This document shows positions 1 through 64,000 of a stretch of DNA of 64,000 bases, in pieces. Below the pieces are notes generated by a model. That model saw only the letters and a program-made list of their open reading frames with translations, ran no database searches and was not told where the DNA came from. Positions within the stretch are counted from its first letter, which is position 1, and every line of letters starts with the position of its first letter. Source of the stretch: Litchfieldia alkalitelluris (GTDB lineage Bacteria > Bacillota > Bacilli > Bacillales > Bacillaceae_L); the NCBI RefSeq assembly GCF_002019645.1, contig NZ_KV917374.1:1500696-1564695 (forward strand), read 5' to 3'. Both the position numbers and the translations under genes were made by a program.

Positions 1-174
1 CTAAACATTAATGATGACCGTGAAATATTTTTTATGATGCAAATCATTTCTGCAGTAACGCTACGGAATTTTGTAGAGAAATTTGCGAAGGATTTAACAA
101 AAGAAGAAGCAATTAAAAATTATATCATTGAAATGAACATGTTGAAGAATGGTCTTGCTAAGAAACTTGAATAG
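1..174 (+). CDS. C-terminal end of a TetR-like regulator (partial)
   Basis: An open frame runs in from the left edge and stops at TAG 172-174, giving 57 residues. The fragment is helical and amphipathic (a stretch LRNFVEKFAKDL followed by a charged end), which fits the ligand-binding C-terminal helices of a TetR/AcrR repressor, but no DNA-binding domain is visible because the start lies outside the window. Assignment is by general resemblance only; any helical protein tail could look like this. Confidence 0.4.
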   Translation, partial: LNINDDREIFFMMQIISAVTLRNFVEKFAKDLTKEEAIKNYIIEMNMLKNGLAKKLE

Positions 175-286
175 GAAGGTGTTGGGGGATTATGTATTAC
201 TGAATACGTAGTCCTTATTTATTACTATTTATTGGGGTTAAAACCAACTAAAACAAAATAAATAAAAGTAAATAAAGAAAAAACGG

Positions 287-315
287 GTGATATTATATTT
301 TTTTTCATGTATAAT
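287..315 (+). promoter_or_regulatory. Probable sigma-A promoter of lutABC
   Basis: A perfect -10 box TATAAT at 310-315 is preceded, 17 bp upstream, by a weak -35 GTGATA at 287-292. The leader to lutA is about 70 nt. A short palindrome, TATGTGAACATA, lies near 341-352 and could be an operator, but no known LutR site can be confirmed by eye. Confidence 0.4.
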
Positions 316-390
316 TTAGAAAAAGATAAATTTTGAACACTATGTGAACATATAACTTGGCCTGTAAATAAGGGGAAGTGGGGAGATATT

Positions 391-1113
391 GTGAAAGTAT
401 CGTTATTTATTACATGTCTTGCTGATATCTTTTATTCTAACGTTGGAAAAGATACGGTAGAGGTATTAGAAAAGGTTGGTTGCGAGGTTCATTTTCCAGA
501 ACAACAAACATGCTGTGGGCAGCCTGCGTATAATAGTGGCTATCATAAGGAAACAAAAGAAGTGGCAAAGCATATGATTCGTACGTTTGAGGATTCAGAA
601 TATGTCGTTTCTCCTTCCGGATCTTGTGTTTCGATGCTACAAGAATATACACATTTATTTAAAGATGATGAAGTATGGAAAAAAAGAGCCGAAAATCTTG
701 CAAACAAATCCTATGAACTTACTCAATTTTTAGTAGATGTCTTAAAAGTGGAAAATATTAAAGCTAGTTTAAATGCCAAAGCAACTTATCACAAGTCATG
801 TCACATGACACGTTTACTAGGAGTGAAAGAAGCACCATTAAAGCTTCTTGAAAATGTAGAAGGGTTAGAAATGTCACCGCTTCCAAATAGCCATGATTGT
901 TGTGGTTTTGGTGGAACATTTTCGGTAAAGATGGGGCCAATTTCAGAGCAAATGGTAGATGAAAAAGTACGACATATTGAAGAAACAAATTCTGAGATTT
1001 TAATAGGTTCAGATTGTGGTTGTTTAATGAATATTGGAGGGCGTATTAATCGTCAAGGAAAACCAATAAAAATTATGCACATTGCTGAAGTGCTGAATAG
1101 TGAGGTGAAATAA
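391..1113 (+). CDS. lutA: LutA, lactate utilization iron-sulfur subunit
   Basis: 240-residue cytoplasmic protein of the LutA/YkgE family, part of the LutABC complex that oxidises L-lactate to pyruvate. Two cysteine-rich CCG domains are visible: [10 protein letters not shown] near residue 41 and CCGFGG near residue 170, with SCHMTRLLG between them, as expected for a heterodisulfide-reductase-like Fe-S protein. Length matches the family. It starts with GTG at 391 after AGGGGAAGTGGGGAG. lutB begins 3 bp after its stop, so lutABC is one operon. The neighbouring rhamnose genes generate lactate through lactaldehyde, which gives a local reason for this operon. Confidence 0.95.
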
Positions 1114-1116
1114 AAC

Positions 1117-2541
1117 ATGCCAATGAAGATAGGTGATGAAAAGTTCTTTAATCGAGTCGAGAGCGGGATTAATAACGGCTTTATGAGAAATGCAGTAGCC
1201 TCTGCTCAAGAACGAATGCAAGGAAGACGATTGACTGCTACAGAAGAACTGGGGAATTGGGAAGAATGGCGAGAATTAGGTGAAGAGATTCGCACACATA
1301 CACTAGAAAACCTAGATTACTATCTTGAGCAATTAACCGAGAATGTGACTAAGCGTGGTGGCCATGTCTTTTTCGCTGAAACGGCAGAAGAAGCGAATGA
1401 ATATATCTCAAAGATTGTGAATGATAAAAAAGCGAAAAAGATCGTAAAATCAAAGTCGATGGTCACAGAAGAAATCAACTTAAATGAGGTCCTTGAAAAA
1501 GCTGGGTGTGAGGTAATTGAAACCGACTTAGGAGAATACATCCTTCAGTTAGATGATCATGATCCACCATCTCATATTGTTGTACCAGCACTTCATAAGA
1601 ATAAAGAACAAATTAGAGATACGTTTAAGGAAAAACGAGGATATGATAAGTCTGAAATTCCTGAAGAACTTGCATTATTTGCTCGTGAGCAACTTCGTGG
1701 GGAATTTTTGAGCGCAGATATTGGGATAACTGGCTGTAATTTTGCAGTTGCAGATTCAGGGTCAATTAGTTTGGTTACCAATGAAGGAAATGCACGCTTA
1801 GCTACAGCCCTTCCTAAAACACAAATCACTGTTATGGGGATGGAGCGAATCGTTCCTACTTGGGAAGAGCTTGATGTGTTAGTTAGCTTGCTTTGTCGTA
1901 GTGCTGTTGGGCAGAAGCTTACAAGTTATATTACAGGATTAACTGGGCCAAAAGATGAAGGTGATGTGGATGGACCTGAAGAGTTTCATCTAGTCATTGT
2001 CGATAATGGTCGATCCAATATTTTAGGGACTGAATTCCAAAGTGCTCTTCATTGTATCCGTTGTGCTGCATGTATTAATGTCTGTCCGGTGTACCGTCAT
2101 ATTGGTGGACATTCCTATGGATCCATTTACCCTGGCCCAATTGGAGCGGTTCTTACTCCATTACTAGGTGGTTATGAAGACTATAAGGAATTACCGTATG
2201 CGTCAACACTTTGTGCAGCTTGTACGGAAGCTTGCCCGGTTAAGATCCCATTACATGAACTATTAATTAAACATCGTCGAAAGATTGTTGAAGATGAAGG
2301 TAAAACTAGTTTTGGTGAAAAACTAGCGATGAAGGGATATCAACTAGCTGCAAGCTCTCCTACATTATATAAAGCTGGAACGAAATCAGCGAACACAGTC
2401 ATGTCACCTTTTACTGAAGATCATTCGATTAAAAAAGGTCCAGGACCAATGAAGCCATGGACCGATGTGCGTGACTTTCCTGCACCTACAAAAGAGAGAT
2501 TTAGAGATTGGTTTAAATCAAATCGAAAGGGGGAACAGTAA
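1117..2541 (+). CDS. lutB: LutB, lactate utilization iron-sulfur protein
   Basis: 474-residue central subunit of the LutABC L-lactate oxidation complex. The N-terminal two thirds is an LUD domain (conserved [17 protein letters not shown] around residue 210). The C-terminal part carries two 4Fe-4S ferredoxin motifs, [14 protein letters not shown] near residue 315 and [10 protein letters not shown] near residue 366, for electron transfer. Start ATG 1117 follows GAGGTGAAATAA. It sits between lutA (3 bp) and lutC (3 bp), so translation of the three is tightly coupled. Length and motifs match Bacillus LutB (YvfW). Confidence 0.95.
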
Positions 2542-2544
2542 TTC

Positions 2545-3267
2545 ATGGAGACTGGGCAAATTTATAATAAAGATAAATTCTTAACCAATGTTGCTAGTAA
2601 ACTTGGTCGTAAACGGAGAACAGAACCTGTAGTGAAACCTACTTGGACAAAACAACCACAGTTTGATGTGTTAAAAGATGCCTCTCAAGATGAGCTTGTT
2701 GATGTATTGAAAAAGCAATGTGAGGTCATTCATACACAAGTCTATGAGGTGAATACTTCGGGATTGAGTGAACAAATTGGGTTAATTTTAGAACAATATG
2801 AGGCAAGTTCAGTTATTACATGGAATGATAACCGCTTTACTGATTATGAGGTTGAACAATATTTGTTCGAAGAGCTTTCCAAAGAAGGGAAGGCAGTTCA
2901 CAAGTGGGACCCCTCCAGTGGCTATGAAAATATTGTTTTGGCTGAAAAAGCAGATGTCGGCATTACGTTTAGTGATATGACATTGGCTGAATCAGGCACA
3001 GTTGTCTTGTTTAGTGGTGCAGACAAAGGGAGATCGGTGAGTTTACTGCCAAAAACGTATATTGCGATTATCCCGAAAAGTACGATTGTTCCAAGGATGA
3101 CTCAAGCGACGTCACACATTAGTAACCTAGTGAATTCTGGAGAACTAGTAGCTTCATGTGTGAACTTTATATCAGGACCAAGTAATAGTGCGGATATTGA
3201 GTTGAATTTAGTTGTTGGGGTGCATGGACCTATTAAAGCATCTTACATTATTGTGAATGATAAATAA
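2545..3267 (+). CDS. lutC: LutC, lactate utilization protein C
   Basis: 240-residue LUD-domain protein, third component of lactate oxidation. The core shows ADVGITFSDMTLAESGTVV and a following LLPKTYIAIIPKSTIVP, the same fold as the LUD part of LutB but without ferredoxin cysteines. Start ATG 2545 is preceded by AAAGGGGGAACAG. It ends the operon and is followed within 16 bp by a hairpin terminator. The family role is known in Bacillus subtilis as required for growth on lactate; the exact chemistry of this subunit is not visible here. Confidence 0.95.
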   Translation: METGQIYNKDKFLTNVASKLGRKRRTEPVVKPTWTKQPQFDVLKDASQDELVDVLKKQCEVIHTQVYEVNTSGLSEQIGLILEQYEASSVITWNDNRFTDYEVEQYLFEELSKEGKAVHKWDPSSGYENIVLAEKADVGITFSDMTLAESGTVVLFSGADKGRSVSLLPKTYIAIIPKSTIVPRMTQATSHISNLVNSGELVASCVNFISGPSNSADIELNLVVGVHGPIKASYIIVNDK

Positions 3268-3282
3268 GTTGGGTTTTTGTGG

Positions 3283-3309
3283 GCTGTCACAGTTTTGTGG
3301 CAGCTTTTT
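3283..3309 (+). terminator. Rho-independent terminator of lutABC
   Basis: The 9-bp stem GCTGTCACA / TGTGGCAGC (one G-U pair) with a GTTT loop is followed by TTTTTATTTTT. It begins 16 bp after the lutC stop. Confidence 0.85.
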
Positions 3310-3327
3310 ATTTTTGAGGGTAAGGGA

Positions 3328-3640
3328 AAATGGTTGATAAAGTGTCAAAAGTGGTTGATAAAGTGCCAGAAGTGGTTGATAAAGTGTCAAAAGTGATGGA
3401 TAAAAGATAAAAAGTGATGGATAAATCTACTGAAGTGTTAGATAAACGGGTAAAAATCAATGAAGATTAATGGTTAAGTGATATTTTATTAGATAAATAT
3501 GATTGTGGGACCCTATTTTAAGTGAATATTTACGAAAAATCGATGAATCATGAAAAGTGGTTGATAAAAGCCCAAAAATGGCTAATAAATCTACCAAAGT
3601 GGCTAATAAGTTTACCGAAATGGTTGATATCCATTGAAAA
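3328..3640 (+). repeat. Degenerate 21-bp tandem repeats, two blocks
   Basis: The gene-free stretch 3310-3960 holds 21-bp units of the type AGTGGTTGATAAAGTGTCAA: about six in 3328-3453 and four more in 3553-3637, separated by unrelated AT-rich DNA. The period is a multiple of three and the plus strand reads as heptapeptides (VVDKVSK, VVDKVPE, VANKFTE). One block has ATG at 3330 and stop at 3410. No good ribosome binding site fits, so I treat it as repeat DNA and not a gene. Confidence 0.8.
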
Positions 3641-3879
3641 TTAATTAAAAATCCTTTTGACACTCCCTTTCGCAACACTATTAAGCTAGATAAATACAAG
3701 CTCAGGTAGAAAATCATCGATTTAGCCCACCAAAAGGATAAAAACCCACCCAATTCTAATTAAAGCACTTGTTTCAAAAGATTTATCCAAGTACAGACAG
3801 TTGCTCTCTCCCGTTTTCTAATTCATTTTCAAACAAAAACAAAAAAAGACAAAAAAAGTTCAAAAAAGTATTCCATAAT

Positions 3880-3923
3880 AAACAAACATATAGTAAAATT
3901 AAAAACAGAAGAAAACAAACATA
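3880..3923 (+). promoter_or_regulatory. Direct repeats upstream of rhaEW, candidate DeoR-type operator
   Basis: AAACAAACATA occurs at 3880-3890 and again at 3913-3923, 33 bp apart, about three helical turns. DeoR-family repressors often bind A/C-rich direct repeats of this look, and a DeoR regulator is encoded just downstream of rhaEW. Similar AAATAAACAA repeats precede rhaD at 12318. Function is inferred. Confidence 0.35.
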
Positions 3924-3967
3924 CTTACAATAAAAAACAAAAGAACATAAAGGTAGGGGAATGGAAA

Positions 3968-6037
3968 ATGGTAAAAAGCTTATGGGAATCAGAAAAAGCA
4001 GCTGGCTTAACTAAAGGGGTAGATGAGCTAGTATATCGTTCAAACTTAATTGGTACAGATCGCGCCGTATGTAACTGGGGTGGCGGAAATACTTCGATGA
4101 AAACAGTAGAAAAGGACTTCCGTGGTCGTAATGTAGAAGTGATGTGGGTAAAAGGTAGTGGATCTGACTTAGCTACAATGAAAGCGCATAATTTCACAGG
4201 GCTAAACCTAGAGGATATTAAACCATTAATCGAACGTGATGAAATGCCAGATGAAGAGATGGTTGCATACTTGGCTCATTGCATGATCGATAGCAAACAT
4301 CCACGTGCATCAATTGAAACATTATTACATGCATTTTTACCATTCAAGCATGTTGATCACACACATCCAGATGCGATTATCAGCCTTTGCTGCGCAGATA
4401 ATGGACGTCAAATTGCTGAAGAAATTTACGGAAATCGCTTTGTATGGGTACCATATGTACGCCCTGGTTTTACATTATCGAAAATGATTGCTGAAGGTGT
4501 AAAGAATAATCCAAATGCAGAACTTGTATTAATGGAAAAGCATGGTCTTGTTGTGTGGGGAGAAACAGCACAAGAAAGCTATGAAAAGACAATTTCTGTG
4601 ATTAATGAAGCAGAACAATATATTAATAGTAAAATAGACGAGTCAAAAACGTTCGGTGGAGCAAAATACCAATCATTATCAGAAGAAGAAGCAAGAAGCT
4701 TTGTTGCTCAAGTGATGCCTGTTATTCGTGGGGCTGTAAGCGATGAAAAGAAAATGCTATTAACATATGATAATGGTGATGATGTACTTCAATTTGTTAA
4801 CAGCTTCAATGCAAAAGACTTATCACAAGTAGGTGCAGCATGCCCAGATCACTTAGTTCATACAAAAATGAAACCATTATTCATTGACTGGGATCCACAA
4901 TCTAAAGATGTTGAGGCACTAATTTCAAGCATTAAAGAAGGCGTGGAAAGTTTCAAAGAAGAATATAAGAACTACTTCGAACGTAATAAAAACGAAGGCG
5001 ACAAAATGTTTGAACCAGCACCAAGAGTCATTCTTATCCCAGGACTAGGAATGATTAACTCTGGTAAAAACCTAGTAATGGCTAACGTAAGTGGTGCACT
5101 TTATCACCGTGCAATTGCTGTAATGAAAGGTTCTACAGCCTTAGGTGAGTTCGTCTCATTAAATGAAAACGAATCATATAACATTGAGTACTGGCCACTT
5201 GAGCTTTACAAGCTTTCTCTTGCTCCAGCTGAAGCTGAGTTTTCACGTAAGGTTGCTTTCGTAACTGGTGGTGCTGGTGGAATTGGTAGTGCAACTTGCC
5301 GCCGTTTTGTTTCAGAAGGTGCTCATGTTGTCGTTGCTGACTTAAATCTTGAAGGTGCGCAAAAAGTTGCAGCTGAGATCAATGAACAATATGGTGAAGG
5401 CCGTGCATTAGCTGTCAAGATGGATGTGACGAAGGAAGATCAAGTGAAAGCTGCGTTTGAAGAAACAGCACTTACTTATGGTGGGGTTGATATTCTTGTA
5501 AATAATGCAGGTCTTGCTACTTCAAGCCCATTTGATGAAACGACATTAGATGAGTGGAATTTAAATATGAATGTACTTGGAACAGGTTACTTCCTAGTAG
5601 CACGTGAAGCATTCTCTCAAATGAAACAACAAGGTATCGGCGGAAATATGGTGTTCATCGGTTCTAAGAACTCCGTGTATGCTGGTAAAAATGCATCTGC
5701 CTATAGCTCAGCAAAAGCACTTGAAACGCATTTAGCAAGATGTATTGCTGCTGAAGGTGGAGAATTCGGAATTCGTGTGAACTCAGTTTTACCAGATGCA
5801 GTATTACAAGGTTCTGCGATTTGGGGATCAAGATGGCGTGAAGAACGTGCGGCTGCATACGGAATTGAGCCTGATCAATTAGAAGAGCATTACCGTAAGC
5901 GTACAACGTTATTAGTTAATATCTATCCAAGTGACATTGCTGAATCTATTGCGTTCTTTGCTTCTTCTAAAGCAGATCGCACAACAGGTTGTATGATAAC
6001 GGTAGATGGTGGAGTTCCAGCAGCATTTACTAGATAA
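3968..6037 (+). CDS. rhaEW: Bifunctional L-rhamnulose-1-phosphate aldolase / L-lactaldehyde dehydrogenase
   Basis: 689-residue fusion equivalent to B. subtilis YuxG. Residues 1-420 form a class II aldolase domain (GGGNTSMK near 39, HPRASIETLLHAFLPF with the HTH/HPD metal-binding histidines around 110-135) that splits L-rhamnulose 1-phosphate into DHAP and L-lactaldehyde. Residues 430-689 are a short-chain dehydrogenase with the cofactor motif TGGAGGIGSA, NNAG and the catalytic YSSAK; in characterised homologues it oxidises lactaldehyde to L-lactate. Start ATG 3968 follows AAAGGTAGGGG. It is the first rhamnose gene after lutABC, whose product would consume the lactate formed. The only monofunctional relative nearby is rhaD at 12437. 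Confidence 0.93.
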   Translation: MVKSLWESEKAAGLTKGVDELVYRSNLIGTDRAVCNWGGGNTSMKTVEKDFRGRNVEVMWVKGSGSDLATMKAHNFTGLNLEDIKPLIERDEMPDEEMVAYLAHCMIDSKHPRASIETLLHAFLPFKHVDHTHPDAIISLCCADNGRQIAEEIYGNRFVWVPYVRPGFTLSKMIAEGVKNNPNAELVLMEKHGLVVWGETAQESYEKTISVINEAEQYINSKIDESKTFGGAKYQSLSEEEARSFVAQVMPVIRGAVSDEKKMLLTYDNGDDVLQFVNSFNAKDLSQVGAACPDHLVHTKMKPLFIDWDPQSKDVEALISSIKEGVESFKEEYKNYFERNKNEGDKMFEPAPRVILIPGLGMINSGKNLVMANVSGALYHRAIAVMKGSTALGEFVSLNENESYNIEYWPLELYKLSLAPAEAEFSRKVAFVTGGAGGIGSATCRRFVSEGAHVVVADLNLEGAQKVAAEINEQYGEGRALAVKMDVTKEDQVKAAFEETALTYGGVDILVNNAGLATSSPFDETTLDEWNLNMNVLGTGYFLVAREAFSQMKQQGIGGNMVFIGSKNSVYAGKNASAYSSAKALETHLARCIAAEGGEFGIRVNSVLPDAVLQGSAIWGSRWREERAAAYGIEPDQLEEHYRKRTTLLVNIYPSDIAESIAFFASSKADRTTGCMITVDGGVPAAFTR

Positions 6038-6134
6038 TAAGCATATGGTATATTATTTCTAGCAAACATGAGGTGAGTGAATAGCTCACCTCATCACTAT
6101 TTCGGAGAACGATGAGTATAGGGGTGTGAGGGCG

Positions 6135-6896
6135 GTGCTTGTAGCTGAACGTCATCAAAAAATAGTAGAAATCGTGAATGAAAAGCTAAGTGTTCGAGTT
6201 TCCGAGTTAAGCCAAATATTTGGTGTCACTGAAGAAACCATTCGAAGAGATTTAGAAAAATTAGAAAAAGAAAACCTGTTGCAGCGTAGCCATGGTGGGG
6301 CAGTTAGTGTAAAAAAGGAAGAAACTGAAATTCCTTATCTTGAAAGAGAAATTACCAATGCTACGGAAAAAAGAAAAATTGCTGTTGAAGCGGTTCGACT
6401 CATTTTCCCTGGTGATCAAATTGTCCTTGATGCAAGTACAACTGCATGGTATATGGCGAAGGAATTACCTGATATGCCACTATCGGTTATCACCAACTCA
6501 ATAAAAGTAGCATTAGAGTTAAGTAAAAAAGAACAAATCAAGGTCATTTCTACAGGTGGAATGCTTTTACCAGAATCCCTATCATATGTAGGTCCATTAG
6601 CTGAGAGATCTCTTCAAATGTATCATGTAAATAAAGCTTTTATTTCTTGTAAGGGTGTACATCTGAATGCAGGTCTTAGTGATGCAAATGAATGGCAGGC
6701 ATTGTTAAAAAAGCAAATGATGCAAATTTCAGATGAAACCATTTTAATGGTAGATTCTACAAAGTTTGGAACAAGAACCTTTGTTCAAGTAGCTGGCTTA
6801 GACGAAGTGGATCAAGTAATTACAGATTCTAATATTTCGCATGATTATGTTGAAGAATTTAAAGAAAAGAATATTAAACTAACACTAGTTGAATAA
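6135..6896 (+). CDS. rhaR: DeoR-family regulator of rhamnose genes (RhaR/YulB-like)
   Basis: 253-residue DeoR-type repressor: an N-terminal winged helix-turn-helix (ERHQKIVEIVNEK, then VTEETIRRDLEKLE) and a C-terminal sugar-phosphate sensor domain with DASTTAWYMA and STGGMLLPESLSYVG. I prefer GTG at 6135 (MLVAERHQKI) because the family starts this way and GGGGTGTGAGG lies at the right distance; GTG at 6126 would overlap that site. In Bacillus the homologue YulB sits with rhaEW/rhaB/rhaA, which is the basis for the gene symbol. A strong hairpin follows directly. Confidence 0.85.
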   Translation: MLVAERHQKIVEIVNEKLSVRVSELSQIFGVTEETIRRDLEKLEKENLLQRSHGGAVSVKKEETEIPYLEREITNATEKRKIAVEAVRLIFPGDQIVLDASTTAWYMAKELPDMPLSVITNSIKVALELSKKEQIKVISTGGMLLPESLSYVGPLAERSLQMYHVNKAFISCKGVHLNAGLSDANEWQALLKKQMMQISDETILMVDSTKFGTRTFVQVAGLDEVDQVITDSNISHDYVEEFKEKNIKLTLVE

Positions 6897-6900
6897 CATC

Positions 6901-6952
6901 ACAAACGCGTTAGAGTTCTTAAAATCAATTTTGAGACCTCTAACGCGTTTGT
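6901..6952 (+). terminator. Long hairpin terminator after rhaR
   Basis: A perfect 15-bp inverted repeat, ACAAACGCGTTAGAG at 6901-6915 and its complement at 6938-6952, is followed by CATTTTTG. It separates rhaEW-rhaR from the AraC gene. Confidence 0.8.
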
Positions 6953-7013
6953 CATTTTTGTCCTTCGTAGTTTAAAATGAAGGTGATTAGCTGAAATATG
7001 GGGGAAATAATAA

Positions 7014-7982
7014 ATGTCTATTAATCTTTTACACGAATTAATGGAAATGACAGATGAAGAACAGGCTATTTTACAATCGAAAAATCAAGTGATTAGAGAT
7101 ATTTATACAAGTCAATCGAATTTCATTATTGAAAGTGAGAAATTTTTACCTAAAGAAAAAATGATTATGGTCCGAAAACATACCCGTTTTATTGATTTCC
7201 CGAAACATAAGCATAATTATATTGAAATTAATTACGTTTATCATGGCTCGCTTACTCAAAAAGTGGGAAATGAAACAATTACTCTTCAACAAGGAGAGCT
7301 ATTATTTTTGAACCAGCATATCGAACATGAAATTGCTGCATGTGCAAAAGAGGACATTATCTTAAACTTTATCATTCAGCCGCAATTCTTTGAATTTATC
7401 TTCACCTATCTATCCTCGAACAATATTATTAGTGAGTTCTTGATTAATAGCATCTATAACAATACTCAAAATGGCCAATTTTTGTATTTTGCCGTTGCAG
7501 AAGTAGATGAAATTCAAGAGGTATTGAAGAAAATAATACTTGAATTAATGTATCCATCCTTTTTATCAGACTCTACTAGCAAGTTATACATGGGTTTGCT
7601 TTTACTCAACTTAATCAAGCATTCCGATAAAATAACCCATACCAAAGAAGATTCGGCTCAACCTTATCTCCTTGTAGAATCGTTAAAATATATTGAGGAA
7701 CATTTTCAGACAGCTTCTTTATACGAGCTTGCTGAAAAGCTTCATCAGCCTCATTACGCATTAAGTAAATATATAAAAAAGTCAACACAGTTTACATTCA
7801 AGGAACTTCTTCAAGAGAAGCGTTTAGCAAAAGCAAAGGAAATACTTGAAAGCACTGACATGGCTGTAACAGGTGTTGCTGAACAAGTTGGGTATGATAA
7901 TATTAGTTATTTTTATCGGATTTTTAAAAATAAATATGGTCATACTCCGAAAAAGTATAGAGAACATCTGTCGCATCAATAG
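7014..7982 (+). CDS. AraC-family transcriptional activator with cupin sensor
   Basis: 322-residue regulator. Residues 60-120 form a cupin-like sugar-sensing domain (DFPKHKHNYIEINYV, then TLQQGELLFLNQHIEHEI). The last 100 residues hold two helix-turn-helix motifs of AraC type, ending in the signature GYDNISYFYRIFKNKYGHTPKKYR. Start ATG 7014 follows GGGGGAAATAATAA. It lies between rhaR and rhaB, so it is probably a rhamnose-responsive activator of rhaBA; the presence of both a DeoR and an AraC regulator in one rhamnose cluster is unusual. The inducer is inferred from position only. Confidence 0.85.
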   Translation: MSINLLHELMEMTDEEQAILQSKNQVIRDIYTSQSNFIIESEKFLPKEKMIMVRKHTRFIDFPKHKHNYIEINYVYHGSLTQKVGNETITLQQGELLFLNQHIEHEIAACAKEDIILNFIIQPQFFEFIFTYLSSNNIISEFLINSIYNNTQNGQFLYFAVAEVDEIQEVLKKIILELMYPSFLSDSTSKLYMGLLLLNLIKHSDKITHTKEDSAQPYLLVESLKYIEEHFQTASLYELAEKLHQPHYALSKYIKKSTQFTFKELLQEKRLAKAKEILESTDMAVTGVAEQVGYDNISYFYRIFKNKYGHTPKKYREHLSHQ

Positions 7983-8055
7983 TGATAGATGTTTTTTTTA
8001 TTGTTAAGTGCAAATAAGGACAATAAATAAAATAATTCACGACATTATAAAGAGT

Positions 8056-8104
8056 TTGAAAATCAATTATGATTGTAATATGGTAAAGTAGCAAACGCTT
8101 TCAA
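8056..8104 (+). promoter_or_regulatory. rhaB promoter region with cre site
   Basis: A likely -35 TTGAAA (8056-8061) and weak -10 TATGGT (8079-8084), 17 bp apart, are followed by AGCAAACGCTTTCAA at 8090-8104. The reverse strand of the latter, TTGAAAGCGTTTGCT, matches the CcpA cre consensus at every fixed position. Its place just after the -10 box suggests glucose repression by blocking elongation or open-complex formation. Confidence 0.75.
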
Positions 8105-8120
8105 AAAAGAGGTGATCGTA

Positions 8121-9539
8121 GTGACAAAATATAGTTTAGCAGTTGATATAGGTGCATCAAGCGGGAGACTAATTCTAGGGTTTTTAGAGAATGGACAACT
8201 AAATCTTGAAGAGATACACCGATTTGAAAACAAAATCGTTCTAAAAGGCCAACACTATTGTTGGGAAGTTGATACACTTTTTGCTGAGATAAAAGAAGGT
8301 ATAAAAAAATGTACGGAAAAGGGAATTACTCCTGATAGTATCGGCATAGATACTTGGGCTGTTGATTTTGTACTACTAGATAAAAACGATGAACTATTAA
8401 CTGATGCTGTTGCATACCGGGATGCTCGAACAGATGGGATGATGGAAGAAGTATTTAATATCTTCTCTAAAGAGCGTTTATATTTAGAAACAGGAATACA
8501 ATTCCAAAAGTTTAATACAATCTATCAATTATATTCTATGAAACTTTCACAACCAGAAGTGTTAGAAAAAGCAAAATCATTCTTAATGATTCCAGAATAT
8601 TTTAATTATCTACTAACTGGTAAAAAAGCTAACGAATACACAAATGCAACATCAACACAATTGGTCAATGCATTTACGAAGAAATGGGACACTGTCCTTC
8701 TAGATAAACTCGGAATTAATAAAGAAATGTTCCAAGATATAAAAATGCCGAAGACAGTATTAGGTGAATTAACAGAGGAGTTGGAAGCTGAGTTTGGATT
8801 TAATATGAAAGTGATTCTCCCTGCTACTCATGATACAGGATCTGCAGTTATTGCTGTACCTGAACTAGAAGACACGATCTACATTAGCTCTGGTACATGG
8901 TCATTAATAGGTGTAGAAAATCACTTCCCAATCTGTATTACCAAAGCTTTAGATTACAATTTTACAAATGAAGGCGGAATCGATTATCGCTATCGTTTCT
9001 TGAAAAATATTATGGGGCTTTGGATGATCCAAGAAGTTAAACGCAATTACAATGATGAATATTCATTTGCAGAGCTTGTTGAATTAGCCAGAAATGCGCA
9101 AGATTTTACGTCAACTGTAAATGTGGATGAAGATCGCTTTTTGAAGCCAGACAATATGGTTGAAGAAATTCAAAAATATTGTCACGAAAATAACCAACAA
9201 ATCCCTGAGACGCCTGGAGAGGTCGCTAAATGCGTGTTTGATAGTTTAGCACTAAGCTACCAGCAAGCAATTGGTGAGATTGAAGAAATCTATGAAAAAG
9301 AATTTCCAAACATCAATGTTATTGGTGGTGGATGTCAAAACGAAATGCTAAACCAACTGATCGCAGATGTCACAAAGAAAAACGTATATGCTGGACCAGT
9401 TGAAGCAACAGCAATCGGAAATCTAGTGGCTCAGCTAATGGCGCTCGGTGAGATAGAAGATATCAATGAAGCTAGAACGATTATTAAGGATTCATTTGAA
9501 GTTAAAAAATATACACATAACCAAGCTTATGTTAAATAA
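8121..9539 (+). CDS. rhaB: L-rhamnulokinase
   Basis: 472-residue FGGY-family kinase that phosphorylates L-rhamnulose at C1 with ATP. The N-terminal actin-like motif VDIGASSGRLILG, the substrate-region GIDTWAVDFVLL and the C-terminal phosphate-binding NVIGGGCQNEMLNQLIAD are all present. I choose GTG 8121 (MTKYSLAVDIG) because AAAGAGGTGAT lies 6-9 bases upstream; GTG 8112 falls inside that ribosome binding site. rhaA follows after 18 bp, forming a two-gene unit preceded by a cre site. Confidence 0.93.
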   Translation: MTKYSLAVDIGASSGRLILGFLENGQLNLEEIHRFENKIVLKGQHYCWEVDTLFAEIKEGIKKCTEKGITPDSIGIDTWAVDFVLLDKNDELLTDAVAYRDARTDGMMEEVFNIFSKERLYLETGIQFQKFNTIYQLYSMKLSQPEVLEKAKSFLMIPEYFNYLLTGKKANEYTNATSTQLVNAFTKKWDTVLLDKLGINKEMFQDIKMPKTVLGELTEELEAEFGFNMKVILPATHDTGSAVIAVPELEDTIYISSGTWSLIGVENHFPICITKALDYNFTNEGGIDYRYRFLKNIMGLWMIQEVKRNYNDEYSFAELVELARNAQDFTSTVNVDEDRFLKPDNMVEEIQKYCHENNQQIPETPGEVAKCVFDSLALSYQQAIGEIEEIYEKEFPNINVIGGGCQNEMLNQLIADVTKKNVYAGPVEATAIGNLVAQLMALGEIEDINEARTIIKDSFEVKKYTHNQAYVK

Positions 9540-9557
9540 TATTGGAGGAATATCAAA

Positions 9558-10814
9558 ATGACAGTTAAAGAAAACTTTGAACTTGCAAAAAAGCAATATG
9601 AAAAATGGGGAATCAATGTTGATGAAGTGTTAGCGAAGTTAAAAACAGTTCCAATCTCAATTCATTGCTGGCAAGGTGATGATGTTGGTGGTTTTGAGGT
9701 AAACCAAAGTGAACTGTCTGGTGGAATTGATGTAACTGGTAACTATCCTGGGAAAGCAAGAACACCTGATGAGTTACGTCAAGATTTAGAAAAGGCATTA
9801 TCTTTGATTCCAGGTAAGCACCGTGTAAATCTTCATGCGATCTATGCTGAAACTAATGGAGAAGTTGTAGAAAGAGATCAACTAGAGCCAAAGCATTTTG
9901 AAAACTGGGTAAATTGGGCGAAGCAACAGGGATTAGGTTTAGATTTTAACCCTACACTATTTTCACATGAAAAAGCAGCTGATGGACTTACACTTTCTCA
10001 TCCAGATGAAGAAATCAGAGAGTTTTGGATTCAGCATTGTATTGCAAGTCGAAAGATTGCTGAGTACTTCGGAAAAGAGCTTGGTTCAACAACGTTAACA
10101 AATGTCTGGATTCCTGATGGATATAAAGATATTCCGAGTGATCGCCTAACTCCTAGAAAACGACTAAAAGATTCTTTAGATAAGATTTTTGCAGTAGAGA
10201 TAGATGAAAAACACAATTTAGATGCAGTTGAAAGTAAGCTGTTCGGTATAGGTTCAGAGTCCTATGTAGTGGGTTCACATGAATTTTATATGGGATATGC
10301 ATTAAAAAATAACAAACTATGCTTGCTAGATACAGGTCATTATCATCCAACTGAAACTGTATCAAACAAGATTTCATCAATGCTTCTATACAGCGACAAA
10401 GTGGCATTACACGTATCAAGACCAGTACGTTGGGACAGTGACCATGTTGTTATTTTTGACGATGAGCTTAGAGAAATTGCATTAGAAATCGTTCGCAATG
10501 ATGCGCTTGATAAGGTAATGATCGGCTTAGATTTCTTTGATGCAAGCATAAATCGTATTGCTGCATGGACAATTGGTACTAGAAACATGATCAAGTCCTT
10601 ATTAGCTGCAATGCTTGTACCAAATGATTATTTAAGACAATTACAAGAAGATGGTAACTTCACTGAAAGATTAGCATTATTCGAGGAGTTCAAGACATAT
10701 CCATTTGGAGCAATTTGGGATTACTATTGTGAGCAAATGGGTGTTCCTGTGAAAGAATCATGGCTTGAGGAAGTTAAGAGCTATGAGCAAGAAGTTTTAT
10801 CAACAAGATCATAA
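9558..10814 (+). CDS. rhaA: L-rhamnose isomerase
   Basis: 418-residue cytoplasmic isomerase converting L-rhamnose to L-rhamnulose, length as in E. coli and Bacillus RhaA. Family hallmarks are [15 protein letters not shown] near residue 33, [30 protein letters not shown] and [19 protein letters not shown], which include metal-binding acidic and histidine residues. Start ATG 9558 follows TTGGAGGAATATC. It is cotranscribed with rhaB. No rhaM mutarotase gene is visible in the cluster. Confidence 0.95.
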
Positions 10815-10820
10815 TGGTTT

Positions 10821-10853
10821 AAAAGCTTGTAGAGATAATCTACAAGCTTTTGT
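10821..10853 (+). terminator. Terminator of rhaBA
   Basis: A 13-bp inverted repeat AAAAGCTTGTAGA / TCTACAAGCTTTT with a 5-base loop, followed by TGTTTATT, begins 6 bp after the rhaA stop. Confidence 0.85.
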
Positions 10854-10878
10854 TTATTGTATGGATGGAGAGATTTGT

Positions 10879-11923
10879 TGTTCTGGTTAAGTAGAAAGCT
10901 GTCCGAAGAGAGCTCAGGTTCAGACAGGTTTGCTCTGGTTAAGTAGAAAGCTGTCCGAAGAGAGTTCAGGTTCAGACAGGTTTGCTCTGGTTAAGTAGAA
11001 AGCTGTCCGAAGAGAGTTCAGGTTCAGACAGGTTTGCTTGGTTTTAGTGGAAAGCTGTCCGAAGAGAGCTCAGGTTCAGACAGGTTTGCTCAGGTTGAGT
11101 GGAAAGCTGTCCGAAGAGAGTTCAGGTTCAGACAGGTTTGCTCTGGTTAAGTAGAAAGCTGTCCGAAGAGAGCTCAGGTTCAGACAGGTTTGCTCAGGTT
11201 GAGTAGAAAGCTGTCCGAAGAGAGTTCAGGTTCAGACAGGTTTGCTCAGGTTGAGTGGAAAGCTGTCCGAAGAGAGCTCAGGTTCAGACAGGTTTGCTCA
11301 GGTTGAGTAGAAAGCTGTCCGAAGAGAGCGCAGGTTCAGACAGGTTTGCTCTGGTTAAGTAGAAAGCTGTCCGAAGAGAGCGCAGGTTCAGACAGGTTTG
11401 CTCTGGTTAAGTAGAAAGCTGTCCGAAGAGAGTTCAGGTTCAGACAGGTTTGCTCAGGTTAAGTAGAAAGCTGTCCGAAGAGAGTTCAGGTTCAGACAGG
11501 TTTGCTCAGGTTGAGTAGAAAGCTGTCCGAAGAGAGCGCAGGTTCAGACAGGTTTGCTCTGGTTAAGTAGAAAGCTGTCCGAAGAGAGCTCAGGTTCAGA
11601 CAGGTTTGCTCAGGTTGAGTAGAAAGCTGTCCGAAGAGAGCGCAGGTTCAGACAGGTTTGCTCTGGTTAAGTAGAAAGCTGTCCGAAGAGAGCTCAGGTT
11701 CAGACAGGTTTGCTCTGGTTAAGTAGAAAGCTGTCCGAAGAGAGTTCAGGTTCAGACAGGTTTGCTCAGGTTGAGCGGGAAGCTGTCCGAAGAGAGTTCA
11801 GGTTCAGACAGGTTTGCTCAGGTTGAGTGGAAAGCTGTCCGAAGAGAGCTCAGGTTCAGACAGGTTAGCTCAGGTTGAGTGGAAAGCTGTCCGAAGAGAG
11901 CTCAGGTTCAGACAGGTTAGCTT
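10879..11923 (+). repeat. Perfectly phased tandem array, 20 copies of 52 bp
   Basis: The motif AAAGCTGTCCGAAGAGAG recurs every 52 bp from 10895 to 11883, twenty times without a single insertion or deletion. Variation is confined to a few positions: CTGG or CAGG, TTAAG or TTGAG, AGTAG or AGTGG, and AGCTC, AGTTC or AGCGC. Each unit contains the inverted pair CTGTC/GACAG and a direct repeat CAGGTT. There are no unique spacers, and 52 is not a multiple of three, so it is neither CRISPR nor coding. It fills the whole gap between rhaA and the next small gene. Confidence 0.97.
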
Positions 11924-11956
11924 TGCCCAAAATGTTACTTAATAGTGATAAAGCAA

Positions 11957-12175
11957 TTATTGATAAGCTACCTCTAAATCCTCGGTCATCATTAGCACTT
12001 CTGTTCCCTGATGATCTTTTATTATCCTACCTTCTTGATAATCCCACCTAACAACAGTCAAATCATCAGATTTAAATGGATCTGTATCAGTAACTTCTCC
12101 AATTACTCTTCTTCCGAATTTTTGGTAATAAGAATCTGTTGTTTTAACTTTGGTGCCTGGAGTGAATTTTCCCAT
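11957..12175 (-). CDS. Small conserved-looking protein, function unknown
   Basis: 72-residue acidic/basic mixed protein beginning MGKFTPGTKVKTTDSYYQKFG and containing RVIGEVTDTDPF and VVRWDYQEGRIIKDHQGTEV. The alternating beta-strand pattern with glycine turns looks like a small SH3/KOW-type barrel, but I do not recognise a family. A good ribosome binding site (AAAGGATG) lies 7 bases before the ATG on the minus strand, and a TATACT box lies about 45 bp upstream, so it is likely a real single gene facing the repeat array. Confidence 0.6.
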   Translation of the reverse strand: MGKFTPGTKVKTTDSYYQKFGRRVIGEVTDTDPFKSDDLTVVRWDYQEGRIIKDHQGTEVLMMTEDLEVAYQ

Positions 12176-12317
12176 AGAATCATCCTTTCATCTGAAAATT
12201 TTTCTTTATGCCATAGTATAGGCATTTATTAAATTTAAAAACCATTTTGGTAGCTATGATCACAAACGTAAAAACAACTAAACAAAACGAAAAATCGTTA
12301 GATATGTCTAAAATAAG

Positions 12318-12345
12318 AAATAAACAAAAATAAACAAATTATAAT
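12318..12345 (+). promoter_or_regulatory. rhaD promoter with A/C-rich direct repeat
   Basis: A 10-bp tandem repeat AAATAAACAA at 12318-12327 and 12328-12337 is followed by a perfect -10 box TATAAT at 12340-12345. No good -35 is seen, and the repeat occupies the spacer. It resembles the repeats upstream of rhaEW, so one DeoR-type repressor might bind both. Inferred. Confidence 0.4.
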
Positions 12346-12436
12346 TCTGTGTTTGTGTTGATTTATAGTTGAATTCAACATAATATAAAGATATAAGTTA
12401 TTAATAAGCTTTTTAATACAAAAGGAGATGATCGTA

Positions 12437-13294
12437 ATGATCAACGAAAGTGAAATTAACATCCTTATCATAAATAATTCTGTAAAGTCTGCACCATTTG
12501 TAAAGGAAATGATTGCGGCAACGTATAATATGTGGAGGCTTGGTTGGGATGAGAGAAATGGTGGAAACATCAGTTATTTATTAAACGAGGAAGAAGTGAC
12601 TCCTTATTTAGATGTAAAGCATCCAGTTCGTACATCCATCCTAGATTTTCCAGTTCCAGAGCTTGCTAATAAATATTTTATTGTAACTGGTTCAGGAAAG
12701 TATTTTAAAAATGTAAAAGATAATCCTGAAGATTGCTTAGGAATTATTCGCGTGGATACTACTGGTCATAAAATAGATATTCTTTGGGGCTTTGCTGATG
12801 GAGGCAAACCAACGAGTGAATTACCGTCACACTTTATGAGCCATATCGCTCGTCTTAAGGTTGATCAAAACCACCGTATCATCATGCATAACCACGCAAC
12901 AAATATTTTAGCCATGACATTCACACATGATTTAAATGAAAAGAGTTTTACAAAAACATTATGGCAAATGTGTACAGAATGTATCGTTGTTTTCCCTGAT
13001 GGAGTTGGAATTTTGCCATGGATGGTACCAGGTACAGACGAAATTGGACAGCGTACAGCTGAGAAAATGGCTGATCACCGGTTAGTTATTTGGCCATTTC
13101 ATGGAATCTTTGGTGCAGGAACAACCATGGATGAAACCTTTGGATTAATTGAAACAGCCGAAAAAGCAGCTCAGATCTATACAATTATTAGCTCACATCA
13201 GGGTGGAATTAAACAAGTGATTACTGATAAAGAGTTAGAAGATTTAGCTAAAGCCTTTGGTGTTACTCCAATTGAAGGAGTACTTACTATATAA
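12437..13294 (+). CDS. rhaD: Rhamnulose-1-phosphate aldolase (RhaD)
   Basis: 285-residue class II aldolase of the zinc-dependent RhaD family, which cleaves L-rhamnulose 1-phosphate to DHAP and L-lactaldehyde. The catalytic glutamate region [11 protein letters not shown], the zinc-binding HNH in [11 protein letters not shown] and the distal histidine in [12 protein letters not shown] are visible. ATG 12437 is preferred over ATG 12428, which directly abuts the AAAGGAG. The cell already has this activity in rhaEW, so rhaD is apparently redundant; its partner fucO suggests a fermentative branch. Confidence 0.9.
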
Positions 13295-13379
13295 AAAGGA
13301 AAGGGAGACGAATGTCTCTCTTTATAAAACATCTACTATGTGAAGTAGTGAACAATATGTGACGGAGGGATGAGAATTT

Positions 13380-14528
13380 ATGGGACGTGTATTTTATGTA
13401 CCAAGTACGAACTTAATGGGGATTGGCTGTTTAAATGAAGTAGGGCCCTTTATTCGAGATTTAGGCTTTAAAAAAGCATTTGTAGTAACAGATAAATTTC
13501 TTAGTAAATGTGGAATAGTGGATAAGGTACTATCAGTCCTTGAAAGTGTTGGAATTGACTATCAGGTATTTGATGAAGTAAAGCCTAATCCAACAACAAC
13601 AAATGTTCATGATGGAGTAGCTAACTATCAAGATAGTGACTGTGATTTTATCGTGTCGGTTGGGGGCGGGTCGCCACAGGATGCAGCTAAAGGGATTGGA
13701 TTAGTTTTAACAAATGGCGGTCATGTTAGAGAATTTGAAGGTGTTGGTAAAACAAGAAACAAATCGGTCCCAATTGTTGCGATTAATACGACAGCTGGTA
13801 CATCAGCAGAATATACAATTAACTATGTAATAACTGATGAAGAACGCCAAGTAAAAATGGTAATGGTCGATAAAAATAGTTTAGTCACAATTTCTGTAAA
13901 TGATCCTGAACTTATGGTCGGTAAACCAGCTGACTTAACTGCTGCAACAGGTATGGATGCATTAACGCATGCGATTGAAGCAATAGTTACGCCTGGAGCA
14001 TTTCCAGTAACAGATGCGACAGCTCTAGCTGCAGTTGAAACAGTATTTAATTATTTACCTCGTGCTGTGAAAGATGGTCATGATATCGAAGCTCGTGAAC
14101 AAATGGTGTATGTAATGTTTTTAGCAGGTATTGCCTTTAATAATGCAGGTCTTGGGTTTGTTCATGCAATGGCGCATCAGCTTGGTGGGGTATATGATCT
14201 ACCACATGGAGTTTGTAATGCGATGCTTTTACCAATTGTTGAACTAGAAAATGCGAAGCGGGATCCTCAAAAATTTCGTGCGATAGCAAAGGCTGCGGGA
14301 CTTGAAGTAGCTGGAAAAACAGATGAGCAATGTGCTGAAGATGTCATTGAAGCAATTAAATCATTATCAAAGGAAGTAGGAATTCCAAGTAAACTTTCAC
14401 AACTGGGTGTAACAGAAATTGATCTTGAAAAACTGGCAGAAAACTCATTAAGAGATGCATGTGCACCGGGTAATCCTTTTCAACCGACAAAAGAAGAAGT
14501 GGTTGAGATGTTTAAAGAGATTTTGTGA
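13380..14528 (+). CDS. fucO: Lactaldehyde reductase / 1,2-propanediol oxidoreductase
   Basis: 382-residue iron-containing group III alcohol dehydrogenase. Cofactor-binding VSVGGGSPQDAAKGIG near residue 95, TTAGTSAEYT, and the iron-ligand segments MDALTHAIEA and FVHAMAHQLGGVYDLPHG match FucO. It would reduce L-lactaldehyde to 1,2-propanediol with NADH during fermentation of rhamnose. Start ATG 13380 follows GACGGAGGGATGAG. It lies 86 bp after rhaD without an obvious terminator, so the two are probably cotranscribed. The family is broad, so the substrate assignment depends on context. Confidence 0.85.
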   Translation: MGRVFYVPSTNLMGIGCLNEVGPFIRDLGFKKAFVVTDKFLSKCGIVDKVLSVLESVGIDYQVFDEVKPNPTTTNVHDGVANYQDSDCDFIVSVGGGSPQDAAKGIGLVLTNGGHVREFEGVGKTRNKSVPIVAINTTAGTSAEYTINYVITDEERQVKMVMVDKNSLVTISVNDPELMVGKPADLTAATGMDALTHAIEAIVTPGAFPVTDATALAAVETVFNYLPRAVKDGHDIEAREQMVYVMFLAGIAFNNAGLGFVHAMAHQLGGVYDLPHGVCNAMLLPIVELENAKRDPQKFRAIAKAAGLEVAGKTDEQCAEDVIEAIKSLSKEVGIPSKLSQLGVTEIDLEKLAENSLRDACAPGNPFQPTKEEVVEMFKEIL

Positions 14529-14547
14529 ACTTAGAAAGTTAACACAT

Positions 14548-14596
14548 AAAACCAACTGTTTAAGATCACTCGTGGTCTAAAGAGTTGGTTTTTTTT
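14548..14596 (+). terminator. Terminator after fucO
   Basis: AAAACCAACT and AGTTGGTTTT form a stem around a 25-base loop, followed by an uninterrupted T-run. Confidence 0.8.
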
Positions 14597-14599
14597 ATG

Positions 14600-14990
14600 G
14601 ATGTCTACCCTGAAAAAAGAAATGCGGAAGGCACTCGTTCATCGGCGACAGGCATAAGACAAGCCGGCTAGAAGGTTGCTCTTTAACTCTAGATGGATTG
14701 ACTTAGACCTGAGAGCCGATAGCGCCTGGAGCTAGACACTAAGCTAAGTATAATTTTCATACGCCATGGTGCTAATTTTATTAGCATAGATGTCTACCCT
14801 GAAAATAACTTAGTTTGCGGAGTTCCATGAGCTGCGATCCACTTGCTTTCCACGGGTCTCCTGCGGGGTCTCCACGTAACCGCTATATCCCGCAGGAGTC
14901 AAACGGCTCTTCACACATTCCACACTAAGTTAGAAAATACTATTCATTCTCCAGGCTGCTAATATTTTATTAGCCTAGAAGTCTACCTAC
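14600..14990 (-). repeat. Composite repeat: cassette A + linker + cassette B + linker
   Basis: The gap 14600-15130 holds, in minus orientation, cassette A (14611-14752), a linker of about 55 bp containing GCTAAT/ATTAGC (14753-14811), cassette B (14812-14937) and a second linker-like end (14938-14990). Cassette A recurs at 29387 and 29579; cassette B recurs at 18670 and 35787. Cassette B is GC-rich with CTCCTGCGGG and CCCGCAGGAG arms; this type is common in Bacillaceae intergenic regions. Bases 14991-15110 are AT-rich and show nothing further. Confidence 0.85.
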
Positions 14991-15131
14991 CTTAATAAAT
15001 ACCATAAAAATGTTATTACTTTATCTTCTAATGAATGATAAAATAATTTCTTAACTACTAAATTAAGAATTCTAAAATATGCCTTAGTTTAATAGAATAA
15101 CGATACTAATTAAATGGTAGGTGTAGGCTGC

Positions 15132-16070
15132 GTGAAGAAAAAGAAAATATTAATCAGCATGATTAGCCTGATTGTAGTATGTTTTCTTCTTTCTGTATTT
15201 GTTCTAGAGCTTAACAAGACAAAGAATGAAAGTGTGAGAGTGGTATCTAACATCAGTGATGCACAAATAGTTGTTCAATCAGTTGATACTGCAGTTGAAC
15301 AAGAGGAGCAAATAGCTGAAGAAACTAAGATTGACAAACCAGTGGCAGAAGCAATTAAAGAAAGAGTCAGAGAAGTGATAGAAGGTGCGCTTGATTTTTT
15401 CATTAAGGATAAAAAAATTGTCTCCATTGGTGATTCACTTACTCAGGGTGTTGGGGATGAAACAGATAGTGGTGGTTATGTAGGTATTCTTAACCACACG
15501 TTTGAAGATAACCACGTAAATATAACGATTGAAAACTTTGGTAAAAGGGGAAATCGTTCAGATCAACTTTTAAAACGGTTGGAACAAGAGGAAATTGCAT
15601 CAGCTATTAGTGAAGCTGATATCGTGATGATCACAATTGGTGCAAATGACATTATGAAGGTTGTAAGAAGCAATTACACAAACCTTAATATGGAGCCTTT
15701 CCAAAAAGAAAGAATTCAATATTTGGAAAGATTAACAGCTATTTTCAATAAAATTAATGATCTGAATCCAGACACACAAATATATTTAATTGGTTTTTAC
15801 AACCCATTTGAGCGTTACTTTGGTGATATTGAACAGTTGGAACTGATCTTAGATAACTGGAATAATGCAGGTAAAGCCGTTACAGAAGAGTTTGATAATA
15901 TTTACTATATTCCTACAAAAGACTTATTTTCTAATTCTGCTATCGACTTATTGGCTGATGATAATTTTCATCCTAATACTGATGGTTATAAACGAATTGC
16001 TGAACGTGTTCTTGAATATCTAAATGAATTCAGTGTAGAAAATGAATTACCGATTGAGGATATTGAATAG
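15132..16070 (+). CDS. ypmR: Membrane-anchored SGNH/GDSL esterase (YpmR-like)
   Basis: 312-residue protein with an N-terminal membrane anchor or signal (KKKKILISMISLIVV), an acidic spacer, and an SGNH hydrolase domain from about residue 90. The blocks are GDSLTQG (catalytic serine), GKRGN, GANDIM and DDNFHPNTDGY (catalytic Asp and His), so the active site is complete. GTG 15132 is chosen because TAGGTGTAGG precedes it; ATG 15114 is an alternative. Pairing with a ypmS-like gene 14 bp downstream matches B. subtilis ypmR-ypmS. The substrate, probably a lipid or acyl ester at the cell surface, is not known. Confidence 0.85.
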   Translation: MKKKKILISMISLIVVCFLLSVFVLELNKTKNESVRVVSNISDAQIVVQSVDTAVEQEEQIAEETKIDKPVAEAIKERVREVIEGALDFFIKDKKIVSIGDSLTQGVGDETDSGGYVGILNHTFEDNHVNITIENFGKRGNRSDQLLKRLEQEEIASAISEADIVMITIGANDIMKVVRSNYTNLNMEPFQKERIQYLERLTAIFNKINDLNPDTQIYLIGFYNPFERYFGDIEQLELILDNWNNAGKAVTEEFDNIYYIPTKDLFSNSAIDLLADDNFHPNTDGYKRIAERVLEYLNEFSVENELPIEDIE

Positions 16071-16084
16071 AAGGTGAAATAGAG

Positions 16085-16696
16085 ATGGAGAAACAACAAA
16101 AATTAAAACTGTCTTGGAAAAAGTTATTTCTAGGATTAGCAGGAGCTAACGTCTTTCTGCTTTTACTATTCGGTATCTTTATGCTGTGGCCGGTTTCGAA
16201 TACTGATATACCTAAAAAAGAATTTATTGAAGATGAAGAAGGTGCTGAATTCACAGTACGTTCGAGTAAACAAAATTTAAATGAGCTAGTGAATGAGTAT
16301 GTAGATAAACTGCTAAAGGATAAAGATAACAAATATACAGTTGATTTTGACGAAAATGTTCGCTTAATGGGGTCTATTGAAGCATTCCAGACAGATATTC
16401 CTATTTTAATTACACTAGAACCTTCTGTACAAGAAAATGGGGATCTTGTTCTACATGCAACGGAAATGTCTCTGGGTCTATTAGAATTGCCGAAAAAGAA
16501 AATTCTTGAATATGTAAAAAAAGAACTAAAAACACCTGAATGGGTACAAATTGATCCTAAAAAGCAACTTATTTATATAGCAGTAACGCAAATGGAAGTG
16601 AAAAGTAATTTTAAAGTAAAAGTTCAAAGCTTTGATTTGAAAAATGATAATATAAACTTCAGAATTAAGGTGCCGAATCAATCATTAGGATTATAA
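16085..16696 (+). CDS. ypmS: YpmS-like membrane protein (DUF2140 family)
   Basis: 203-residue protein with one transmembrane helix near the N terminus (KKLFLGLAGANVFLLLLFGIF) and an extracellular beta-rich domain. The pattern KNLNELVNEYV..LLKDKDNKYTVDFDENVRLMGSIEAF and the ending NINFRIKVPNQ match the YpmS/DUF2140 family, whose function is unknown. The 14-bp gap to ypmR and the ribosome binding site AGAAGGTGAAATAGAG indicate one operon. It probably acts at the outer face of the membrane with YpmR. Confidence 0.85.
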   Translation: MEKQQKLKLSWKKLFLGLAGANVFLLLLFGIFMLWPVSNTDIPKKEFIEDEEGAEFTVRSSKQNLNELVNEYVDKLLKDKDNKYTVDFDENVRLMGSIEAFQTDIPILITLEPSVQENGDLVLHATEMSLGLLELPKKKILEYVKKELKTPEWVQIDPKKQLIYIAVTQMEVKSNFKVKVQSFDLKNDNINFRIKVPNQSLGL

Positions 16697-16730
16697 AGAG
16701 ATTTGTAGAGTAATTTAATAAGTGTGAATG

Positions 16731-16773
16731 AACCAACCATTCTAATTCTATAGTTTAGCATGGTTGGTTTTTT
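16731..16773 (+). terminator. Terminator after ypmS
   Basis: A 10-bp perfect stem AACCAACCAT / ATGGTTGGTT with a 19-base loop, followed by TTTTTTG. Confidence 0.85.
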
Positions 16774-16938
16774 GTTGTGGTTGTTAGAAAAATGTGGCGT
16801 ATTTTAATTAGAAAATATATAATTAAGGTAATAAATAAACAAAAAAGGTAAAAAACGAACATTGCAAATGAATTCAATATGATACAAGACAATATAAATA
16901 ACCATTTTTACTGAATGAAATAAGTGGAGGATTATACC

Positions 16939-17703
16939 ATGCTTGCAGTAGAACGCCATGAACTAATATTAGAACAATTAGATAAACATAAAATTATTAA
17001 AGTATCAGAGCTAAGTAAGTTATTGGAAGTAACGGAAAAAACAGTTAGAGGAGACCTTGAACTTTTAGAGAATCGAGGAATTTTAAAAAGAATTCATGGT
17101 GGTGCTGTATTAGTAGAAGATGAAGGCAGAATTCTTCCAATTGCTGAACGTCAATCTGGTCACGGAGATGTAAAACTTGCTATTGCTAGAGCGGCAGTAG
17201 AATTAATTAAACCTAATGACACCATCCTAATGGATGGAGGGAGTACAACTATAGCTCTTGCGGAACTATTAGGAGATTTTCCGATTACCGTAATCACAAA
17301 TGATTTAAAAATAGCTAACATATTACTTCACAAAAATAATGTTCAGTTAATGGTCTTGGGTGGAACAAGAATAGATAGCTCTTCTTCATTGATGGGAGCG
17401 CAAGCAACAGAAATGCTAAAACGAATGAGAGTTAATCGTTTATATATCGGTACGACTGGTGTATCCATTGAACATGGCTTAACAGTGTTTAATAGTATTC
17501 ATGCTGATTGGAAAAAACAGATTATTGCTAGTGCTAATCATATTACTTTGTTAGCAGATTCCACAAAATTTGAAAAAGTAGCTTTGATTCAGTTTGCATC
17601 CATAAATGAGATTGATGAGATTGTAACGGATACTAGATTAGATGATGCTGTTAAGCTGAAGTTGAACGGTATGAACTTAAAAGTACTTCTTGCAAAAATA
17701 TAA
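16939..17703 (+). CDS. DeoR-family repressor next to kduD/kduI
   Basis: 254-residue DeoR/GlpR-type regulator: N-terminal HTH (ERHELILEQLDKHKIIKVSEL, VTEKTVRGDLELLENRG) and a sugar-phosphate-sensing C-terminal domain (MDGGSTTIALAELLGDF, VLGGTRIDSSSSLMG, YIGTTGVSIEHGLT). ATG 16939 is chosen because GTGGAGG sits at 16924-16930; a GTG at 16924 is the ribosome binding site itself. The gene is followed by a terminator that overlaps the kduD promoter, with a two-copy direct repeat beyond it. It probably represses kduD/kduI and responds to a ketodeoxy-sugar intermediate; this is inference. Confidence 0.85.
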   Translation: MLAVERHELILEQLDKHKIIKVSELSKLLEVTEKTVRGDLELLENRGILKRIHGGAVLVEDEGRILPIAERQSGHGDVKLAIARAAVELIKPNDTILMDGGSTTIALAELLGDFPITVITNDLKIANILLHKNNVQLMVLGGTRIDSSSSLMGAQATEMLKRMRVNRLYIGTTGVSIEHGLTVFNSIHADWKKQIIASANHITLLADSTKFEKVALIQFASINEIDEIVTDTRLDDAVKLKLNGMNLKVLLAKI

Positions 17704-17709
17704 AAGACT

Positions 17710-17746
17710 AAGATGACAGCAGAACATAATCGTTGTCATCTTTTTT
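17710..17746 (+). terminator. Terminator of the DeoR gene
   Basis: AAGATGACA at 17710 and TGTCATCTT at 17734 form a 9-bp stem, followed by TTTTATTT. Its 3' arm contains the -35 element of the next promoter. Confidence 0.8.
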
Positions 17747-17805
17747 ATTTGTGATATAATCAAACTATATTGAACATAAAAGAACAATTTTGAACATAAA
17801 GGAAC
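17733..17805 (+). promoter_or_regulatory. kduD promoter and candidate DeoR operator
   Basis: The -35 TTGTCA (17733-17738) and extended -10 TGATATAAT (17752-17760) are 16 bp apart. Just after the expected start site, TGAACATAAA followed by AGAAC or GGAAC occurs at 17771 and 17791, exactly 20 bp apart, so both copies face the same side of the helix. This is a likely operator for the adjacent DeoR repressor. Confidence 0.6.
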
Positions 17806-17819
17806 TTAGGGGGTTGACT

Positions 17820-18575
17820 ATGGGAGCAATTTTTTCATTAGAAGGCAAAGTGGCATTATTAACCGGATCTAGTCGAGGCTTAGGTCAAGGAATGGCAATT
17901 GGTCTAGCTGAAGCTGGAGCAGTTGTGATAGGAGCTGGAATTGGTGATATGTCTGATACTCAAAATAAAATTGAAGCAATTGGAGGTACATTCCACCAAT
18001 TGGAAGCAGATTTATCTCAAAATCAAGCAGCGCAGAAACTAGTAGAAGATGCATTAGCGATAACAGGGAAAATTGATATTTTAGTCAATAACGCAGGGAT
18101 TATCCGACGAGAAGATGCGGAAAACTTTTCTGATGAGGATTGGTTTGATGTAATACAAGTTAATCAACACTCCGTATTCCAGTTATGTAGAGAAGTTGGC
18201 AAGCATATGCTTGAAAATAATTCAGGCAAAATTATTAATGTAGCATCAATGCTTTCATTTCAAGGTGGTTTAAGAGTACCTGCTTATACAGCAAGTAAGC
18301 ATGCAGTTGCGGGATTAACTAAATCACTTGCAAATGAATGGGGGCGAAAAGGAGTAAATGTAAACGCTATTGCTCCTGGATATATGGCCACAGATAATAC
18401 AGCACAGCTTCGTGCAAACGAAGAACGTAATGAATATATAACATCTCGAATTCCACAAGGTCGTTGGGGAACCCCAGAAGACCTCAAAGGAGCAGTTATA
18501 TTCTTAGCTTCTGATGCGTCAAGTTATGTAAACGGGCATATTCTATGCGTCGATGGTGGATGGATGAGCTCATAA
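17820..18575 (+). CDS. kduD: 2-dehydro-3-deoxy-D-gluconate 5-dehydrogenase (KduD)
   Basis: 251-residue short-chain dehydrogenase. It has the NAD motif TGSSRGLGQGMA, NNAG, the catalytic serine in VASMLSF and YTASKHAV, and the KduD-type end VNGHILCVDGGWMS. In the pathway from unsaturated uronates it acts after KduI and yields 2-keto-3-deoxygluconate. ATG 17820 follows TTAGGGGGTTGACT; an upstream in-frame TTG at 17790 lies inside the operator and is rejected. A GC-rich repeat cassette separates it from kduI. Confidence 0.9.
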   Translation: MGAIFSLEGKVALLTGSSRGLGQGMAIGLAEAGAVVIGAGIGDMSDTQNKIEAIGGTFHQLEADLSQNQAAQKLVEDALAITGKIDILVNNAGIIRREDAENFSDEDWFDVIQVNQHSVFQLCREVGKHMLENNSGKIINVASMLSFQGGLRVPAYTASKHAVAGLTKSLANEWGRKGVNVNAIAPGYMATDNTAQLRANEERNEYITSRIPQGRWGTPEDLKGAVIFLASDASSYVNGHILCVDGGWMSS

Positions 18576-18659
18576 CTATATGCTATTTTAGCGGGTTATT
18601 GTTGATTAGCTTAGACTAATACAGCAGAAATCACATGTAGTTTAACTGGGGAATCTTCT

Positions 18660-18868
18660 ATTCAAAAAACAACTTAGTTTAATGAATAATATTTTTTAAA
18701 CTAAGTGTGGAATGAGCAGAGAGCCACTCAACTCCTGCGGGATATACGGGGCATGGTTAGACCCCACAGAAGCTTAAGCGACGAGGAGGCTCACCGCGCC
18801 GCCCGCGGAAAGGGAGTGGCTCGGAGCGAATGGAACTTTAGAAACATTAGGTTTCACATTAACCTAAT
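18660..18868 (+). repeat. Intergenic repeat cassette B between kduD and kduI
   Basis: The gap between kduD and kduI contains a GC-rich cassette related to those at 14812 and 35787. Shared landmarks are CTCCTGCGGGATATA, AGACCCC, CGACGAGGAGGCTCAC, CCGCGGAAAG and a TGGAACTTTAG end. It is preceded by the inverted repeat TTAGTTTA...TAAACTAA. Short open frames in it are fortuitous. Confidence 0.8.
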
Positions 18869-18924
18869 TAATAGTTATTTAAATTTGTAAAACTAATTTT
18901 TGACTTTGAAAGGGGAAATAAGTA

Positions 18925-19755
18925 ATGGAAATCAGACACACAACAAATCCACTAGACTTTGAATCATATAAAACTGAAAGATTAAGAAGTGACTTCTTAA
19001 TGGATTCGCTATTTATCCAAGGACAAATTAACATGGTATATTCACACTACGATCGTGTAGTAACAGGTGGAGCCATTCCAACAAACCAAGCACTAAAACT
19101 TGAAGACCAAGAAACACTTAAAACAGAGTATTTCTTAGAAAGACGTGAAGTCGGAATCATTAACATTGGTGCAGAAGGTACTGTGCTGGTTGATGGGCAA
19201 GCCTATACATTAAATAAGAGAGATTGTTTATATGTTGGATTAGGCAACAAGGAAGTCTTGTTTGAAAGTAAAAATGCGGCAGATCCAGCCAAGTTTTATA
19301 TTGTATCATCACCTGCACATAAACAATATCCAACAAAAAAGGCACCGATTGAAGATGCAGCTCCAACACACTTAGGATCTGACAGTGAATCAAATAAGCG
19401 TACAATTTACAAGTATATTCATGCAGATGGTATTCAAAGCTGCCAACTCATGATGGGAATGACTTTATTAGAACCTAACAATATGTGGAATACAATGCCA
19501 GCACATCTACATGACCGTCGAATGGAAGTATATTTATATTTCGATATGGACGAAAATTCAAGAGTGTTCCACTTTATGGGTGAACCAAAGGAAACTCGTC
19601 ATCTTGTTGTTCAAAATGAACAAGCGGTTCTATCACCACCGTGGTCTATTCACTCAGGAGTAGGAACAAGTAACTATACATTCATATGGGCAATGGCTGG
19701 CGAAAACTATACATTTACAGATATGGATTCTGTGAAAATGGAAGAATTAAAATAA
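18925..19755 (+). CDS. kduI: 5-dehydro-4-deoxy-D-glucuronate isomerase (KduI)
   Basis: 276-residue cupin isomerase, usual length for KduI. It converts 5-keto-4-deoxyuronate, derived from pectin- or glycosaminoglycan-type unsaturated uronic acids, to 3-deoxy-D-glycero-2,5-hexodiulosonate. The zinc site is recognisable in NTMPAHLHDRRMEVYLYF (His, His, Glu) with the last histidine in PPWSIHSGVGTSNY. Start ATG 18925 follows GAAAGGGGAAATAAGT. No lyase or KdgK/KdgA genes are in the window, so the rest of the route must be elsewhere. Confidence 0.94.
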   Translation: MEIRHTTNPLDFESYKTERLRSDFLMDSLFIQGQINMVYSHYDRVVTGGAIPTNQALKLEDQETLKTEYFLERREVGIINIGAEGTVLVDGQAYTLNKRDCLYVGLGNKEVLFESKNAADPAKFYIVSSPAHKQYPTKKAPIEDAAPTHLGSDSESNKRTIYKYIHADGIQSCQLMMGMTLLEPNNMWNTMPAHLHDRRMEVYLYFDMDENSRVFHFMGEPKETRHLVVQNEQAVLSPPWSIHSGVGTSNYTFIWAMAGENYTFTDMDSVKMEELK

Positions 19756-19767
19756 TAGCTTAAACGA

Positions 19768-19808
19768 GCCCTACTCCTTATAACTAGTTTGAGGAGTGGG
19801 GCATTTTT
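19768..19808 (+). terminator. Terminator of kduI
   Basis: GCCCTACTCCTT at 19768 pairs with GAGGAGTGGGGC ending at 19802, followed by ATTTTTAT. Confidence 0.8.
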
Positions 19809-20046
19809 ATCCTCGAGGAGTTTAAGATAAAGAACAATGGGATTTATACTCAAGAATAAAACGATTTACTATCTAATAGGTAAAGATAATGGTGGGTGGG
19901 ATATTAAAGGAGCTTGAATATAATCGGGCTCATTTTTTTAGACTGTTTTGAATGATGTCTTCCAGAAAACAATTATTATGGTATATTTGTATTGATGGAA
20001 TATCCAACATAACATTCTTTTCTTCAACTAGGAGGATTTGAAATAC

Positions 20047-20688
20047 ATGAAAAAGAAACTTAGTGACATTTTAGCACCAATGAGCTTTACTGAAAAAATA
20101 TCGTATTTATGGGAATATTATAGAATCCACTTCATCGCAAGCATCGTCATTCTTATCGTTCTAGTAACGACTATTTCAAGTATCATTGAAAAGAAAGACA
20201 TTGTTTTAAACATTGTTGTGATGGGACAAATGGTCGATTCTGAGAAATTGCAGTCACTACAGAACTCAGTGAATGTTGAGTTAGTGAATGAAGAAGATAG
20301 AAATTCTTCAGAAGTATCTGTACGTCATATTCAGTATTCTAGTACACAAATGGATCAGCAAGCATCAGTTGGGCTTCAAAAAATGGCCGCTGAAATGTCA
20401 TCAAAAGCAATTGACATTTTTGTTGTCGATAAAGCGCTATTTGAACAAATAAACAGTCAAGGGCAGCTTCTAAATTTGGAAGATATTCAAGGCGTTGAGT
20501 TAAGTTCAATTGATGAAAGTCATCTCTATTTATCTGCTCAACAAGAAGGACAAGTAGTTGGGATCGATAGCACTGCCATGAATATATTCTCTGATGTAAC
20601 TACTGGGGGAGAATTTGTTTTATGTATTCCTGCTAATGCGCAAAACATGGAGAAAATATCACAGTTTTTTGAAGTGGCACTTAAGTAA
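20047..20688 (+). CDS. Membrane-anchored protein of unknown function
   Basis: 213-residue protein with a short cytoplasmic start (MKKKLSDILAPMSFTEKISY), the motif LWEYYRIHFI and one transmembrane helix (ASIVILIVLVTTISSII), then an extracellular alpha/beta domain of about 165 residues. The pattern F-x-E-K-x-x-Y-x-W-x-Y-Y-x-x-H before the helix is one I know from small uncharacterised Firmicutes membrane proteins; the outer part vaguely resembles a solute-binding fold. ATG 20047 fits AGGAGG at 20030; TTG 20038 is too close. It has its own terminator and no partner gene. Confidence 0.7.
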   Translation: MKKKLSDILAPMSFTEKISYLWEYYRIHFIASIVILIVLVTTISSIIEKKDIVLNIVVMGQMVDSEKLQSLQNSVNVELVNEEDRNSSEVSVRHIQYSSTQMDQQASVGLQKMAAEMSSKAIDIFVVDKALFEQINSQGQLLNLEDIQGVELSSIDESHLYLSAQQEGQVVGIDSTAMNIFSDVTTGGEFVLCIPANAQNMEKISQFFEVALK

Positions 20689-20819
20689 GCAAATTTTAAT
20701 ATTGAATAAAAAACTCGGTGGCTATTACTGGTTCCTTTGTGGGGTAGAAGATGGGATTTGGAAAATGCACAGGTAAAAGCATATGATTAACAACCACCCT
20801 AATAGCACCTGAAATAGTA

Positions 20820-20851
20820 AAAAGCTCGGTACATACTTGCCGAGCTTTTTT
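20820..20851 (+). terminator. Terminator
   Basis: AAAAGCTCGG and CCGAGCTTTT form a 10-bp stem with a 10-base loop, followed by TT; it lies 130 bp after the previous stop. Confidence 0.8.
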
Positions 20852-20967
20852 ACTTTTAACATAGCACCTGTTCGTTTAATAAGTGATTCCTAACTCATGG
20901 TCCCACCTGGCCATAAAAAAGCGGAAACCCCTCGGACCTAGTAGAAGGAATCAGCATGGGCTGCTAA

Positions 20968-21165
20968 AATAAAGGGAGAAACTTCCCTTAATTAGGAATT
21001 GGGATTGAAAATAGTTAAAATAGAGGTAAAAATTACCGCTATTTACTTAAAAACCACGAAAATAGGGTGATTGTGCTTTGCTTAAAGGGAAAAATGCCCC
21101 TTAATTACCCCTAACCCAGCCATATTCTGCAATTTAAAGGAAAAATATCCCCTTATTTTATGGAT
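20968..21165 (+). repeat. Four degenerate hairpin-forming repeats
   Basis: In the 750-bp gap before the VOC gene, four related units recur every 50-60 bp: AAAGGGAGAAACTTCCCTTA (20971), AGAGGTAAAAATTACCGCTA (21022), AAAGGGAAAAATGCCCCTTA (21084) and AAAGGAAAAATATCCCCTTA (21136). Each can form a small stem-loop. No ORF or known RNA is recognised in the rest of 20852-21400. Confidence 0.6.
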
Positions 21166-21400
21166 TTTTGATCACTCGATTAATGGTATGTTCTCCCTGT
21201 CCACGGAACCCGTTAGGATATTAAAACCACTTTTCTCTTTTCTTTAAACATTAATTTTTAGAAAAAAATAGATTTGTGTGTAAGAGACAGTTACAAAGCA
21301 TTTTTGCGTGGTTTATGATAGAATTAGGATTAAGGAAAACTTAGGTTAAAGTGTTTAAATCTGAATAGAATCTTGTTTACATAAGCTCTTCAATAACTCT

Positions 21401-21415
21401 TTGAAAGCGCATTCT
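21401..21415 (+). promoter_or_regulatory. cre site upstream of the VOC/SDR/ThuA operon
   Basis: TTGAAAGCGCATTCT matches the degenerate CcpA cre consensus WTGNAANCGNWNNCW at all fixed positions, 44 bp before the first start codon. It suggests carbon catabolite control of a sugar-related operon. Confidence 0.65.
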
Positions 21416-21458
21416 ATTAACTTAGTTTTTCCAATAAATAAACAAAGGGGAGTAACTC

Positions 21459-21914
21459 ATGCTTAAAGACGTTCTAGGTTCGAATGTGATCACTCAAATT
21501 GGAATTATCGTAAAAGATATTGAAAAGACATCTCAAGCGTATGCGGATTTCTTTGGAATTGAAAAGCCCCAAGCTTTTTGGACAGATGCTGTTGAACAAG
21601 CTCAAACAGAATATAACGGAAACTCTACTCCTGCAAGAGCACAGTTAGCTTTCTTTGATATGGGCTCCCTTCAGCTAGAACTAATTCAGCCTGATGAGCA
21701 TCCAAGCACATGGAGAGAGTTTCTTGAAACACATGGTGAAGGTGTTCAACATATTGCCTTTGTTGTAGAAGGGTTAAAAGATAAAGTACAAATCATGCAA
21801 AACGGTGGAATGCCACTGATTCAAAAAGGTGAATATACAGGCGGGCGTTACGCATATATGGATACAGTGAAGGATTTAAAAGTAATTGTTGAATTATTGG
21901 AGAATGATAAGTAA
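21459..21914 (+). CDS. VOC-superfamily (glyoxalase-like) protein
   Basis: 151-residue single-domain VOC protein with two beta-alpha-beta-beta-beta modules: ITQIGIIVKDIEKTSQAYADFFG at the start and GVQHIAFVVEG in the second half. The potential metal ligands (Q in TQIG, E in LQLELIQP, H in VQHIAF, E at VIVELLE) are typical of methylmalonyl-CoA epimerase or sugar-epimerase-like members. ATG 21459 follows AAAGGGGAGTAAC. It leads a three-gene operon with an SDR and a ThuA-like protein, behind a cre site. The substrate is unknown; sugar or keto-sugar isomerisation is a context guess. Confidence 0.8.
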   Translation: MLKDVLGSNVITQIGIIVKDIEKTSQAYADFFGIEKPQAFWTDAVEQAQTEYNGNSTPARAQLAFFDMGSLQLELIQPDEHPSTWREFLETHGEGVQHIAFVVEGLKDKVQIMQNGGMPLIQKGEYTGGRYAYMDTVKDLKVIVELLENDK

Positions 21915-21927
21915 GTAGGAGGATTCT

Positions 21928-22629
21928 ATGAATATCTTAATTACAGGTGCAAATCGTGGATTAGGTCTATTTTTAACAAAAGTAGGTTTAAAAAAGGGCC
22001 ACCATATTTTTGCAGGAGTTCGTAATATAAGTCCTGAAGCAACACAGTCGTTACAAGAATTGCAAAACCTATATCCAGAAAAACTTGAGATTATACCATT
22101 AGATGTGATTGATGAGGGGCAAGTATCCAGTGCTGCAAATTTATTAAGAGAAAAGAATCAATACCTTGAAGTGATCGTTAATAATGCGGCTGTGTTACTT
22201 GAGCGTGATAAAACGATTGAAGAGCTTGATATGGATGAAGTGATCAGGTCGTTTGATATTAATACAGTGGGCTCTATGAGAGTGGTTAAGCATTTCTTGC
22301 CACTACTAAAAGGAGAACAGCAATCAATCATCAATATCTCTTCTGAAGCAGGTAGTATAACAAATTCTTATAGTATAGATTATCCATATGGATTATCTAA
22401 AGTAGCCATGAATATGTTTACAGAAAAACTAAAGGTTTATCTAAAGGATAGAGATGTTCAGGTTCTTTCAATTCATCCAGGTTGGATGAAAACGGATATG
22501 GGTGGAGATCAAGCCCCAACAGATCCGAATGATACCGCATTTGGAATCTTTAACATCATTGAGAGACAGGTTGATATTCAAAGTCTATACGCATTTGTTG
22601 ACTATAAAGGTCAACCAATGACTATTTGA
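21928..22629 (+). CDS. Short-chain dehydrogenase/reductase
   Basis: 233-residue classical SDR: cofactor motif TGANRGLGLF at residue 6, NNAAVL, catalytic serine in IINISSEAGS and the active site YGLSKVAM. The C terminus is short and lacks a typical lid. Start ATG 21928 follows AGTAGGAGGATTCT, 13 bp after the VOC gene, and thuA-like follows after 9 bp. Together with VOC and ThuA-like proteins it suggests oxidation/reduction of a sugar or polyol, but the substrate cannot be read from sequence. It ends with TGA, showing UGA also works as a stop here. Confidence 0.82.
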   Translation: MNILITGANRGLGLFLTKVGLKKGHHIFAGVRNISPEATQSLQELQNLYPEKLEIIPLDVIDEGQVSSAANLLREKNQYLEVIVNNAAVLLERDKTIEELDMDEVIRSFDINTVGSMRVVKHFLPLLKGEQQSIINISSEAGSITNSYSIDYPYGLSKVAMNMFTEKLKVYLKDRDVQVLSIHPGWMKTDMGGDQAPTDPNDTAFGIFNIIERQVDIQSLYAFVDYKGQPMTI

Positions 22630-22638
22630 GGTGAAATA

Positions 22639-23250
22639 ATGACAAAACGAATTGTAGCAGTGCTAGGAGATTTTTATCATAGTGAAGAGCTTGCGAAAAA
22701 GTCACTAGAAACAGTGTTGCAGGGGATCGAGGAAACTAAAGTAGAGTATCTGTCCAGGAGTCAACTAGTAGCTAATTTGGAAACAAAACCAGATGTGGTT
22801 GTCTTATTTGCCGAGAATCGAATCAATCCTGAGGATGAAATGGTGAACCAATGGATGGATGATGAAGCAGCCAAGGCTATTAGTAACTATGTAAGTGGTG
22901 GTGGAAAATGGCTTGCATGGCATTCGGGGTTAGCCTCTTACCATACGATCGAAGAGTATACAAAGATGTTACGAGGATATTTTGAGTATCATCCTGCAGA
23001 GCATCAAGTTGTGACTTACTTTTCAGATCAAGCCGATTCTTTTGAGTTTATTGATGAGCATTATTTTGTGAAGTGTGATGAAGCGAATACGAATGTGTTT
23101 TTAAGGTCAGAATCGGTTGATGGTACTTCAATTGCTGGTTGGGAGCATTCATATGGAAGTGGTCATGTGATGTGTTTTGTCCCTGCACATCGAGAAGAAG
23201 GACTGCTTCATCCGAGGGTGATTAAGTTATTGGAGAAGTCTCTAAAGTAA
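22639..23250 (+). CDS. ThuA-like domain protein
   Basis: 203-residue protein of the ThuA (trehalose utilization) glutamine-amidotransferase-like fold. Visible features are RIVAVLGDFYHSEEL at the start, YVSGGGKWLAWHSGLASY in the middle (ThuA-type G-x-H-x-G) and WEHSYGSGHVMCFVPAHR near the end. ThuA-like proteins act with sugar 3-dehydrogenases and isomerases in degradation of glucosides or disaccharides. It is last in the VOC-SDR-ThuA operon and is followed by a terminator. Specific activity unknown. Confidence 0.8.
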   Translation: MTKRIVAVLGDFYHSEELAKKSLETVLQGIEETKVEYLSRSQLVANLETKPDVVVLFAENRINPEDEMVNQWMDDEAAKAISNYVSGGGKWLAWHSGLASYHTIEEYTKMLRGYFEYHPAEHQVVTYFSDQADSFEFIDEHYFVKCDEANTNVFLRSESVDGTSIAGWEHSYGSGHVMCFVPAHREEGLLHPRVIKLLEKSLK

Positions 23251-23257
23251 AAGAATG

Positions 23258-23287
23258 AAAAACGGTTACGTCTGTAATCGTTTTTTT
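23258..23287 (+). terminator. Terminator of the VOC/SDR/ThuA operon
   Basis: AAACGGTTAC and GTAATCGTTT (one G-U pair) with a TCTG-type loop, followed by TTTTTATTT. Confidence 0.75.
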
Positions 23288-23362
23288 ATTTGCCTTAAAG
23301 TTCATTTAGTATAGTTGAAAATGATTCGGAGATGCTAGTAGTAAAAATAGTGAGGTTTCATC

Positions 23363-24019
23363 ATGTTGTTACTTTTGAAGATACTAGTGATTTATGTTGT
23401 GACCATTGCCGTTATGAGGTTAATGGGTAAATCAACGATTATTCAAATGACTCCCTATGATTTGGTTGCAATTATTATCGTTGGGACGGTTGCATCAGAA
23501 CCATTAATCAGCACGGAATTTTTACCGACTATTTATGCGCTTGCTATCCTTGTTGGATTACATATCTTATTTGGTTTTCTGACACTAAATCAATGGGGAA
23601 ATCGTTTTTTTCTCGGTGAACCAACAATTCTTATTAAAGATGGGCAAATCATTGAGGATAATATAGAAAAGTCACGGTTATCGGTTGCGCAGCTTCTTTC
23701 GATTCTAAGAAGTAAAGGTTTTCCTAAAATTACTGATATCGATTATGCAATTCTAGAGCCAATTGGTGAAGTAAGCATTATCGTTAAGGCGGAAAATACT
23801 CCTGTCACAGTCAAACATTTAGAAATTACGATAGAGAATGAAGGCTTTCCGATATCTGTAATCATTGATGGAAAAATCCAAGTGAAAAATCTAAAAATGT
23901 TGGGCAAAAATAAAGAGTGGTTAATCGAGCGAATAAGGGCACTTGGTTTGAAGGAAAAAGATGTAATCTATGCTTATGTAAATGAAAATACAAAGAAATT
24001 AACGGTTAATCGAAGATAA
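23363..24019 (+). CDS. YetF-like membrane protein (DUF421)
   Basis: 218-residue protein with three N-terminal transmembrane helices (starting MLLLLKILVIYVVTIAVMRLMGK) and a cytosolic domain holding the family pattern LLSILRSKGFPKITDIDYAILEPIGEVSII. The MGKSTIIQMTPYDLVAIIIVGTVASEP block after helix 1 is typical of the YetF/YkjA/DUF421 family, several members of which are found in spore formers; biochemical function is not established. Start ATG 23363 follows GTGAGGTTTC. Monocistronic. Confidence 0.85.
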   Translation: MLLLLKILVIYVVTIAVMRLMGKSTIIQMTPYDLVAIIIVGTVASEPLISTEFLPTIYALAILVGLHILFGFLTLNQWGNRFFLGEPTILIKDGQIIEDNIEKSRLSVAQLLSILRSKGFPKITDIDYAILEPIGEVSIIVKAENTPVTVKHLEITIENEGFPISVIIDGKIQVKNLKMLGKNKEWLIERIRALGLKEKDVIYAYVNENTKKLTVNRR

Positions 24020-24051
24020 GAGGAAAAAGGCATGTTGGGTAAGCATGCCTT

Positions 24052-24324
24052 TTAATGTGTAAAGAAAAAAGAGAATAAATAGATTACTGGTAGTAAAAGC
24101 AAGATACTTACATAAAGTTGCCAGGATGATATAGAATTCGTTTGCTGATACTTGTGAATGATGCTTCTTACTAGGACAAATTGAACAATTACCCAATATC
24201 CAAAAACAGCAAAGCCCAGTGTGTAATAAGTCATAAAGAATTGAACCATTTCCACTGTGGCAAATCGGATGTAGATAAAAACCATCAGCCATAGTGTGGT
24301 AAAAACAAATAAAACCTTTTTCAT
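24052..24324 (-). CDS. Small three-helix membrane protein
   Basis: 90-residue hydrophobic protein beginning MKKVLFVFTTLWLMVFIYIR with about three membrane segments (residues 5-20, 30-50, 65-85). ATG 24324 is preceded on the minus strand by AAGAGGTGATTGTT, a good ribosome binding site; an upstream GTG lies within that site. It converges with the DUF421 gene. No family recognised. Confidence 0.65.
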   Translation of the reverse strand: MKKVLFVFTTLWLMVFIYIRFATVEMVQFFMTYYTLGFAVFGYWVIVQFVLVRSIIHKYQQTNSISSWQLYVSILLLLPVIYLFSFFFTH

Positions 24325-24469
24325 AACAATCACCTCTTATAGTAAAGACGGTTTGTATGAAATTTTGTTTCATGTTTGGTTAAAAAAAGGCTGCTTAGTA
24401 AAAAAACGAAACGTAATCTCTCATCAACTCGTCTATTACTATAGTGAAAATAGATGGGAGCATGGATAT

Positions 24470-25264
24470 ATGAAAGGTTGTTTAATAACAGTTGGGGGAG
24501 TTTTCTTATTTTTCTTTATTGTTATCATTGGAGATTATATTTACTATGACCTTGTAAGTTTCCGGGCGGCAAACGCAGCGGAAAAATATCTCGAGAAAAC
24601 ATACGATGAGGATTTTAAGGTGGATGAAACAGAGTATTCAAAGATTCTTGGAGAGAAAAATGGGATGTATTATGTGGATGCATATCCAGTAAAGAACCCC
24701 CAAATACTGGCACGAGTTTATGTGACAGAGTCAATTGAAATTTTCAGTGCAGAATATCTTGAAAATAAATGGCGTTTTGAACTAAATGAACAGTTGGAGT
24801 CTTATATTAGTTCACTTACTGATTCCTTCAGCCTGAGAGCAAACTTATCAGTTCCTGAAGAAATAGAGAAGAGATATGAAAAGGAAGATTCATATGAAAC
24901 TCTTTTAAAAGAGAACCCAAACAAATTACATAATATGTTATTTCTTCATGTATATCGTGATCCAACAAATCAGACGGATCAGGAATTAGAATGGTTATAT
25001 GAGTTAGTTACATATTTAAAGGAGCAGAATCTCGAGAGGTTCACAGTGTTAGTATATTTTTACCCACAAACATTCCTTGAAACTCTATCAGAAGAGGATA
25101 AACTAATTAGTTATGATGATTTTAGTGACAAATTTAAGGGGGCTAATGTGAATTATGTGTTTAATTTCGAATCGCTATTAGACAAGGTGCAGATTATTAA
25201 TTCGATAGAACAGCCAGACGGTTTAAGGAGTTTATTTAAGTCCACTAGTGGAAAAAATAACTAA
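24470..25264 (+). CDS. Membrane-anchored protein of unknown function
   Basis: 264-residue protein with one N-terminal transmembrane helix (CLITVGGVFLFFFIVIIGDYI) and an extracytoplasmic mixed alpha/beta domain rich in acidic and aromatic residues. I choose ATG 24470 because the helix then lies at the true N terminus and ATGGGAGC is upstream; the longer frame from 24296 runs across the divergent neighbour. The repeated pattern of strands and helices (YETLLKENPNKLHNMLFLHVYRD) does not match a family I know. Monocistronic, with a hairpin about 200 bp downstream. Confidence 0.6.
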   Translation: MKGCLITVGGVFLFFFIVIIGDYIYYDLVSFRAANAAEKYLEKTYDEDFKVDETEYSKILGEKNGMYYVDAYPVKNPQILARVYVTESIEIFSAEYLENKWRFELNEQLESYISSLTDSFSLRANLSVPEEIEKRYEKEDSYETLLKENPNKLHNMLFLHVYRDPTNQTDQELEWLYELVTYLKEQNLERFTVLVYFYPQTFLETLSEEDKLISYDDFSDKFKGANVNYVFNFESLLDKVQIINSIEQPDGLRSLFKSTSGKNN

Positions 25265-25463
25265 GTAGTTATCAAAAAACTTTGAGTTAAGGTTTATTCA
25301 GCCTCATATTAAAAGGCTTAGCTTAATTACAAATTAAACTTATAAAACTTCTAGTTTATAAATTCTAACAGGTATGGTTAGAGAACAATAAATCATAAAG
25401 GTTCTACAAAAGAATTGAGACTAATGAAATTATCGTTTGGAATAAAGGGATAATTGCAATCTT

Positions 25464-25495
25464 AAGACCTTGAAGCAGAATCCTCAAGGTCTTTT
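25464..25495 (+). terminator. Terminator between convergent genes
   Basis: AAGACCTTGA / TCAAGGTCTT with a 10-base loop, followed on the plus strand by TTATTCTTT. It is immediately outside the stop of the minus-strand dehydrogenase gene. Confidence 0.7.
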
Positions 25496-25503
25496 ATTCT
25501 TTA

Positions 25504-26523
25504 CTAAAATCCTTCTAATACGACCTTTCCAATCGTTTTTCCTTCTTCTAACATAGCATGTGCTTTTCGTAAATTAGCTGCATTGATTGGTGATATGACT
25601 TCGTTGACGGTGGTGTCAATGATACTAGAATCAATCATTTCAGCAATTTTATTTAAAATTTCATGTTGTTTAATCATATCAGGGGTGCCGAACATGGAGC
25701 GAGTAAACATAAGCTCCCAGACAAAGGTGACGCTTTTGTTAAACAAAGGTAACAGGTTTAATTTTTCATCGGTCTCATAAATAGAGCAAATTTTCCCTTG
25801 AGGTTTAATTGCTTGGGCCATATTTTCCCAGTGCATTTCAGTCTTGTTTAAACACAAGATATAATCCACCTGATCTAGTCCAAGTTGTTTAAGTTGAGGA
25901 ACAAAATCCTCGTAATGGTTAATAATATGATCTGCCCCCCGCTCTTTAACCCATTTCATTGATTCGGGACGGGAGGCTGTTCCAATCACGGTGATACCCG
26001 CCCGTTTTGCTAATTGAATTGCAATCGAACCAACTCCCCCTGCAGCTCCAATTATTAATAAATTTGTTTTCTCATTTCCTGTGATTGGAATTCCTAAACG
26101 ATCAAATATTGCTTCCCAAGCAGTAAGGGAGGTAAGCGGTAATGCAGCTGCTTCAGGAAATGATAAGGTAACAGGTTTATGCCCAACAATCCGTTCATCT
26201 ACTAAGTGATATTCACTATTGGCACCTTGTCGTGTAACACTCCCTGCATAGAAAACATGATCTCCTTTTTTAAACAGTGAACAATCTGGACCCGTCTCCT
26301 CAATAATTCCAGCTACATCCCAGCCTAGTATTTTTGGATCGGCCTCAACTCGTTCCTTTGGGCGCCTTACTTTTGTATCAACCGGATTAACTGAAATAGC
26401 CATAACACGTACTAGTAAGTCACGTCCTAGTGGTTTTGGTTTTTCAATTTCAATATCAACTAAGCTTTCTGGATTTGAAACTGGGAGGTAACGATATAAC
26501 CCAACTGCTTTCATGGTTTTCAT
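25504..26523 (-). CDS. Zinc-type alcohol dehydrogenase-like / quinone oxidoreductase (YogA-like)
   Basis: 339-residue medium-chain reductase without the structural zinc cysteines, as in the quinone oxidoreductase branch. Motifs: SVNPVDTKVRRP near residue 48, WDVAGIIEETG, AALPLTSLTAWEAIF and the NADPH-binding LLIIGAAGGVGSIAIQLAK. ATG 26523 lies 11 bases after AAAGGAG; a GTG at 26535 overlaps the site. It is divergent from a MarR gene with a palindrome between them, so it is probably induced by an electrophile or quinone stress signal sensed by that MarR. Substrate unproven. Confidence 0.85.
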   Translation of the reverse strand: MKTMKAVGLYRYLPVSNPESLVDIEIEKPKPLGRDLLVRVMAISVNPVDTKVRRPKERVEADPKILGWDVAGIIEETGPDCSLFKKGDHVFYAGSVTRQGANSEYHLVDERIVGHKPVTLSFPEAAALPLTSLTAWEAIFDRLGIPITGNEKTNLLIIGAAGGVGSIAIQLAKRAGITVIGTASRPESMKWVKERGADHIINHYEDFVPQLKQLGLDQVDYILCLNKTEMHWENMAQAIKPQGKICSIYETDEKLNLLPLFNKSVTFVWELMFTRSMFGTPDMIKQHEILNKIAEMIDSSIIDTTVNEVISPINAANLRKAHAMLEEGKTIGKVVLEGF

Positions 26524-26567
26524 TTTTATTTCCACTCCTTTGATTTTTTTATTTGAAAAGTTATCAA

Positions 26568-26580
26568 GTCATGCCATGAC
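26568..26580. promoter_or_regulatory. 13-bp palindrome, candidate MarR operator
   Basis: GTCATG-C-CATGAC is a perfect inverted repeat in the 200-bp divergent region, 45 bp upstream of the dehydrogenase start. MarR-family proteins bind short palindromes of this size, and marR starts 140 bp to the right. Binding is inferred. Confidence 0.5.
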
Positions 26581-26722
26581 ATAGTCTAAGGTAAAAAGTA
26601 TGTAATATTTTATTGACTATTGAAACATTGACTTGCTAGTATAGTTATAATAAATTAAAGTCCTGTCATTTGCTACTAAGTCAATCGGAAAAAATTACAA
26701 CCATGAATAGGTGGATATATAT

Positions 26723-27154
26723 ATGAATGTTGATGAAAATTTTCAACTTATCAATTGTTGGTTATCATTATCTCAAATACAAATACAAATGACGACTGAA
26801 TTAGAAAACATACTCCAACAAAAACATCAATTATCACTAAATGAGTTTTATGTCCTTTTATTTTTAGCGAAAGCTCCTGAAAATAAGCTTAAATTACAAG
26901 AATTACAAAATATGGTTGGCTTAAGTCAAAGTGCAATGTCAAGACTTATAAGTCGATTTGAAGCAAAGGGCTGCGGAACTCTAAAGAGGCATATTTGCGT
27001 AGAAGACCGGAGAGCTATATATACTTCACTTACAAATGAGGGGGCAAAAAAACTAAAAGATGCCTTAACCACCTTCAATGAGACTTTAGGGAATACTCTC
27101 TCAGAAGGTAATATTAAAGAAGAATTACTAAATTTAATTGATCAATTTAGGTAA
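26723..27154 (+). CDS. MarR-family transcriptional regulator
   Basis: 143-residue winged-helix regulator with the MarR core LQELQNMVGLSQSAMSRLISRFEAKG followed by the wing KRHICVEDRRAIYTSLTNEGAKKL. It carries cysteines in the recognition-helix/wing region (CGTL, HICVED) and one near the N terminus, which could make it thiol-responsive. ATG 26723 follows AGGTGG by 8 bases. It is divergent from the YogA-like dehydrogenase and upstream of the namA/AKR unit, so it may control redox-stress genes on both sides; this is inferred. Confidence 0.85.
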   Translation: MNVDENFQLINCWLSLSQIQIQMTTELENILQQKHQLSLNEFYVLLFLAKAPENKLKLQELQNMVGLSQSAMSRLISRFEAKGCGTLKRHICVEDRRAIYTSLTNEGAKKLKDALTTFNETLGNTLSEGNIKEELLNLIDQFR

Positions 27155-27162
27155 TGTTATTG

Positions 27163-27187
27163 AAATCCTCTCTTTAGAGGGTTTTTT
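27163..27187 (+). terminator. Terminator of marR
   Basis: A short stem AATCCTCT / AGAGGGTT with a CTTT loop is followed by TTTTCTTT. Confidence 0.7.
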
Positions 27188-27360
27188 CTTTATTCATCCT
27201 TAATATTTGACTGTTATTAATGGAGTATGATAATTTGTATGCATGCACATACATATTTTTGGAATAATCAATAATTCTCTTCGTATTGATTGGTTAAAAT
27301 AGGATATTTTAACATAGTATTATTACTAACATCTAGAAGAAGTATAAAGGAGTTATTATC

Positions 27361-28395
27361 ATGGAACATTTGTTTACACCTTTTCATTTAAAAGGATTAG
27401 ATTTAAAAAACCGAGTAGTTATGCCGCCTATGTGTCAATACTCTGTAAAAGATAAAGATGGAATTGCAACCGATTGGCACTTCGTTCATTACGTAAGTCG
27501 TGCGATTGGAGGGGCTGGATTAATAATTATTGAGATGACGGATGTTGAACCAGATGGTCGTATTACTGATTATGATTTAGGATTATGGTCAGATGATCAT
27601 ATCCCAGCAATTAAACGGATTGTTGATGCCTGTCATTCCTATGGAGCAAAGGTTGGTATTCAAATTGCCCACGCTGGCCGTAAAGCCGAAGATGCAGATC
27701 TTCCAGTTGCGCCATCAGCAATACCTTTTGATCAGAACTCAAAAACACCTAGAGAACTATCAACACAAGAAGTTAAAGATATGGTTGAAAAATTCAGACT
27801 TTCAGTACAGAGAGCTGTGAAAGCTGGTGTGGATGTCATCGAACTTCATGGAGCTCATGGTTATTTAATTCACCAATTTCAATCCGCATTCACTAATAAA
27901 AGAACAGATGAATACGGTCAGGAATTGACCAAATTCGGTCGAGAAATAATTCAAGCAGCAAAAAGCGTAATGCCTGATGAAATGCCGTTAATTATGCGTA
28001 TTTCTGCTAAAGAATATGTAGAGGGTGGCTATGGGATTAACGAAAGCATCGAATTTTCTAATGTCTATCAAAAAGCAGGAGTGGACATGTTTCATGTGAG
28101 TGCAGGGGGTGAAGGACCAATTGCAGCTGCAGGAAAACCAGGTACACATGTTGCTTATCAAGTACCTTTAGCACGGGAGTTAAAGCAAGCACTTAAAGTT
28201 CCTGTTATAGCTGTTGGAAGGTTGGATGAACCATCACTAGCAAACGCGGTTATTGGGAACCAAGATGCAGACCTTGTGGCAGTTGGTCGAGGTATGTTAA
28301 GAAACCCTTATTGGACATTAGAAGCTGCAACCATACTGCAAAAGGAAACAGTTATTCCAAATCAATATGTTCCAGGTTTTCCAAGAAACAATTGA
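27361..28395 (+). CDS. namA: NADPH dehydrogenase NamA / old yellow enzyme (YqjM)
   Basis: 344-residue FMN-dependent ene-reductase. YqjM hallmarks are visible: the flavin-tuning cysteine in MPPMCQYSVKDKDG (Cys25, Tyr27), TDWHFVHY, the substrate-binding histidines in ELHGAHGYLIHQF and the C-terminal AVGRGMLRNPYW. It reduces activated C=C bonds of enals, enones and nitro-compounds with NADPH. Start ATG 27361 follows AAAGGAGTTATTATC. An aldo-keto reductase follows 39 bp later, an arrangement suited to carbonyl detoxification. Confidence 0.93.
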   Translation: MEHLFTPFHLKGLDLKNRVVMPPMCQYSVKDKDGIATDWHFVHYVSRAIGGAGLIIIEMTDVEPDGRITDYDLGLWSDDHIPAIKRIVDACHSYGAKVGIQIAHAGRKAEDADLPVAPSAIPFDQNSKTPRELSTQEVKDMVEKFRLSVQRAVKAGVDVIELHGAHGYLIHQFQSAFTNKRTDEYGQELTKFGREIIQAAKSVMPDEMPLIMRISAKEYVEGGYGINESIEFSNVYQKAGVDMFHVSAGGEGPIAAAGKPGTHVAYQVPLARELKQALKVPVIAVGRLDEPSLANAVIGNQDADLVAVGRGMLRNPYWTLEAATILQKETVIPNQYVPGFPRNN

Positions 28396-28434
28396 TTTGT
28401 AATCATAACATATTAATCAAAGGAGAGGTATAAG

Positions 28435-29262
28435 ATGAATTTTGTTACTTTAAACAATGGTTTGAAAATGCCCCAGCTCGGATATGGGGTTTGGCAAGTT
28501 CCTGATGATCAAGCCGCTACTGCAGTTGCAAAAGCAATTGAGGTAGGTTATACATCAATCGATACTGCGATGATTTACAAGAATGAAGTAGGCGTTGGAA
28601 AAGCGATAAAAGAATCTGGTGTTCCTCGTGAGGAATTATTTATTACGACAAAAGTTTGGAATAAAGACCAGGGTTATGAAAATACGCTTAAAGCTTTTGA
28701 TGAGAGTTTAGAAAGACTAGGTTTAGATTATGTTGATTTATACTTAGTTCACTGGCCAACACCTCAATATGATCAGTATGTTGATACATATAAAGCATTA
28801 GAAAAGCTTTACCATGATGGCCGAGTAAAAGCAATTGGAGTTTGTAATTTCGAAATTGAACATTTAGAACGACTTCTAAATGAATGTGAAGTTGTTCCTG
28901 TGTTAAATCAAGTAGAATGTCATCCATACCTTGCTCAGAATGAATTAAAAGAGTTTTGTGCAAAACATAACATTTTCGTAGAAGCATGGAGTCCACTCGA
29001 TCAAGGGGGAGAAGTTTTACAAGATGAAGTTATTAAAAAGATTGCTGATGCAGTTGGTAAAACTCCAGCTCAAGTCGTATTACGCTGGCATTTACAAAAT
29101 AACACAATCGTGATCCCTAAATCGGTTACACCATCAAGAATTGAAGAAAACTTCAACGTATTTGATTTCGAGCTTTCATCAGAACAAATGGATGAAATCA
29201 ATGCAATAAACAAAAATAGACGTAAGGGTGCACATCCAAACGAAATGAATTATAGAGGATAA
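28435..29262 (+). CDS. Aldo/keto reductase
   Basis: 275-residue AKR5-type NADPH reductase. The catalytic tetrad is present: Asp and Tyr in SIDTAMIYKNEVGVG, Lys in ITTKVWNKDQGY, His in YLVHWPTP. The cofactor site IVIPKSVTPSRIEENFNVFDF is near the C terminus. It resembles B. subtilis YvgN/YtbE, which reduce methylglyoxal and other aldehydes. ATG 28435 follows AAAGGAGAGGTATAAG. Cotranscribed with namA and closed by a terminator. Confidence 0.92.
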   Translation: MNFVTLNNGLKMPQLGYGVWQVPDDQAATAVAKAIEVGYTSIDTAMIYKNEVGVGKAIKESGVPREELFITTKVWNKDQGYENTLKAFDESLERLGLDYVDLYLVHWPTPQYDQYVDTYKALEKLYHDGRVKAIGVCNFEIEHLERLLNECEVVPVLNQVECHPYLAQNELKEFCAKHNIFVEAWSPLDQGGEVLQDEVIKKIADAVGKTPAQVVLRWHLQNNTIVIPKSVTPSRIEENFNVFDFELSSEQMDEINAINKNRRKGAHPNEMNYRG

Positions 29263-29268
29263 CCTAAT

Positions 29269-29306
29269 AAGCCACAAACCTAAATTAGTAGGTTTTGTGG
29301 CTTTTT
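29269..29306 (+). terminator. Terminator after the aldo/keto reductase
   Basis: AAGCCACAAACCTA pairs with TAGGTTTTGTGGCTT (one bulged T) and is followed by TTTCCTTTTT. Confidence 0.85.
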
Positions 29307-29329
29307 CCTTTTTGCAAAGCATTGAATGC

Positions 29330-29740
29330 TGACATGAATAGACCTTCATGCGAATGAGTATTTGCACCATGGAGGATGAAAAATTATACTTAGCTTGGTG
29401 TCTAGCTTCAGGCGCTATCGGCTCTCAGGTCTAAGTCAATCCGGCAAGAAGGTTAAAAAGCAACCTTCTAGCCGACTCGTCTTATGCCTGTCGCCGATGA
29501 ACGAGCGCCTTCAGCATTTCTTTTTTCAGGGTAGACATCGAAGCTAATTAAAATTAGCACCATGGAGGATGAAAAATTATACTTAGCGTAGTGTCTAGCT
29601 CCAGGCGCTATCGGCTCTCAGGTCTAAGGCAATCCACCCTAGAAGGATAAAGAGCAACCTTCTAGCAGTCTCGCCTTATGCCTGTCGCCGATGAACGAGC
29701 GCCTTCCGCATTTCTTTTTTCAGGGTAGATATAAATGGAA
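29330..29740 (+). repeat. Two tandem copies of repeat cassette A with linkers
   Basis: Linker (29338-29386), cassette A (29387-29530), linker (29527-29578) and a second cassette A (29579-29732) follow each other. Each cassette can fold: GGCGCT with AGCGCC, ATCGGC with GCCGAT, and an inner AGAAGGTT/AACCTTCT stem. A third, inverted copy lies at 14611. The linker CAGGGTAGAC...GCTAAT..ATTAGCACCATGGAGG is shared with cassette B sites. No coding potential. Confidence 0.85.
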
Positions 29741-29847
29741 AGCTTTTATTCGGGTAATAACTATGACTGTCTAGACTTTTGTTTAGGATATTATTGTGCT
29801 ATATAGGAATAATATTTTTGACAAAACTTACTGCAGAGGTGATAAAG

Positions 29848-29994
29848 GTGAATAACAAGGAAAACTCCAAACTGAAAAATAATACTCAATCTATTCAAAG
29901 TGAAAATGATGACATGCAACCAACTCAAGGTACAACAGCTCAAGAAGATGGTTTTCGATATGATTATGATGATTCTTCAGATGTGAATAAATAA
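29848..29994 (+). CDS. Small acidic hydrophilic protein
   Basis: 48-residue polypeptide rich in Asn, Gln, Ser and Asp (ENSKLKNNTQSIQSENDD near the start, RYDYDDSSDVNK at the end). GTG 29848 is preceded by GAGGTGATAAAG, and a strong terminator follows 16 bp after the stop, so I regard it as a genuine small gene. A longer frame from 29779 has no ribosome binding site. Composition resembles small spore or coat-associated proteins, but no family is recognised. Confidence 0.5.
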   Translation: MNNKENSKLKNNTQSIQSENDDMQPTQGTTAQEDGFRYDYDDSSDVNK

Positions 29995-30010
29995 CTTGGT
30001 AATTAAAATC

Positions 30011-30047
30011 AGACCTTAGGGAGTAATCTCTCTAAAGGTCTTTTTTT
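30011..30047 (+). terminator. Terminator of the small acidic protein gene
   Basis: AGACCTTAGGGAG and CTCTCTAAAGGTCT form a stem with a TAAT loop, followed by TTTTTTATT. Confidence 0.85.
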
Positions 30048-30179
30048 ATTAGAAAGGAATTCAAAGTTATTAATTCAGCTGAGGGAGGAGCTAAATCTTC
30101 CCTCTATATTTATTTAGTAGCAAGCTTTCAGAAAAGAGTCTTTGGATAAAAAGATATAAAATGGGAAAAGTAATATATT

Positions 30180-30641
30180 ATGGATTATTATATATTGATA
30201 GCACTTTTACTGTTAGGGATATTTTTATTTATAGTTGCATTAAGAAAGGGACCAATTATCCATTCCCTACTAATATTCTTTATGACTGCATATGCTTCAA
30301 CGTTTGTTGGTGTCATTGTCGTAGAGGAGAAAATGCTTAAATACCCTATTACTCTTTTCGGTCAATATTTTGACTCAAGTATGTTGTTTGAGTATTTACT
30401 TTTTCCAATAGTTAACATCTTTTTTCACCAAACAACCATTAAGTCAAAAATGGACAGGTTAATTATTCAAACAGCTATGTACTCTGGGGTTTTAACATCA
30501 ATTGAGGTTTTATTTGAGAAATATACGGATTTAATTGAATACATGACTTGGACTTGGTTCCACTCGTTTGTCGGAATGTTCCTTTTTCTCCTAATCATAA
30601 GGGGGAGTATGAAAATAATATGGAAAATGAACAGGGCCTGA
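30180..30641 (+). CDS. Membrane protein, CBO0543-like
   Basis: 153-residue protein with four or five predicted transmembrane helices (DYYILIALLLLGIFLFIVAL at the start). The middle has EEKMLKYPITLFGQYFDSSMLFEYLLFPIVNIFFH, a pattern I associate with the CBO0543 family of spore-former membrane proteins of unknown function. The ribosome binding site is weak (ATGGGAAAAG). Monocistronic. Confidence 0.6.
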   Translation: MDYYILIALLLLGIFLFIVALRKGPIIHSLLIFFMTAYASTFVGVIVVEEKMLKYPITLFGQYFDSSMLFEYLLFPIVNIFFHQTTIKSKMDRLIIQTAMYSGVLTSIEVLFEKYTDLIEYMTWTWFHSFVGMFLFLLIIRGSMKIIWKMNRA

Positions 30642-30677
30642 CTCTTGTCTGTTAACCTATAACGAATTCAGGCCCTG
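30632..30677. terminator. Bidirectional hairpin between convergent genes
   Basis: CAGGGCCTGA at 30632 and TCAGGCCCTG at 30668 form a 10-bp stem with a 26-base loop. The left arm contains the TGA stop of the upstream gene. No T-run follows on either side, so its strength is uncertain. Confidence 0.5.
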
Positions 30678-30690
30678 GAGTAATCAGTAG

Positions 30691-31758
30691 TTAAGAAAGT
30701 CGAAGTTGATAAAATCGATAGATATTCTTAATAACTACCTTTAAGACAGAATAAAAAGGAACAGCTATTAATATACCGATAAATCCATAAAGACTTCCTG
30801 CTACAAGCAATAATAAAATAACTGTTAATGGATGAATTGATAGCTTGTTTCCAAGGATTAGAGGAGATACAATATTCCCCTCAATCTGTTGCACGATTAG
30901 TAACAAAATTAATATTTTAATAATCATAAAAGGGTCGATGACAATTGCACTCATGATTGCTGGAAGAATACCTAGTGCTGGTCCTATGATCGGAATAACT
31001 GCAGTAATGAACACAATAAACGCAAGAACTAAAGCATAGTCCAATCCAATAATCAGATAGCCAATATACATTAATAATCCATTCACCAAAGCGACCATCA
31101 TTTGCCCGCCTATATATGTAGATAATGTTTTATCAATATCATTTAGTAATCTTATCCCTTCTTCTTTATGCTTATCAGGTAAATACTTTAAAAGAAAAGG
31201 CTGGAGTTGATGACCATCCTTTAAAAAGTAAAACAAAATAAAGGGCACAATGACAAGAACGGTCATAAAATTTGCCAAAGTAGATAAGATATTGGTTACA
31301 TCTTCGCTTAAGTGTTCACGTTGATTTTCGATATAGCTAATAATTTTTTCTTTGCCTTCATCATATGAGAGTAAACCAAAACTATTGTTATCTATCAATT
31401 TTTTTGTTAGTTCTTCATTTTGTTCGATTAACGATGGAACTTCTTCAACGAATTGTACAACTTCGTTTTCAACCGACCCACCTAGTGCAATTCCCCCTAA
31501 CACCAAACCTCCGAATATTGTTAAAAATAATAATATAATCGCCAATGTACGCGGGATAAATTTGGTTTTAGAAAGAAAATTAACAAGAGGTTTAAAAATA
31601 TAATATAAAAAGCCGGAAACAATTAAAGGGAAGAACAAAATCGCTATAAAGCTTTTTAAAGGTTGGATGATGAACTGAACTTCTCCTAAGAGATGAATAG
31701 TTAAAAGCACTAAGACAATACCTGTAAAATATTTAAAAAATGGATGTTTAAACCACAT
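30691..31758 (-). CDS. AI-2E family transporter (YueF/YtvI-like)
   Basis: 355-residue integral membrane protein with about eight transmembrane helices in the UPF0118/AI-2E-family pattern: two or three N-terminal helices, a soluble acidic loop (residues 90-150), FILFYFLKDGHQLQPFLLKYLP, and the C-terminal set containing AVIPIIGPALGILPAIMSA and GNKLSIHPLTVILLLLVAGSL. The family includes Na+/H+ antiporters and presumed exporters; the AI-2 name does not establish substrate. Start ATG 31758 follows CTGGAGGGATATT on the minus strand. Confidence 0.88.
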   Translation of the reverse strand: MWFKHPFFKYFTGIVLVLLTIHLLGEVQFIIQPLKSFIAILFFPLIVSGFLYYIFKPLVNFLSKTKFIPRTLAIILLFLTIFGGLVLGGIALGGSVENEVVQFVEEVPSLIEQNEELTKKLIDNNSFGLLSYDEGKEKIISYIENQREHLSEDVTNILSTLANFMTVLVIVPFILFYFLKDGHQLQPFLLKYLPDKHKEEGIRLLNDIDKTLSTYIGGQMMVALVNGLLMYIGYLIIGLDYALVLAFIVFITAVIPIIGPALGILPAIMSAIVIDPFMIIKILILLLIVQQIEGNIVSPLILGNKLSIHPLTVILLLLVAGSLYGFIGILIAVPFYSVLKVVIKNIYRFYQLRLS

Positions 31759-32023
31759 AATATCCCTCCAGTTTATAAGTTCTTTTCCCTGAATTTGAAA
31801 GAATTACACGTGAAAAGGGGAAATCATTTTTCATACCAACTGTCTATATCACTCTATGAATTAGTAGAAACACAAAAAAGTGGGGATTAAGGGGATGAAA
31901 ATCATTCTTACTGTTGCGATCAGTTTGTTTCCTGCACAAAAAAATAAGACATAAAGAGTTTTATAGTGTCCAATTAAAGTTATACTAGAAGTAGAATGTA
32001 GTAAGAATCGGGGGGAATCTGAG

Positions 32024-32773
32024 TTGATTTATATTAACAATACGCCAAACTACGCAGGGGTAACGGTTTATGGTGATTTTTTTGATTTTGAAGAACTTTA
32101 TCTTTCTCTTCATACTATTGTCGGTGAAGAGGATGAATGGAGTGCCCATGAGAGTTCGCGCATAAGAGTGCTTGGGATTTGTTATGACATTCGCCATGCC
32201 TTGATGGGACACCGAGAAATAGAGATGGTAGACAATGGCTTTGATCGAGAGAAAATGAAGTATTTATCTATCATAGCGAATGATAAAAATGTATATATGG
32301 GATTTAATGTGCTGTGGCCAGAATTGCTTTTTGTAACAATAGTTCTGAATGAGTTTGTAACCCTTTATGCAAAAAAACAAGTGAAAAATAGTTATAAGCC
32401 TATTTTAGATTATCGAAATGTTTGGGATTCATCAATTGCTCACGTGAGAGTTTTTCAAGCTGCTATATTGAAGTGCTTAAAAGACTCCATATCTGAAAGT
32501 TCATATAGCAGAACGTTGAAATTAATGAACTCAGAATATCAAAGTTTTACTTATTATGCTACACAGTATATTGATGAATTGAATGTCAAATACCTTAGTA
32601 TGGATAAGGAAAAACGTCAAAAAAACATAACCATAATGGCCAAAAGAATAGCAGAACAAAGTGGAGAGTATCATAAGGTTCGGGAGGCTGTCCTTGCATT
32701 TGCAAGAGAACATAACTGTTCGATCAATGAGGTTAGAACAGGTAATGACTATCCTGAAGAAATTGATTGGTAA
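32024..32773 (+). CDS. Conserved-looking protein, possibly DUF6904 family
   Basis: 249-residue soluble protein. The N-terminal part, MIYINNTPNYAGVTVYGDFFD and IRVLGICYDIRHALMGHREIE, looks like an uncharacterised Bacillus family I recall as DUF6904, but I am unsure of the label. The C-terminal half is helical and charged. The start is TTG at 32024 with a strong GGGGGAA 7 bases upstream; no ATG fits. Monocistronic, no terminator noted within 100 bp. Confidence 0.6.
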   Translation: MIYINNTPNYAGVTVYGDFFDFEELYLSLHTIVGEEDEWSAHESSRIRVLGICYDIRHALMGHREIEMVDNGFDREKMKYLSIIANDKNVYMGFNVLWPELLFVTIVLNEFVTLYAKKQVKNSYKPILDYRNVWDSSIAHVRVFQAAILKCLKDSISESSYSRTLKLMNSEYQSFTYYATQYIDELNVKYLSMDKEKRQKNITIMAKRIAEQSGEYHKVREAVLAFAREHNCSINEVRTGNDYPEEIDW

Positions 32774-32897
32774 TTAAATTACTGTTTGGAACCGTTTAAA
32801 CTAAATAACATATATTTTAGTATTTTGATTTTACGGTTTAAGAAAAGATGCTACGACAAGAAGTTTATTATAGTGAATGTAAATGACCTTTCAAAGT

Positions 32898-32931
32898 GAA
32901 AAAAGATGACCGTCTATTATAGACGGTCATC
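32898..32931 (-). terminator. Terminator containing the stop of a 45-aa gene
   Basis: GATGACCGTCTA and TAGACGGTCATC form a perfect 12-bp stem with a 3-base loop, followed on the minus strand by TTTTTTC. The loop is the TAA stop codon of the small gene, so the last codons form one arm. Confidence 0.85.
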
Positions 32932-33054
32932 TTCCCATGCTCGATCCATGTTTTCAATGTCATATTTATCTGTCATTAATTTTACATCCTGCTGTTGTTC
33001 GTGTTCTTTGTTCGTTAGTTTATCCTTCTGCGATCCGATATCTTCTTTCTTCAT
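32917..33054 (-). CDS. Very small hydrophilic protein (45 aa)
   Basis: Minus-strand ORF of 45 residues starting MKKEDIGSQKDKLTNKEHEQ and ending ENMDRAWEDDRL. ATG 33054 is preceded by a near-perfect ribosome binding site (AGGAGGATCTTT), and a perfect terminator hairpin lies on its stop codon, so the gene is well supported in spite of its size. It is highly charged and probably helical. No family recognised. Confidence 0.7.
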   Translation of the reverse strand: MKKEDIGSQKDKLTNKEHEQQQDVKLMTDKYDIENMDRAWEDDRL

Positions 33055-33220
33055 AAAGATCCTCCTATGTATAAGCGTAATTTTAATCTAACCAATAATG
33101 GTTGTAAGTATGTGTTTCAAGGTAGGATTAGTTTATTAGGAAAAGGGTCCTACCTATCTACTACTCTAAATAGAACGGGGCAATGATCCTTGTTCCTAAA
33201 CTATCTCGAACCTGAATTTT

Positions 33221-33664
33221 ATGGTACAGTTTTCTAAAAGATTACTAGGAATGTTTGGTGATAAATTGAAAGAAATTGTAATATTAATAGCAGAGCTGGT
33301 TAATGATTTTCATGATGTCCTTTTGCGAATATCTACTATGCTTGGGTGGAACTTAACCGATAAAGAGTTACACTTATGGGTTCTTGGAATGATTGGCATT
33401 ACTATGTTTTTGGTCGTTGATGTAACGTTTAAGTATGTTTCTAAATGGAGCATCACGTTCATCTCATTTATCTATACTTTTACGGTTTTATTTGTGATTG
33501 TGTTTGCGATCGAAATTCAGCAGAAAATAACCGGTAGAGGGAACATGGAATTTCTAGATGCAATTATAGGAATTTGGGGATTTCTCTTATTTTTTGCTGC
33601 ATACCTACTTATAAGGACTTTCCATTATTTTCTTAAGGTGTTACTACGCAAGAATCAATCATAA
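33221..33664 (+). CDS. Small membrane protein with about four helices
   Basis: 147-residue protein with membrane segments around residues 55-72, 80-105 and 115-140 and a basic C terminus (KVLLRKNQS). The pattern LTDKELHLWVLGMIGITMFLVVDV is not one I recognise, though it recalls small phage-holin-like or stress membrane proteins. No clear ribosome binding site precedes ATG 33221; a TTGTTC/TATGGT promoter-like pair overlaps it, so the true start may be ATG 33251. Confidence 0.55.
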   Translation: MVQFSKRLLGMFGDKLKEIVILIAELVNDFHDVLLRISTMLGWNLTDKELHLWVLGMIGITMFLVVDVTFKYVSKWSITFISFIYTFTVLFVIVFAIEIQQKITGRGNMEFLDAIIGIWGFLLFFAAYLLIRTFHYFLKVLLRKNQS

Positions 33665-33730
33665 TTCTTATGTAGGGAAGGTTTGTAGAAAAATAAAAAG
33701 CCTTATCAATCCATTAACATAATCAAGTGG

Positions 33731-33780
33731 TGCCTGCTCTTATGTGTCCTAAAACATGATCACGATAGAGACAGGCAGCC
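33731..33780 (-). repeat. Hairpin repeat / possible terminator
   Basis: GTGCCTGCTC and the distal AGACAGGCAG flank CCTAAAACATGATCACGA, giving a stem of six or seven base pairs. Sequences of this form recur between genes in many Bacillus genomes. It directly follows the stop of the minus-strand gene and may end its transcript, though no T-run is evident. Confidence 0.45.
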
Positions 33781-34857
33781 TCAATGCAGAAGTAATAAAT
33801 ACTCCAACAAGATATATTTAGGATACCGGTTTAAATATTCTAGGAGCTTTGAAAAAAGAAATCCTTGTTCCTCTACACCCAATTCTTTAAGATGATTATT
33901 TTCTGGTATATTACTAGTGTTCTCTTGAAGTAGATAATGAATCTTCTGAAATAATTCTTCAGCATCACCGTTTTTAATAACTGGATGGAGCACCTGATAA
34001 AATAAATAACGGAACATATCAGGTTGTTCAACTACTTCCTCAAGTGATGACGGAAGTTCTTTTAGATGAAATGTACTTTTTATAGCATTTTGTATTTGTT
34101 GAATAGTACCAAGTGTATTTGGAGGTTTACTTTTAATAGTTAACTCTTTATGGTCTAGCATAAACATTTCATTTTTATATTTACTTAAATATCCGGGTAA
34201 ACAAGCTTGAACTAAATAACCAACAACTAAAAGTGCTTTAGCTTGTTCTTCTATTTCACTAGCAATAGTGATATATATATCCTCTTCAAAATTCGGCCTA
34301 GAAATGCTGATATCTGGATTAATACTTTCGTTCAGACTCTTTAAGATATTCTCATAAAAAAGAGTAAATTCAAGGTTTTTGTCCCATTGATCATTCATAA
34401 ATTCCCAGACCTTTAATAAAACCTCTTTATGAGAACTTAAAGACTGAAAAAAGTCGGGAGTATTTTCAATGCTTAATAGAGAGTTAATACTATTGTATAC
34501 TGCTTTAAAATCCTCATTTGCTTCATCTTCAGATATCTCTTTGCTTTTCTTTTTATCACTTTTTTCGCTAATACCTAAGCCCACCGTTCCAGTGTCTTGA
34601 ATTTCTTTGATCACAATTTCACCAATATAAAATCTGTGGATTCCGTCAGAGTCAACTAATTCCTTTTGAGTTAATTGACCTAATTGAAAATTCCCTTTTA
34701 TATTATCAACTTTTAAACCATGGATATAATACTCATAAACATTTGAGTAGTTGATATACGTATTTAATTGTTGTAGTTGTTGTTGTAAAGCCTGAACTTC
34801 TTGCTGCAACTGATAAATTAACTTTTCATAATACTGATTGGAATGCATGAAGGACAC
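33781..34857 (-). CDS. GerPC-like spore germination/coat protein
   Basis: 358-residue protein. The first 40 residues are a glutamine-rich coiled coil (YQLQQEVQALQQQLQQLN). The next segment, IHGLKVDNIKGNFQLGQL...FYIGEIVIKEIQDTGTVGLG, resembles the GerPC domain that follows the coiled coil. GerPC is normally near 200 residues; the helical C-terminal extension of about 200 residues is unusual. GerP proteins are coat components needed for germinant access. It is divergent from a Hsp20/GerPF-like pair, which supports a spore role. Moderately sure. Confidence 0.6.
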   Translation of the reverse strand: MSFMHSNQYYEKLIYQLQQEVQALQQQLQQLNTYINYSNVYEYYIHGLKVDNIKGNFQLGQLTQKELVDSDGIHRFYIGEIVIKEIQDTGTVGLGISEKSDKKKSKEISEDEANEDFKAVYNSINSLLSIENTPDFFQSLSSHKEVLLKVWEFMNDQWDKNLEFTLFYENILKSLNESINPDISISRPNFEEDIYITIASEIEEQAKALLVVGYLVQACLPGYLSKYKNEMFMLDHKELTIKSKPPNTLGTIQQIQNAIKSTFHLKELPSSLEEVVEQPDMFRYLFYQVLHPVIKNGDAEELFQKIHYLLQENTSNIPENNHLKELGVEEQGFLFSKLLEYLNRYPKYILLEYLLLLH

Positions 34858-34935
34858 TCCTTAATTTAGAAACTTCGCACACTTCCCCATTGTAGGAATA
34901 GATTATATAATACTTATTCCATTGGAGGGGTTAAT

Positions 34936-35310
34936 ATGTATTACGATAATAATCAACAGCAGTTTGGTTCACAAAGAACTCCACAAATTAAAAATCGTAA
35001 TAACCAACAAAAGCAAGTTCGTACTCCAAGGACTGATCTATTTGAGACGGAAAATCAATACTATATTCGACTAAGTCTTCCCGGCGTAAAAAAAGAACAT
35101 TTAGACATTTTTATAAATGAAGGTGGAATTCTTGAAATCAAGGGAAAAGTCGTTACTAAGTTACCAGATCACACAATAAACATTATTCAGCAGGAGATTT
35201 ATCAAGGTCCTTTTCATCGTCAAATAAAGATTCCAAATGTAGTTGATAAACAGAGTGTTAAGTTTAGTTATAACAATGGGATTTTAGAAGTCTTAATAAA
35301 TAAAGGATAA
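34936..35310 (+). CDS. Hsp20/alpha-crystallin-like protein (CotP/CotM type)
   Basis: 124-residue small heat-shock protein: a polar N-terminal tail rich in Asn/Gln, then an alpha-crystallin domain (RTDLFETENQYYIRLSLPGV, then FHRQIKIPNVVDKQSVKFSYNNGILEVLI). Several Bacillus coat proteins (CotM, CotP) have this fold. Start ATG 34936 follows TTGGAGGGGTTAAT. The GerPF-like gene begins 12 bp after its stop, pointing to a spore-coat role instead of general heat shock. Confidence 0.8.
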   Translation: MYYDNNQQQFGSQRTPQIKNRNNQQKQVRTPRTDLFETENQYYIRLSLPGVKKEHLDIFINEGGILEIKGKVVTKLPDHTINIIQQEIYQGPFHRQIKIPNVVDKQSVKFSYNNGILEVLINKG

Positions 35311-35322
35311 GGGTGGTGATGA

Positions 35323-35592
35323 ATGATGGCATTTGGTGATAATGAACCGGTTGGCATTGTCTTTCTGGGAGGAATTAAGATTAACCAAATGGAAACAAAT
35401 GCGGCATTTGCAGTAGGGGAATCATTTTTTCAGTCCTTAGAAAGCCAAGTGAAAAACAATCTAGTGAATGGACAGACATTTGGAGACTTTGACTTTAATA
35501 ACTTTCAGCCTATAGCTTCCAATGTATTTGATCCGGATGGGTATGATACAATCATGCCAATCGCGCAAGCATCTTTAGGATTAGAAGACTAG
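35323..35592 (+). CDS. GerPA/GerPF-like spore germination protein
   Basis: 89-residue protein. The segments VGIVFLGGIKINQMETNAAFAVGESFF and NVFDPDGYDTIMP fit the GerPA/GerPF pattern (IKIN, FG-E/D-S, FDPD), although the match is distant. Start ATG 35323 follows AAGGGTGGTGATGA, 12 bp behind the Hsp20-like gene, so the two are cotranscribed. It would be a small coat-located protein affecting germinant permeability. The assignment rests on pattern and context. Confidence 0.6.
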   Translation: MMAFGDNEPVGIVFLGGIKINQMETNAAFAVGESFFQSLESQVKNNLVNGQTFGDFDFNNFQPIASNVFDPDGYDTIMPIAQASLGLED

Positions 35593-35730
35593 AGTATCAA
35601 GAATGCACTTCTACAAATGATGTTGAAGTGTATTTTTATGTACATTTATTTTATAGGTTATTTTGCCTTACGTTTATAAATGAGAGGAACATCAGTATAT
35701 ATCAGGTATGCAACTCAATGAACTTGGTTA

Positions 35731-35970
35731 TTTTCAGTGTAGACCTTTATGCGAATAAGTATTTGCACCACGAAGGATGAAAAGTGTTAACTCAGTTTGA
35801 ATGAGCGGAAGTTTACCGACTCCTGCGGGATACAGCGGGCACTGTGAGACCCCGCAGGAGTCTTTTGTAACGTGTCTCACCGGACGCGGAGGCTCACGGA
35901 CCACTTCGCGGAAAGCAAGTGGATCGCAGCTCATGGAACTCCACTACCTAGGTTATTTTCAGGGTAGACC
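35731..35970 (+). repeat. Repeat cassette B with linkers
   Basis: Linker GTAGACCTTTATGCGAATAA...GCACCACGAAGGATGAAAAG (35738-35786) precedes cassette B (35787-35955) and the closing TTTTCAGGGTAGACC. The cassette has arms CTCCTGCGGG and CCCGCAGGAG, GGACGCGGAGGCTCACGG and GCGGAAAGCAAGTGG. The long open frames on both strands inside it are by-products of its GC content. Bases 35593-35730 show nothing else. Confidence 0.85.
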
Positions 35971-36073
35971 TTCCAAAAGGAAAAAGAACCCCAGACATAT
36001 GTAAACAGCTTTAAAACAAAATAAAGAAACGTATATTAACATAGTGTCATGGATAACCCCTGAAAAAGAACAA

Positions 36074-36110
36074 GCCCATAGTTCTATTAGTAATTAATAG
36101 ACGTATGGGC
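36074..36110 (-). terminator. Terminator of the hsp20/GerPD-like operon
   Basis: GCCCATA...TCTATTA and TAATAGA...TATGGGC form a long hairpin. On the minus strand it is followed by TTGTTCTTTTTC. The stop codon of the upstream gene (TAA, 36094-36096) lies inside it. Confidence 0.75.
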
Positions 36111-36438
36111 GATTGTCGAAATGTTGGTGTGGGTAATTCAGTCTTTGTATAGGATAAGTAGTTTGAACATGAGGATTCATATAACCAGATGGATAAAATT
36201 GAGGCTGATATACATACTCAGCCTTTGTTCTATTTATCATATCAGGGTCATTCACTTGTGATTGATAAGGGCTCATATTAATGTAAGAACCATCACCATA
36301 CGCACTTCCTACACCATTTGTAGTCTTAGACATGCTAGTGAGATCTTCATAATAGCCTTTTCCTACCACTAAGGATGAAGTACCTGAAATACTAAATACT
36401 TTAAAATTTCCTATATTAATTTCAATTTTAGTAATAAT
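36094..36438 (-). CDS. GerPD/GerP-family-like protein with apparent ATT start
   Basis: In-frame reading gives 114 residues: ITKIEINIGNFKVFSISGTS, then SLVVGKGYYEDLTSMSK and a Tyr/Pro-rich tail (YQPQFYPSGYMNPH). The N-terminal 30 residues look like GerPD or related GerP proteins (I-G-x-F-K-V-x-S-I-S-G-x-S-S). An in-frame TAA, the stop of the Hsp20 gene, lies 15 nt upstream of ATT 36438, and AGAGGAGG sits 5 nt before that ATT. No ATG, TTG or GTG exists before GTG 36369, which has no ribosome binding site and would cut off the conserved part. So initiation at ATT (36438 or 36435) is the best reading. Family call is tentative. Confidence 0.55.
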   Translation of the reverse strand: MITKIEINIGNFKVFSISGTSSLVVGKGYYEDLTSMSKTTNGVGSAYGDGSYINMSPYQSQVNDPDMINRTKAEYVYQPQFYPSGYMNPHVQTTYPIQRLNYPHQHFDNRPYVY

Positions 36439-36453
36439 GGTTTCCTCCTCTAG

Positions 36454-36960
36454 TTAGAAGTCAAAAGGAATTTCCAACTCATTATCTTCTTTAATAAATG
36501 TATAAGTGAGTACTCCATCTTCATAACTTGATGTATAATTTGACATTTTTACAGATTTCGGAAGGGGAATCTCTCTTTCATAATATTGTTGAGGGAGATC
36601 ACTAGATAGTAAAGTAACGGCTTGACTTGGTTTTAAAGAGTGCGATTTAACTTTTAAAGTTAAAATTTGGTCAGTATTAAAATGGATTTTGGCATATTTC
36701 ATACTAGGCAATCCGGGAGCAACTATGCATAAATAGATATGTTTTACATCTTCCCAAATCTCTACCGGTATCATTTGTGTTTGTTTTTTCTTACTAGTTC
36801 TTAATCCATGAATGTCACCCCAGAAATCATCATTTAACAGAGAGTGGTATTGTTTAACCATCTTTTTCATTTCAAGTATTGATTTTGGATTAATTTCTGA
36901 TTGTGGCATTGCATTGAACGGGAATCCATCTTTTTTATTGAAAAAATCCATTGGATTCAT
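36454..36960 (-). CDS. Hsp20-like protein, spore-type
   Basis: 168-residue protein with a Met/Phe/Asn-rich N terminus (MNPMDFFNKKDGFPFNAMPQ) and a divergent alpha-crystallin domain: MIPVEIWEDVKHIYLCIVAPGL, then YYEREIPLPKSVKMSNYTSS and EDGVLTYTFIKED. ATG 36960 follows AAAGGGTGACTAC. The GerPD-like gene starts 15 nt after its stop and is probably translationally coupled. Like the plus-strand copy at 34936 it sits beside a GerP-type gene, suggesting paired coat functions. Confidence 0.7.
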   Translation of the reverse strand: MNPMDFFNKKDGFPFNAMPQSEINPKSILEMKKMVKQYHSLLNDDFWGDIHGLRTSKKKQTQMIPVEIWEDVKHIYLCIVAPGLPSMKYAKIHFNTDQILTLKVKSHSLKPSQAVTLLSSDLPQQYYEREIPLPKSVKMSNYTSSYEDGVLTYTFIKEDNELEIPFDF

Positions 36961-37090
36961 AACAAGTAGTCACCCTTTCATGTCTATTCCTCTTGATAGT
37001 GTATTCAGGCAAAAGCCTATAGGTTCTTGGTTTGGAGTGAAGCATTATAAATCCCTTTTTAAAGGATTCTGTTTTTAAAAACCAAAATAT

Positions 37091-37119
37091 TTGTCCTCAA
37101 AACGATAAATCAGTATAAT
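37091..37119 (+). promoter_or_regulatory. Sigma-A promoter of the peroxiredoxin/GrdB-like selenoprotein operon
   Basis: TTGTCC (37091-37096) and TATAAT (37114-37119) are 17 bp apart. The start codon lies 70 bp downstream. A Fur/PerR-like half site GATAATGAT occurs near 37144 but matches only one arm. Confidence 0.65.
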
Positions 37120-37189
37120 AGGATAAAGTCAAAGAAATTTGTCGATAATGATATTGTTTGGCTAGACCATTAAAGAAAGGGGAATTATT

Positions 37190-37690
37190 ATGCCACAAGG
37201 AGCTACTGAAACAAGTACCTTAAAAGTGGGGGACAAAGCACCAGATTTTACGCTTCAAGCCCATGGCAACCGTAGAGTCACTTTAAGTGAATATCGCGGA
37301 ATTAGTAATGTGTTTTTATGTTTTTATCCTCTAGATTGGACACCTGTCTGAGGCGCGCAAATGCCTTCTTACGAGGACGATCTTCCTCGCTTTGAAGACT
37401 TTGATACCCAAGTTTTGGGTATAAGCGTTGATAGTGTACATAGTCACGAGGCATGGCAAAAATCAATTGGTGGAGTATCTTACCCACTTTGCTCTGATTT
37501 TTACCCACATGGAGAAGTATCTGAAAAATATGGTGTTCTTCGTACAAAACAAGGAGAACCAGCATACGGAGCTTCCGAACGTGCATTATTTATTGTCGAT
37601 AAAGAAGGAATCATTCAATTTATTGATGTCCACCCAATCGATCGACAACCAGATAATGAAGAATTATTTGATGTTTTACGTAAACTTTAA
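37190..37690 (+). CDS. Selenocysteine-containing peroxiredoxin (in-frame UGA)
   Basis: The 166-residue reading frame has TGA at codon 54 (37349-37351) and continues without other stops to TAA 37688. The flanking protein is a normal AhpC/TSA-type peroxiredoxin: VGDKAPDFTLQAHG before, FLCFYPLDWTPV-U-GAQMPSYEDD across, then FDTQVLGISVDSVHSHEAW, YPLCSDFYPHGEVSEKYGV and ERALFIVDKEGIIQF. The UGA sits exactly at the peroxidatic cysteine (T-x-x-C). Cys101 in YPLCSDF may resolve. ATG 37190 follows GAAAGGGGAATTATT. Sec-peroxiredoxins are a known family. It would reduce peroxides in the cytoplasm. A GrdB-like selenoprotein gene follows 33 bp later. Confidence 0.9.
37349..37389 (+). promoter_or_regulatory. 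UGA codon and candidate bacterial SECIS (peroxiredoxin)
   Basis: After TGA 37349-37351, a 6-bp stem CGAGGA (37372-37377) / TCCTCG (37384-37389) closes a loop CGATCT with G at the second position. The UGA-to-loop distance is 26 nt, within the range known for bacterial SECIS elements. It lies within the coding sequence, as required in bacteria. Confidence 0.7.
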
Positions 37691-37723
37691 TCAGTAAAAA
37701 GAATTTATAAGGGAGGCTATTTT

Positions 37724-38425
37724 ATGGAACTCTCAAGAAAAGCAATCCCATATACACCTGTGGACAAGCCCCTCCATGAAATGACGATTATGATCGTTTC
37801 AACTTCCGGGGTACATCTAAAGGATCAAGAAGCATATAATACGGATCCAGCTGAAGGCGATGCGACGTTTCGTATCATCCCAGGAGATGTTGATTCTAAA
37901 GATCTAACGGTAACTCATGCAGCACCAAAAGATCATTATAATACCGATTATCCGAAGGAAGATATTAATTGTGTATTTCCAATTGATCGCCTAAGAGAAA
38001 TGGTAGACGACGGTGATCTTGGTGGGGTAGCTGAAAAGCACCTAACAATGATGGGCTATTCTATGAGGTTAAATAAGATTAACAAGGAAACGATTCCAGC
38101 TTTAGTTAAAGAAGTAGTGCGCTCTAAAGCAGATGCAGTACTTCTGACAGCTGGCTGACCGCTTTGTCATCGCACTGTAGTTACAGTGCAGCGTGGAATC
38201 GAAGCACAAGGTATCCCAACGAGCTTGATAACTCTAGATGTTGAGCAATCAAGTTTGATGAGACCTCCTCGTGCTATTCATCCAGTGGGCTTTGAGTTTG
38301 GTCATTCCCTAGGAAAGCCGAATGATAAGAACACTCAGATGAAAGTGTTATATGCAGCATTAGCTGAATTGGTTGAAAGACAAGAACCTGGGAATATTCA
38401 CGAATCACATTTCCCAACATACTAA
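37724..38425 (+). CDS. GrdB-like selenoprotein with UxxC motif (first copy)
   Basis: 233 residues when TGA 38156-38158 (codon 145) is read as selenocysteine; the frame continues to TAA 38423. The N-terminal part holds MIVSTSGVHLKDQEAYN and INCVFPIDRLREMVDDGDLGG; the Sec region is AVLLTAG-U-PLCHRTVVTV, a U-x-x-C redox motif; the C-terminal half has RPPRAIHPVGFEFGHSLGKP. This is the glycine/sarcosine/betaine/D-proline reductase selenoprotein B family, but much shorter than clostridial GrdB and with no GrdA or GrdC nearby. It probably acts as a stand-alone reductase. ATG 37724 follows AAGGGAGG. Same operon as the Sec-peroxiredoxin, so the two may share a pathway. Confidence 0.88.
38156..38189 (+). 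promoter_or_regulatory. UGA codon and candidate SECIS (GrdB-like, first copy)
   Basis: TGA 38156-38158 is followed by a perfect 7-bp stem GCACTGT (38172-38178) / ACAGTGC (38183-38189) with loop AGTT, G in the second position. The loop starts 20 nt after the UGA. Confidence 0.78.
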
Positions 38426-38431
38426 ATGACT

Positions 38432-38463
38432 AAAAGGGACAAGGTTATGCTTTGTCCCTTTTG
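38432..38463 (+). terminator. Terminator of the selenoprotein operon
   Basis: AAAAGGGACAA and TTGTCCCTTTT form an 11-bp stem with a 9-base loop, followed by G then TT. It starts 6 bp after the second gene's stop. Confidence 0.85.
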
Positions 38464-38589
38464 TTATATCTTTTTATTGTAATTAACGGTTTTTGTCGAA
38501 ACTAGGATCGTATTCAAATGGTTGATGAATTTTTTGCTGTTTTTATTTCCTTGACAAAAATCCATAAAAATAACGCTAAAGATTAATCT

Positions 38590-38685
38590 TCAGCGTGGGC
38601 GATTATTGCTCCAACCTAAGTATACTCTTAAGACTGTTAAAATACCTGTAGCAATACGGTTCTCTCTTAAAAATGTATTAATCAG
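38590..38685 (-). pseudogene. N-terminal remnant of a DoxX-like gene
   Basis: The gap 38464-38964 has no intact gene. On the minus strand after AAGGAGAGG, an open stretch from CTG 38685 to TGA 38590 reads NTFLRENRIATGILTVLRVY followed by LGW. This looks like the start of a DoxX-family membrane protein, but it ends after 31 residues and lacks the rest. A hairpin with T-rich exit (38573-38596) covers the stop. It may be a decayed gene; short length makes this tentative. Confidence 0.3.
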
Positions 38686-38964
38686 CTTGTTCCTCTCCTT
38701 GCGTGTTTTAATTTTTAATTTATCTCTATGTTTGTATTGTATAAATACGTGAATCATTTCACATATCATTCAAGAAGTTGTGAAACTTTTTATTACGGGC
38801 ATAGTGTTTATAGGGAAAATAAAGGGGTTCTGAAAAAGAATTTCTAATATATAAAGGATCTTTTCTGAAAGATTTTTGCAAGACGGCCTAGTTTAAAGTA
38901 AATAACATCAATCTAAAAAAAGCAGGTGAGATTAACCCTGGAGAATTCACCTGCTAAGAAATAT

Positions 38965-40059
38965 TTATGTTTGTTTTAATGGAATTTGTACAAGCACAGT
39001 TGTTCCGTGTTCATGACTATCAATCATCATCGATCCTTTGTGAGCATCAATAATTCTTTTAACAATTGATAATCCTAACCCAATTGACTGCTCTTTGGTT
39101 GTGAAAAAAGGTAATTCCACTTTATCAGCAATCATTGCTGGTATCCCATGTCCATTGTCATTTACTTGAAGTAATAAAGAGCTTGGAAGGTTATTTGTTA
39201 TATTCAACTGAATTTTACCATTTGTTCCAATTGCCTCGATTGAATTGCGAACAAGGTTTTTTATCACTTGTTTTAATTGGAAAAAATCAGCGTGAATAGT
39301 GATACAAGTTTTTTCTGATTTTTTAAACTCAATATTCTTAATGTATAATTCATCCTCAAATTCTATGTATATCTCATTAAGTAAGTGATCAATTAAAAAG
39401 TCCTTTTTTACAAGAGCTGGAGGCTTTGTAGTTAATTCAAAATCTCTTAACACTTCTCTAATTTTATCAACTTCATTCATCATGATGGTAGAGTATGGAG
39501 AATGAGTTTCCTCCAATTGTAGAAACCCTCGAATCACTTGAATCGAATTACCTATTTTATCTGATATTCCGGCAAATAACTCTTCGAAATGCTTCAATTG
39601 TGATAGTGTTGTTGAGGAACCCTTCTCAACTTTAGAAATTAAAGAAACAATTATCTCAGCAAATAAATTTAATTTCTGCACATGATCATTTGTAAACAGA
39701 AATGGATCAGGATCTGTTGCACAAATAGTTCCGAACATGGTTCCGTCTTCAAGGAGGATTGGGACCCCCAAATAGGAACCAACTTTACAGGAATAAATTA
39801 CATCCATATTGCGTGTGGTTGGATTTTGTTTTGTGTTATTTATGATAAGTGGCTCACGGCCATCTGCAAAGATTAGTTGTCATAATGCATGATTCAATTG
39901 TATTGAATCCCCAGTTTTAATGAGAGAACCATTGTTGCTCTGAGCCCTTAGAACTGAAAAAATATCATTACCTGTTCGAGAAATGAACATTGTTCTTGTA
40001 CCAATTAACTCCTGTGCCATGTTAAGGATTAAATCAAGCTTTTCATCTAACCCGTTCAT
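38965..40059 (-). CDS. GAF-domain sensor histidine-kinase-like protein with in-frame UGA (putative selenoprotein)
   Basis: 364 residues when TGA 39880-39882 (codon 60) is read through. ATG 40059 has an excellent AAAGGAGGCGACTCTT. Residues 1-150 are a GAF domain: KLDLILNMAQELIGTRTMFI, NHAL-U-QLIFADGREPLII, VGSYLGVPILLEDGTMFGTI with CATDP. In related GAF domains the UGA position is a conserved cysteine before the RLV..G.PLVI segment. After it come a dimerisation helix pair (IGNSIQVIRGFLQLEE) and a HATPase_c domain with N-box (LVRNSIEAIG) and GLGLSIVKRI. The usual phosphoacceptor His of HEIRNPL appears replaced (SDKIGNS). No response regulator is adjacent. Alternative: a gene inactivated by a nonsense mutation. 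Confidence 0.75.
39850..39882 (-). promoter_or_regulatory. UGA codon and candidate SECIS (GAF kinase)
   Basis: On the minus strand, TGA 39882-39880 is followed after 17 nt by TGGC-CGTGA-GCCA: a 4-bp stem with a 5-base loop whose second base is G. The loop starts 21 nt after the UGA. The stem is shorter than in the other three cases. Confidence 0.5.
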
Positions 40060-40204
40060 AAGAGTCGCCTCCTTTAGGGAAAAGTGTTCTATATCTTACT
40101 ATAACATTTCTACAAAATCATTACAGGCTCTTTTGAACCAATTTATTACAGTTTTTATAAGTTGGTAACATCGGAAGCAATGTAGATACAGCTTTTGGGC
40201 TTCC

Positions 40205-40252
40205 CACCTGACACATTTCATGGAAGCGTGAGAACCGTCCCAGTGCTTCTTC
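40205..40252 (+). repeat. AGAACCGTCCC-type intergenic repeat
   Basis: GAAGCGTGAGAACCGTCCCA is related to motifs at 55021, 55664 and 58146. The remaining stretch 40060-40350 contains a likely MFS promoter, TTGACT (40264-40269) with TAAATT (40287-40292) 17 bp on. Confidence 0.55.
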
Positions 40253-40351
40253 TAAAATTCAAATTGACTATAAAACTTAGTTAGTTTAAATTATAAACAA
40301 AGGTAGATTTATAGGACCTAATTTTCTTCTTTTGAGAAGTGGAGGACTTCA

Positions 40352-41572
40352 GTGAACAGTCATCAAAAATTATTGCTCTGGATTCATGGTGCTTATGGGC
40401 TTGCAGCAACAATGGCAGGTTTATTTTTGAATTTGTATTTATGGCGAATAAGTAATGACATGAATGTAAACGCGATCTTTATGGTAGGTACGTTTATCTT
40501 TGGACCACTTGCATTTTGGGTAGGTGGTAAAATTTCGAAAAAGAATGATAGACTTTTAAGCTATCAATTAGGAATTGCTTTTACAGCAGTTTTCTATATC
40601 CTTGTCGTTTTACTACAAGAAACGGTTGCTGAAATTCCTTTTTGGATTGGTGTTCTAAGTGGCTTTTCATCAGGAATGTATTGGCTAGGGTTTTTAGTCA
40701 TTTTGTATGATATTGTTGAAACAAAGGACCGTTCAGCTTTCTTAGGAAAACAGATGGCAGTGTTAGGGACTGTTACGACGACTGGCCCAGCATTTGCAGG
40801 GTTTATTATTTCACGCTTTGATTCTCTCGTTGGATATACAGTGATCTTTACGTTCGCAACGATTCTTTTTATCACCGGATTCATTTTAAGCTTTAAGCTA
40901 CCTAAAGATTTCTCAGCAAAACGAAATTTGCGTATACCGATTATTTTTCGATTTAACCGCCGCTTTTTCATTATGAAAAGGATGTGGCCGGGTTGGATTA
41001 TATGGGGAGCGTGTGAAGGGTTAATCTTTTTCCTACCGATTTTATTAGTCTACCAAGAGGTAAATAGTGAATTGTTGGTAGGATTAACAACTATTTTGCT
41101 TGGAGTTATTGCGATTCTATCAAGCTTATGGCATTCAAGGTATAATCCATTTGAAAGACAACATCTAACTGTTTTGTTCACGTGGATTGCTTATGTCATT
41201 GCAACTGCTCCTTTACTAATTGATGTCAATGTGGGAACAGTTTTCCTTTTCTTAATTATTAATGAGATTTGTCGAGCATTAATGGGGGTATCATATTTTA
41301 GTTACTTCTTAAAAGTCGTTGAAATTTTACCAAGGCGTGCCGGTCTTCGTACAGAGATGTTAGTGGTAAGAGAGTGGATTGTCAATATGGGGCGAGCGTT
41401 ATCTGTTATCTGTTTTATAGTGTTTTATTCCATTTCTCCAGATTACATTTATTATGTGTTGTTCGTTACAATTTTTCTGCAAGGATTTCTCTACTTAATT
41501 ATGATTAGAGGAAATGGAGAAATGAATAAACTCGATTATGAAAAAAAGAATATGACATCGATAAATTTATAG
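40352..41572 (+). CDS. MFS-type transporter
   Basis: 406-residue membrane protein with about 12 transmembrane helices. The second half-loop pattern GGKISKKNDRLLSYQLGIAF after helix 2 and KQMAVLGTVTTTGPAFAGFI in helix 5 fit the major facilitator superfamily, in a Bacillus branch of unknown substrates. Helix 1 begins LLLWIHGAYGLAATMAGLFL. Start is GTG 40352 after AAGTGGAGGACTTC. Monocistronic, between the GAF-kinase gene and adenine deaminase. No substrate can be assigned. Confidence 0.8.
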   Translation: MNSHQKLLLWIHGAYGLAATMAGLFLNLYLWRISNDMNVNAIFMVGTFIFGPLAFWVGGKISKKNDRLLSYQLGIAFTAVFYILVVLLQETVAEIPFWIGVLSGFSSGMYWLGFLVILYDIVETKDRSAFLGKQMAVLGTVTTTGPAFAGFIISRFDSLVGYTVIFTFATILFITGFILSFKLPKDFSAKRNLRIPIIFRFNRRFFIMKRMWPGWIIWGACEGLIFFLPILLVYQEVNSELLVGLTTILLGVIAILSSLWHSRYNPFERQHLTVLFTWIAYVIATAPLLIDVNVGTVFLFLIINEICRALMGVSYFSYFLKVVEILPRRAGLRTEMLVVREWIVNMGRALSVICFIVFYSISPDYIYYVLFVTIFLQGFLYLIMIRGNGEMNKLDYEKKNMTSINL

Positions 41573-41657
41573 TCAGATTACATGTAAAATGAAAATAGGA
41601 CCTAATTGATCAAAGGTCCTATTTTTGGTTTGTAATCATGACTGGAAAAATTGGTAC

Positions 41658-43397
41658 CTATACTATGATAGGAATATGGCGATTGCTTTTTACATCGAAT
41701 AAACCCAGGTCTGTTAATTTTAATTCTGGGATAACTGGCAAAGTAAGAAAAGAAAGTGTTAAAAATGGATTAAAATCACCATTAAACTCTAACATCGATA
41801 ATGCTTTTTTTAATTTTTCAAGTTCGTAGTTAACAGTGATATAGTCTTTAGTTGAAAGGAGTCCCGCAATCGGCAGAGAAAGTGAAGCGATAATTTCATT
41901 ATTATTGATTACAACTAGCCCACCATTCATTTCCTTAAGAATAGTAATTGCTTTAAGGATATCCTCATCATTTGTTCCAGTGGCAACAATATTATGTGAG
42001 TCATGGGCAACGGTAGTAGCAATCGCCCCTTTTTTTAGTTTAAACCCCTTTACAACACCTAATCCAATATTCCCCGTATTCTTATGCCTTTCAACAACAA
42101 CTAGTTTTAATTGATCATTTTCTATAGAGGGGAAAAATTGCCCATCTTCTACATGAACTGTCTCTATTAATTTATTTGTAATTAACTTGTTTGGGATGAT
42201 TTCAATCATTACCGCTTTTTGAGAATCACCCATAGGAATGCGAAGGTCTTTTGATAAAATTTCAGGCACTTGAACCGTTGTAGTTAACGTAGCCGCTGGT
42301 TCTTTTCGATTTAATGAACGGCCAACATATTTACCGTCCTTAGCAACGAGTGTTCCATGTTTATAAACTTCCGATATACCTAACGTCTCTAGGTCATCCA
42401 ATAACACAAAATCGGCTTCGTAGCCAGGTGCAATCGCCCCTTTATTACTCAGTCCATAACACTCAGCTGCATTAAGTGAAGCCATCTGGATAGCAAGTAA
42501 GGGAGGAATTCCATGTTGAATAGCTAAACGAATGCTGTGATCAATACTACCTTCTATCATTAAATCGTCTAAATGTTTATCATCTGTACAGAAAAGGCAA
42601 CGCCGAGCATTATGAACATTAATTACTTTTATTAATAACTTTAAGTCTTTCGCTACAGAGCCTTCACGAATCATAAGATACATTCCCCGTCGTAAACGTT
42701 CGAGTGCATCGGATACGGTGTTGCATTCATGGTCTGTCTTAATACCTGCTGACCTAAAAATATTAATTGCGTCACTGTCCAATCCAGCCAAATGGCCATC
42801 GATTAAGTTGCTATACTTGGAGGTCATGACAATTTTGTCAACAATTGAATCATCACCATTTTTTAATGAAGGATAGTCCATCACCTCAGCTAATCCCAGT
42901 ACTCGAGGGTGTGTATAAAAAGGCTCTAAATCACTTGCATTGAGCTCTGCCCCAGAATTTTCAAATGGAGTGGCAGGGACACATGACGGAAGCATGATAA
43001 AAACATCTAAAGGAATATCTTCTGAGTTTTCAATCATAAATGTAATACCTTCACTGCCTGATACATTTCCTATTTCGTGAGGATCTGTTATAACCGTTGT
43101 TACCCCATGAGGAAGAACAACTTTTGCGTATTCACTTGGGGTGACCATGGAAGATTCAATATGAACATGTCCATCAATAAAGGAAGGGCTCACATAACGA
43201 TTAGTAGCATCAATGACTTGATGTCCATCAAATTGCCCAATTCCAACAAACATTCCCTCGGCGATGGCAATGTCCCCTTCAGTTACTTCAAGGTTAAAGA
43301 TATCAATAATCTTCCCATTTTTAATGACAACATCTGCAGGTATTTGTTTATTTGCAACAGCCAGTTTCTTTTTCAATTGTTTTTCAGTTAAACTCAT
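41658..43397 (-). CDS. adeC: Adenine deaminase
   Basis: 579-residue metal-dependent amidohydrolase that converts adenine to hypoxanthine. Visible: VDVVIKNGKI-like start, metal motif FIDGHVHIESSMVTPSEYAKV, GVTTVITDPHEIGNV, DGHLAGLDSDAINIF and the C-terminal domain VAHDSHNIVATGTND characteristic of AdeC. Length matches B. subtilis Ade. ATG 43397 follows GAAGGAGGAGAGAC. The leader carries a purine riboswitch and terminator on the same strand, so expression is shut by guanine-type purines. Confidence 0.95.
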   Translation of the reverse strand: MSLTEKQLKKKLAVANKQIPADVVIKNGKIIDIFNLEVTEGDIAIAEGMFVGIGQFDGHQVIDATNRYVSPSFIDGHVHIESSMVTPSEYAKVVLPHGVTTVITDPHEIGNVSGSEGITFMIENSEDIPLDVFIMLPSCVPATPFENSGAELNASDLEPFYTHPRVLGLAEVMDYPSLKNGDDSIVDKIVMTSKYSNLIDGHLAGLDSDAINIFRSAGIKTDHECNTVSDALERLRRGMYLMIREGSVAKDLKLLIKVINVHNARRCLFCTDDKHLDDLMIEGSIDHSIRLAIQHGIPPLLAIQMASLNAAECYGLSNKGAIAPGYEADFVLLDDLETLGISEVYKHGTLVAKDGKYVGRSLNRKEPAATLTTTVQVPEILSKDLRIPMGDSQKAVMIEIIPNKLITNKLIETVHVEDGQFFPSIENDQLKLVVVERHKNTGNIGLGVVKGFKLKKGAIATTVAHDSHNIVATGTNDEDILKAITILKEMNGGLVVINNNEIIASLSLPIAGLLSTKDYITVNYELEKLKKALSMLEFNGDFNPFLTLSFLTLPVIPELKLTDLGLFDVKSNRHIPIIV

Positions 43398-43413
43398 GAT
43401 GTCTCTCCTCCTT

Positions 43414-43443
43414 CAAAAAAACCCTAGCTTTTTACCTAGGTTT
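43414..43443 (-). terminator. Riboswitch-controlled terminator before adeC
   Basis: On the minus strand AAACCTAG / CTAGGGTTT form a stem, followed by TTTTTT. It lies between the purine aptamer and the adeC start, as in transcription-attenuating riboswitches. Confidence 0.8.
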
Positions 43444-43497
43444 GACTAAGAGAGGGAAGTTAGTGTGTACAAAAAGTGTGAAACAATAACTCTAACC

Positions 43498-43567
43498 TCT
43501 CGCAGTCAAACTATTTACGGCAGTTTGGTAGAAACTTTTGGACCATATCTCCAAGATTATACGAGTG
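43498..43567 (-). ncRNA. Purine riboswitch aptamer (guanine-type)
   Basis: The minus strand has P1 CTCG/CGAG, the conserved TATAATC, GATATGG, AGTTTCTACC and CCGTAAA elements, and the closing GACTGCGAG. The specificity base in the last junction is C (GACTG), as in guanine-binding members; adenine-binding members have U. It lies 100 bp upstream of adeC. Confidence 0.92.
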
Positions 43568-43802
43568 GATCTGTTTATAAAAATATTAGTTCATATTCTA
43601 TATGCCTCAAGTAGACTGTGTCAATGTAAAGCATTTAAAGAATTAAACTATGCTATTCGTAGTTTATTTTGGAACAAAGTAAACTATTAGTAACTGAAGG
43701 TTTAAATAGACTCGCTTCTTAGAAATAATGAAGTGTATAGTATGGTCAAAATAAAAGTAATGATTAGCTTCCAAGCTTATATGACTATGTAAGTAAAGTA
43801 AA

Positions 43803-43830
43803 TTGACAATCTCCTAATTCGTGTTATTCT
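43803..43830 (+). promoter_or_regulatory. Promoter of the TPP-riboswitch operon
   Basis: A perfect -35 TTGACA (43803-43808) and TATTCT (43825-43830) are 16 bp apart, about 25 bp before the riboswitch. The rest of 43568-43800 shows only AT-rich DNA. Confidence 0.7.
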
Positions 43831-43854
43831 TTGTACAAGATAATTGTTTTTTTC

Positions 43855-43946
43855 ACTAGGGGAGCTATTTCAAATTGGCTGAGACTAAAGGGAGACCTTT
43901 TAAACCCTTTGAACCTGATCTGCATAACTGCAGCGGAGGGAAGTGT
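43855..43946 (+). ncRNA. TPP riboswitch (THI element)
   Basis: All conserved blocks are present: GGGGAGC near 43859, GGCTGAGA (43877), CCCTTTGAACCTGATCTG (43905), ATAACTGCAGCGGAGGGAAG (43924). The variable arm AAAGGGAGACCTTTT lies between. It senses thiamine pyrophosphate and, with the downstream terminator, controls the operon that follows. Confidence 0.97.
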
Positions 43947-43981
43947 GTACTGTTTTTAGGATATTTTAATTGTTCTAGCTC

Positions 43982-44015
43982 AGCCACTTTCTAAATCGAA
44001 AGTGGCTTTAATTTA
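43982..44015 (+). terminator. Terminator of the TPP riboswitch
   Basis: AGCCACTTTC and GAAAGTGGCT form a perfect 10-bp stem with a 6-base loop, followed by TTAATTT, 45 bp before the first start codon. Confidence 0.88.
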
Positions 44016-44060
44016 TGAGAAAAAGAGTTCTGTGTTTCATTTCAACAAGGAGTGAGTCAT

Positions 44061-45173
44061 TTGCAAAATGATTATAAAAACATAAAGCAATTAGTAAAGA
44101 ATTTTATTGAAGAGGGTGAAAACCTAAACGAGCGATTTTCAGTGGTTGCCAAGGAACTGTTTACATATCAATATCAAAACAATCCAGCATATCGGAAGTT
44201 CTGTCGAAAGAGGAGAATAACTCCTGTAAGTATTAATTCGTTCTCTGATATTCCGCCGGTGCCAATAACTGCCTTTAAAGAAGCTAATTTAGCGTGTTCA
44301 TCGATTGAAGACGCAGAAGCTGTTTTTATGACAAGTGGAACGACAAATCCTGAAAAGAGAGGAAAAAACATCCATAAGGATTTAGAGATTTACAACCTGT
44401 CGATGAAATCTTACTTTAAAAAATGTGTCGTCCCGGATGTTGACCGGATAAAGATGATAATTTTATTCCCTACAAGAGAACAAATGCCCAATTCATCTTT
44501 AGCTCATTATCTTGATTTGGCGATAACAGAATTTGGAACTTCTGATAGTGATTATGTTGTGTCACAGGAAGGATTAGATACCGAAAAGCTAAAGAGTATT
44601 CTTTTAGATGCAGAACAGATAAATGAGCCCATTTGTATACTTGGTGCTACCTTCTCATTTATACAATTTTTAGATGATTGTCTGGAAAAAGGAATGAAAT
44701 TCAATCTTCCCAAAGGGAGTCGGATTATGGAAACTGGGGGTTCCAAAGGTCGAACTAGAAGTATGGATCCTCTTGAGCTTAGAAAGAAATTAGCTGACCT
44801 ATTTTCGATTCCTGACTATGCTTGTGGAAATATGTATGGAATGACAGAGCTGAGCTCTCAAATGTATAACCAGAATTTTAGGCATCATTACTTAGGTGAA
44901 CAGGCTCCTTCCTTTAGTAAGCCTCCACATTGGGTAAAAACGTTAATTGTCGATCCGGAAACAATGCTTGAAAAACCTGAAGGAGAAAGAGGCATTATCG
45001 TCCATTACGACCTTGCGAATATTAACTCAGTTCTTGCAATCATGACAGAGGATCTTGGCATAAAAGAGGGAGAAGGATTTCATTTACTTGGTCGTGCTGA
45101 AGGTGCTGAAGCAAAAGGCTGTTCATTAGCTATTGAACAATTTTTATCATCGACTAGAGAGGAACGTTCCTAA
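44061..45173 (+). CDS. LuxE-like acyl-protein synthetase
   Basis: 370-residue adenylate-forming enzyme of the LuxE family. ATP-binding loop VFMTSGTTNPEKRGK near residue 95; METGGSKGRTRSM and YGMTELSSQMYNQ (adenylate-binding) follow. LuxE activates a carboxylic acid as acyl-AMP and passes it to a cysteine or to LuxC. TTG 44061 is chosen: AAGGAG at 44047-44052 is 8 bases away, whereas GTG 44052 overlaps it. Stop and next start overlap (TAATG). Control by a TPP riboswitch and linkage to a thiamine-type importer suggest the acid is a thiamine-related carboxylate, not a fatty acid. That substrate is inferred. Confidence 0.85.
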   Translation: MQNDYKNIKQLVKNFIEEGENLNERFSVVAKELFTYQYQNNPAYRKFCRKRRITPVSINSFSDIPPVPITAFKEANLACSSIEDAEAVFMTSGTTNPEKRGKNIHKDLEIYNLSMKSYFKKCVVPDVDRIKMIILFPTREQMPNSSLAHYLDLAITEFGTSDSDYVVSQEGLDTEKLKSILLDAEQINEPICILGATFSFIQFLDDCLEKGMKFNLPKGSRIMETGGSKGRTRSMDPLELRKKLADLFSIPDYACGNMYGMTELSSQMYNQNFRHHYLGEQAPSFSKPPHWVKTLIVDPETMLEKPEGERGIIVHYDLANINSVLAIMTEDLGIKEGEGFHLLGRAEGAEAKGCSLAIEQFLSSTREERS

Positions 45174-46633
45174 TGGACTCTTTATATTCAGGATATTTTT
45201 TACCTGCAGATGTAGTAAATGACCTTAAATTCAAAACACTGTCATTTAAAAATGACAGGGGCCATGTGGAATTACAAGTGCCTGAGATGACAGAAACTCA
45301 GTTAAGTTCTGTGATGTTAACCTTAAAAAAACATCGACATGAGTATTTAAGTAAACTCCATACGAATGATTTGATTACAATCATTGATCAGGCGATTCAA
45401 AAATGGTTACATCCGAATTATGAACTAAGACAATTTGCGGAGGAAACACTTCCAATTATTACAGGCTATGATGCTGAAATGATCCGTTTGTTTTTATCGC
45501 GTTATTTGCGTACGTTTAGGAAGGAAAGGCTTCAAAGAATTGTAGAGGAGGATTTCTCAAATCCACTCGTGCTGGATGAGTTTCGACCACGTCGAGCAGG
45601 CGGACTTACGAGAGCTTATGGACCAGAACTTATTACACATATCTTTTCTGGAAATGTCCCAGGACTTCCACTATGGAGTTTAGTCTCAGGACTACTGGTT
45701 AAATCAGCAACACTAGGGAAGGTTTCATCCTCAGAACCTCTTTTTCCTGTGTTATTTTCAAAAACAATTGCTGAGATTGATCCTGATTTAGCGAAAACGA
45801 TAGCCATCACTTGGTGGCAAGGAGGAAATGAGTCAATCGAACAAACTGCCTTCAAACACTCACAAACAGTGGTTGCATACGGTGGAGAACGGACGATTCA
45901 ACAAATTTCAAAAAAAATACCCCCACACGTTCGTTTTGTCGAGCATGGGCACAAGGTAAGTTTTGGAGTGATTACAAAGGAATGCTTAACTGGAAGCTTA
46001 GCGTGGCAGAGTGCAGAGCGAGCTGCTAAGGATGCTTCATGGTTTGATCAACAAGGATGTTTGTCTCCCCATGTTTTTTATGTAGAAAAAGGAGGGCATT
46101 ATAGTCCGCGAGATTTTGCGAGACTACTTGCTCAGGAAATGTCCAATTTTGAACATAAGATGAACCGTGCTAACTTAACGCCAGATGAAACAAACGCCAT
46201 CCTCAAAGCTCGGTCAGATGTAGAATTTAAATCCTTTGCAAGTGATCGCATTGAATTATTAGCGAGTGAGGGTGGGACAAGCTGGACGGTCATCTATCGT
46301 GAAGATCAAGAGCAATTTCCATTTTCTTGCTTAAATCGTCTTGTCACAGTCATTCCAATTGATGATCTGAAAGAACTAAAAGAAAGGACTCTTTCAGTAC
46401 AACGGTTGATTCAAACCGTTGGCATAGCATGTCCACCACAAAAATTTCAATCACTCATACATATTTTAGGTGAGTGTGGTGTAAATCGTATTTGTTTCTT
46501 AGGTGAAATGCCACAACCTGAAGCTGGATGGCACCATGATGGGCGCTTTAATTTAGGAGATCTCGTCTACTGGTGTGATGTAGAGTCGTCGGTCGAAGCT
46601 CTTATGGATAAATTTGATCCATATCGCGACTAA
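45173..46633 (+). CDS. LuxC-like acyl-CoA/acyl-protein reductase
   Basis: 486-residue aldehyde-dehydrogenase-fold reductase of the LuxC family, usual length. NADPH-binding region PELITHIFSGNVPGLPLWSL, ITWWQGGNESIEQTAF, and the nucleophile region WFDQQGCLSPHVFYVEKGG with the catalytic Cys. LuxC reduces an activated acyl group to the aldehyde. The start ATG overlaps the LuxE stop, as in pairs working as a complex. No luxAB luciferase genes are here, so the pair is not for bioluminescence; an importer and an SDR follow in the operon. Confidence 0.88.
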   Translation: MDSLYSGYFLPADVVNDLKFKTLSFKNDRGHVELQVPEMTETQLSSVMLTLKKHRHEYLSKLHTNDLITIIDQAIQKWLHPNYELRQFAEETLPIITGYDAEMIRLFLSRYLRTFRKERLQRIVEEDFSNPLVLDEFRPRRAGGLTRAYGPELITHIFSGNVPGLPLWSLVSGLLVKSATLGKVSSSEPLFPVLFSKTIAEIDPDLAKTIAITWWQGGNESIEQTAFKHSQTVVAYGGERTIQQISKKIPPHVRFVEHGHKVSFGVITKECLTGSLAWQSAERAAKDASWFDQQGCLSPHVFYVEKGGHYSPRDFARLLAQEMSNFEHKMNRANLTPDETNAILKARSDVEFKSFASDRIELLASEGGTSWTVIYREDQEQFPFSCLNRLVTVIPIDDLKELKERTLSVQRLIQTVGIACPPQKFQSLIHILGECGVNRICFLGEMPQPEAGWHHDGRFNLGDLVYWCDVESSVEALMDKFDPYRD

Positions 46634-46651
46634 AAAATAGGAGTTAAAGAA

Positions 46652-47407
46652 ATGATGCCTTTAATCGAATTAAAAAACATAGAGTTAGAATTTGATGGTC
46701 AATCAATCTTCAAAGATTTAAGTCTTCAAGTGGAATCAAATGAATTTAATAGCATTATCGGAAAAAGCGGAACTGGTAAAACAACTTTAATTCGCATGAT
46801 TGCTGGTTTATTAGAACCTAACCGTGGATCTATCTATATCAATGGCAATGCTGTTAGTGAACCCAATAAAGAATTGGCTTATGTTTTTCAAAAACCGGTT
46901 CTACTAGAATGGCGTAATATATTAGAGAATGTCCTTCTACCAATAGAGCTGCAGAGAAAGATAAAAAGTACTGATATAAACCAGGCAAAAAAGGTATTGA
47001 AATTGGTTCACTTAGAAGAGGATGAGGAAAAGTATCCACATCAATGTTCTGGTGGGATGTTATCAAGAGTTGCGTTAGCAAGAGCACTTTTAACAAGTCC
47101 TAGCATTTTACTTATGGATGAACCTTTTGCAGCACTTGATTCAATCACAAAAGAACAACTTCAGTTTGAGCTGTCTCAGATTAGCAGTACCTTTCTTTCA
47201 ACCATTATTTTCATCACTCACGATATTCAAGAAGCAGTCTTTTTATCAGATCGTATCTTGTTGATAGGTGACCATAGCCCGACTACTAAAGTAAAAGAGT
47301 TTACGGTGCCATTTCAAAGGCCCCGACATAAAGATCTAAAATTTGAACCGGAATTTCAACAGCTTGTGAAACATATTCATGAAAGCTTAGAAATGGCTGA
47401 AGGATAA
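46652..47407 (+). CDS. ABC transporter ATPase (ThiZ/SsuB-like)
   Basis: 251-residue ATP-binding subunit: Walker A IIGKSGTGKTTLIRMIAG, Q-loop YVFQKPVLLEW, signature QCSGGMLSRVALARAL (unusual CSGGM) and Walker B ILLMDEPFAALD. It belongs to the nitrate/sulfonate/taurine/thiamine-precursor class of importers, as seen from the downstream NMT1-type binding protein. ATG 46652 follows ATAGGAGTTAAAGA. Together with the permease and lipoprotein it forms an importer in the TPP operon. Confidence 0.88.
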   Translation: MMPLIELKNIELEFDGQSIFKDLSLQVESNEFNSIIGKSGTGKTTLIRMIAGLLEPNRGSIYINGNAVSEPNKELAYVFQKPVLLEWRNILENVLLPIELQRKIKSTDINQAKKVLKLVHLEEDEEKYPHQCSGGMLSRVALARALLTSPSILLMDEPFAALDSITKEQLQFELSQISSTFLSTIIFITHDIQEAVFLSDRILLIGDHSPTTKVKEFTVPFQRPRHKDLKFEPEFQQLVKHIHESLEMAEG

Positions 47408-47414
47408 TAAAAAT

Positions 47415-48182
47415 ATGAAGCGTAGTTTATTATTTTCTATATTACTATTAATGATAGCCTTAGTTACTTGGGAGGTTACAGTAACAATTAAAGAGGTTCC
47501 GGAATTAATTTTGCCAAAACCGACTGTCATTGTTAAAAATTTACTTACCCATCTGATGAGTGGTTATTTATTGGTGCATGCCAAGGTTACGTTGCTGGAA
47601 ATTTTAGGGGGATTCATTATTGGTGCATTGGTTGGAATTGGATTAGGATTTGTCGTTTCACAGTCAAGCTTCATGAAAGAGGTTTTAAATCCCTACATTA
47701 TTGCTTCACAAGCAATGCCCAAGCTAGCATTAGCGCCGCTATTAACACTTTGGTTTGGTTATGGTCTTTTGCCTAAAATAGTTATTACTGCATTAATTAG
47801 CTTTTTTCCACTGTTTGAAAGTACTGTGGCAGGATTAGCGTATATTGATAAGGATAAATTAGCGTTATTTAAATCGTTACGTGCGACTTCTTTTCAAATC
47901 TTAATGAAACTTAGGCTTCCAACAGCTATACCTTATTTAATGTCTGGTTTAAGAGTTGCCATTGTTTTGAGTGTCGTTGGGGCCACAGTTAGTGAATTTA
48001 TTGGAGCAAATCAAGGGTTAGGAGCTGTGATTACTACGGCGATGGGGATGATGGATACACCATTGATGTTTTCAGCCTTTATTTTATTAACCATTATAGG
48101 AATATTACTTTATCAAAGTATATCTTTGATTGAAGACCTATTTTTAAAAAAGTATTATCATTCTAGGAGGAACGACGATTGA
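47415..48182 (+). CDS. ABC transporter permease (ThiX/SsuC-like)
   Basis: 255-residue BinPDT_comp-type permease with about six transmembrane helices. The coupling EAA loop is ALFKSLRATSFQILMKLRLPTAIPYLMSGL and TM regions contain GFIIGALVGIGLGFVVSQS and SVVGATVSEFIGANQGLG. It starts 7 bp after the ATPase and its TGA overlaps the TTG start of the binding protein. Likely imports a thiamine precursor, given the TPP riboswitch. Confidence 0.88.
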   Translation: MKRSLLFSILLLMIALVTWEVTVTIKEVPELILPKPTVIVKNLLTHLMSGYLLVHAKVTLLEILGGFIIGALVGIGLGFVVSQSSFMKEVLNPYIIASQAMPKLALAPLLTLWFGYGLLPKIVITALISFFPLFESTVAGLAYIDKDKLALFKSLRATSFQILMKLRLPTAIPYLMSGLRVAIVLSVVGATVSEFIGANQGLGAVITTAMGMMDTPLMFSAFILLTIIGILLYQSISLIEDLFLKKYYHSRRNDD

Positions 48183-49216
48183 ATCAGCCATTTTTTAGTA
48201 TAGTGATGATGATGATTTTCTTATTTGTAACGGGGTGTGGAACAAATGAAACAAATCCTGCACAAGAAAAAAAGGATACAGGAAACAATGAACAACCTTC
48301 TGAGGTAGAACAGCTCAAAATGGCTTCATGGAGTAAGCCTATCGTGGAGCAAAGTAATTTATACTTAGCTGAAGAAAAAGGCTGGTTTGAGGATGCTGGA
48401 ATTGACTTTGAATATGTTCCTGGTGCTGGCGGTGGTGATGCTGTAAAGAATATCATTGCAGGAAATGCAGATATTGCTTTTGCTAATGTAGAAGCGGTTT
48501 TACTTGCTGCTGAAAAGGGTGCAAAACTAAAGGTAGTTTACAATATTTACCCACACAACGTGTTTAATGTCGTTTCATTAAAGGAAACTGGAATTGAAAC
48601 GGTGGATGATTTAAAAGGGAAGGATATAGGTGTATATAGCTTTACAAGTGGTACATATCAAAATCTCCAGGTATTATTATCATCAGCGGGATTGACTGAG
48701 GAAGACGTTAATATTATTGAAACAGGTGTATTGAATTTTGGTCCCTTAATGAACAATCAGGTGATAGCTACAGCTGCTACTGATACCGGATTATATGACG
48801 CACAGCAAAAAGGTCTAGGTGAAGTAAACATTATTGAAGTAAAAGACGTGTTAAATACGCCTTCGGATGTGTTTGTTGTCACTGAGGAAACATTCAATGA
48901 AAAGCGCGAGCTATTAGTAAAGTTTCTTCAAGTCTATCGTGACAGTGCAAAATACATGATGGAACACCCAGAGGAAGCAGCAAAAATAGCAGTTGATACA
49001 GCAATTGATGGACAAAATGAAGAGAGAAATGCGGAGATTATTAAGATTAGGAATAAGACATCAATAGATGATGAAATGAATGAAAAGGGTCTTGGCTGGT
49101 TAAATATTGAGATTTTTAATCAGGTTGAAGACACCTATGTTGACATGGGACTGTTAAAAGCTCCTGTCGGAATTGAGCAAATTGTTACAAACGAACTAGT
49201 TGAAGAATTGAAGTAG
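48179..49216 (+). CDS. NMT1/ThiY-like substrate-binding lipoprotein
   Basis: 345-residue secreted lipoprotein: hydrophobic signal (FSIVMMMIFLFV) and lipobox VTGC near residue 20. The mature part is a periplasmic-binding fold of NMT1/THI5 type: LYLAEEKGWFEDAGIDFEYV, GNADIAFANVEAVLLAAEKG, DLKGKDIGVYSFTSGTYQNL. ThiY proteins of this class bind formylaminopyrimidine or related thiamine precursors. TTG 48179 follows TAGGAGGAACGAC and overlaps the permease stop. The ligand is not readable from sequence; the riboswitch makes a thiamine-related one likely. Confidence 0.88.
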   Translation: MNQPFFSIVMMMIFLFVTGCGTNETNPAQEKKDTGNNEQPSEVEQLKMASWSKPIVEQSNLYLAEEKGWFEDAGIDFEYVPGAGGGDAVKNIIAGNADIAFANVEAVLLAAEKGAKLKVVYNIYPHNVFNVVSLKETGIETVDDLKGKDIGVYSFTSGTYQNLQVLLSSAGLTEEDVNIIETGVLNFGPLMNNQVIATAATDTGLYDAQQKGLGEVNIIEVKDVLNTPSDVFVVTEETFNEKRELLVKFLQVYRDSAKYMMEHPEEAAKIAVDTAIDGQNEERNAEIIKIRNKTSIDDEMNEKGLGWLNIEIFNQVEDTYVDMGLLKAPVGIEQIVTNELVEELK

Positions 49217-49269
49217 TCGGCTCTTTACTAGGGAACACCAAATAAAACGGCTAAAAGTTGGAGGGAGCT

Positions 49270-50046
49270 ATGGATACTTCTTTAGCAGGAAGAGTTGTAT
49301 TAATAACCGGTTCTAGCCGCGGAATCGGGGCAGCCATTGCTGAGGCGTTTGCCCAGCAGGGTGCTCATCTCATCATTAATTATGTGAAAAGTGAGCAAAA
49401 GGCAAACGAATTTGCTCAATATTTAATAGAAAAATATAAAATTGATGTACTTGCTATTAAAGCAGATATTACTGATGAATTTTCGGTGAAAAAAATGATG
49501 GAAGAAATAGTTGATGAATTTGATACATTAGACATTCTTGTTAACAATGCCTTACACGGGTATACCTTTGACCCAGAAACGCGAAACAAGGCATGGGAGT
49601 TAAATTGGGAAGACTATCAACATCAATTGGATGGTTCTTTGAAGGGAACCTATCATGTGTGCAAATATGCGATCCCCATAATGAAAAGTAAAGGATTTGG
49701 TCGAATCATCAATATGACCACAAATCTCATTTACCGACCGGTCGTTCCTTATCATGATTATAATACAGCGAAAGGAGCTGTATTAACCTTTTCCCAAAAC
49801 TTAGCTTCTGATTTAGGTCCATTTGGAATAACAGTCAATTGCATTGCTCCGGGTCTTGTTTATCCAACGGATGCTAGTCGAAGAACAAAGGAAGAAATAA
49901 AAGAATCAATTAGGAGTGAGACCCCGTTACGACGAATTGCAAGGCCTGAGGATATTTCGGGCAGTGCCTTATTTTTTGCTAGTAATTGGGCTAATTTTAT
50001 TACAGGGCAAACGATAATTGTTGATGGTGGTTTTACGATGAAATAA
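49270..50046 (+). CDS. SDR-family oxidoreductase (FabG-like) in the TPP operon
   Basis: 258-residue short-chain dehydrogenase: TGSSRGIGAAIAEAFA, NNALHGYTF, catalytic region HDYNTAKGAVLTFSQNL and FITGQTIIVDGGF. The usual catalytic serine segment reads NMTTNLI, a small departure. ATG 49270 follows TTGGAGGGAGCT; the upstream TTG is part of this site. In this operon it could reduce the aldehyde made by LuxC to an alcohol, completing a carboxylate-to-alcohol reduction. This role is inferred from order alone. Confidence 0.82.
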   Translation: MDTSLAGRVVLITGSSRGIGAAIAEAFAQQGAHLIINYVKSEQKANEFAQYLIEKYKIDVLAIKADITDEFSVKKMMEEIVDEFDTLDILVNNALHGYTFDPETRNKAWELNWEDYQHQLDGSLKGTYHVCKYAIPIMKSKGFGRIINMTTNLIYRPVVPYHDYNTAKGAVLTFSQNLASDLGPFGITVNCIAPGLVYPTDASRRTKEEIKESIRSETPLRRIARPEDISGSALFFASNWANFITGQTIIVDGGFTMK

Positions 50047-50101
50047 CCAATGAATAAACTCATATAATCTTCTTAAAGGCACTTAAGAGAGGATGAGATA
50101 G

Positions 50102-50743
50102 ATGTTTATACAAGAAGAAAGAGACGCGGTATATAAGGCGATATACAACAGAAGAGACATAAGAAGTTTCCTATCCACTCCGGTTGAAGAAGAGAAGATA
50201 AATCGTTTGCTAAATGCTGCTCATCATGCTCCATCAGTCGGGTTTATGCAACCATGGAATTTTATCATTATTTCATCTGACGAAATAAAGGAAAAGCTAG
50301 CGTGGGCTGCAGATAAAGAAAGGCGTGCATTGGCTATACATTTCGAAGGTGATAGAGAGATGAAGTTCTTAGGACTAAAAGTTGAAGGGTTAAAACAAGC
50401 TCCTATCACCATCTGTGTCACATGTGATCCAACAAAAGGGGGATCACATGTTTTAGGTAGAAACTCCATTCCGGAAACAGATATTCTATCAACTGCATGT
50501 GCGATTCAGAATATGTGGCTTGCAGCATATGCTGAAGGACTGGCAATGGGGTGGGTCAGTTTTTATAAGAAAAATGATATCCGTGATATTTTAAACATTC
50601 CTCCACATATTGACCCGGTGGCTCTTATTTCGATTGGTTACACTGATTATTATCCTGACAAACCAATTCTAGAGACAGCAGACTGGGAAAAAAGGAGATC
50701 CCTAGGAAATTTGGTGTTTAATAACAAATGGACTGAAAAATAA
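50102..50743 (+). CDS. bluB: 5,6-dimethylbenzimidazole synthase (BluB)
   Basis: 213-residue nitroreductase-fold enzyme with BluB hallmarks: YNRRDIRSFL at the start, the block LLNAAHHAPSVGFMQPWNFI and AYAEGLAMGWVSFY. BluB fragments FMNH2 with oxygen to make the lower ligand of cobalamin. ATG 50102 follows AGAGGATGAG. It lies 55 bp after the SDR with no terminator between, so it may be the last gene of the TPP operon. No cobalamin riboswitch or cob genes are nearby; presumably it serves B12 salvage. Confidence 0.9.
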   Translation: MFIQEERDAVYKAIYNRRDIRSFLSTPVEEEKINRLLNAAHHAPSVGFMQPWNFIIISSDEIKEKLAWAADKERRALAIHFEGDREMKFLGLKVEGLKQAPITICVTCDPTKGGSHVLGRNSIPETDILSTACAIQNMWLAAYAEGLAMGWVSFYKKNDIRDILNIPPHIDPVALISIGYTDYYPDKPILETADWEKRRSLGNLVFNNKWTEK

Positions 50744-50839
50744 AAGTGACGGAAGAAAATCCCTATATATTTTAAGTTAACAAACCGTTTTTATATGATA
50801 TAATAAATCGACAATTACATTGAAATCCGCATCCAGCGG

Positions 50840-50872
50840 TGGAGGTTCTAGCTACCCTCTTTAAAAAACTAA
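50840..50872 (+). ncRNA. preQ1-I riboswitch
   Basis: GGAGGTTCTAGCTACCCTCT followed by TTAAAAAACTAA is the compact H-type pseudoknot of class I preQ1 riboswitches. It lies 60-90 bp upstream of queC. Confidence 0.95.
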
Positions 50873-50875
50873 GGA

Positions 50876-50912
50876 AAACAGGACTGCTTTCTTTAGTGGT
50901 GCTGTTTTTTTC
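50876..50912 (+). terminator. preQ1 riboswitch terminator
   Basis: AACAGGACT and AGTGGTGCTGTT (with mismatches) form the stem, followed by TTTTTTTC. It gives preQ1-dependent termination before queC. Confidence 0.75.
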
Positions 50913-50933
50913 TTGTGAGGAGATATGAAAAAA

Positions 50934-51593
50934 ATGAAAAATGAAAAAGCTGTTGTTGTATTTAGTGGAGGTCAAGATAGTACCACTTGCTTGTTTTGGG
51001 CAATGCAACAATTTAAAGAAGTAGAAGCAGTAACGTTTAATTATAATCAACGACACATTACTGAAATTGAATGTGCAAAAAATATAACTGAAGAACTAGG
51101 AATTAAGCATCATATTTTAGATATGTCACTTTTAAACCAACTCGCACCTAATGCATTAACAAGAGACGACATCGATGTTGAAGAAGGAAAAGAGGGAGAA
51201 TTGCCTTCTACCTTTGTACCTGGTCGAAATCTTTTATTTATGTCATTTGCGGGAGTTTTAGCTAGCCAAGTACATGCAAAGCATATTGTTACAGGCGTTT
51301 GTGAGACAGATTTTAGCGGATATCCTGATTGTCGTGATGTCTTTATTAAATCGTTGAATGTAACTCTAAATCTTTCAATGGATGAGCAATTTGTTATTCA
51401 TACACCTTTAATGTGGATCAATAAAGCAGAAACATGGGAAATGGCAGATGACCTTGGTGCGTTTGATTTTGTTCGAGAAAAGACGTTAACATGCTACAAC
51501 GGTATTGTTTCCGATGGTTGTGGTGAGTGTCCTGCGTGTAAGCTTCGTCAAAAAGGTCTTGATGATTACTTAGCGATTCGAAAGGAGCAATAA
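50934..51593 (+). CDS. queC: 7-cyano-7-deazaguanine synthase QueC
   Basis: 219-residue ATP-dependent enzyme that converts 7-carboxy-7-deazaguanine to preQ0. The PP-loop [14 protein letters not shown] is at the N terminus and the zinc site [13 protein letters not shown] at the C terminus. ATG 50934 is preferred since GAGGAG (50917-50922) is 11 bases away; ATG 50925 is only 2 bases from it. First gene after the preQ1 riboswitch. Confidence 0.95.
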
Positions 51594-51595
51594 GT

Positions 51596-52078
51596 ATGTA
51601 TGGATTCCGAATTGTCGATAAGCTTCAAAAAGTAGATGAGGATATCAAGCGCGAACAGTTAAAATATCATAACAAACGAGTGATGGTAAGTAAGGAATTT
51701 ACTTTTGATGCTGCACATCATTTACATGCTTATGAAGGTAAGTGTATGAACCTTCATGGTCATACGTATAAAGTTATTTTTGGTTTAAGTGGATTTGTAG
51801 ATGACCGTGGGTTGATGATTGATTTTGGTGATATTAAAGAAATTTGGAAAAAGGAAATTGAAATTTTCCTAGATCATCGTTATCTGAATGAGACATTACC
51901 ACCAATGAATACCACGGCAGAAAATATAGTTGTATGGATTTATGAAAAAATGAAAGAAGCGCTGAATCATGAGAATCGACAACAACAATATTTAGGAGCA
52001 AGAGTTGAGTTCGTTCGTCTCTATGAAACTCCTACGAGCTATGCGGAAGCAAGACGGGAGTGGATGGAAGTTGAGTAA
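51596..52078 (+). CDS. queD: 6-carboxytetrahydropterin synthase QueD
   Basis: 160-residue T-fold enzyme making 6-carboxy-5,6,7,8-tetrahydropterin from dihydroneopterin triphosphate. Zinc-binding histidines and catalytic Cys appear in FTFDAAHHLHAYEGKCMNLH followed by GHTYK. The product of GTP cyclohydrolase I (folE, downstream) is its substrate. ATG 51596 is 2 bp after the queC stop, with AAGGAG in the queC end. Confidence 0.94.
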   Translation: MYGFRIVDKLQKVDEDIKREQLKYHNKRVMVSKEFTFDAAHHLHAYEGKCMNLHGHTYKVIFGLSGFVDDRGLMIDFGDIKEIWKKEIEIFLDHRYLNETLPPMNTTAENIVVWIYEKMKEALNHENRQQQYLGARVEFVRLYETPTSYAEARREWMEVE

Positions 52079-52799
52079 AGTACCAGTAATGGAGATTTTT
52101 GGCCCGACGATTCAAGGTGAAGGAATGGTTATCGGTCAAAAAACAATGTTTGTTCGTACGGCGGGATGTGATTATTCTTGTTCATGGTGTGATTCTGCTT
52201 TTACATGGGATGGCAGTGGGAAGGATTTAATCAAGCAGATGGATGCTGATGAAATATGGGAAGAACTTGTTGAACTTGGGGGCAAGGGGTTTTCTTTTGT
52301 GACCATCTCAGGTGGGAATCCTGCTTTATTAAAAAATCTAAGTCATTTGATTGATATCTTAAAAGAAAACAAGATAAAAATTGGCTTAGAAACCCAAGGG
52401 AGTAAATGGCAAGATTGGTTTTTGAAAATTGATGAACTAACCATTTCACCAAAGCCACCAAGTTCCGGAATGGTGACTGATTTTGAAGCTTTAGATATGA
52501 TTATTAGTCGCGTAAAGTCTGGAGATTTCAATAGCCAGATGAGCTTAAAGGTGGTAGTCTTTAATGACGAGGATTACAGCTATGCGAAAAGCGTACATCT
52601 TCGCTATCCGGATGTCCCATTTTTCCTACAAGTAGGAAATGAAGATAATCAAACAACTGATAATGGACAACTTGTCGAACAGCTTTTGCAGAAATATGAA
52701 TGGTTAATTAATAAAGCAATGGATGATCATGAATTGAAAGATATAAAAGTGCTGCCACAGCTCCATACCTACATTTGGGGAAATAAACGCGGCGTTTAG
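52071..52799 (+). CDS. queE: 7-carboxy-7-deazaguanine synthase QueE
   Basis: 242-residue radical SAM enzyme with the QueE cluster motif CDYSCSWCDS (C-x3-C-x2-C) after the EIFGPTIQGEGMVIGQKTMF signature. TTG 52071 (MSKVPVMEIFG) matches the family N terminus and overlaps the queD stop by 8 bp; ATG 52089 is a shorter alternative. Third step-protein of the preQ0 pathway. No queF follows in the usual place. Confidence 0.94.
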   Translation: MSKVPVMEIFGPTIQGEGMVIGQKTMFVRTAGCDYSCSWCDSAFTWDGSGKDLIKQMDADEIWEELVELGGKGFSFVTISGGNPALLKNLSHLIDILKENKIKIGLETQGSKWQDWFLKIDELTISPKPPSSGMVTDFEALDMIISRVKSGDFNSQMSLKVVVFNDEDYSYAKSVHLRYPDVPFFLQVGNEDNQTTDNGQLVEQLLQKYEWLINKAMDDHELKDIKVLPQLHTYIWGNKRGV

Positions 52800-52842
52800 A
52801 CTCAGTAACGCTTTTTCTAAAAAATATATTGGTTTACCGGGA

Positions 52843-53178
52843 GCGGATATCGGTCTAACCTAAGATATATCAGTCTAACTTTGAGTTTATCGGTCTAACT
52901 TAAGATATATCAGTCTAACTTTGGGTTTATCGGTCTAACTTAAGATATATCAGTCTAACTTTGAGTTTATCGGTCTAACTTAAGATATATCAGTCTAACT
53001 TTGAGTTTATCGTTCTAACTTAAGATATATCAGTTTAACTTTGAGTTTATCGGTCTAACTTAAGATATATCGGTCTAACTTTGGGTTTATCGGTCTAACT
53101 TAAGATATATCAGTCTAACTTTGAGTTTATCGGTCTAACCTAAGATATATCAGTCTAACTTTGAGTTTATCGGTCAAA
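52843..53178 (+). repeat. 40-bp tandem repeat made of two 20-bp halves
   Basis: AGATATATCAGTCTAACTT and GAGTTTATCGGTCTAACTT alternate, giving a 40-bp period with about eight copies from 52843 to 53175. Only point changes occur (C/T in TCTAACC, G/A in TTGGGTTT). Not coding, since 40 is not a multiple of three. It fills the queE-folE gap. Confidence 0.93.
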
Positions 53179-53260
53179 TGCAAACTTCCGATAAAACTCT
53201 AGCATTTTAGTATCATTTACAAATAGATTTATGGAAACAACAACAGGTAGGAGGAACATA

Positions 53261-53827
53261 ATGGCAAACGTTAATCGTGCTCAAATTGAAGAAGCAGTAC
53301 GTCTAATTTTAGAAGCAGTGGGAGAGGATCCAAACAGAGAAGGTCTGTTAGATACCCCAAAACGTGTCGCAAAAATGTATGAAGAAGTGTTTTCTGGATT
53401 AACGATTGATCCAAAAGAGTATTTTGAAACGATATTTAGCGAAAATCATGAAGAGCTTGTATTAGTAAAGGATATTCCATTTCACTCAATGTGTGAGCAT
53501 CACCTAGTTCCATTCTATGGAACTGCCCATGTTGCATACATTCCCCAAAATGGAAGAGTAGCGGGATTAAGTAAGTTAGCTAGAGCTGTTGAGGCAGTAT
53601 CACGCCGTCCACAGTTACAGGAACGAATCACATCAACAATCGCCGATACAATGATGGAAACACTTGAACCTCAAGGGGTAATGGTCATCGTTGAAGCAGA
53701 ACATATGTGTATGACGATGCGTGGAGTGAAAAAGCCAGGTGCGAAAACAGTTACTTCTGCAGTTCGTGGAGTATTCAAAACTGATAGTGATGCTAGAAAA
53801 GAAGTTTTATCTTATATTCGTCATTAA
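53261..53827 (+). CDS. folE: GTP cyclohydrolase I
   Basis: 188-residue FolE, converting GTP to 7,8-dihydroneopterin triphosphate, the common precursor of folate and of the queuosine intermediate used by QueD. Zinc ligands in [12 protein letters not shown] and [40 protein letters not shown] at the N terminus. ATG 53261 follows GTAGGAGGAACATA; ATG 53231 has no site. It stands where queF would be in a queCDEF operon, although a repeat array intervenes. Confidence 0.95.
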
Positions 53828-53834
53828 AACTCTT

Positions 53835-53884
53835 TGGGTCAGCCTCTCATCTCGTTTAAGCTTTAACGAGATGAGAGGCCGACC
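53835..53884. terminator. Very long hairpin after folE
   Basis: GGGTCAGCCTCTCATCTCGT at 53835 pairs with its near-complement ending GACCC at 53884, a 21-bp stem with one mismatch and an 8-base loop. There is no T-run, so it may act by stability alone or belong to a repeat family. Confidence 0.65.
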
Positions 53885-53949
53885 CCTTCACTATTCTTCA
53901 CTTTAATAAGGGAAAGTGATAAAATAGTTAAATGAAAGGAAGTGTAGAG

Positions 53950-54240
53950 ATGTCCTTACCATATTTAAAAGAAGCCATAAAAAACGGGGATAATGATAAA
54001 CTGATTCGTTATGTACGTCTTCATTTTGGTGATGGGAATGAACAAGCAGGTCGTAATGAAATTGATAAGTCGTGGATAGAAGCTCTTAAATTGCTATTAG
54101 ATTCACCAAATACAGATCGAGAGTTTATTTTCGATACGTTGAAGGAGAAGGATGCAGAAACGTTAGCACATCTTTATTTTCACTTGCATTTTTACTTTTT
54201 AAAAAGATCGGGGGATTGGATTCATGATGGAAACCTCTAA
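53950..54240 (+). CDS. Small helical protein upstream of the second GrdB-like gene
   Basis: 96-residue predicted all-helical soluble protein: MSLPYLKEAIKNGDNDKLIR, a middle EALKLLLDSPNTDREFIFDT and the end HLYFHLHFYFLKRSGDWIHD. ATG 53950 fits AAAGGAAGTG; ATG 53932 precedes that site. It overlaps the following selenoprotein gene by 17 bp, so the two are translationally coupled and may interact. I do not recognise a family. Confidence 0.65.
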   Translation: MSLPYLKEAIKNGDNDKLIRYVRLHFGDGNEQAGRNEIDKSWIEALKLLLDSPNTDREFIFDTLKEKDAETLAHLYFHLHFYFLKRSGDWIHDGNL

Positions 54241-55030
54241 AAATGAACAATTGCGACCTGGGCTATGGGATACAGTAAATGAACGATATCCTGGTTCTAT
54301 GATAAAGAAAGATGATTTTATACCGTTAGCACCTTTAAAGAAGCCTATTCGGGAGTCAAAATTAGCATTTATCTCTACTTCTGGAGTCCAATTAAAAGGA
54401 ACTCTTCCTTTTGATACTGTTCATCCTATAGGAGATTATACATATCGAAAAGTACCATCAAGCTCTAAGCCAGCTGACTTGGAGATCCACCAATTAAAAT
54501 ATCCAACAGTCGGTGCCAACCGAGATATTAATGTGATCTATCCAATTGAAAGATTACAGGAACTAGCAGAAGGTGGAGTAATAGGTGGTTTAACTGAAAA
54601 TTTCTTTTCATTTATTGGCTATAATATGGACCCTGATAAACTAGAAGAAACTTTAGCAGAAAATATTGCTGATGCAGTAGTAAAAGAACATGCAGATATT
54701 GCCCTTTTAGCACCTGCATGACCTATTTGTCATCAATCGATCGCGCTAGTTCAGCGTGCGTTAGAAAAGAAGGGCATACCAACGGTTTCCTTATCAGTAG
54801 CTTTAGATGTAACGGAATACATTAAACCCCCAAGAGCTGTATTTTTACCATTTATGATGGGCCATCATTTCGGGGTACCTTTTCATAAGGAACTGCAGAA
54901 AAATATTATCTTAGAAGCACTTAATCACTTGGAAAATGCCAAGGAAAGCGGAGAGATTCGTAAACTTCCATATAAGTGGGCAACAGCAAGAAAAGAAGGA
55001 AAAGCTTTGGAAGCAGAGGGACGGTTCTAG
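54224..55030 (+). CDS. GrdB-like selenoprotein with UxxC motif (second copy)
   Basis: 268 residues with TGA 54719-54721 (codon 166) read as selenocysteine; ends at TAG 55028. It is a diverged paralogue of the gene at 37724: KLAFISTSGVQLKGTLPFDT, INVIYPIERLQELAEGGVIG, then IALLAPA-U-PICHQSIALVQRAL and PPRAVFLPFMMGHHFGVPFH. An N-terminal extension (GLWDTVNERYPGSM) is absent in the first copy. Both keep U-x-x-C then His. ATG 54224 follows GGGGGATTGG. The last codons lie in a GGGACGGTTCT repeat. Probable thiol/selenol reductase; substrate unknown. Confidence 0.88.
54719..54758 (+). promoter_or_regulatory. UGA codon and candidate SECIS (GrdB-like, second copy)
   Basis: TGA 54719-54721 is followed by CGCGCT (54742-54747) and AGCGTG (54753-54758), a 6-bp stem with one G-U pair, loop AGTTC with G second. 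The loop starts 26 nt after the UGA. It begins AGTT like the SECIS at 38179. Confidence 0.72.
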
Positions 55031-55077
55031 CGCTCCAGTCATAGGATTAATAGGATCTACCTTTGGATAAAATTAAT

Positions 55078-55113
55078 AAAACTCTCTGTTAAATTTGAAG
55101 CAGAGAGTTTTTT
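55078..55113 (+). terminator. Terminator after the second GrdB-like gene
   Basis: AAAACTCTCTG and CAGAGAGTTTT form an 11-bp stem with a 12-base loop, followed by TTAATAT. Confidence 0.85.
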
Positions 55114-55210
55114 AATATCGTTTTTCTGATATATTAGTTATAAATTAATAGAATACACCACAACATTCAAATTTACTTATACTAGAAAAACAAGGGTGAG
55201 AAAAAAGAAA

Positions 55211-55321
55211 ATGCATTTTTTAGACATGCTTATGTTTATATATATTGAAGCTTGTGGTCTAGTACTCCTTTATAAAAGAAAAAGGAAGAGTTACAGGCGT
55301 CAAATATCGGCAAAAAGTTAA
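55211..55321 (+). CDS. Possible 36-aa membrane peptide
   Basis: A short frame, MHFLDMLMFIYIEACGLVLL followed by a basic tail YKRKRKSYRRQ, is preceded by AGGGTGAG at 9-10 bases. One transmembrane helix and a positive cytosolic end are plausible. The short size and lack of a terminator make this a weak call. Confidence 0.35.
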   Translation: MHFLDMLMFIYIEACGLVLLYKRKRKSYRRQISAKS

Positions 55322-55382
55322 CCCAGTTGTCTAATTCCTTTTTCAGTAAGAATAAAAGCAAGATGAGATTGAGGAAGGCGTT

Positions 55383-55658
55383 ATAAAGGGGAAAGAACAA
55401 AGCTATTTTTCAAAAGAACAAGGGCCGGTTAAGCCTCCACCAGAAGGGACAATCAAGCGAACTCTCTATGACTTTTTTAGGTTAGATGAAGAAGACAATG
55501 AAGAAATTGAGGATGAAGAAGACGATTTTGATATAATGACAGATAAAGCATGGAGTCCGTTAATGGATATTCTGACATACTCATGTATTACATTTCCGGT
55601 AGCTTATTTATTTTTCATTGCATTACAACAACTAGGCCTATGGAATTGGCAACTATAA
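55383..55658 (+). CDS. Acidic single-helix membrane protein, apparent ATA start
   Basis: From ATA 55383 to TAA 55656 an uninterrupted frame encodes about 91 residues: KGKEQSYFSKEQGPVKPPPE, then a low-complexity acidic run (LDEEDNEEIEDEEDDFD) and a C-terminal membrane helix (CITFPVAYLFFIALQQLGLW). The protein-like composition across the whole frame argues that it is real. No ATG, GTG or TTG is in frame before ATG 55536; the preceding in-frame stop is at about 55345. TGAGGAAGG lies just upstream of ATA 55383. Family unknown. Confidence 0.5.
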   Translation: MKGKEQSYFSKEQGPVKPPPEGTIKRTLYDFFRLDEEDNEEIEDEEDDFDIMTDKAWSPLMDILTYSCITFPVAYLFFIALQQLGLWNWQL

Positions 55659-55663
55659 AAGCG

Positions 55664-55702
55664 GGGGGACGGTTCTCATGCTTCACCATGAGGCCGTCCC
55701 AC
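55664..55702 (+). terminator. GGGACGGTTCT-type hairpin
   Basis: GGGGGGACGG...CATGCTTCACCATG...CCGTCCC forms a stem between the upstream small gene and the convergent GH1 gene. No T-run follows. It belongs to the same repeat type as 55021 and 58146. Confidence 0.5.
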
Positions 55703-55731
55703 TACTTGATTAGAAAACTCAGAGATTCGGC

Positions 55732-58176
<2,445 letters not shown>

Positions 58177-58230
58177 AGAAGCGGGAGAACCGTCCTAGCG
58201 CTTTTCTAAATATTCTAAAATTAACTTGAA

Positions 58231-58323
58231 ATATACGTACAAATTATATTATGATGGAAATATAAGTAATCACATACTTACGAGTACATCTATTTTTTTG
58301 CTATTTATTGTAAACGCTTTCTT
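58231..58323 (+). promoter_or_regulatory. Paired AraR boxes and cre-like site upstream of araR
   Basis: ATATACGTACAAATTAT (58231-58247) and a weaker ATACTTACGAGTACATC (about 58274-58290) have centres about 43 bp apart, the spacing used by AraR for cooperative binding in B. subtilis. A cre-like TGTAAACGCTTTCTT (58309-58323, minus-strand match with one mismatch) follows. Autoregulation and catabolite control are inferred. Confidence 0.65.
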
Positions 58324-58429
58324 CGATATCCTGCCTAATAGGTAATTTCAATATCTTTGATAAGGCTTCTTAGCTCTAATAAGTTACATAGTTTTATAGA
58401 AAGTTTGGTAACTAGAAAAGGGGTGTAGT

Positions 58430-59557
58430 ATGACAACAAAATACAACTTTGTAAAGCAAGCCATCATGTCAAAAATTATTGATGGCACATACGAGGAAAA
58501 TAAGAGAATCTGCTCTGAAAGTGAAATGATGAAACAATATGGAGTTAGTCGCCATACGGTTCGAATTGCAATAAGTGAGCTTGTAAATAAAGGTTGGCTA
58601 TACAGAGAACAGGGGGTGGGAACTTTTTGTCGAGGGATAGTTAAGGATGAACCTTCTACTATTGTAAAACAAAAGAATATAGCGATAGTCGTAACTTTTA
58701 TATCAGATTATATTTTTCCATCGATTATAAAAGGTGCGGAATCTTACCTGAGTGAACAAGGATATAATGTGAGTTTATTTAGTACAAACAATAATCCTGA
58801 AACCGAAAAAAGAATTTTAGAACGCATAATAACAAATCATTTTGATGGAATCATTATTGAACCAACGAAAAGTGCATTGATTAACCAAAACATCAAATAT
58901 TATTTGAGTATAGAACAAAAGAAAATACCTTATATCATGCTCCATGCTTACTATAATGAATTAGAGCCAATAAGCGTGACATTGGATGATGAAAAAGGAG
59001 GATTCTTGCAAGCGGAGCATTTAATTCAATTAGGGCATCGCAATATGGTTGGAATATTTAAAACGGATGATATTCAAGGTGTTAAACGGATGAAGGGCTA
59101 TATAAAAGCTCATCGAATCTATAACATTCCAATCCACTCGAATAGTATTGTTACTTATGATTCGAAGGATAGATTTAATAAGCCTATAGAGGCTTTAAAA
59201 CAGATGTTAGCCCTAAGCAGTAGCGATAAACCAACAGGAATTGTATGTTATAACGACGAGCTTGCAATAAGGTTTTTAGATGTCTTTCGCGAAAAAAGAA
59301 TTCAAATTCCCAATGATATCTCTCTTGTTGGCTATGATGATTCATATATGGGTAATGTAACAGAAGTCAAATTAACCACGATTCAACACCCTAAAAGTCA
59401 GATGGGGGAGCTAGCTGCAAAAATGATTGTAGATATGGTTAATAAAAAAAGTAAGGAAAATGGGAGACAAGTAATGAAATCTATTACTTCAGTTGTGTTA
59501 GAACCCAAGCTGATTGTAAGAAGTTCTACAAAGTCTTTGAACTTAATTAATAAATAA
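58430..59557 (+). CDS. araR: AraR, arabinose repressor
   Basis: 375-residue chimera typical of AraR: a GntR-type winged helix (YNFVKQAIMSKIIDGTYEEN, YGVSRHTVRIAISELVNKGW) joined to a LacI/GalR-type ligand-binding domain (IAIVVTFISDYIFPSIIKGA, ISLVGYDDSYMGNV). It represses arabinose genes in the absence of L-arabinose. ATG 58430 follows AAAAGGGGTGTAGT. AraR-like boxes lie upstream of itself and of araP, fitting this role. Confidence 0.93.
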   Translation: MTTKYNFVKQAIMSKIIDGTYEENKRICSESEMMKQYGVSRHTVRIAISELVNKGWLYREQGVGTFCRGIVKDEPSTIVKQKNIAIVVTFISDYIFPSIIKGAESYLSEQGYNVSLFSTNNNPETEKRILERIITNHFDGIIIEPTKSALINQNIKYYLSIEQKKIPYIMLHAYYNELEPISVTLDDEKGGFLQAEHLIQLGHRNMVGIFKTDDIQGVKRMKGYIKAHRIYNIPIHSNSIVTYDSKDRFNKPIEALKQMLALSSSDKPTGIVCYNDELAIRFLDVFREKRIQIPNDISLVGYDDSYMGNVTEVKLTTIQHPKSQMGELAAKMIVDMVNKKSKENGRQVMKSITSVVLEPKLIVRSSTKSLNLINK

Positions 59558-59681
59558 AAAACAAGATCCCTTGGAATTGGGATAATACTATTTTAATAGT
59601 TTTAAAATTAGCAATTTTAATAAATTTTAATAATTTTATGTTGAAAAATTATAAACTGTCTTTTATAATTAATTTAACAAC

Positions 59682-59738
59682 ATATACGTACGAATATAAG
59701 TAAATATATTAAAAGTTAACGAAACGTTCGTACATATG
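59682..59738 (+). promoter_or_regulatory. Two AraR boxes upstream of araPQN
   Basis: ATATACGTACGAATATA (59682-59698) and AAACGTTCGTACATATG (59722-59738) have centres 40 bp apart, similar to cooperative AraR operators. Confidence 0.75.
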
Positions 59739-59811
59739 TGTGTGAAAAATTCATATACTGGTTAATAAGTATATCATTTTGAATCTGAAATGATCATTTT
59801 TTAGAAGTTAA

Positions 59812-59826
59812 ATGAAAGCGTTAACA
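59812..59826 (+). promoter_or_regulatory. cre site upstream of araPQN
   Basis: ATGAAAGCGTTAACA matches the CcpA cre consensus at every fixed position, indicating glucose repression of the arabinose importer operon. Confidence 0.85.
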
Positions 59827-59922
59827 AAAATAGTTCTTTGGAGGTGTACAAACTAACTTTATATAGTCCTAATTACTTAAATGATTCAAACCACTAAAAG
59901 GATAAAGAGAAAGTTACCATCC

Positions 59923-60052
59923 TAGCAATGCAACCTAGAAACATACTTCATCAATCATCAATTAATTACAGCAAACTTCACAGCTCATAGCAATGCACCC
60001 TAGAAACATACTTCATCAATCATCATTTAATTACAGCAAACTTCACACTCTA
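59923..60052 (+). repeat. 65-bp tandem duplication in the araP leader
   Basis: TAGCAATGCAACCTAGAAAC...CTTCACAGCTCA (59923-59987) is repeated with about six changes at 59988-60052. No ORF crosses it. It lies in the 5' untranslated stretch between the cre site and araP. Confidence 0.9.
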
Positions 60053-60156
60053 CATATCGCAGCTAACATAATAGTTACTCTCAAGGAAAAAGCATAATTT
60101 GCATTAGGACACATGTTATTAAAGGTTAATACAAGGTCTTTCTAAGGAGGGTTTTT

Positions 60157-61113
60157 ATGTCACAAACGCCATTGTCTAGAAATACATCCCCAGAGTATAC
60201 GGTACCACCCATTAAAGAACCAAACAAATTATTTAAGTTTTTAAATTCAAAAAAGGTTGTTCCTTATATTTTCGTATCGCCATTTATCATTTCCTTTTTA
60301 ATTTTTTCTTTATATCCTGCCATACAAGCAATTATCATGAGTTTTCAGAGTATTTTACCAGGTCAAATTGAATTTATTGGAATGAGGAACTACTCTAGGG
60401 TGTTTAATCCGACATTTTATAAAGCGCTTTCAAATACCTCGATATATGTAGTTCTAACGGTGGTAATATTGGTTATTTTTCCAATAATACTAGCGGTGTT
60501 ATTAGATTCAAAAATTGTTAAATTCAAAACATTTTTCCGTGCATCACTATTTATGCCAGCATTAGCGTCGACGATTGTTTCAGGGATGGTTTTCCGCTTA
60601 ATGTTTGGTGAAACGGATACTGCGACAGCAAATCAAATTTTAGGCTGGATGGGCATAGCCCCAGTCGATTGGAGATTTAATGCTTGGTCAGGAATGTTCC
60701 TAATGGTTTTACTTTGTTCTTGGAAATGGATGGGGGTAAATATTCTTTACTTCTTAGCAGCACTTCAAAATGTGCCAAAGGAATTGTACGAAGCAGCAGA
60801 TATTGATGGTGCATCTTCTTTAAAGAAATTTATATATGTAACACTTCCATTTTTAAAGCCAGTTACGATTTTCGTAGGTACGATTTCAGTCATTGCAGGG
60901 TTTAGAATGTTTGAAGAAAGCTTTGTATTCTGGGAAGCTGGATCCCCGGGTAACATCGGTCTAACAGTTGTAGGTTACTTATATCAACAAGGTATTCAAC
61001 AAAATGATATGGGCTTTGGCGCTGCAATTGGTGTGGTTTTAATGTTAATCATCTTTATCGTCAGTTTTATCCAATTAATTCTTACTGGAGCATTTAAGAA
61101 GGAGGGCCAATAA
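60157..61113 (+). CDS. araP: Arabino-oligosaccharide ABC permease AraP
   Basis: 318-residue MalF-type permease with six transmembrane helices. Helix 1 is VVPYIFVSPFIISFLIFSLY; the EAA coupling loop is ALQNVPKELYEAADIDGASS followed by LKKFIYVTLPFLKP. Its N-terminal cytosolic tail is slightly long. ATG 60157 follows CTAAGGAGGGTTTTT. Next to AraR boxes and araQ/araN, so it imports alpha-1,5-arabino-oligosaccharides as in B. subtilis. No ATPase is in the operon, consistent with sharing MsmX. Confidence 0.9.
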   Translation: MSQTPLSRNTSPEYTVPPIKEPNKLFKFLNSKKVVPYIFVSPFIISFLIFSLYPAIQAIIMSFQSILPGQIEFIGMRNYSRVFNPTFYKALSNTSIYVVLTVVILVIFPIILAVLLDSKIVKFKTFFRASLFMPALASTIVSGMVFRLMFGETDTATANQILGWMGIAPVDWRFNAWSGMFLMVLLCSWKWMGVNILYFLAALQNVPKELYEAADIDGASSLKKFIYVTLPFLKPVTIFVGTISVIAGFRMFEESFVFWEAGSPGNIGLTVVGYLYQQGIQQNDMGFGAAIGVVLMLIIFIVSFIQLILTGAFKKEGQ

Positions 61114-61953
61114 ATGAACAAAAAACAGCTTAAACCAGTGAAGTGGATCGTTAACATCGCATTCGTAATTATTTCATTCATTGCGCTCTTCCCAATCTTA
61201 AACTTAATCCTATCTTCATTTAGACCTGCTTCTGAGATTATGCGGAATGGAATCAGCTTAGTCTTTGATCCAAGCTCGTTAAGTCTGAATAACTATAAGT
61301 TTATCTTTACAGAGGCAACAACATATTGGGGTTGGTATGGAAACAGTCTGATCATTGCAATTGTTACTATTGTTTTGTCATTATTTTTCTCTGCCATGGT
61401 CGGATATGCATTAGCTTTATATGACTTTAAAGGAAGAAATCTAGTCTTTATGTTTGTTCTGTTCATCTTAATGGTACCTTTTGAAATCTTAATGCTGCCA
61501 TTGTTTCAAATGATGATCAAAATGCAGTTAGTGAACACCTATACTGCGGTTATTTTACCAGCAATCGTTGCACCAATCGCAGTGTTTTTCTTTAGACAAT
61601 ATGCACTTGGATTACCGAAAGAGCTCATGGATTCTGCAAGAATGGATGGAGCAAGTGAATATGGGATCTATTTTAAAATAATGCTCCCGTTAATGGCACC
61701 CTCTCTAGCAGCGATGGCAATCCTTCAAGGCTTAGGGGCTTGGAATAACTTCTTATGGCCATTAATTGTATTAAGATCAAATTCAATGTTTACATTACCA
61801 CTTGGATTAGCGACCATGTTAACACCATATGGAAATAATTATGATGTCTTAATTACGGGATCATTAATGACAATTGTTCCAATTATTATCCTATTCATCT
61901 TCTTCCAACGCTACTTTGTTTCGGGGTTAACGGTTGGTGGAGTAAAAGGATAA
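61114..61953 (+). CDS. araQ: Arabino-oligosaccharide ABC permease AraQ
   Basis: 279-residue MalG-type permease, six helices, with SSFRPASEIMRNGISLVF after helix 1 and the EAA loop ALGLPKELMDSARMDGASEY. It starts at ATG 61114 immediately after the araP stop, with AAGGAGGGCC in the araP end. Works with AraP and AraN. Confidence 0.9.
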   Translation: MNKKQLKPVKWIVNIAFVIISFIALFPILNLILSSFRPASEIMRNGISLVFDPSSLSLNNYKFIFTEATTYWGWYGNSLIIAIVTIVLSLFFSAMVGYALALYDFKGRNLVFMFVLFILMVPFEILMLPLFQMMIKMQLVNTYTAVILPAIVAPIAVFFFRQYALGLPKELMDSARMDGASEYGIYFKIMLPLMAPSLAAMAILQGLGAWNNFLWPLIVLRSNSMFTLPLGLATMLTPYGNNYDVLITGSLMTIVPIIILFIFFQRYFVSGLTVGGVKG

Positions 61954-62106
61954 GCAGATTTTACGAGGTTACTAGAGCAATTGATTGGGTTAATTCAAAG
62001 CATTCCGTTAGGTGTAATCACATACTTTAAGGGGGTGAAAATTCGTTTAAAGGTAAATTGTGTTTGGAAACAAAACTTATTTAAAAATGGAACAGGGGGA
62101 AAGAGA

Positions 62107-63447
62107 ATGAAGAAAAACTTACTGGCAATACTGTTCGGATTAATGGCAGTGATGTTAATGGCTTGTGCTGGTGGCGGTGATGAAGAAGCTAGTGGAGACG
62201 AAGCTACCGAATCAGAAGTAACAGGTGGAGATGTTGAAAACGCAACAGAATTAAAGTATTGGACATTTGTTGAGTTACACATGGAATTCTTTAAAGATGC
62301 AGCAATTCGTTGGAATGAACAGAATCCTGATCGTCCAATTAAGTTAGTTGCTGAAACATTCCCGTACGATAACATGCATAATAACTTATTACTAGCGTTA
62401 CAATCAGGAACTGGAGCACCTGATATTTCAGACATCGAAATTGGTCGCTTCCCTAACTATTTACAGGGTGTACCACAATTATTACCAATGAACGAATTTG
62501 TTGAACCTGAAATTGATAACTTTATTAAATCACGTTTCGATATTTATGCTAAAGATGGCAATTATTATGGAATGCCTACACATGTTGGTGCATCTGTAAT
62601 GTACTATAATAAGGAAATCATGGATGCTGCTGGTGTAGATATTGATTCTATTAAAACGTGGGATGACTATGTTGAAGCAGGTAAAAAAGTTGTAGAAAGT
62701 ACAGATGCTGTTATGGCTGGTGTACCAACTGGTGACTATTTACCAGTATGGCAAATGATTAGCCAACGAGACTCTGATTGGTTCGATGCTGAAGGAAACT
62801 TAACGTTAAATAATCAAGCAAATATTGATACACTTAAATTTTTACATGACATGATTTATGAGCACAAGGTAGCTGAAATTATGCCTGGTGGTGCACCACA
62901 TGCTGAAGAATTTTACGCTTGGATGAATGAAGGCGCTGCTGCTTCCGTTGCAATGCCTATGTGGTATATGGGACGTTTCACAGATTACATGACAGATCTT
63001 AAAGGTAAAATGGTCGTACGTCCATTGCCTGCATGGGAAGAAGGCGGAAAGCGTTCAGCAGGTATGGGTGGTACAGGTACGGTTGTTACAAATCAAACAG
63101 AGCATCCGGAACTTGCTAAAGAATTCCTTGCTTTTGCGAAGCTTTCAAAAGAAGCAAATATCAAGCTTTGGAACGTTTTAGGCTTTGATCCTCCACGTTG
63201 GGATGTTTGGGAAGATCCAGCTGTTAGAGAAGATAACAAGTTCTATCAATTCTTTGGAACAGATATTTTTGATACATTATTAGAAATTAAAGACGAGATT
63301 AATGCAGTAAATATTACAGAATACACGCCAGATGTTGCAACAGAACTTAATACAAACACATTAATTAATGTCTTGAGAGAGAACAAACAAACACCTGAAG
63401 AAGCGTTAAACCAAGCGCAAAAGACGGTTGAAGCAAATATGAAATAA
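62107..63447 (+). CDS. araN: Arabino-oligosaccharide-binding lipoprotein AraN
   Basis: 446-residue extracellular sugar-binding protein with a lipoprotein signal (KKNLLAILFGLMAVMLMACA, lipobox LMAC) and an acidic linker. The body is a family 1 solute-binding protein: LKYWTFVELHMEFFKDAAIR, YYGMPTHVGASVMYYNKEIM, MGGTGTVVTNQTEHPELAKE. ATG 62107 follows AGGGGGAAAGAG; upstream in-frame codons lack a signal peptide. Forms the importer with AraP/AraQ. Confidence 0.92.
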   Translation: MKKNLLAILFGLMAVMLMACAGGGDEEASGDEATESEVTGGDVENATELKYWTFVELHMEFFKDAAIRWNEQNPDRPIKLVAETFPYDNMHNNLLLALQSGTGAPDISDIEIGRFPNYLQGVPQLLPMNEFVEPEIDNFIKSRFDIYAKDGNYYGMPTHVGASVMYYNKEIMDAAGVDIDSIKTWDDYVEAGKKVVESTDAVMAGVPTGDYLPVWQMISQRDSDWFDAEGNLTLNNQANIDTLKFLHDMIYEHKVAEIMPGGAPHAEEFYAWMNEGAAASVAMPMWYMGRFTDYMTDLKGKMVVRPLPAWEEGGKRSAGMGGTGTVVTNQTEHPELAKEFLAFAKLSKEANIKLWNVLGFDPPRWDVWEDPAVREDNKFYQFFGTDIFDTLLEIKDEINAVNITEYTPDVATELNTNTLINVLRENKQTPEEALNQAQKTVEANMK

Positions 63448-63472
63448 TCCAATTTTTGAAGATTTGAAATAT

Positions 63473-63515
63473 GGAAAAGGGTCTTGCTCTTTACTAAGGG
63501 TGATAACCCTTTTCC
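63473..63515 (+). terminator. Hairpin between araN and abfA
   Basis: GGAAAAGGGT and ACCCTTTTCC form a 10-bp stem with a 23-base loop and only a weak T tail (TTGC). It may attenuate or stabilise the message between the highly needed binding protein and abfA. Confidence 0.6.
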
Positions 63516-63556
63516 TTGCAACTTTAAGCTTATTTTACTAAAGGGAGATGTTTTGA

Positions 63557-64000
<444 letters not shown>

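What the first reader, a model, noticed from the sequence alone, without database searches (positions are those of the whole stretch)
38965..40059. GAF-domain histidine-kinase-like protein with an in-frame UGA at a conserved cysteine: possible new selenoprotein family
Seen: the minus-strand frame from ATG 40059, with an excellent ribosome binding site, reads through one TGA (39880-39882) into GAF and HATPase domains without frameshift. The residue before the ..RLV..G.PLVI.DT motif of related GAF domains is a cysteine; here it is UGA. A small hairpin with G as second loop base starts its loop 21 nt after the UGA. Known: Sec usually replaces Cys, and bacterial SECIS elements lie at this distance. 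Inference: the protein is a selenium-dependent redox sensor. Three other UGA/Cys genes in the same window make a random nonsense mutation less likely.
Basis: partly seen in the sequence, partly recalled or inferred. Interest (0 to 1): 0.92.

Follow-up and report, generated by a model that had tools for sequence, protein, structure and literature searches.

The report
Selenocysteine-containing GAF sensor domain
In a gene of a Bacillus relative, an apparent stop codon most likely inserts the rare amino acid selenocysteine into a signal-sensing domain, and the same arrangement recurs in many related bacterial signalling proteins, a kind of selenium protein that we did not find in the published lists we could check.

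Summary
The minus-strand gene 40059-38965 reads through one in-frame UGA (codon 60) into an intact GAF-HATPase protein. In 94 distinct related GAF domains the aligned codon is TGA in 37, TGT in 29, TGC in 28. All 37 UGA genes, and none of the 57 Cys genes, carry a hairpin GG-N-CGNGA-N-CC 15-21 nt after the UGA; its third-codon-base pair is Watson-Crick in 37 of 37, in four types, with Glu-to-Asp swaps, as expected of a SECIS. The genome has SelA, SelB, tRNA-Sec and SelD. In 100 relatives all 19 genomes with a UGA-GAF have SelB, against 39 of 81 others. Sequence after the UGA is under purifying selection. So selenocysteine is strongly supported; redox sensing is inferred. The UGA-GAF is a module joined to ten output arrangements: kinases, GGDEF/EAL, SpoIIE phosphatase, STAS. 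The window's protein has Asp167 for the phospho-acceptor His, so it is probably no classical kinase. No GAF or sensor family is in the 119-family inventory of 2026 (PMC13188914); NCBIfam gave no dedicated model.

The parts
38965..40059 (-). Sec-GAF-HATPase gene, 364 codons plus stop, UGA read as selenocysteine
39880..39882 (-). in-frame UGA, codon 60; the aligned codon is Cys in 57 and UGA in 37 of 94 distinct homologous GAF domains
39850..39862 (-). SECIS-like hairpin UGGC-CGUGA-GCCA, loop 21 nt after the UGA
39637..40050 (-). GAF domain (residues 4-141)
   Evidence: Pfam PF01590 (4-137) and PF13185 (4-141)
39721..39723 (-). Cys113 of GTICA, the second invariant thiol position (94 of 94)
39559..39561 (-). 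Asp167 in place of the H-box phospho-acceptor His
38974..39279 (-). HATPase_c domain (residues 261-362)
   Evidence: Pfam PF02518 69.4 bits
40068..40075 (-). Shine-Dalgarno AAAGGAGG ahead of ATG 40059

Best explanation
The gene encodes a selenoprotein. SelB with Sec-tRNA reads UGA-60, guided by the hairpin just downstream, and places selenocysteine in the sensory GAF domain where related proteins have cysteine. Shown by comparative genomics: UGA/Cys exchange at one column, a covarying SECIS-like hairpin, Sec machinery in the genome, intact frame under selection. Inferred: the selenol is reversibly oxidised (by peroxide, disulfide or another reactive species), perhaps forming a selenenylsulfide with the invariant Cys113, and this changes the GAF conformation and so the output domain. 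The domain is a module coupled to kinases, c-di-GMP enzymes, SpoIIE-type phosphatases and STAS proteins. In this member the ATP-binding domain is kept but the phospho-acceptor His is Asp167, so I expect action on a partner by contact or phosphatase-like action rather than His autophosphorylation. Likelihoods: selenocysteine 0.96; redox or electrophile sensing 0.65; Sec60-Cys113 bond 0.35; no His autokinase in this member 0.75. The confidence given below is for the selenoprotein with a sensory, output-coupled GAF domain, not for the chemistry.
For: Orthologues: 20 full-length family genes in 396 genomes of the order, 11 with one TGA, 9 without stop. Codon 60 TGA 37, TGT 29, TGC 28 of 94 (128 loci scanned, 127 with a row, 94 distinct). 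Hairpin in 37 of 37 UGA genes, 0 of 57 Cys genes; Gly-3rd/acid-3rd pairs UA 23, CG 10, GC 3, AU 1. Covariation score 0.534 against 0.207 shuffled (0 of 500) and at most 0.248 when slid. SelA 552 bits, SelB 363.8, tRNA-Sec 57.8, SelD 425.6, all over cut-off. SelB in 19 of 19 UGA genomes and 39 of 81 others, Fisher p 1e-5; a second set of 30 genomes that I picked: 6 of 6 against 7 of 24, p 0.003. dN/dS 0.07-0.19 downstream in 7 of 7 pairs. Outputs.
Against: No selenium labelling or mass spectrometry. The window's own hairpin has only four Watson-Crick pairs in a row; folding energies of five hairpin regions are no better than shuffles (z +0.45, +0.25, +0.27, -0.63, -0.53) and in one of them (L226) the best fold is another. 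Two of the five measures (pairs with a change on both sides, 4; further pair types, 12) do not exceed shuffles clearly (313 and 64 of 500 as high). Some Cys forms keep 'GRE' at protein level (L182, L184, L189, L191, L193), so the motif is not purely RNA-imposed. The profile that found new members holds GREP rows, which favours members with that motif; Cys113 was part of the pattern of the named-genome scan. The related rows are not independent. No structure model was obtained, so the Sec60-Cys113 distance is unknown. 39 SelB genomes of the 100 have no UGA-GAF row at the threshold used.
Confidence: 0.92

Rival explanations
1. Sec60 makes the protein a selenium-status switch: with little selenium the UGA ends translation and the output domain is not made; the residue itself senses nothing else.
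For: In all 23 UGA-GAF proteins scanned of 37 the output domain lies after the UGA, so output would depend on Se supply.
Against: The same column is Cys in 57 of 94, among them forms in genomes without SelB over cut-off, which points to chemistry of the residue and not only to a supply switch.
Confidence: 0.12
2. The GAF domain is an enzyme (peroxidase or methionine-sulfoxide-reductase-like) with Sec as catalytic residue, and signalling is secondary.
For: GAF-fold free methionine-R-sulfoxide reductases exist and use cysteines (recalled; the listing for 'selenoprotein' and 'GAF domain' is mostly of papers on methionine sulfoxide reductases).
Against: No such reductase is among the 17 PDB sequences matched at E up to 10; all 23 UGA-GAF proteins scanned of 37 are joined to a signalling output.
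Confidence: 0.12
3. UGA is read as Cys or Trp by near-cognate decoding or a changed code, not as Sec.
For: The frame is intact and conserved past the UGA.
Against: UGA ends 6 of the 45 window ORFs that I examined, out of 62 listed; the hairpin goes only with UGA; all 25 UGA-GAF genomes tested have SelB; the aligned residue is Cys, never Trp.
Confidence: 0.02
4. A nonsense mutation or pseudogene, with the 280-aa internal ORF made alone or nothing made.
For: The plain ORF list shows only ATG 39807-38965.
Against: Same UGA in 37 distinct genes with the hairpin; purifying selection; no ribosome site at 39807 by eye.
Confidence: 0.01

Closest known systems
Bacterial selenoproteins with Sec/Cys exchange and in-frame SECIS (inventory of 119 families, PMC13188914 Table 1)
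   Same: UGA at a Cys column, hairpin just downstream, SelA/B/C/D
   Different: No listed family is a GAF domain, histidine kinase, c-di-GMP enzyme, SpoIIE phosphatase or STAS protein (whole Table 1 read; part 3 of that section not read)
GAF domains of the PDB entry 4zmu type (GAF of a diguanylate cyclase)
   Same: Nearest solved sequence (E 6.5e-10); Cys at both the Sec60 and Cys113 columns
   Different: Cys, not Sec; no redox role known to me
NifL (redox sensor with a GHKL domain and no kinase activity)
   Same: Redox sensor domain joined to an HATPase-like domain that acts on its partner by contact (PMC8063818, passage); the window protein has Asp for the His
   Different: PAS with FAD, not GAF with Sec; partner of the window protein unknown
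Free methionine-R-sulfoxide reductase (GAF fold)
   Same: GAF fold with reactive cysteines (recalled)
   Different: Not among the 17 PDB sequences matched at E up to 10; a stand-alone enzyme (recalled)

Membership tests
Selenoprotein | In-frame UGA aligned with Cys of homologues | tested here: met
   TGA 37, Cys codon 57 of 94
Selenoprotein | Sec synthesis and insertion genes in the genome | tested here: met
   selA, selB, tRNA-Sec, selD over cut-off
Selenoprotein | Bacterial SECIS just downstream, loop 16-37 nt after the UGA with G in its first two bases (model recalled) | tested here: met
   Hairpin in 37 of 37, loop starts 18-24 nt after the UGA, second base G, covarying; bSECISearch itself not run; single folds not better than shuffles
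Selenoprotein | Selenium in the protein | not testable with these tools
   needs 75Se or mass spectrometry
GAF domain | Pfam GAF match over gathering score | tested here: met
   PF01590 38.7 against 22.4 bits
Histidine kinase (HisKA type) | HATPase_c domain with N and G boxes | tested here: met
   PF02518 69.4 bits; DNGHGI and GLGLSI present
Histidine kinase (HisKA type) | Phospho-acceptor His in the H-box | tested here: not met
   Asp167 in SDKIGNS; no HisKA row in Pfam at E 0.001; His kept in 13 of 21 family genes
Known selenoprotein family of the 2026 inventory | Listed in PMC13188914 Table 1 | tested here: not met
   no GAF or sensor entry
NCBIfam selenoprotein model | Match over the cut-off of a dedicated model | tested here: not met
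   window protein and 8 other UGA-GAF proteins scanned; the rows shown (best 25 each) are output-domain models, none named for Sec or GAF
Free methionine-R-sulfoxide reductase | Sequence similarity to solved members | tested here: not met
   none among 17 PDB sequences at E up to 10

The most novel reading that the evidence does not exclude
A selenocysteine-based sensory domain that Bacilli use as a plug-in redox detector for several signalling systems at once (histidine and hybrid kinases, c-di-GMP synthesis and breakdown, SpoIIE-type phosphatases, STAS proteins), three copies in the window's genome alone, with repeated Sec/Cys exchange in evolution.
Probability: 0.65. Interest if true: 0.93.

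Novelty: new variant of a known kind. Interest (0 to 1): 0.87.

Why it matters
The review that holds the inventory says that most uncharacterised selenoproteins probably serve redox functions, and its table has no sensory or output domain of signal transduction. A Sec residue in a sensory domain feeding two-component, c-di-GMP and partner-switching outputs would make selenium a direct part of bacterial signalling in Bacilli, where 58 of the 100 relatives searched have SelB. It also means that such genes are probably annotated as truncated, starting after the UGA (inference). The natural Sec and Cys forms on the same outputs give a ready test of what Sec adds to a sensor.

Tried and rejected
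Pseudogene and code-change readings were tested and rejected. A Prx/PrdB-like/GAF neighbourhood was considered: the Prx and PrdB-like selenoprotein genes lie beside the gene in the window, but in L. salsa hsp20 lies directly beside the GAF gene and neither of the two matches within the 12.4 kb held; of 12 named loci compared with 11 window neighbours (tblastn E 1e-8) only L. salsa shares any. Relation to free methionine sulfoxide reductases: not found. UGA-GAF outside Bacilli: in 398 genomes drawn from the phylum 7 had a row at E 1e-22, all of the class; in 82 genomes of the class of G759 one row at 1e-12, without stop; the samples are small and the thresholds strict, so this does not exclude them. 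Single-sequence folding of the hairpin is uninformative.

Rows left out of the count of 94: near-identical loci were merged (127 rows to 94); L002-L012 were not put in, as the same genes come in again as later loci; 67 named loci L072-L138 (other phyla and distant forms) were scanned apart: 70 rows, all Cys. The named scan kept the best 80 of 229. In one search only the five best candidates per genome were scored, nine.

Papers: no paper on a Sec-GAF or Sec sensor kinase was seen in the listings (0 papers); searches list only the top part of what they found, and only open PMC papers are held. Seen: PMC13188914 passages and section 7 parts 1-2 of 3 (whole Table 1); passages of PMC9312934, PMC12013277, PMC5029168, PMC2702500, PMC8846402 and PMC8063818. 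Two papers of Haft and co-workers on new selenoproteins were not held; their families were seen only as entries of the inventory table.

Full report
What is there. The minus-strand gene 40059-38965 starts with ATG behind AAAGGAGG, has TGA at codon 60 (39882-39880) and otherwise runs open to a TAA, 364 codons in all. Read through, it has a GAF domain (PF01590 residues 4-137, 38.7 bits; PF13185 to 141) and an HATPase_c domain (261-362, 69.4 bits). The window lies in a genome of 5.43 Mb with SelA (552 bits), SelB (363.8), tRNA-Sec (57.8) and SelD (425.6, itself with one TGA), all over the curated cut-offs. The genus is Litchfieldia by inference: genome G002 is 'same genus', and its contig with the orthologue has the length and gene position of the L. 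salsa record behind L059.

Orthologues. Among 100 relatives, 8 other genomes hold a full-length orthologue with exactly one TGA and 3 hold one without a stop; aligned, the nine UGA and three Cys fall in one column. In 396 genomes of the order the family is sharply set off (20 genes at 453-574 bits; the next at 230 bits covers only the HATPase half): 11 with one TGA, 9 without.

A module, not one family. A GAF profile (A3, 17 rows) was run on the own genome, 398 genomes of the class, 398 of the phylum and the 100 relatives. In the 100 relatives 57 rows passed E 1e-24: 29 have one TGA, 28 none, none has TAA or TAG; in the class sample two rows (G725, G709) have one TAA, not looked into. The own genome has three UGA-GAF genes: the finding, a GAF-PAS-HisKA-HATPase (GAF at C1:4280451-4280879) and a 922-aa GAF-GGDEF-GAF-GGDEF-EAL (GAF at C1:868114-868542). 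From 128 loci scanned, 127 gave a GAF row and 94 were distinct in the 180 nt around the site. Codon 60 is TGA in 37, TGT in 29, TGC in 28; Cys113 is present in 94 of 94. A further 67 named, more distant loci gave 70 rows, all Cys. Pfam was run on 23 of the 37 UGA proteins: GAF-HATPase 1 (ten more UGA genes are full-length orthologues of it), GAF-PAS-HisKA-HATPase 5, the same with a receiver 1, GAF-SpoIIE 3, GAF-GGDEF 3, GAF-GAF-GGDEF 1, GAF-GGDEF-EAL 2, GAF-PAS-GGDEF-EAL 3, GAF-GGDEF-GAF-GGDEF-EAL 1, GAF-STAS 3. Named hosts of UGA forms are Litchfieldia salsa, an uncultured Bacillaceae bacterium, Bacillus pinisoli, Schinkia azotoformans, a MAG named Alkalihalobacillus macyae, Tumebacillus permanentifrigoris and T. 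flagellatus; named Cys forms include Priestia megaterium, P. aryabhattai, Metabacillus crassostreae and Calidifontibacillus oryziterrae.

The SECIS. Every one of the 37 UGA genes has GG-N-CGNGA-N-CC in frame, 18 nt after the UGA in 32, 15 nt in 3, 21 nt in 2; none of the 57 Cys genes has it in the 57 nt looked at. The pattern was drawn up by eye from the sequences and then counted. The third base of the Gly codon pairs with the third base of the acid codon in 37 of 37 (UA 23, CG 10, GC 3, AU 1); where Gly is GGG or GGA the acid is Asp (GAC, GAT), so the protein sequence bends to keep the pair. The next pair out is Watson-Crick in 33 of 37 and G-U in 3 more; the next in 32 of 37 and G-U in 2 more. 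On 36 distinct hairpins, permutation of partners reached the observed pairing in 0 of 20000 for each of these three; the fourth pair out carries no signal (13 of 36, as by permutation), the fifth 20 of 36 against 11.3. With seven pairs, 91.3% of cells pair against 74.9% shuffled, covariation score 0.534 against 0.207 (0 of 500), and 0.026-0.248 in slid controls; the number of pairs with changes on both sides (4) and of further pair types (12) do not exceed the shuffles clearly (313 and 64 of 500). Five single sequences do not fold better than shuffles. Rows are related, so these numbers are not probabilities; but the pair types recur with different outputs and genera. A likely relic is seen in L211 (Cys form in the SelB genome G076, GGCAAGCGGGAGCCG).

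Machinery and selection. SelB over cut-off: 19 of 19 genomes with UGA-GAF, 39 of the other 81 (p 1e-5); in 30 further genomes, all six UGA genomes that were left and 24 without a UGA row that I picked, 6 of 6 against 7 of 24 (p 0.003). dN/dS after the UGA is 0.07-0.19 in seven of seven pairs (ratios). On a quick tree of the 94 GAF domains Sec/Cys changes at least 12 times, at least 5 forced by starred branches; several end branches are long and the direction cannot be told.

How it may work. Shown: the Sec/Cys position and a second invariant Cys113 in the GAF domain, output domains behind it. Inferred: reversible oxidation of Sec60, perhaps to a selenenylsulfide with Cys113, which shifts the output. 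The nearest solved relative, 4zmu, has Cys at both places. The window protein keeps the ATP-binding boxes but has Asp167 where the H-box His should be; in 21 distinct GAF-HATPase genes His is kept in 13 and Asp stands in 8 (7 of 11 UGA, 1 of 10 Cys). NifL is a precedent for a redox sensor with an HATPase-like domain that acts by contact with its partner (PMC8063818, passage). No conserved neighbour names a partner: next to the gene in the window are an MFS transporter gene and a PrdB-like selenoprotein gene, in L. salsa hsp20.

What is known. The 2026 inventory of 119 prokaryotic selenoprotein families lists no GAF domain or sensor; NCBIfam showed no dedicated model for the window protein and 8 others; the text searches named in Tried and rejected showed none. 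Two key papers on new selenoproteins were not held. I file it as a new selenoprotein domain family: the kind (Sec for Cys with SECIS) is known, its use in a sensory module is not, as far as these sources go.

Noticed in passing
window 37190-37690 (+): Peroxiredoxin with UGA at codon 54 (PVUGAQ), below the cut-offs of the NCBIfam Prx models it matches; a selenoprotein of a known type.
   Followed up: partly
window 37724-38425 and 54224-55030 (+): Two short PrdB/GrdB-like selenoprotein genes (UPLCH, UPICH), with hairpins after the UGA by eye; their function in this genome is unclear.
   Followed up: partly
window 43483-43584 (-), 43848-43958 (+), 50836-50878 (+): Purine, TPP and PreQ1 riboswitches; the purine one lies ahead of an adenine deaminase gene, the TPP one ahead of a LuxE-like acyl-protein synthetase gene.
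   Followed up: no
L211 (G076), Cys form of about 403 aa: TGT at the Sec column followed by GGCAAGCGGGAGCCG, which looks like a remnant of the SECIS in a SelB genome: perhaps a recent Sec-to-Cys change.
   Followed up: partly
L225 and L239 (G078): One genome holds both a Cys GAF protein of 290 aa (output not scanned) and a UGA GAF-STAS protein.
   Followed up: no
L228, L242, L243: A clade whose hairpin pair is G-C and whose acid is Asp, its own SECIS version; L228 and L242 are GAF-PAS-HisKA kinases, L243 was not scanned.
   Followed up: partly
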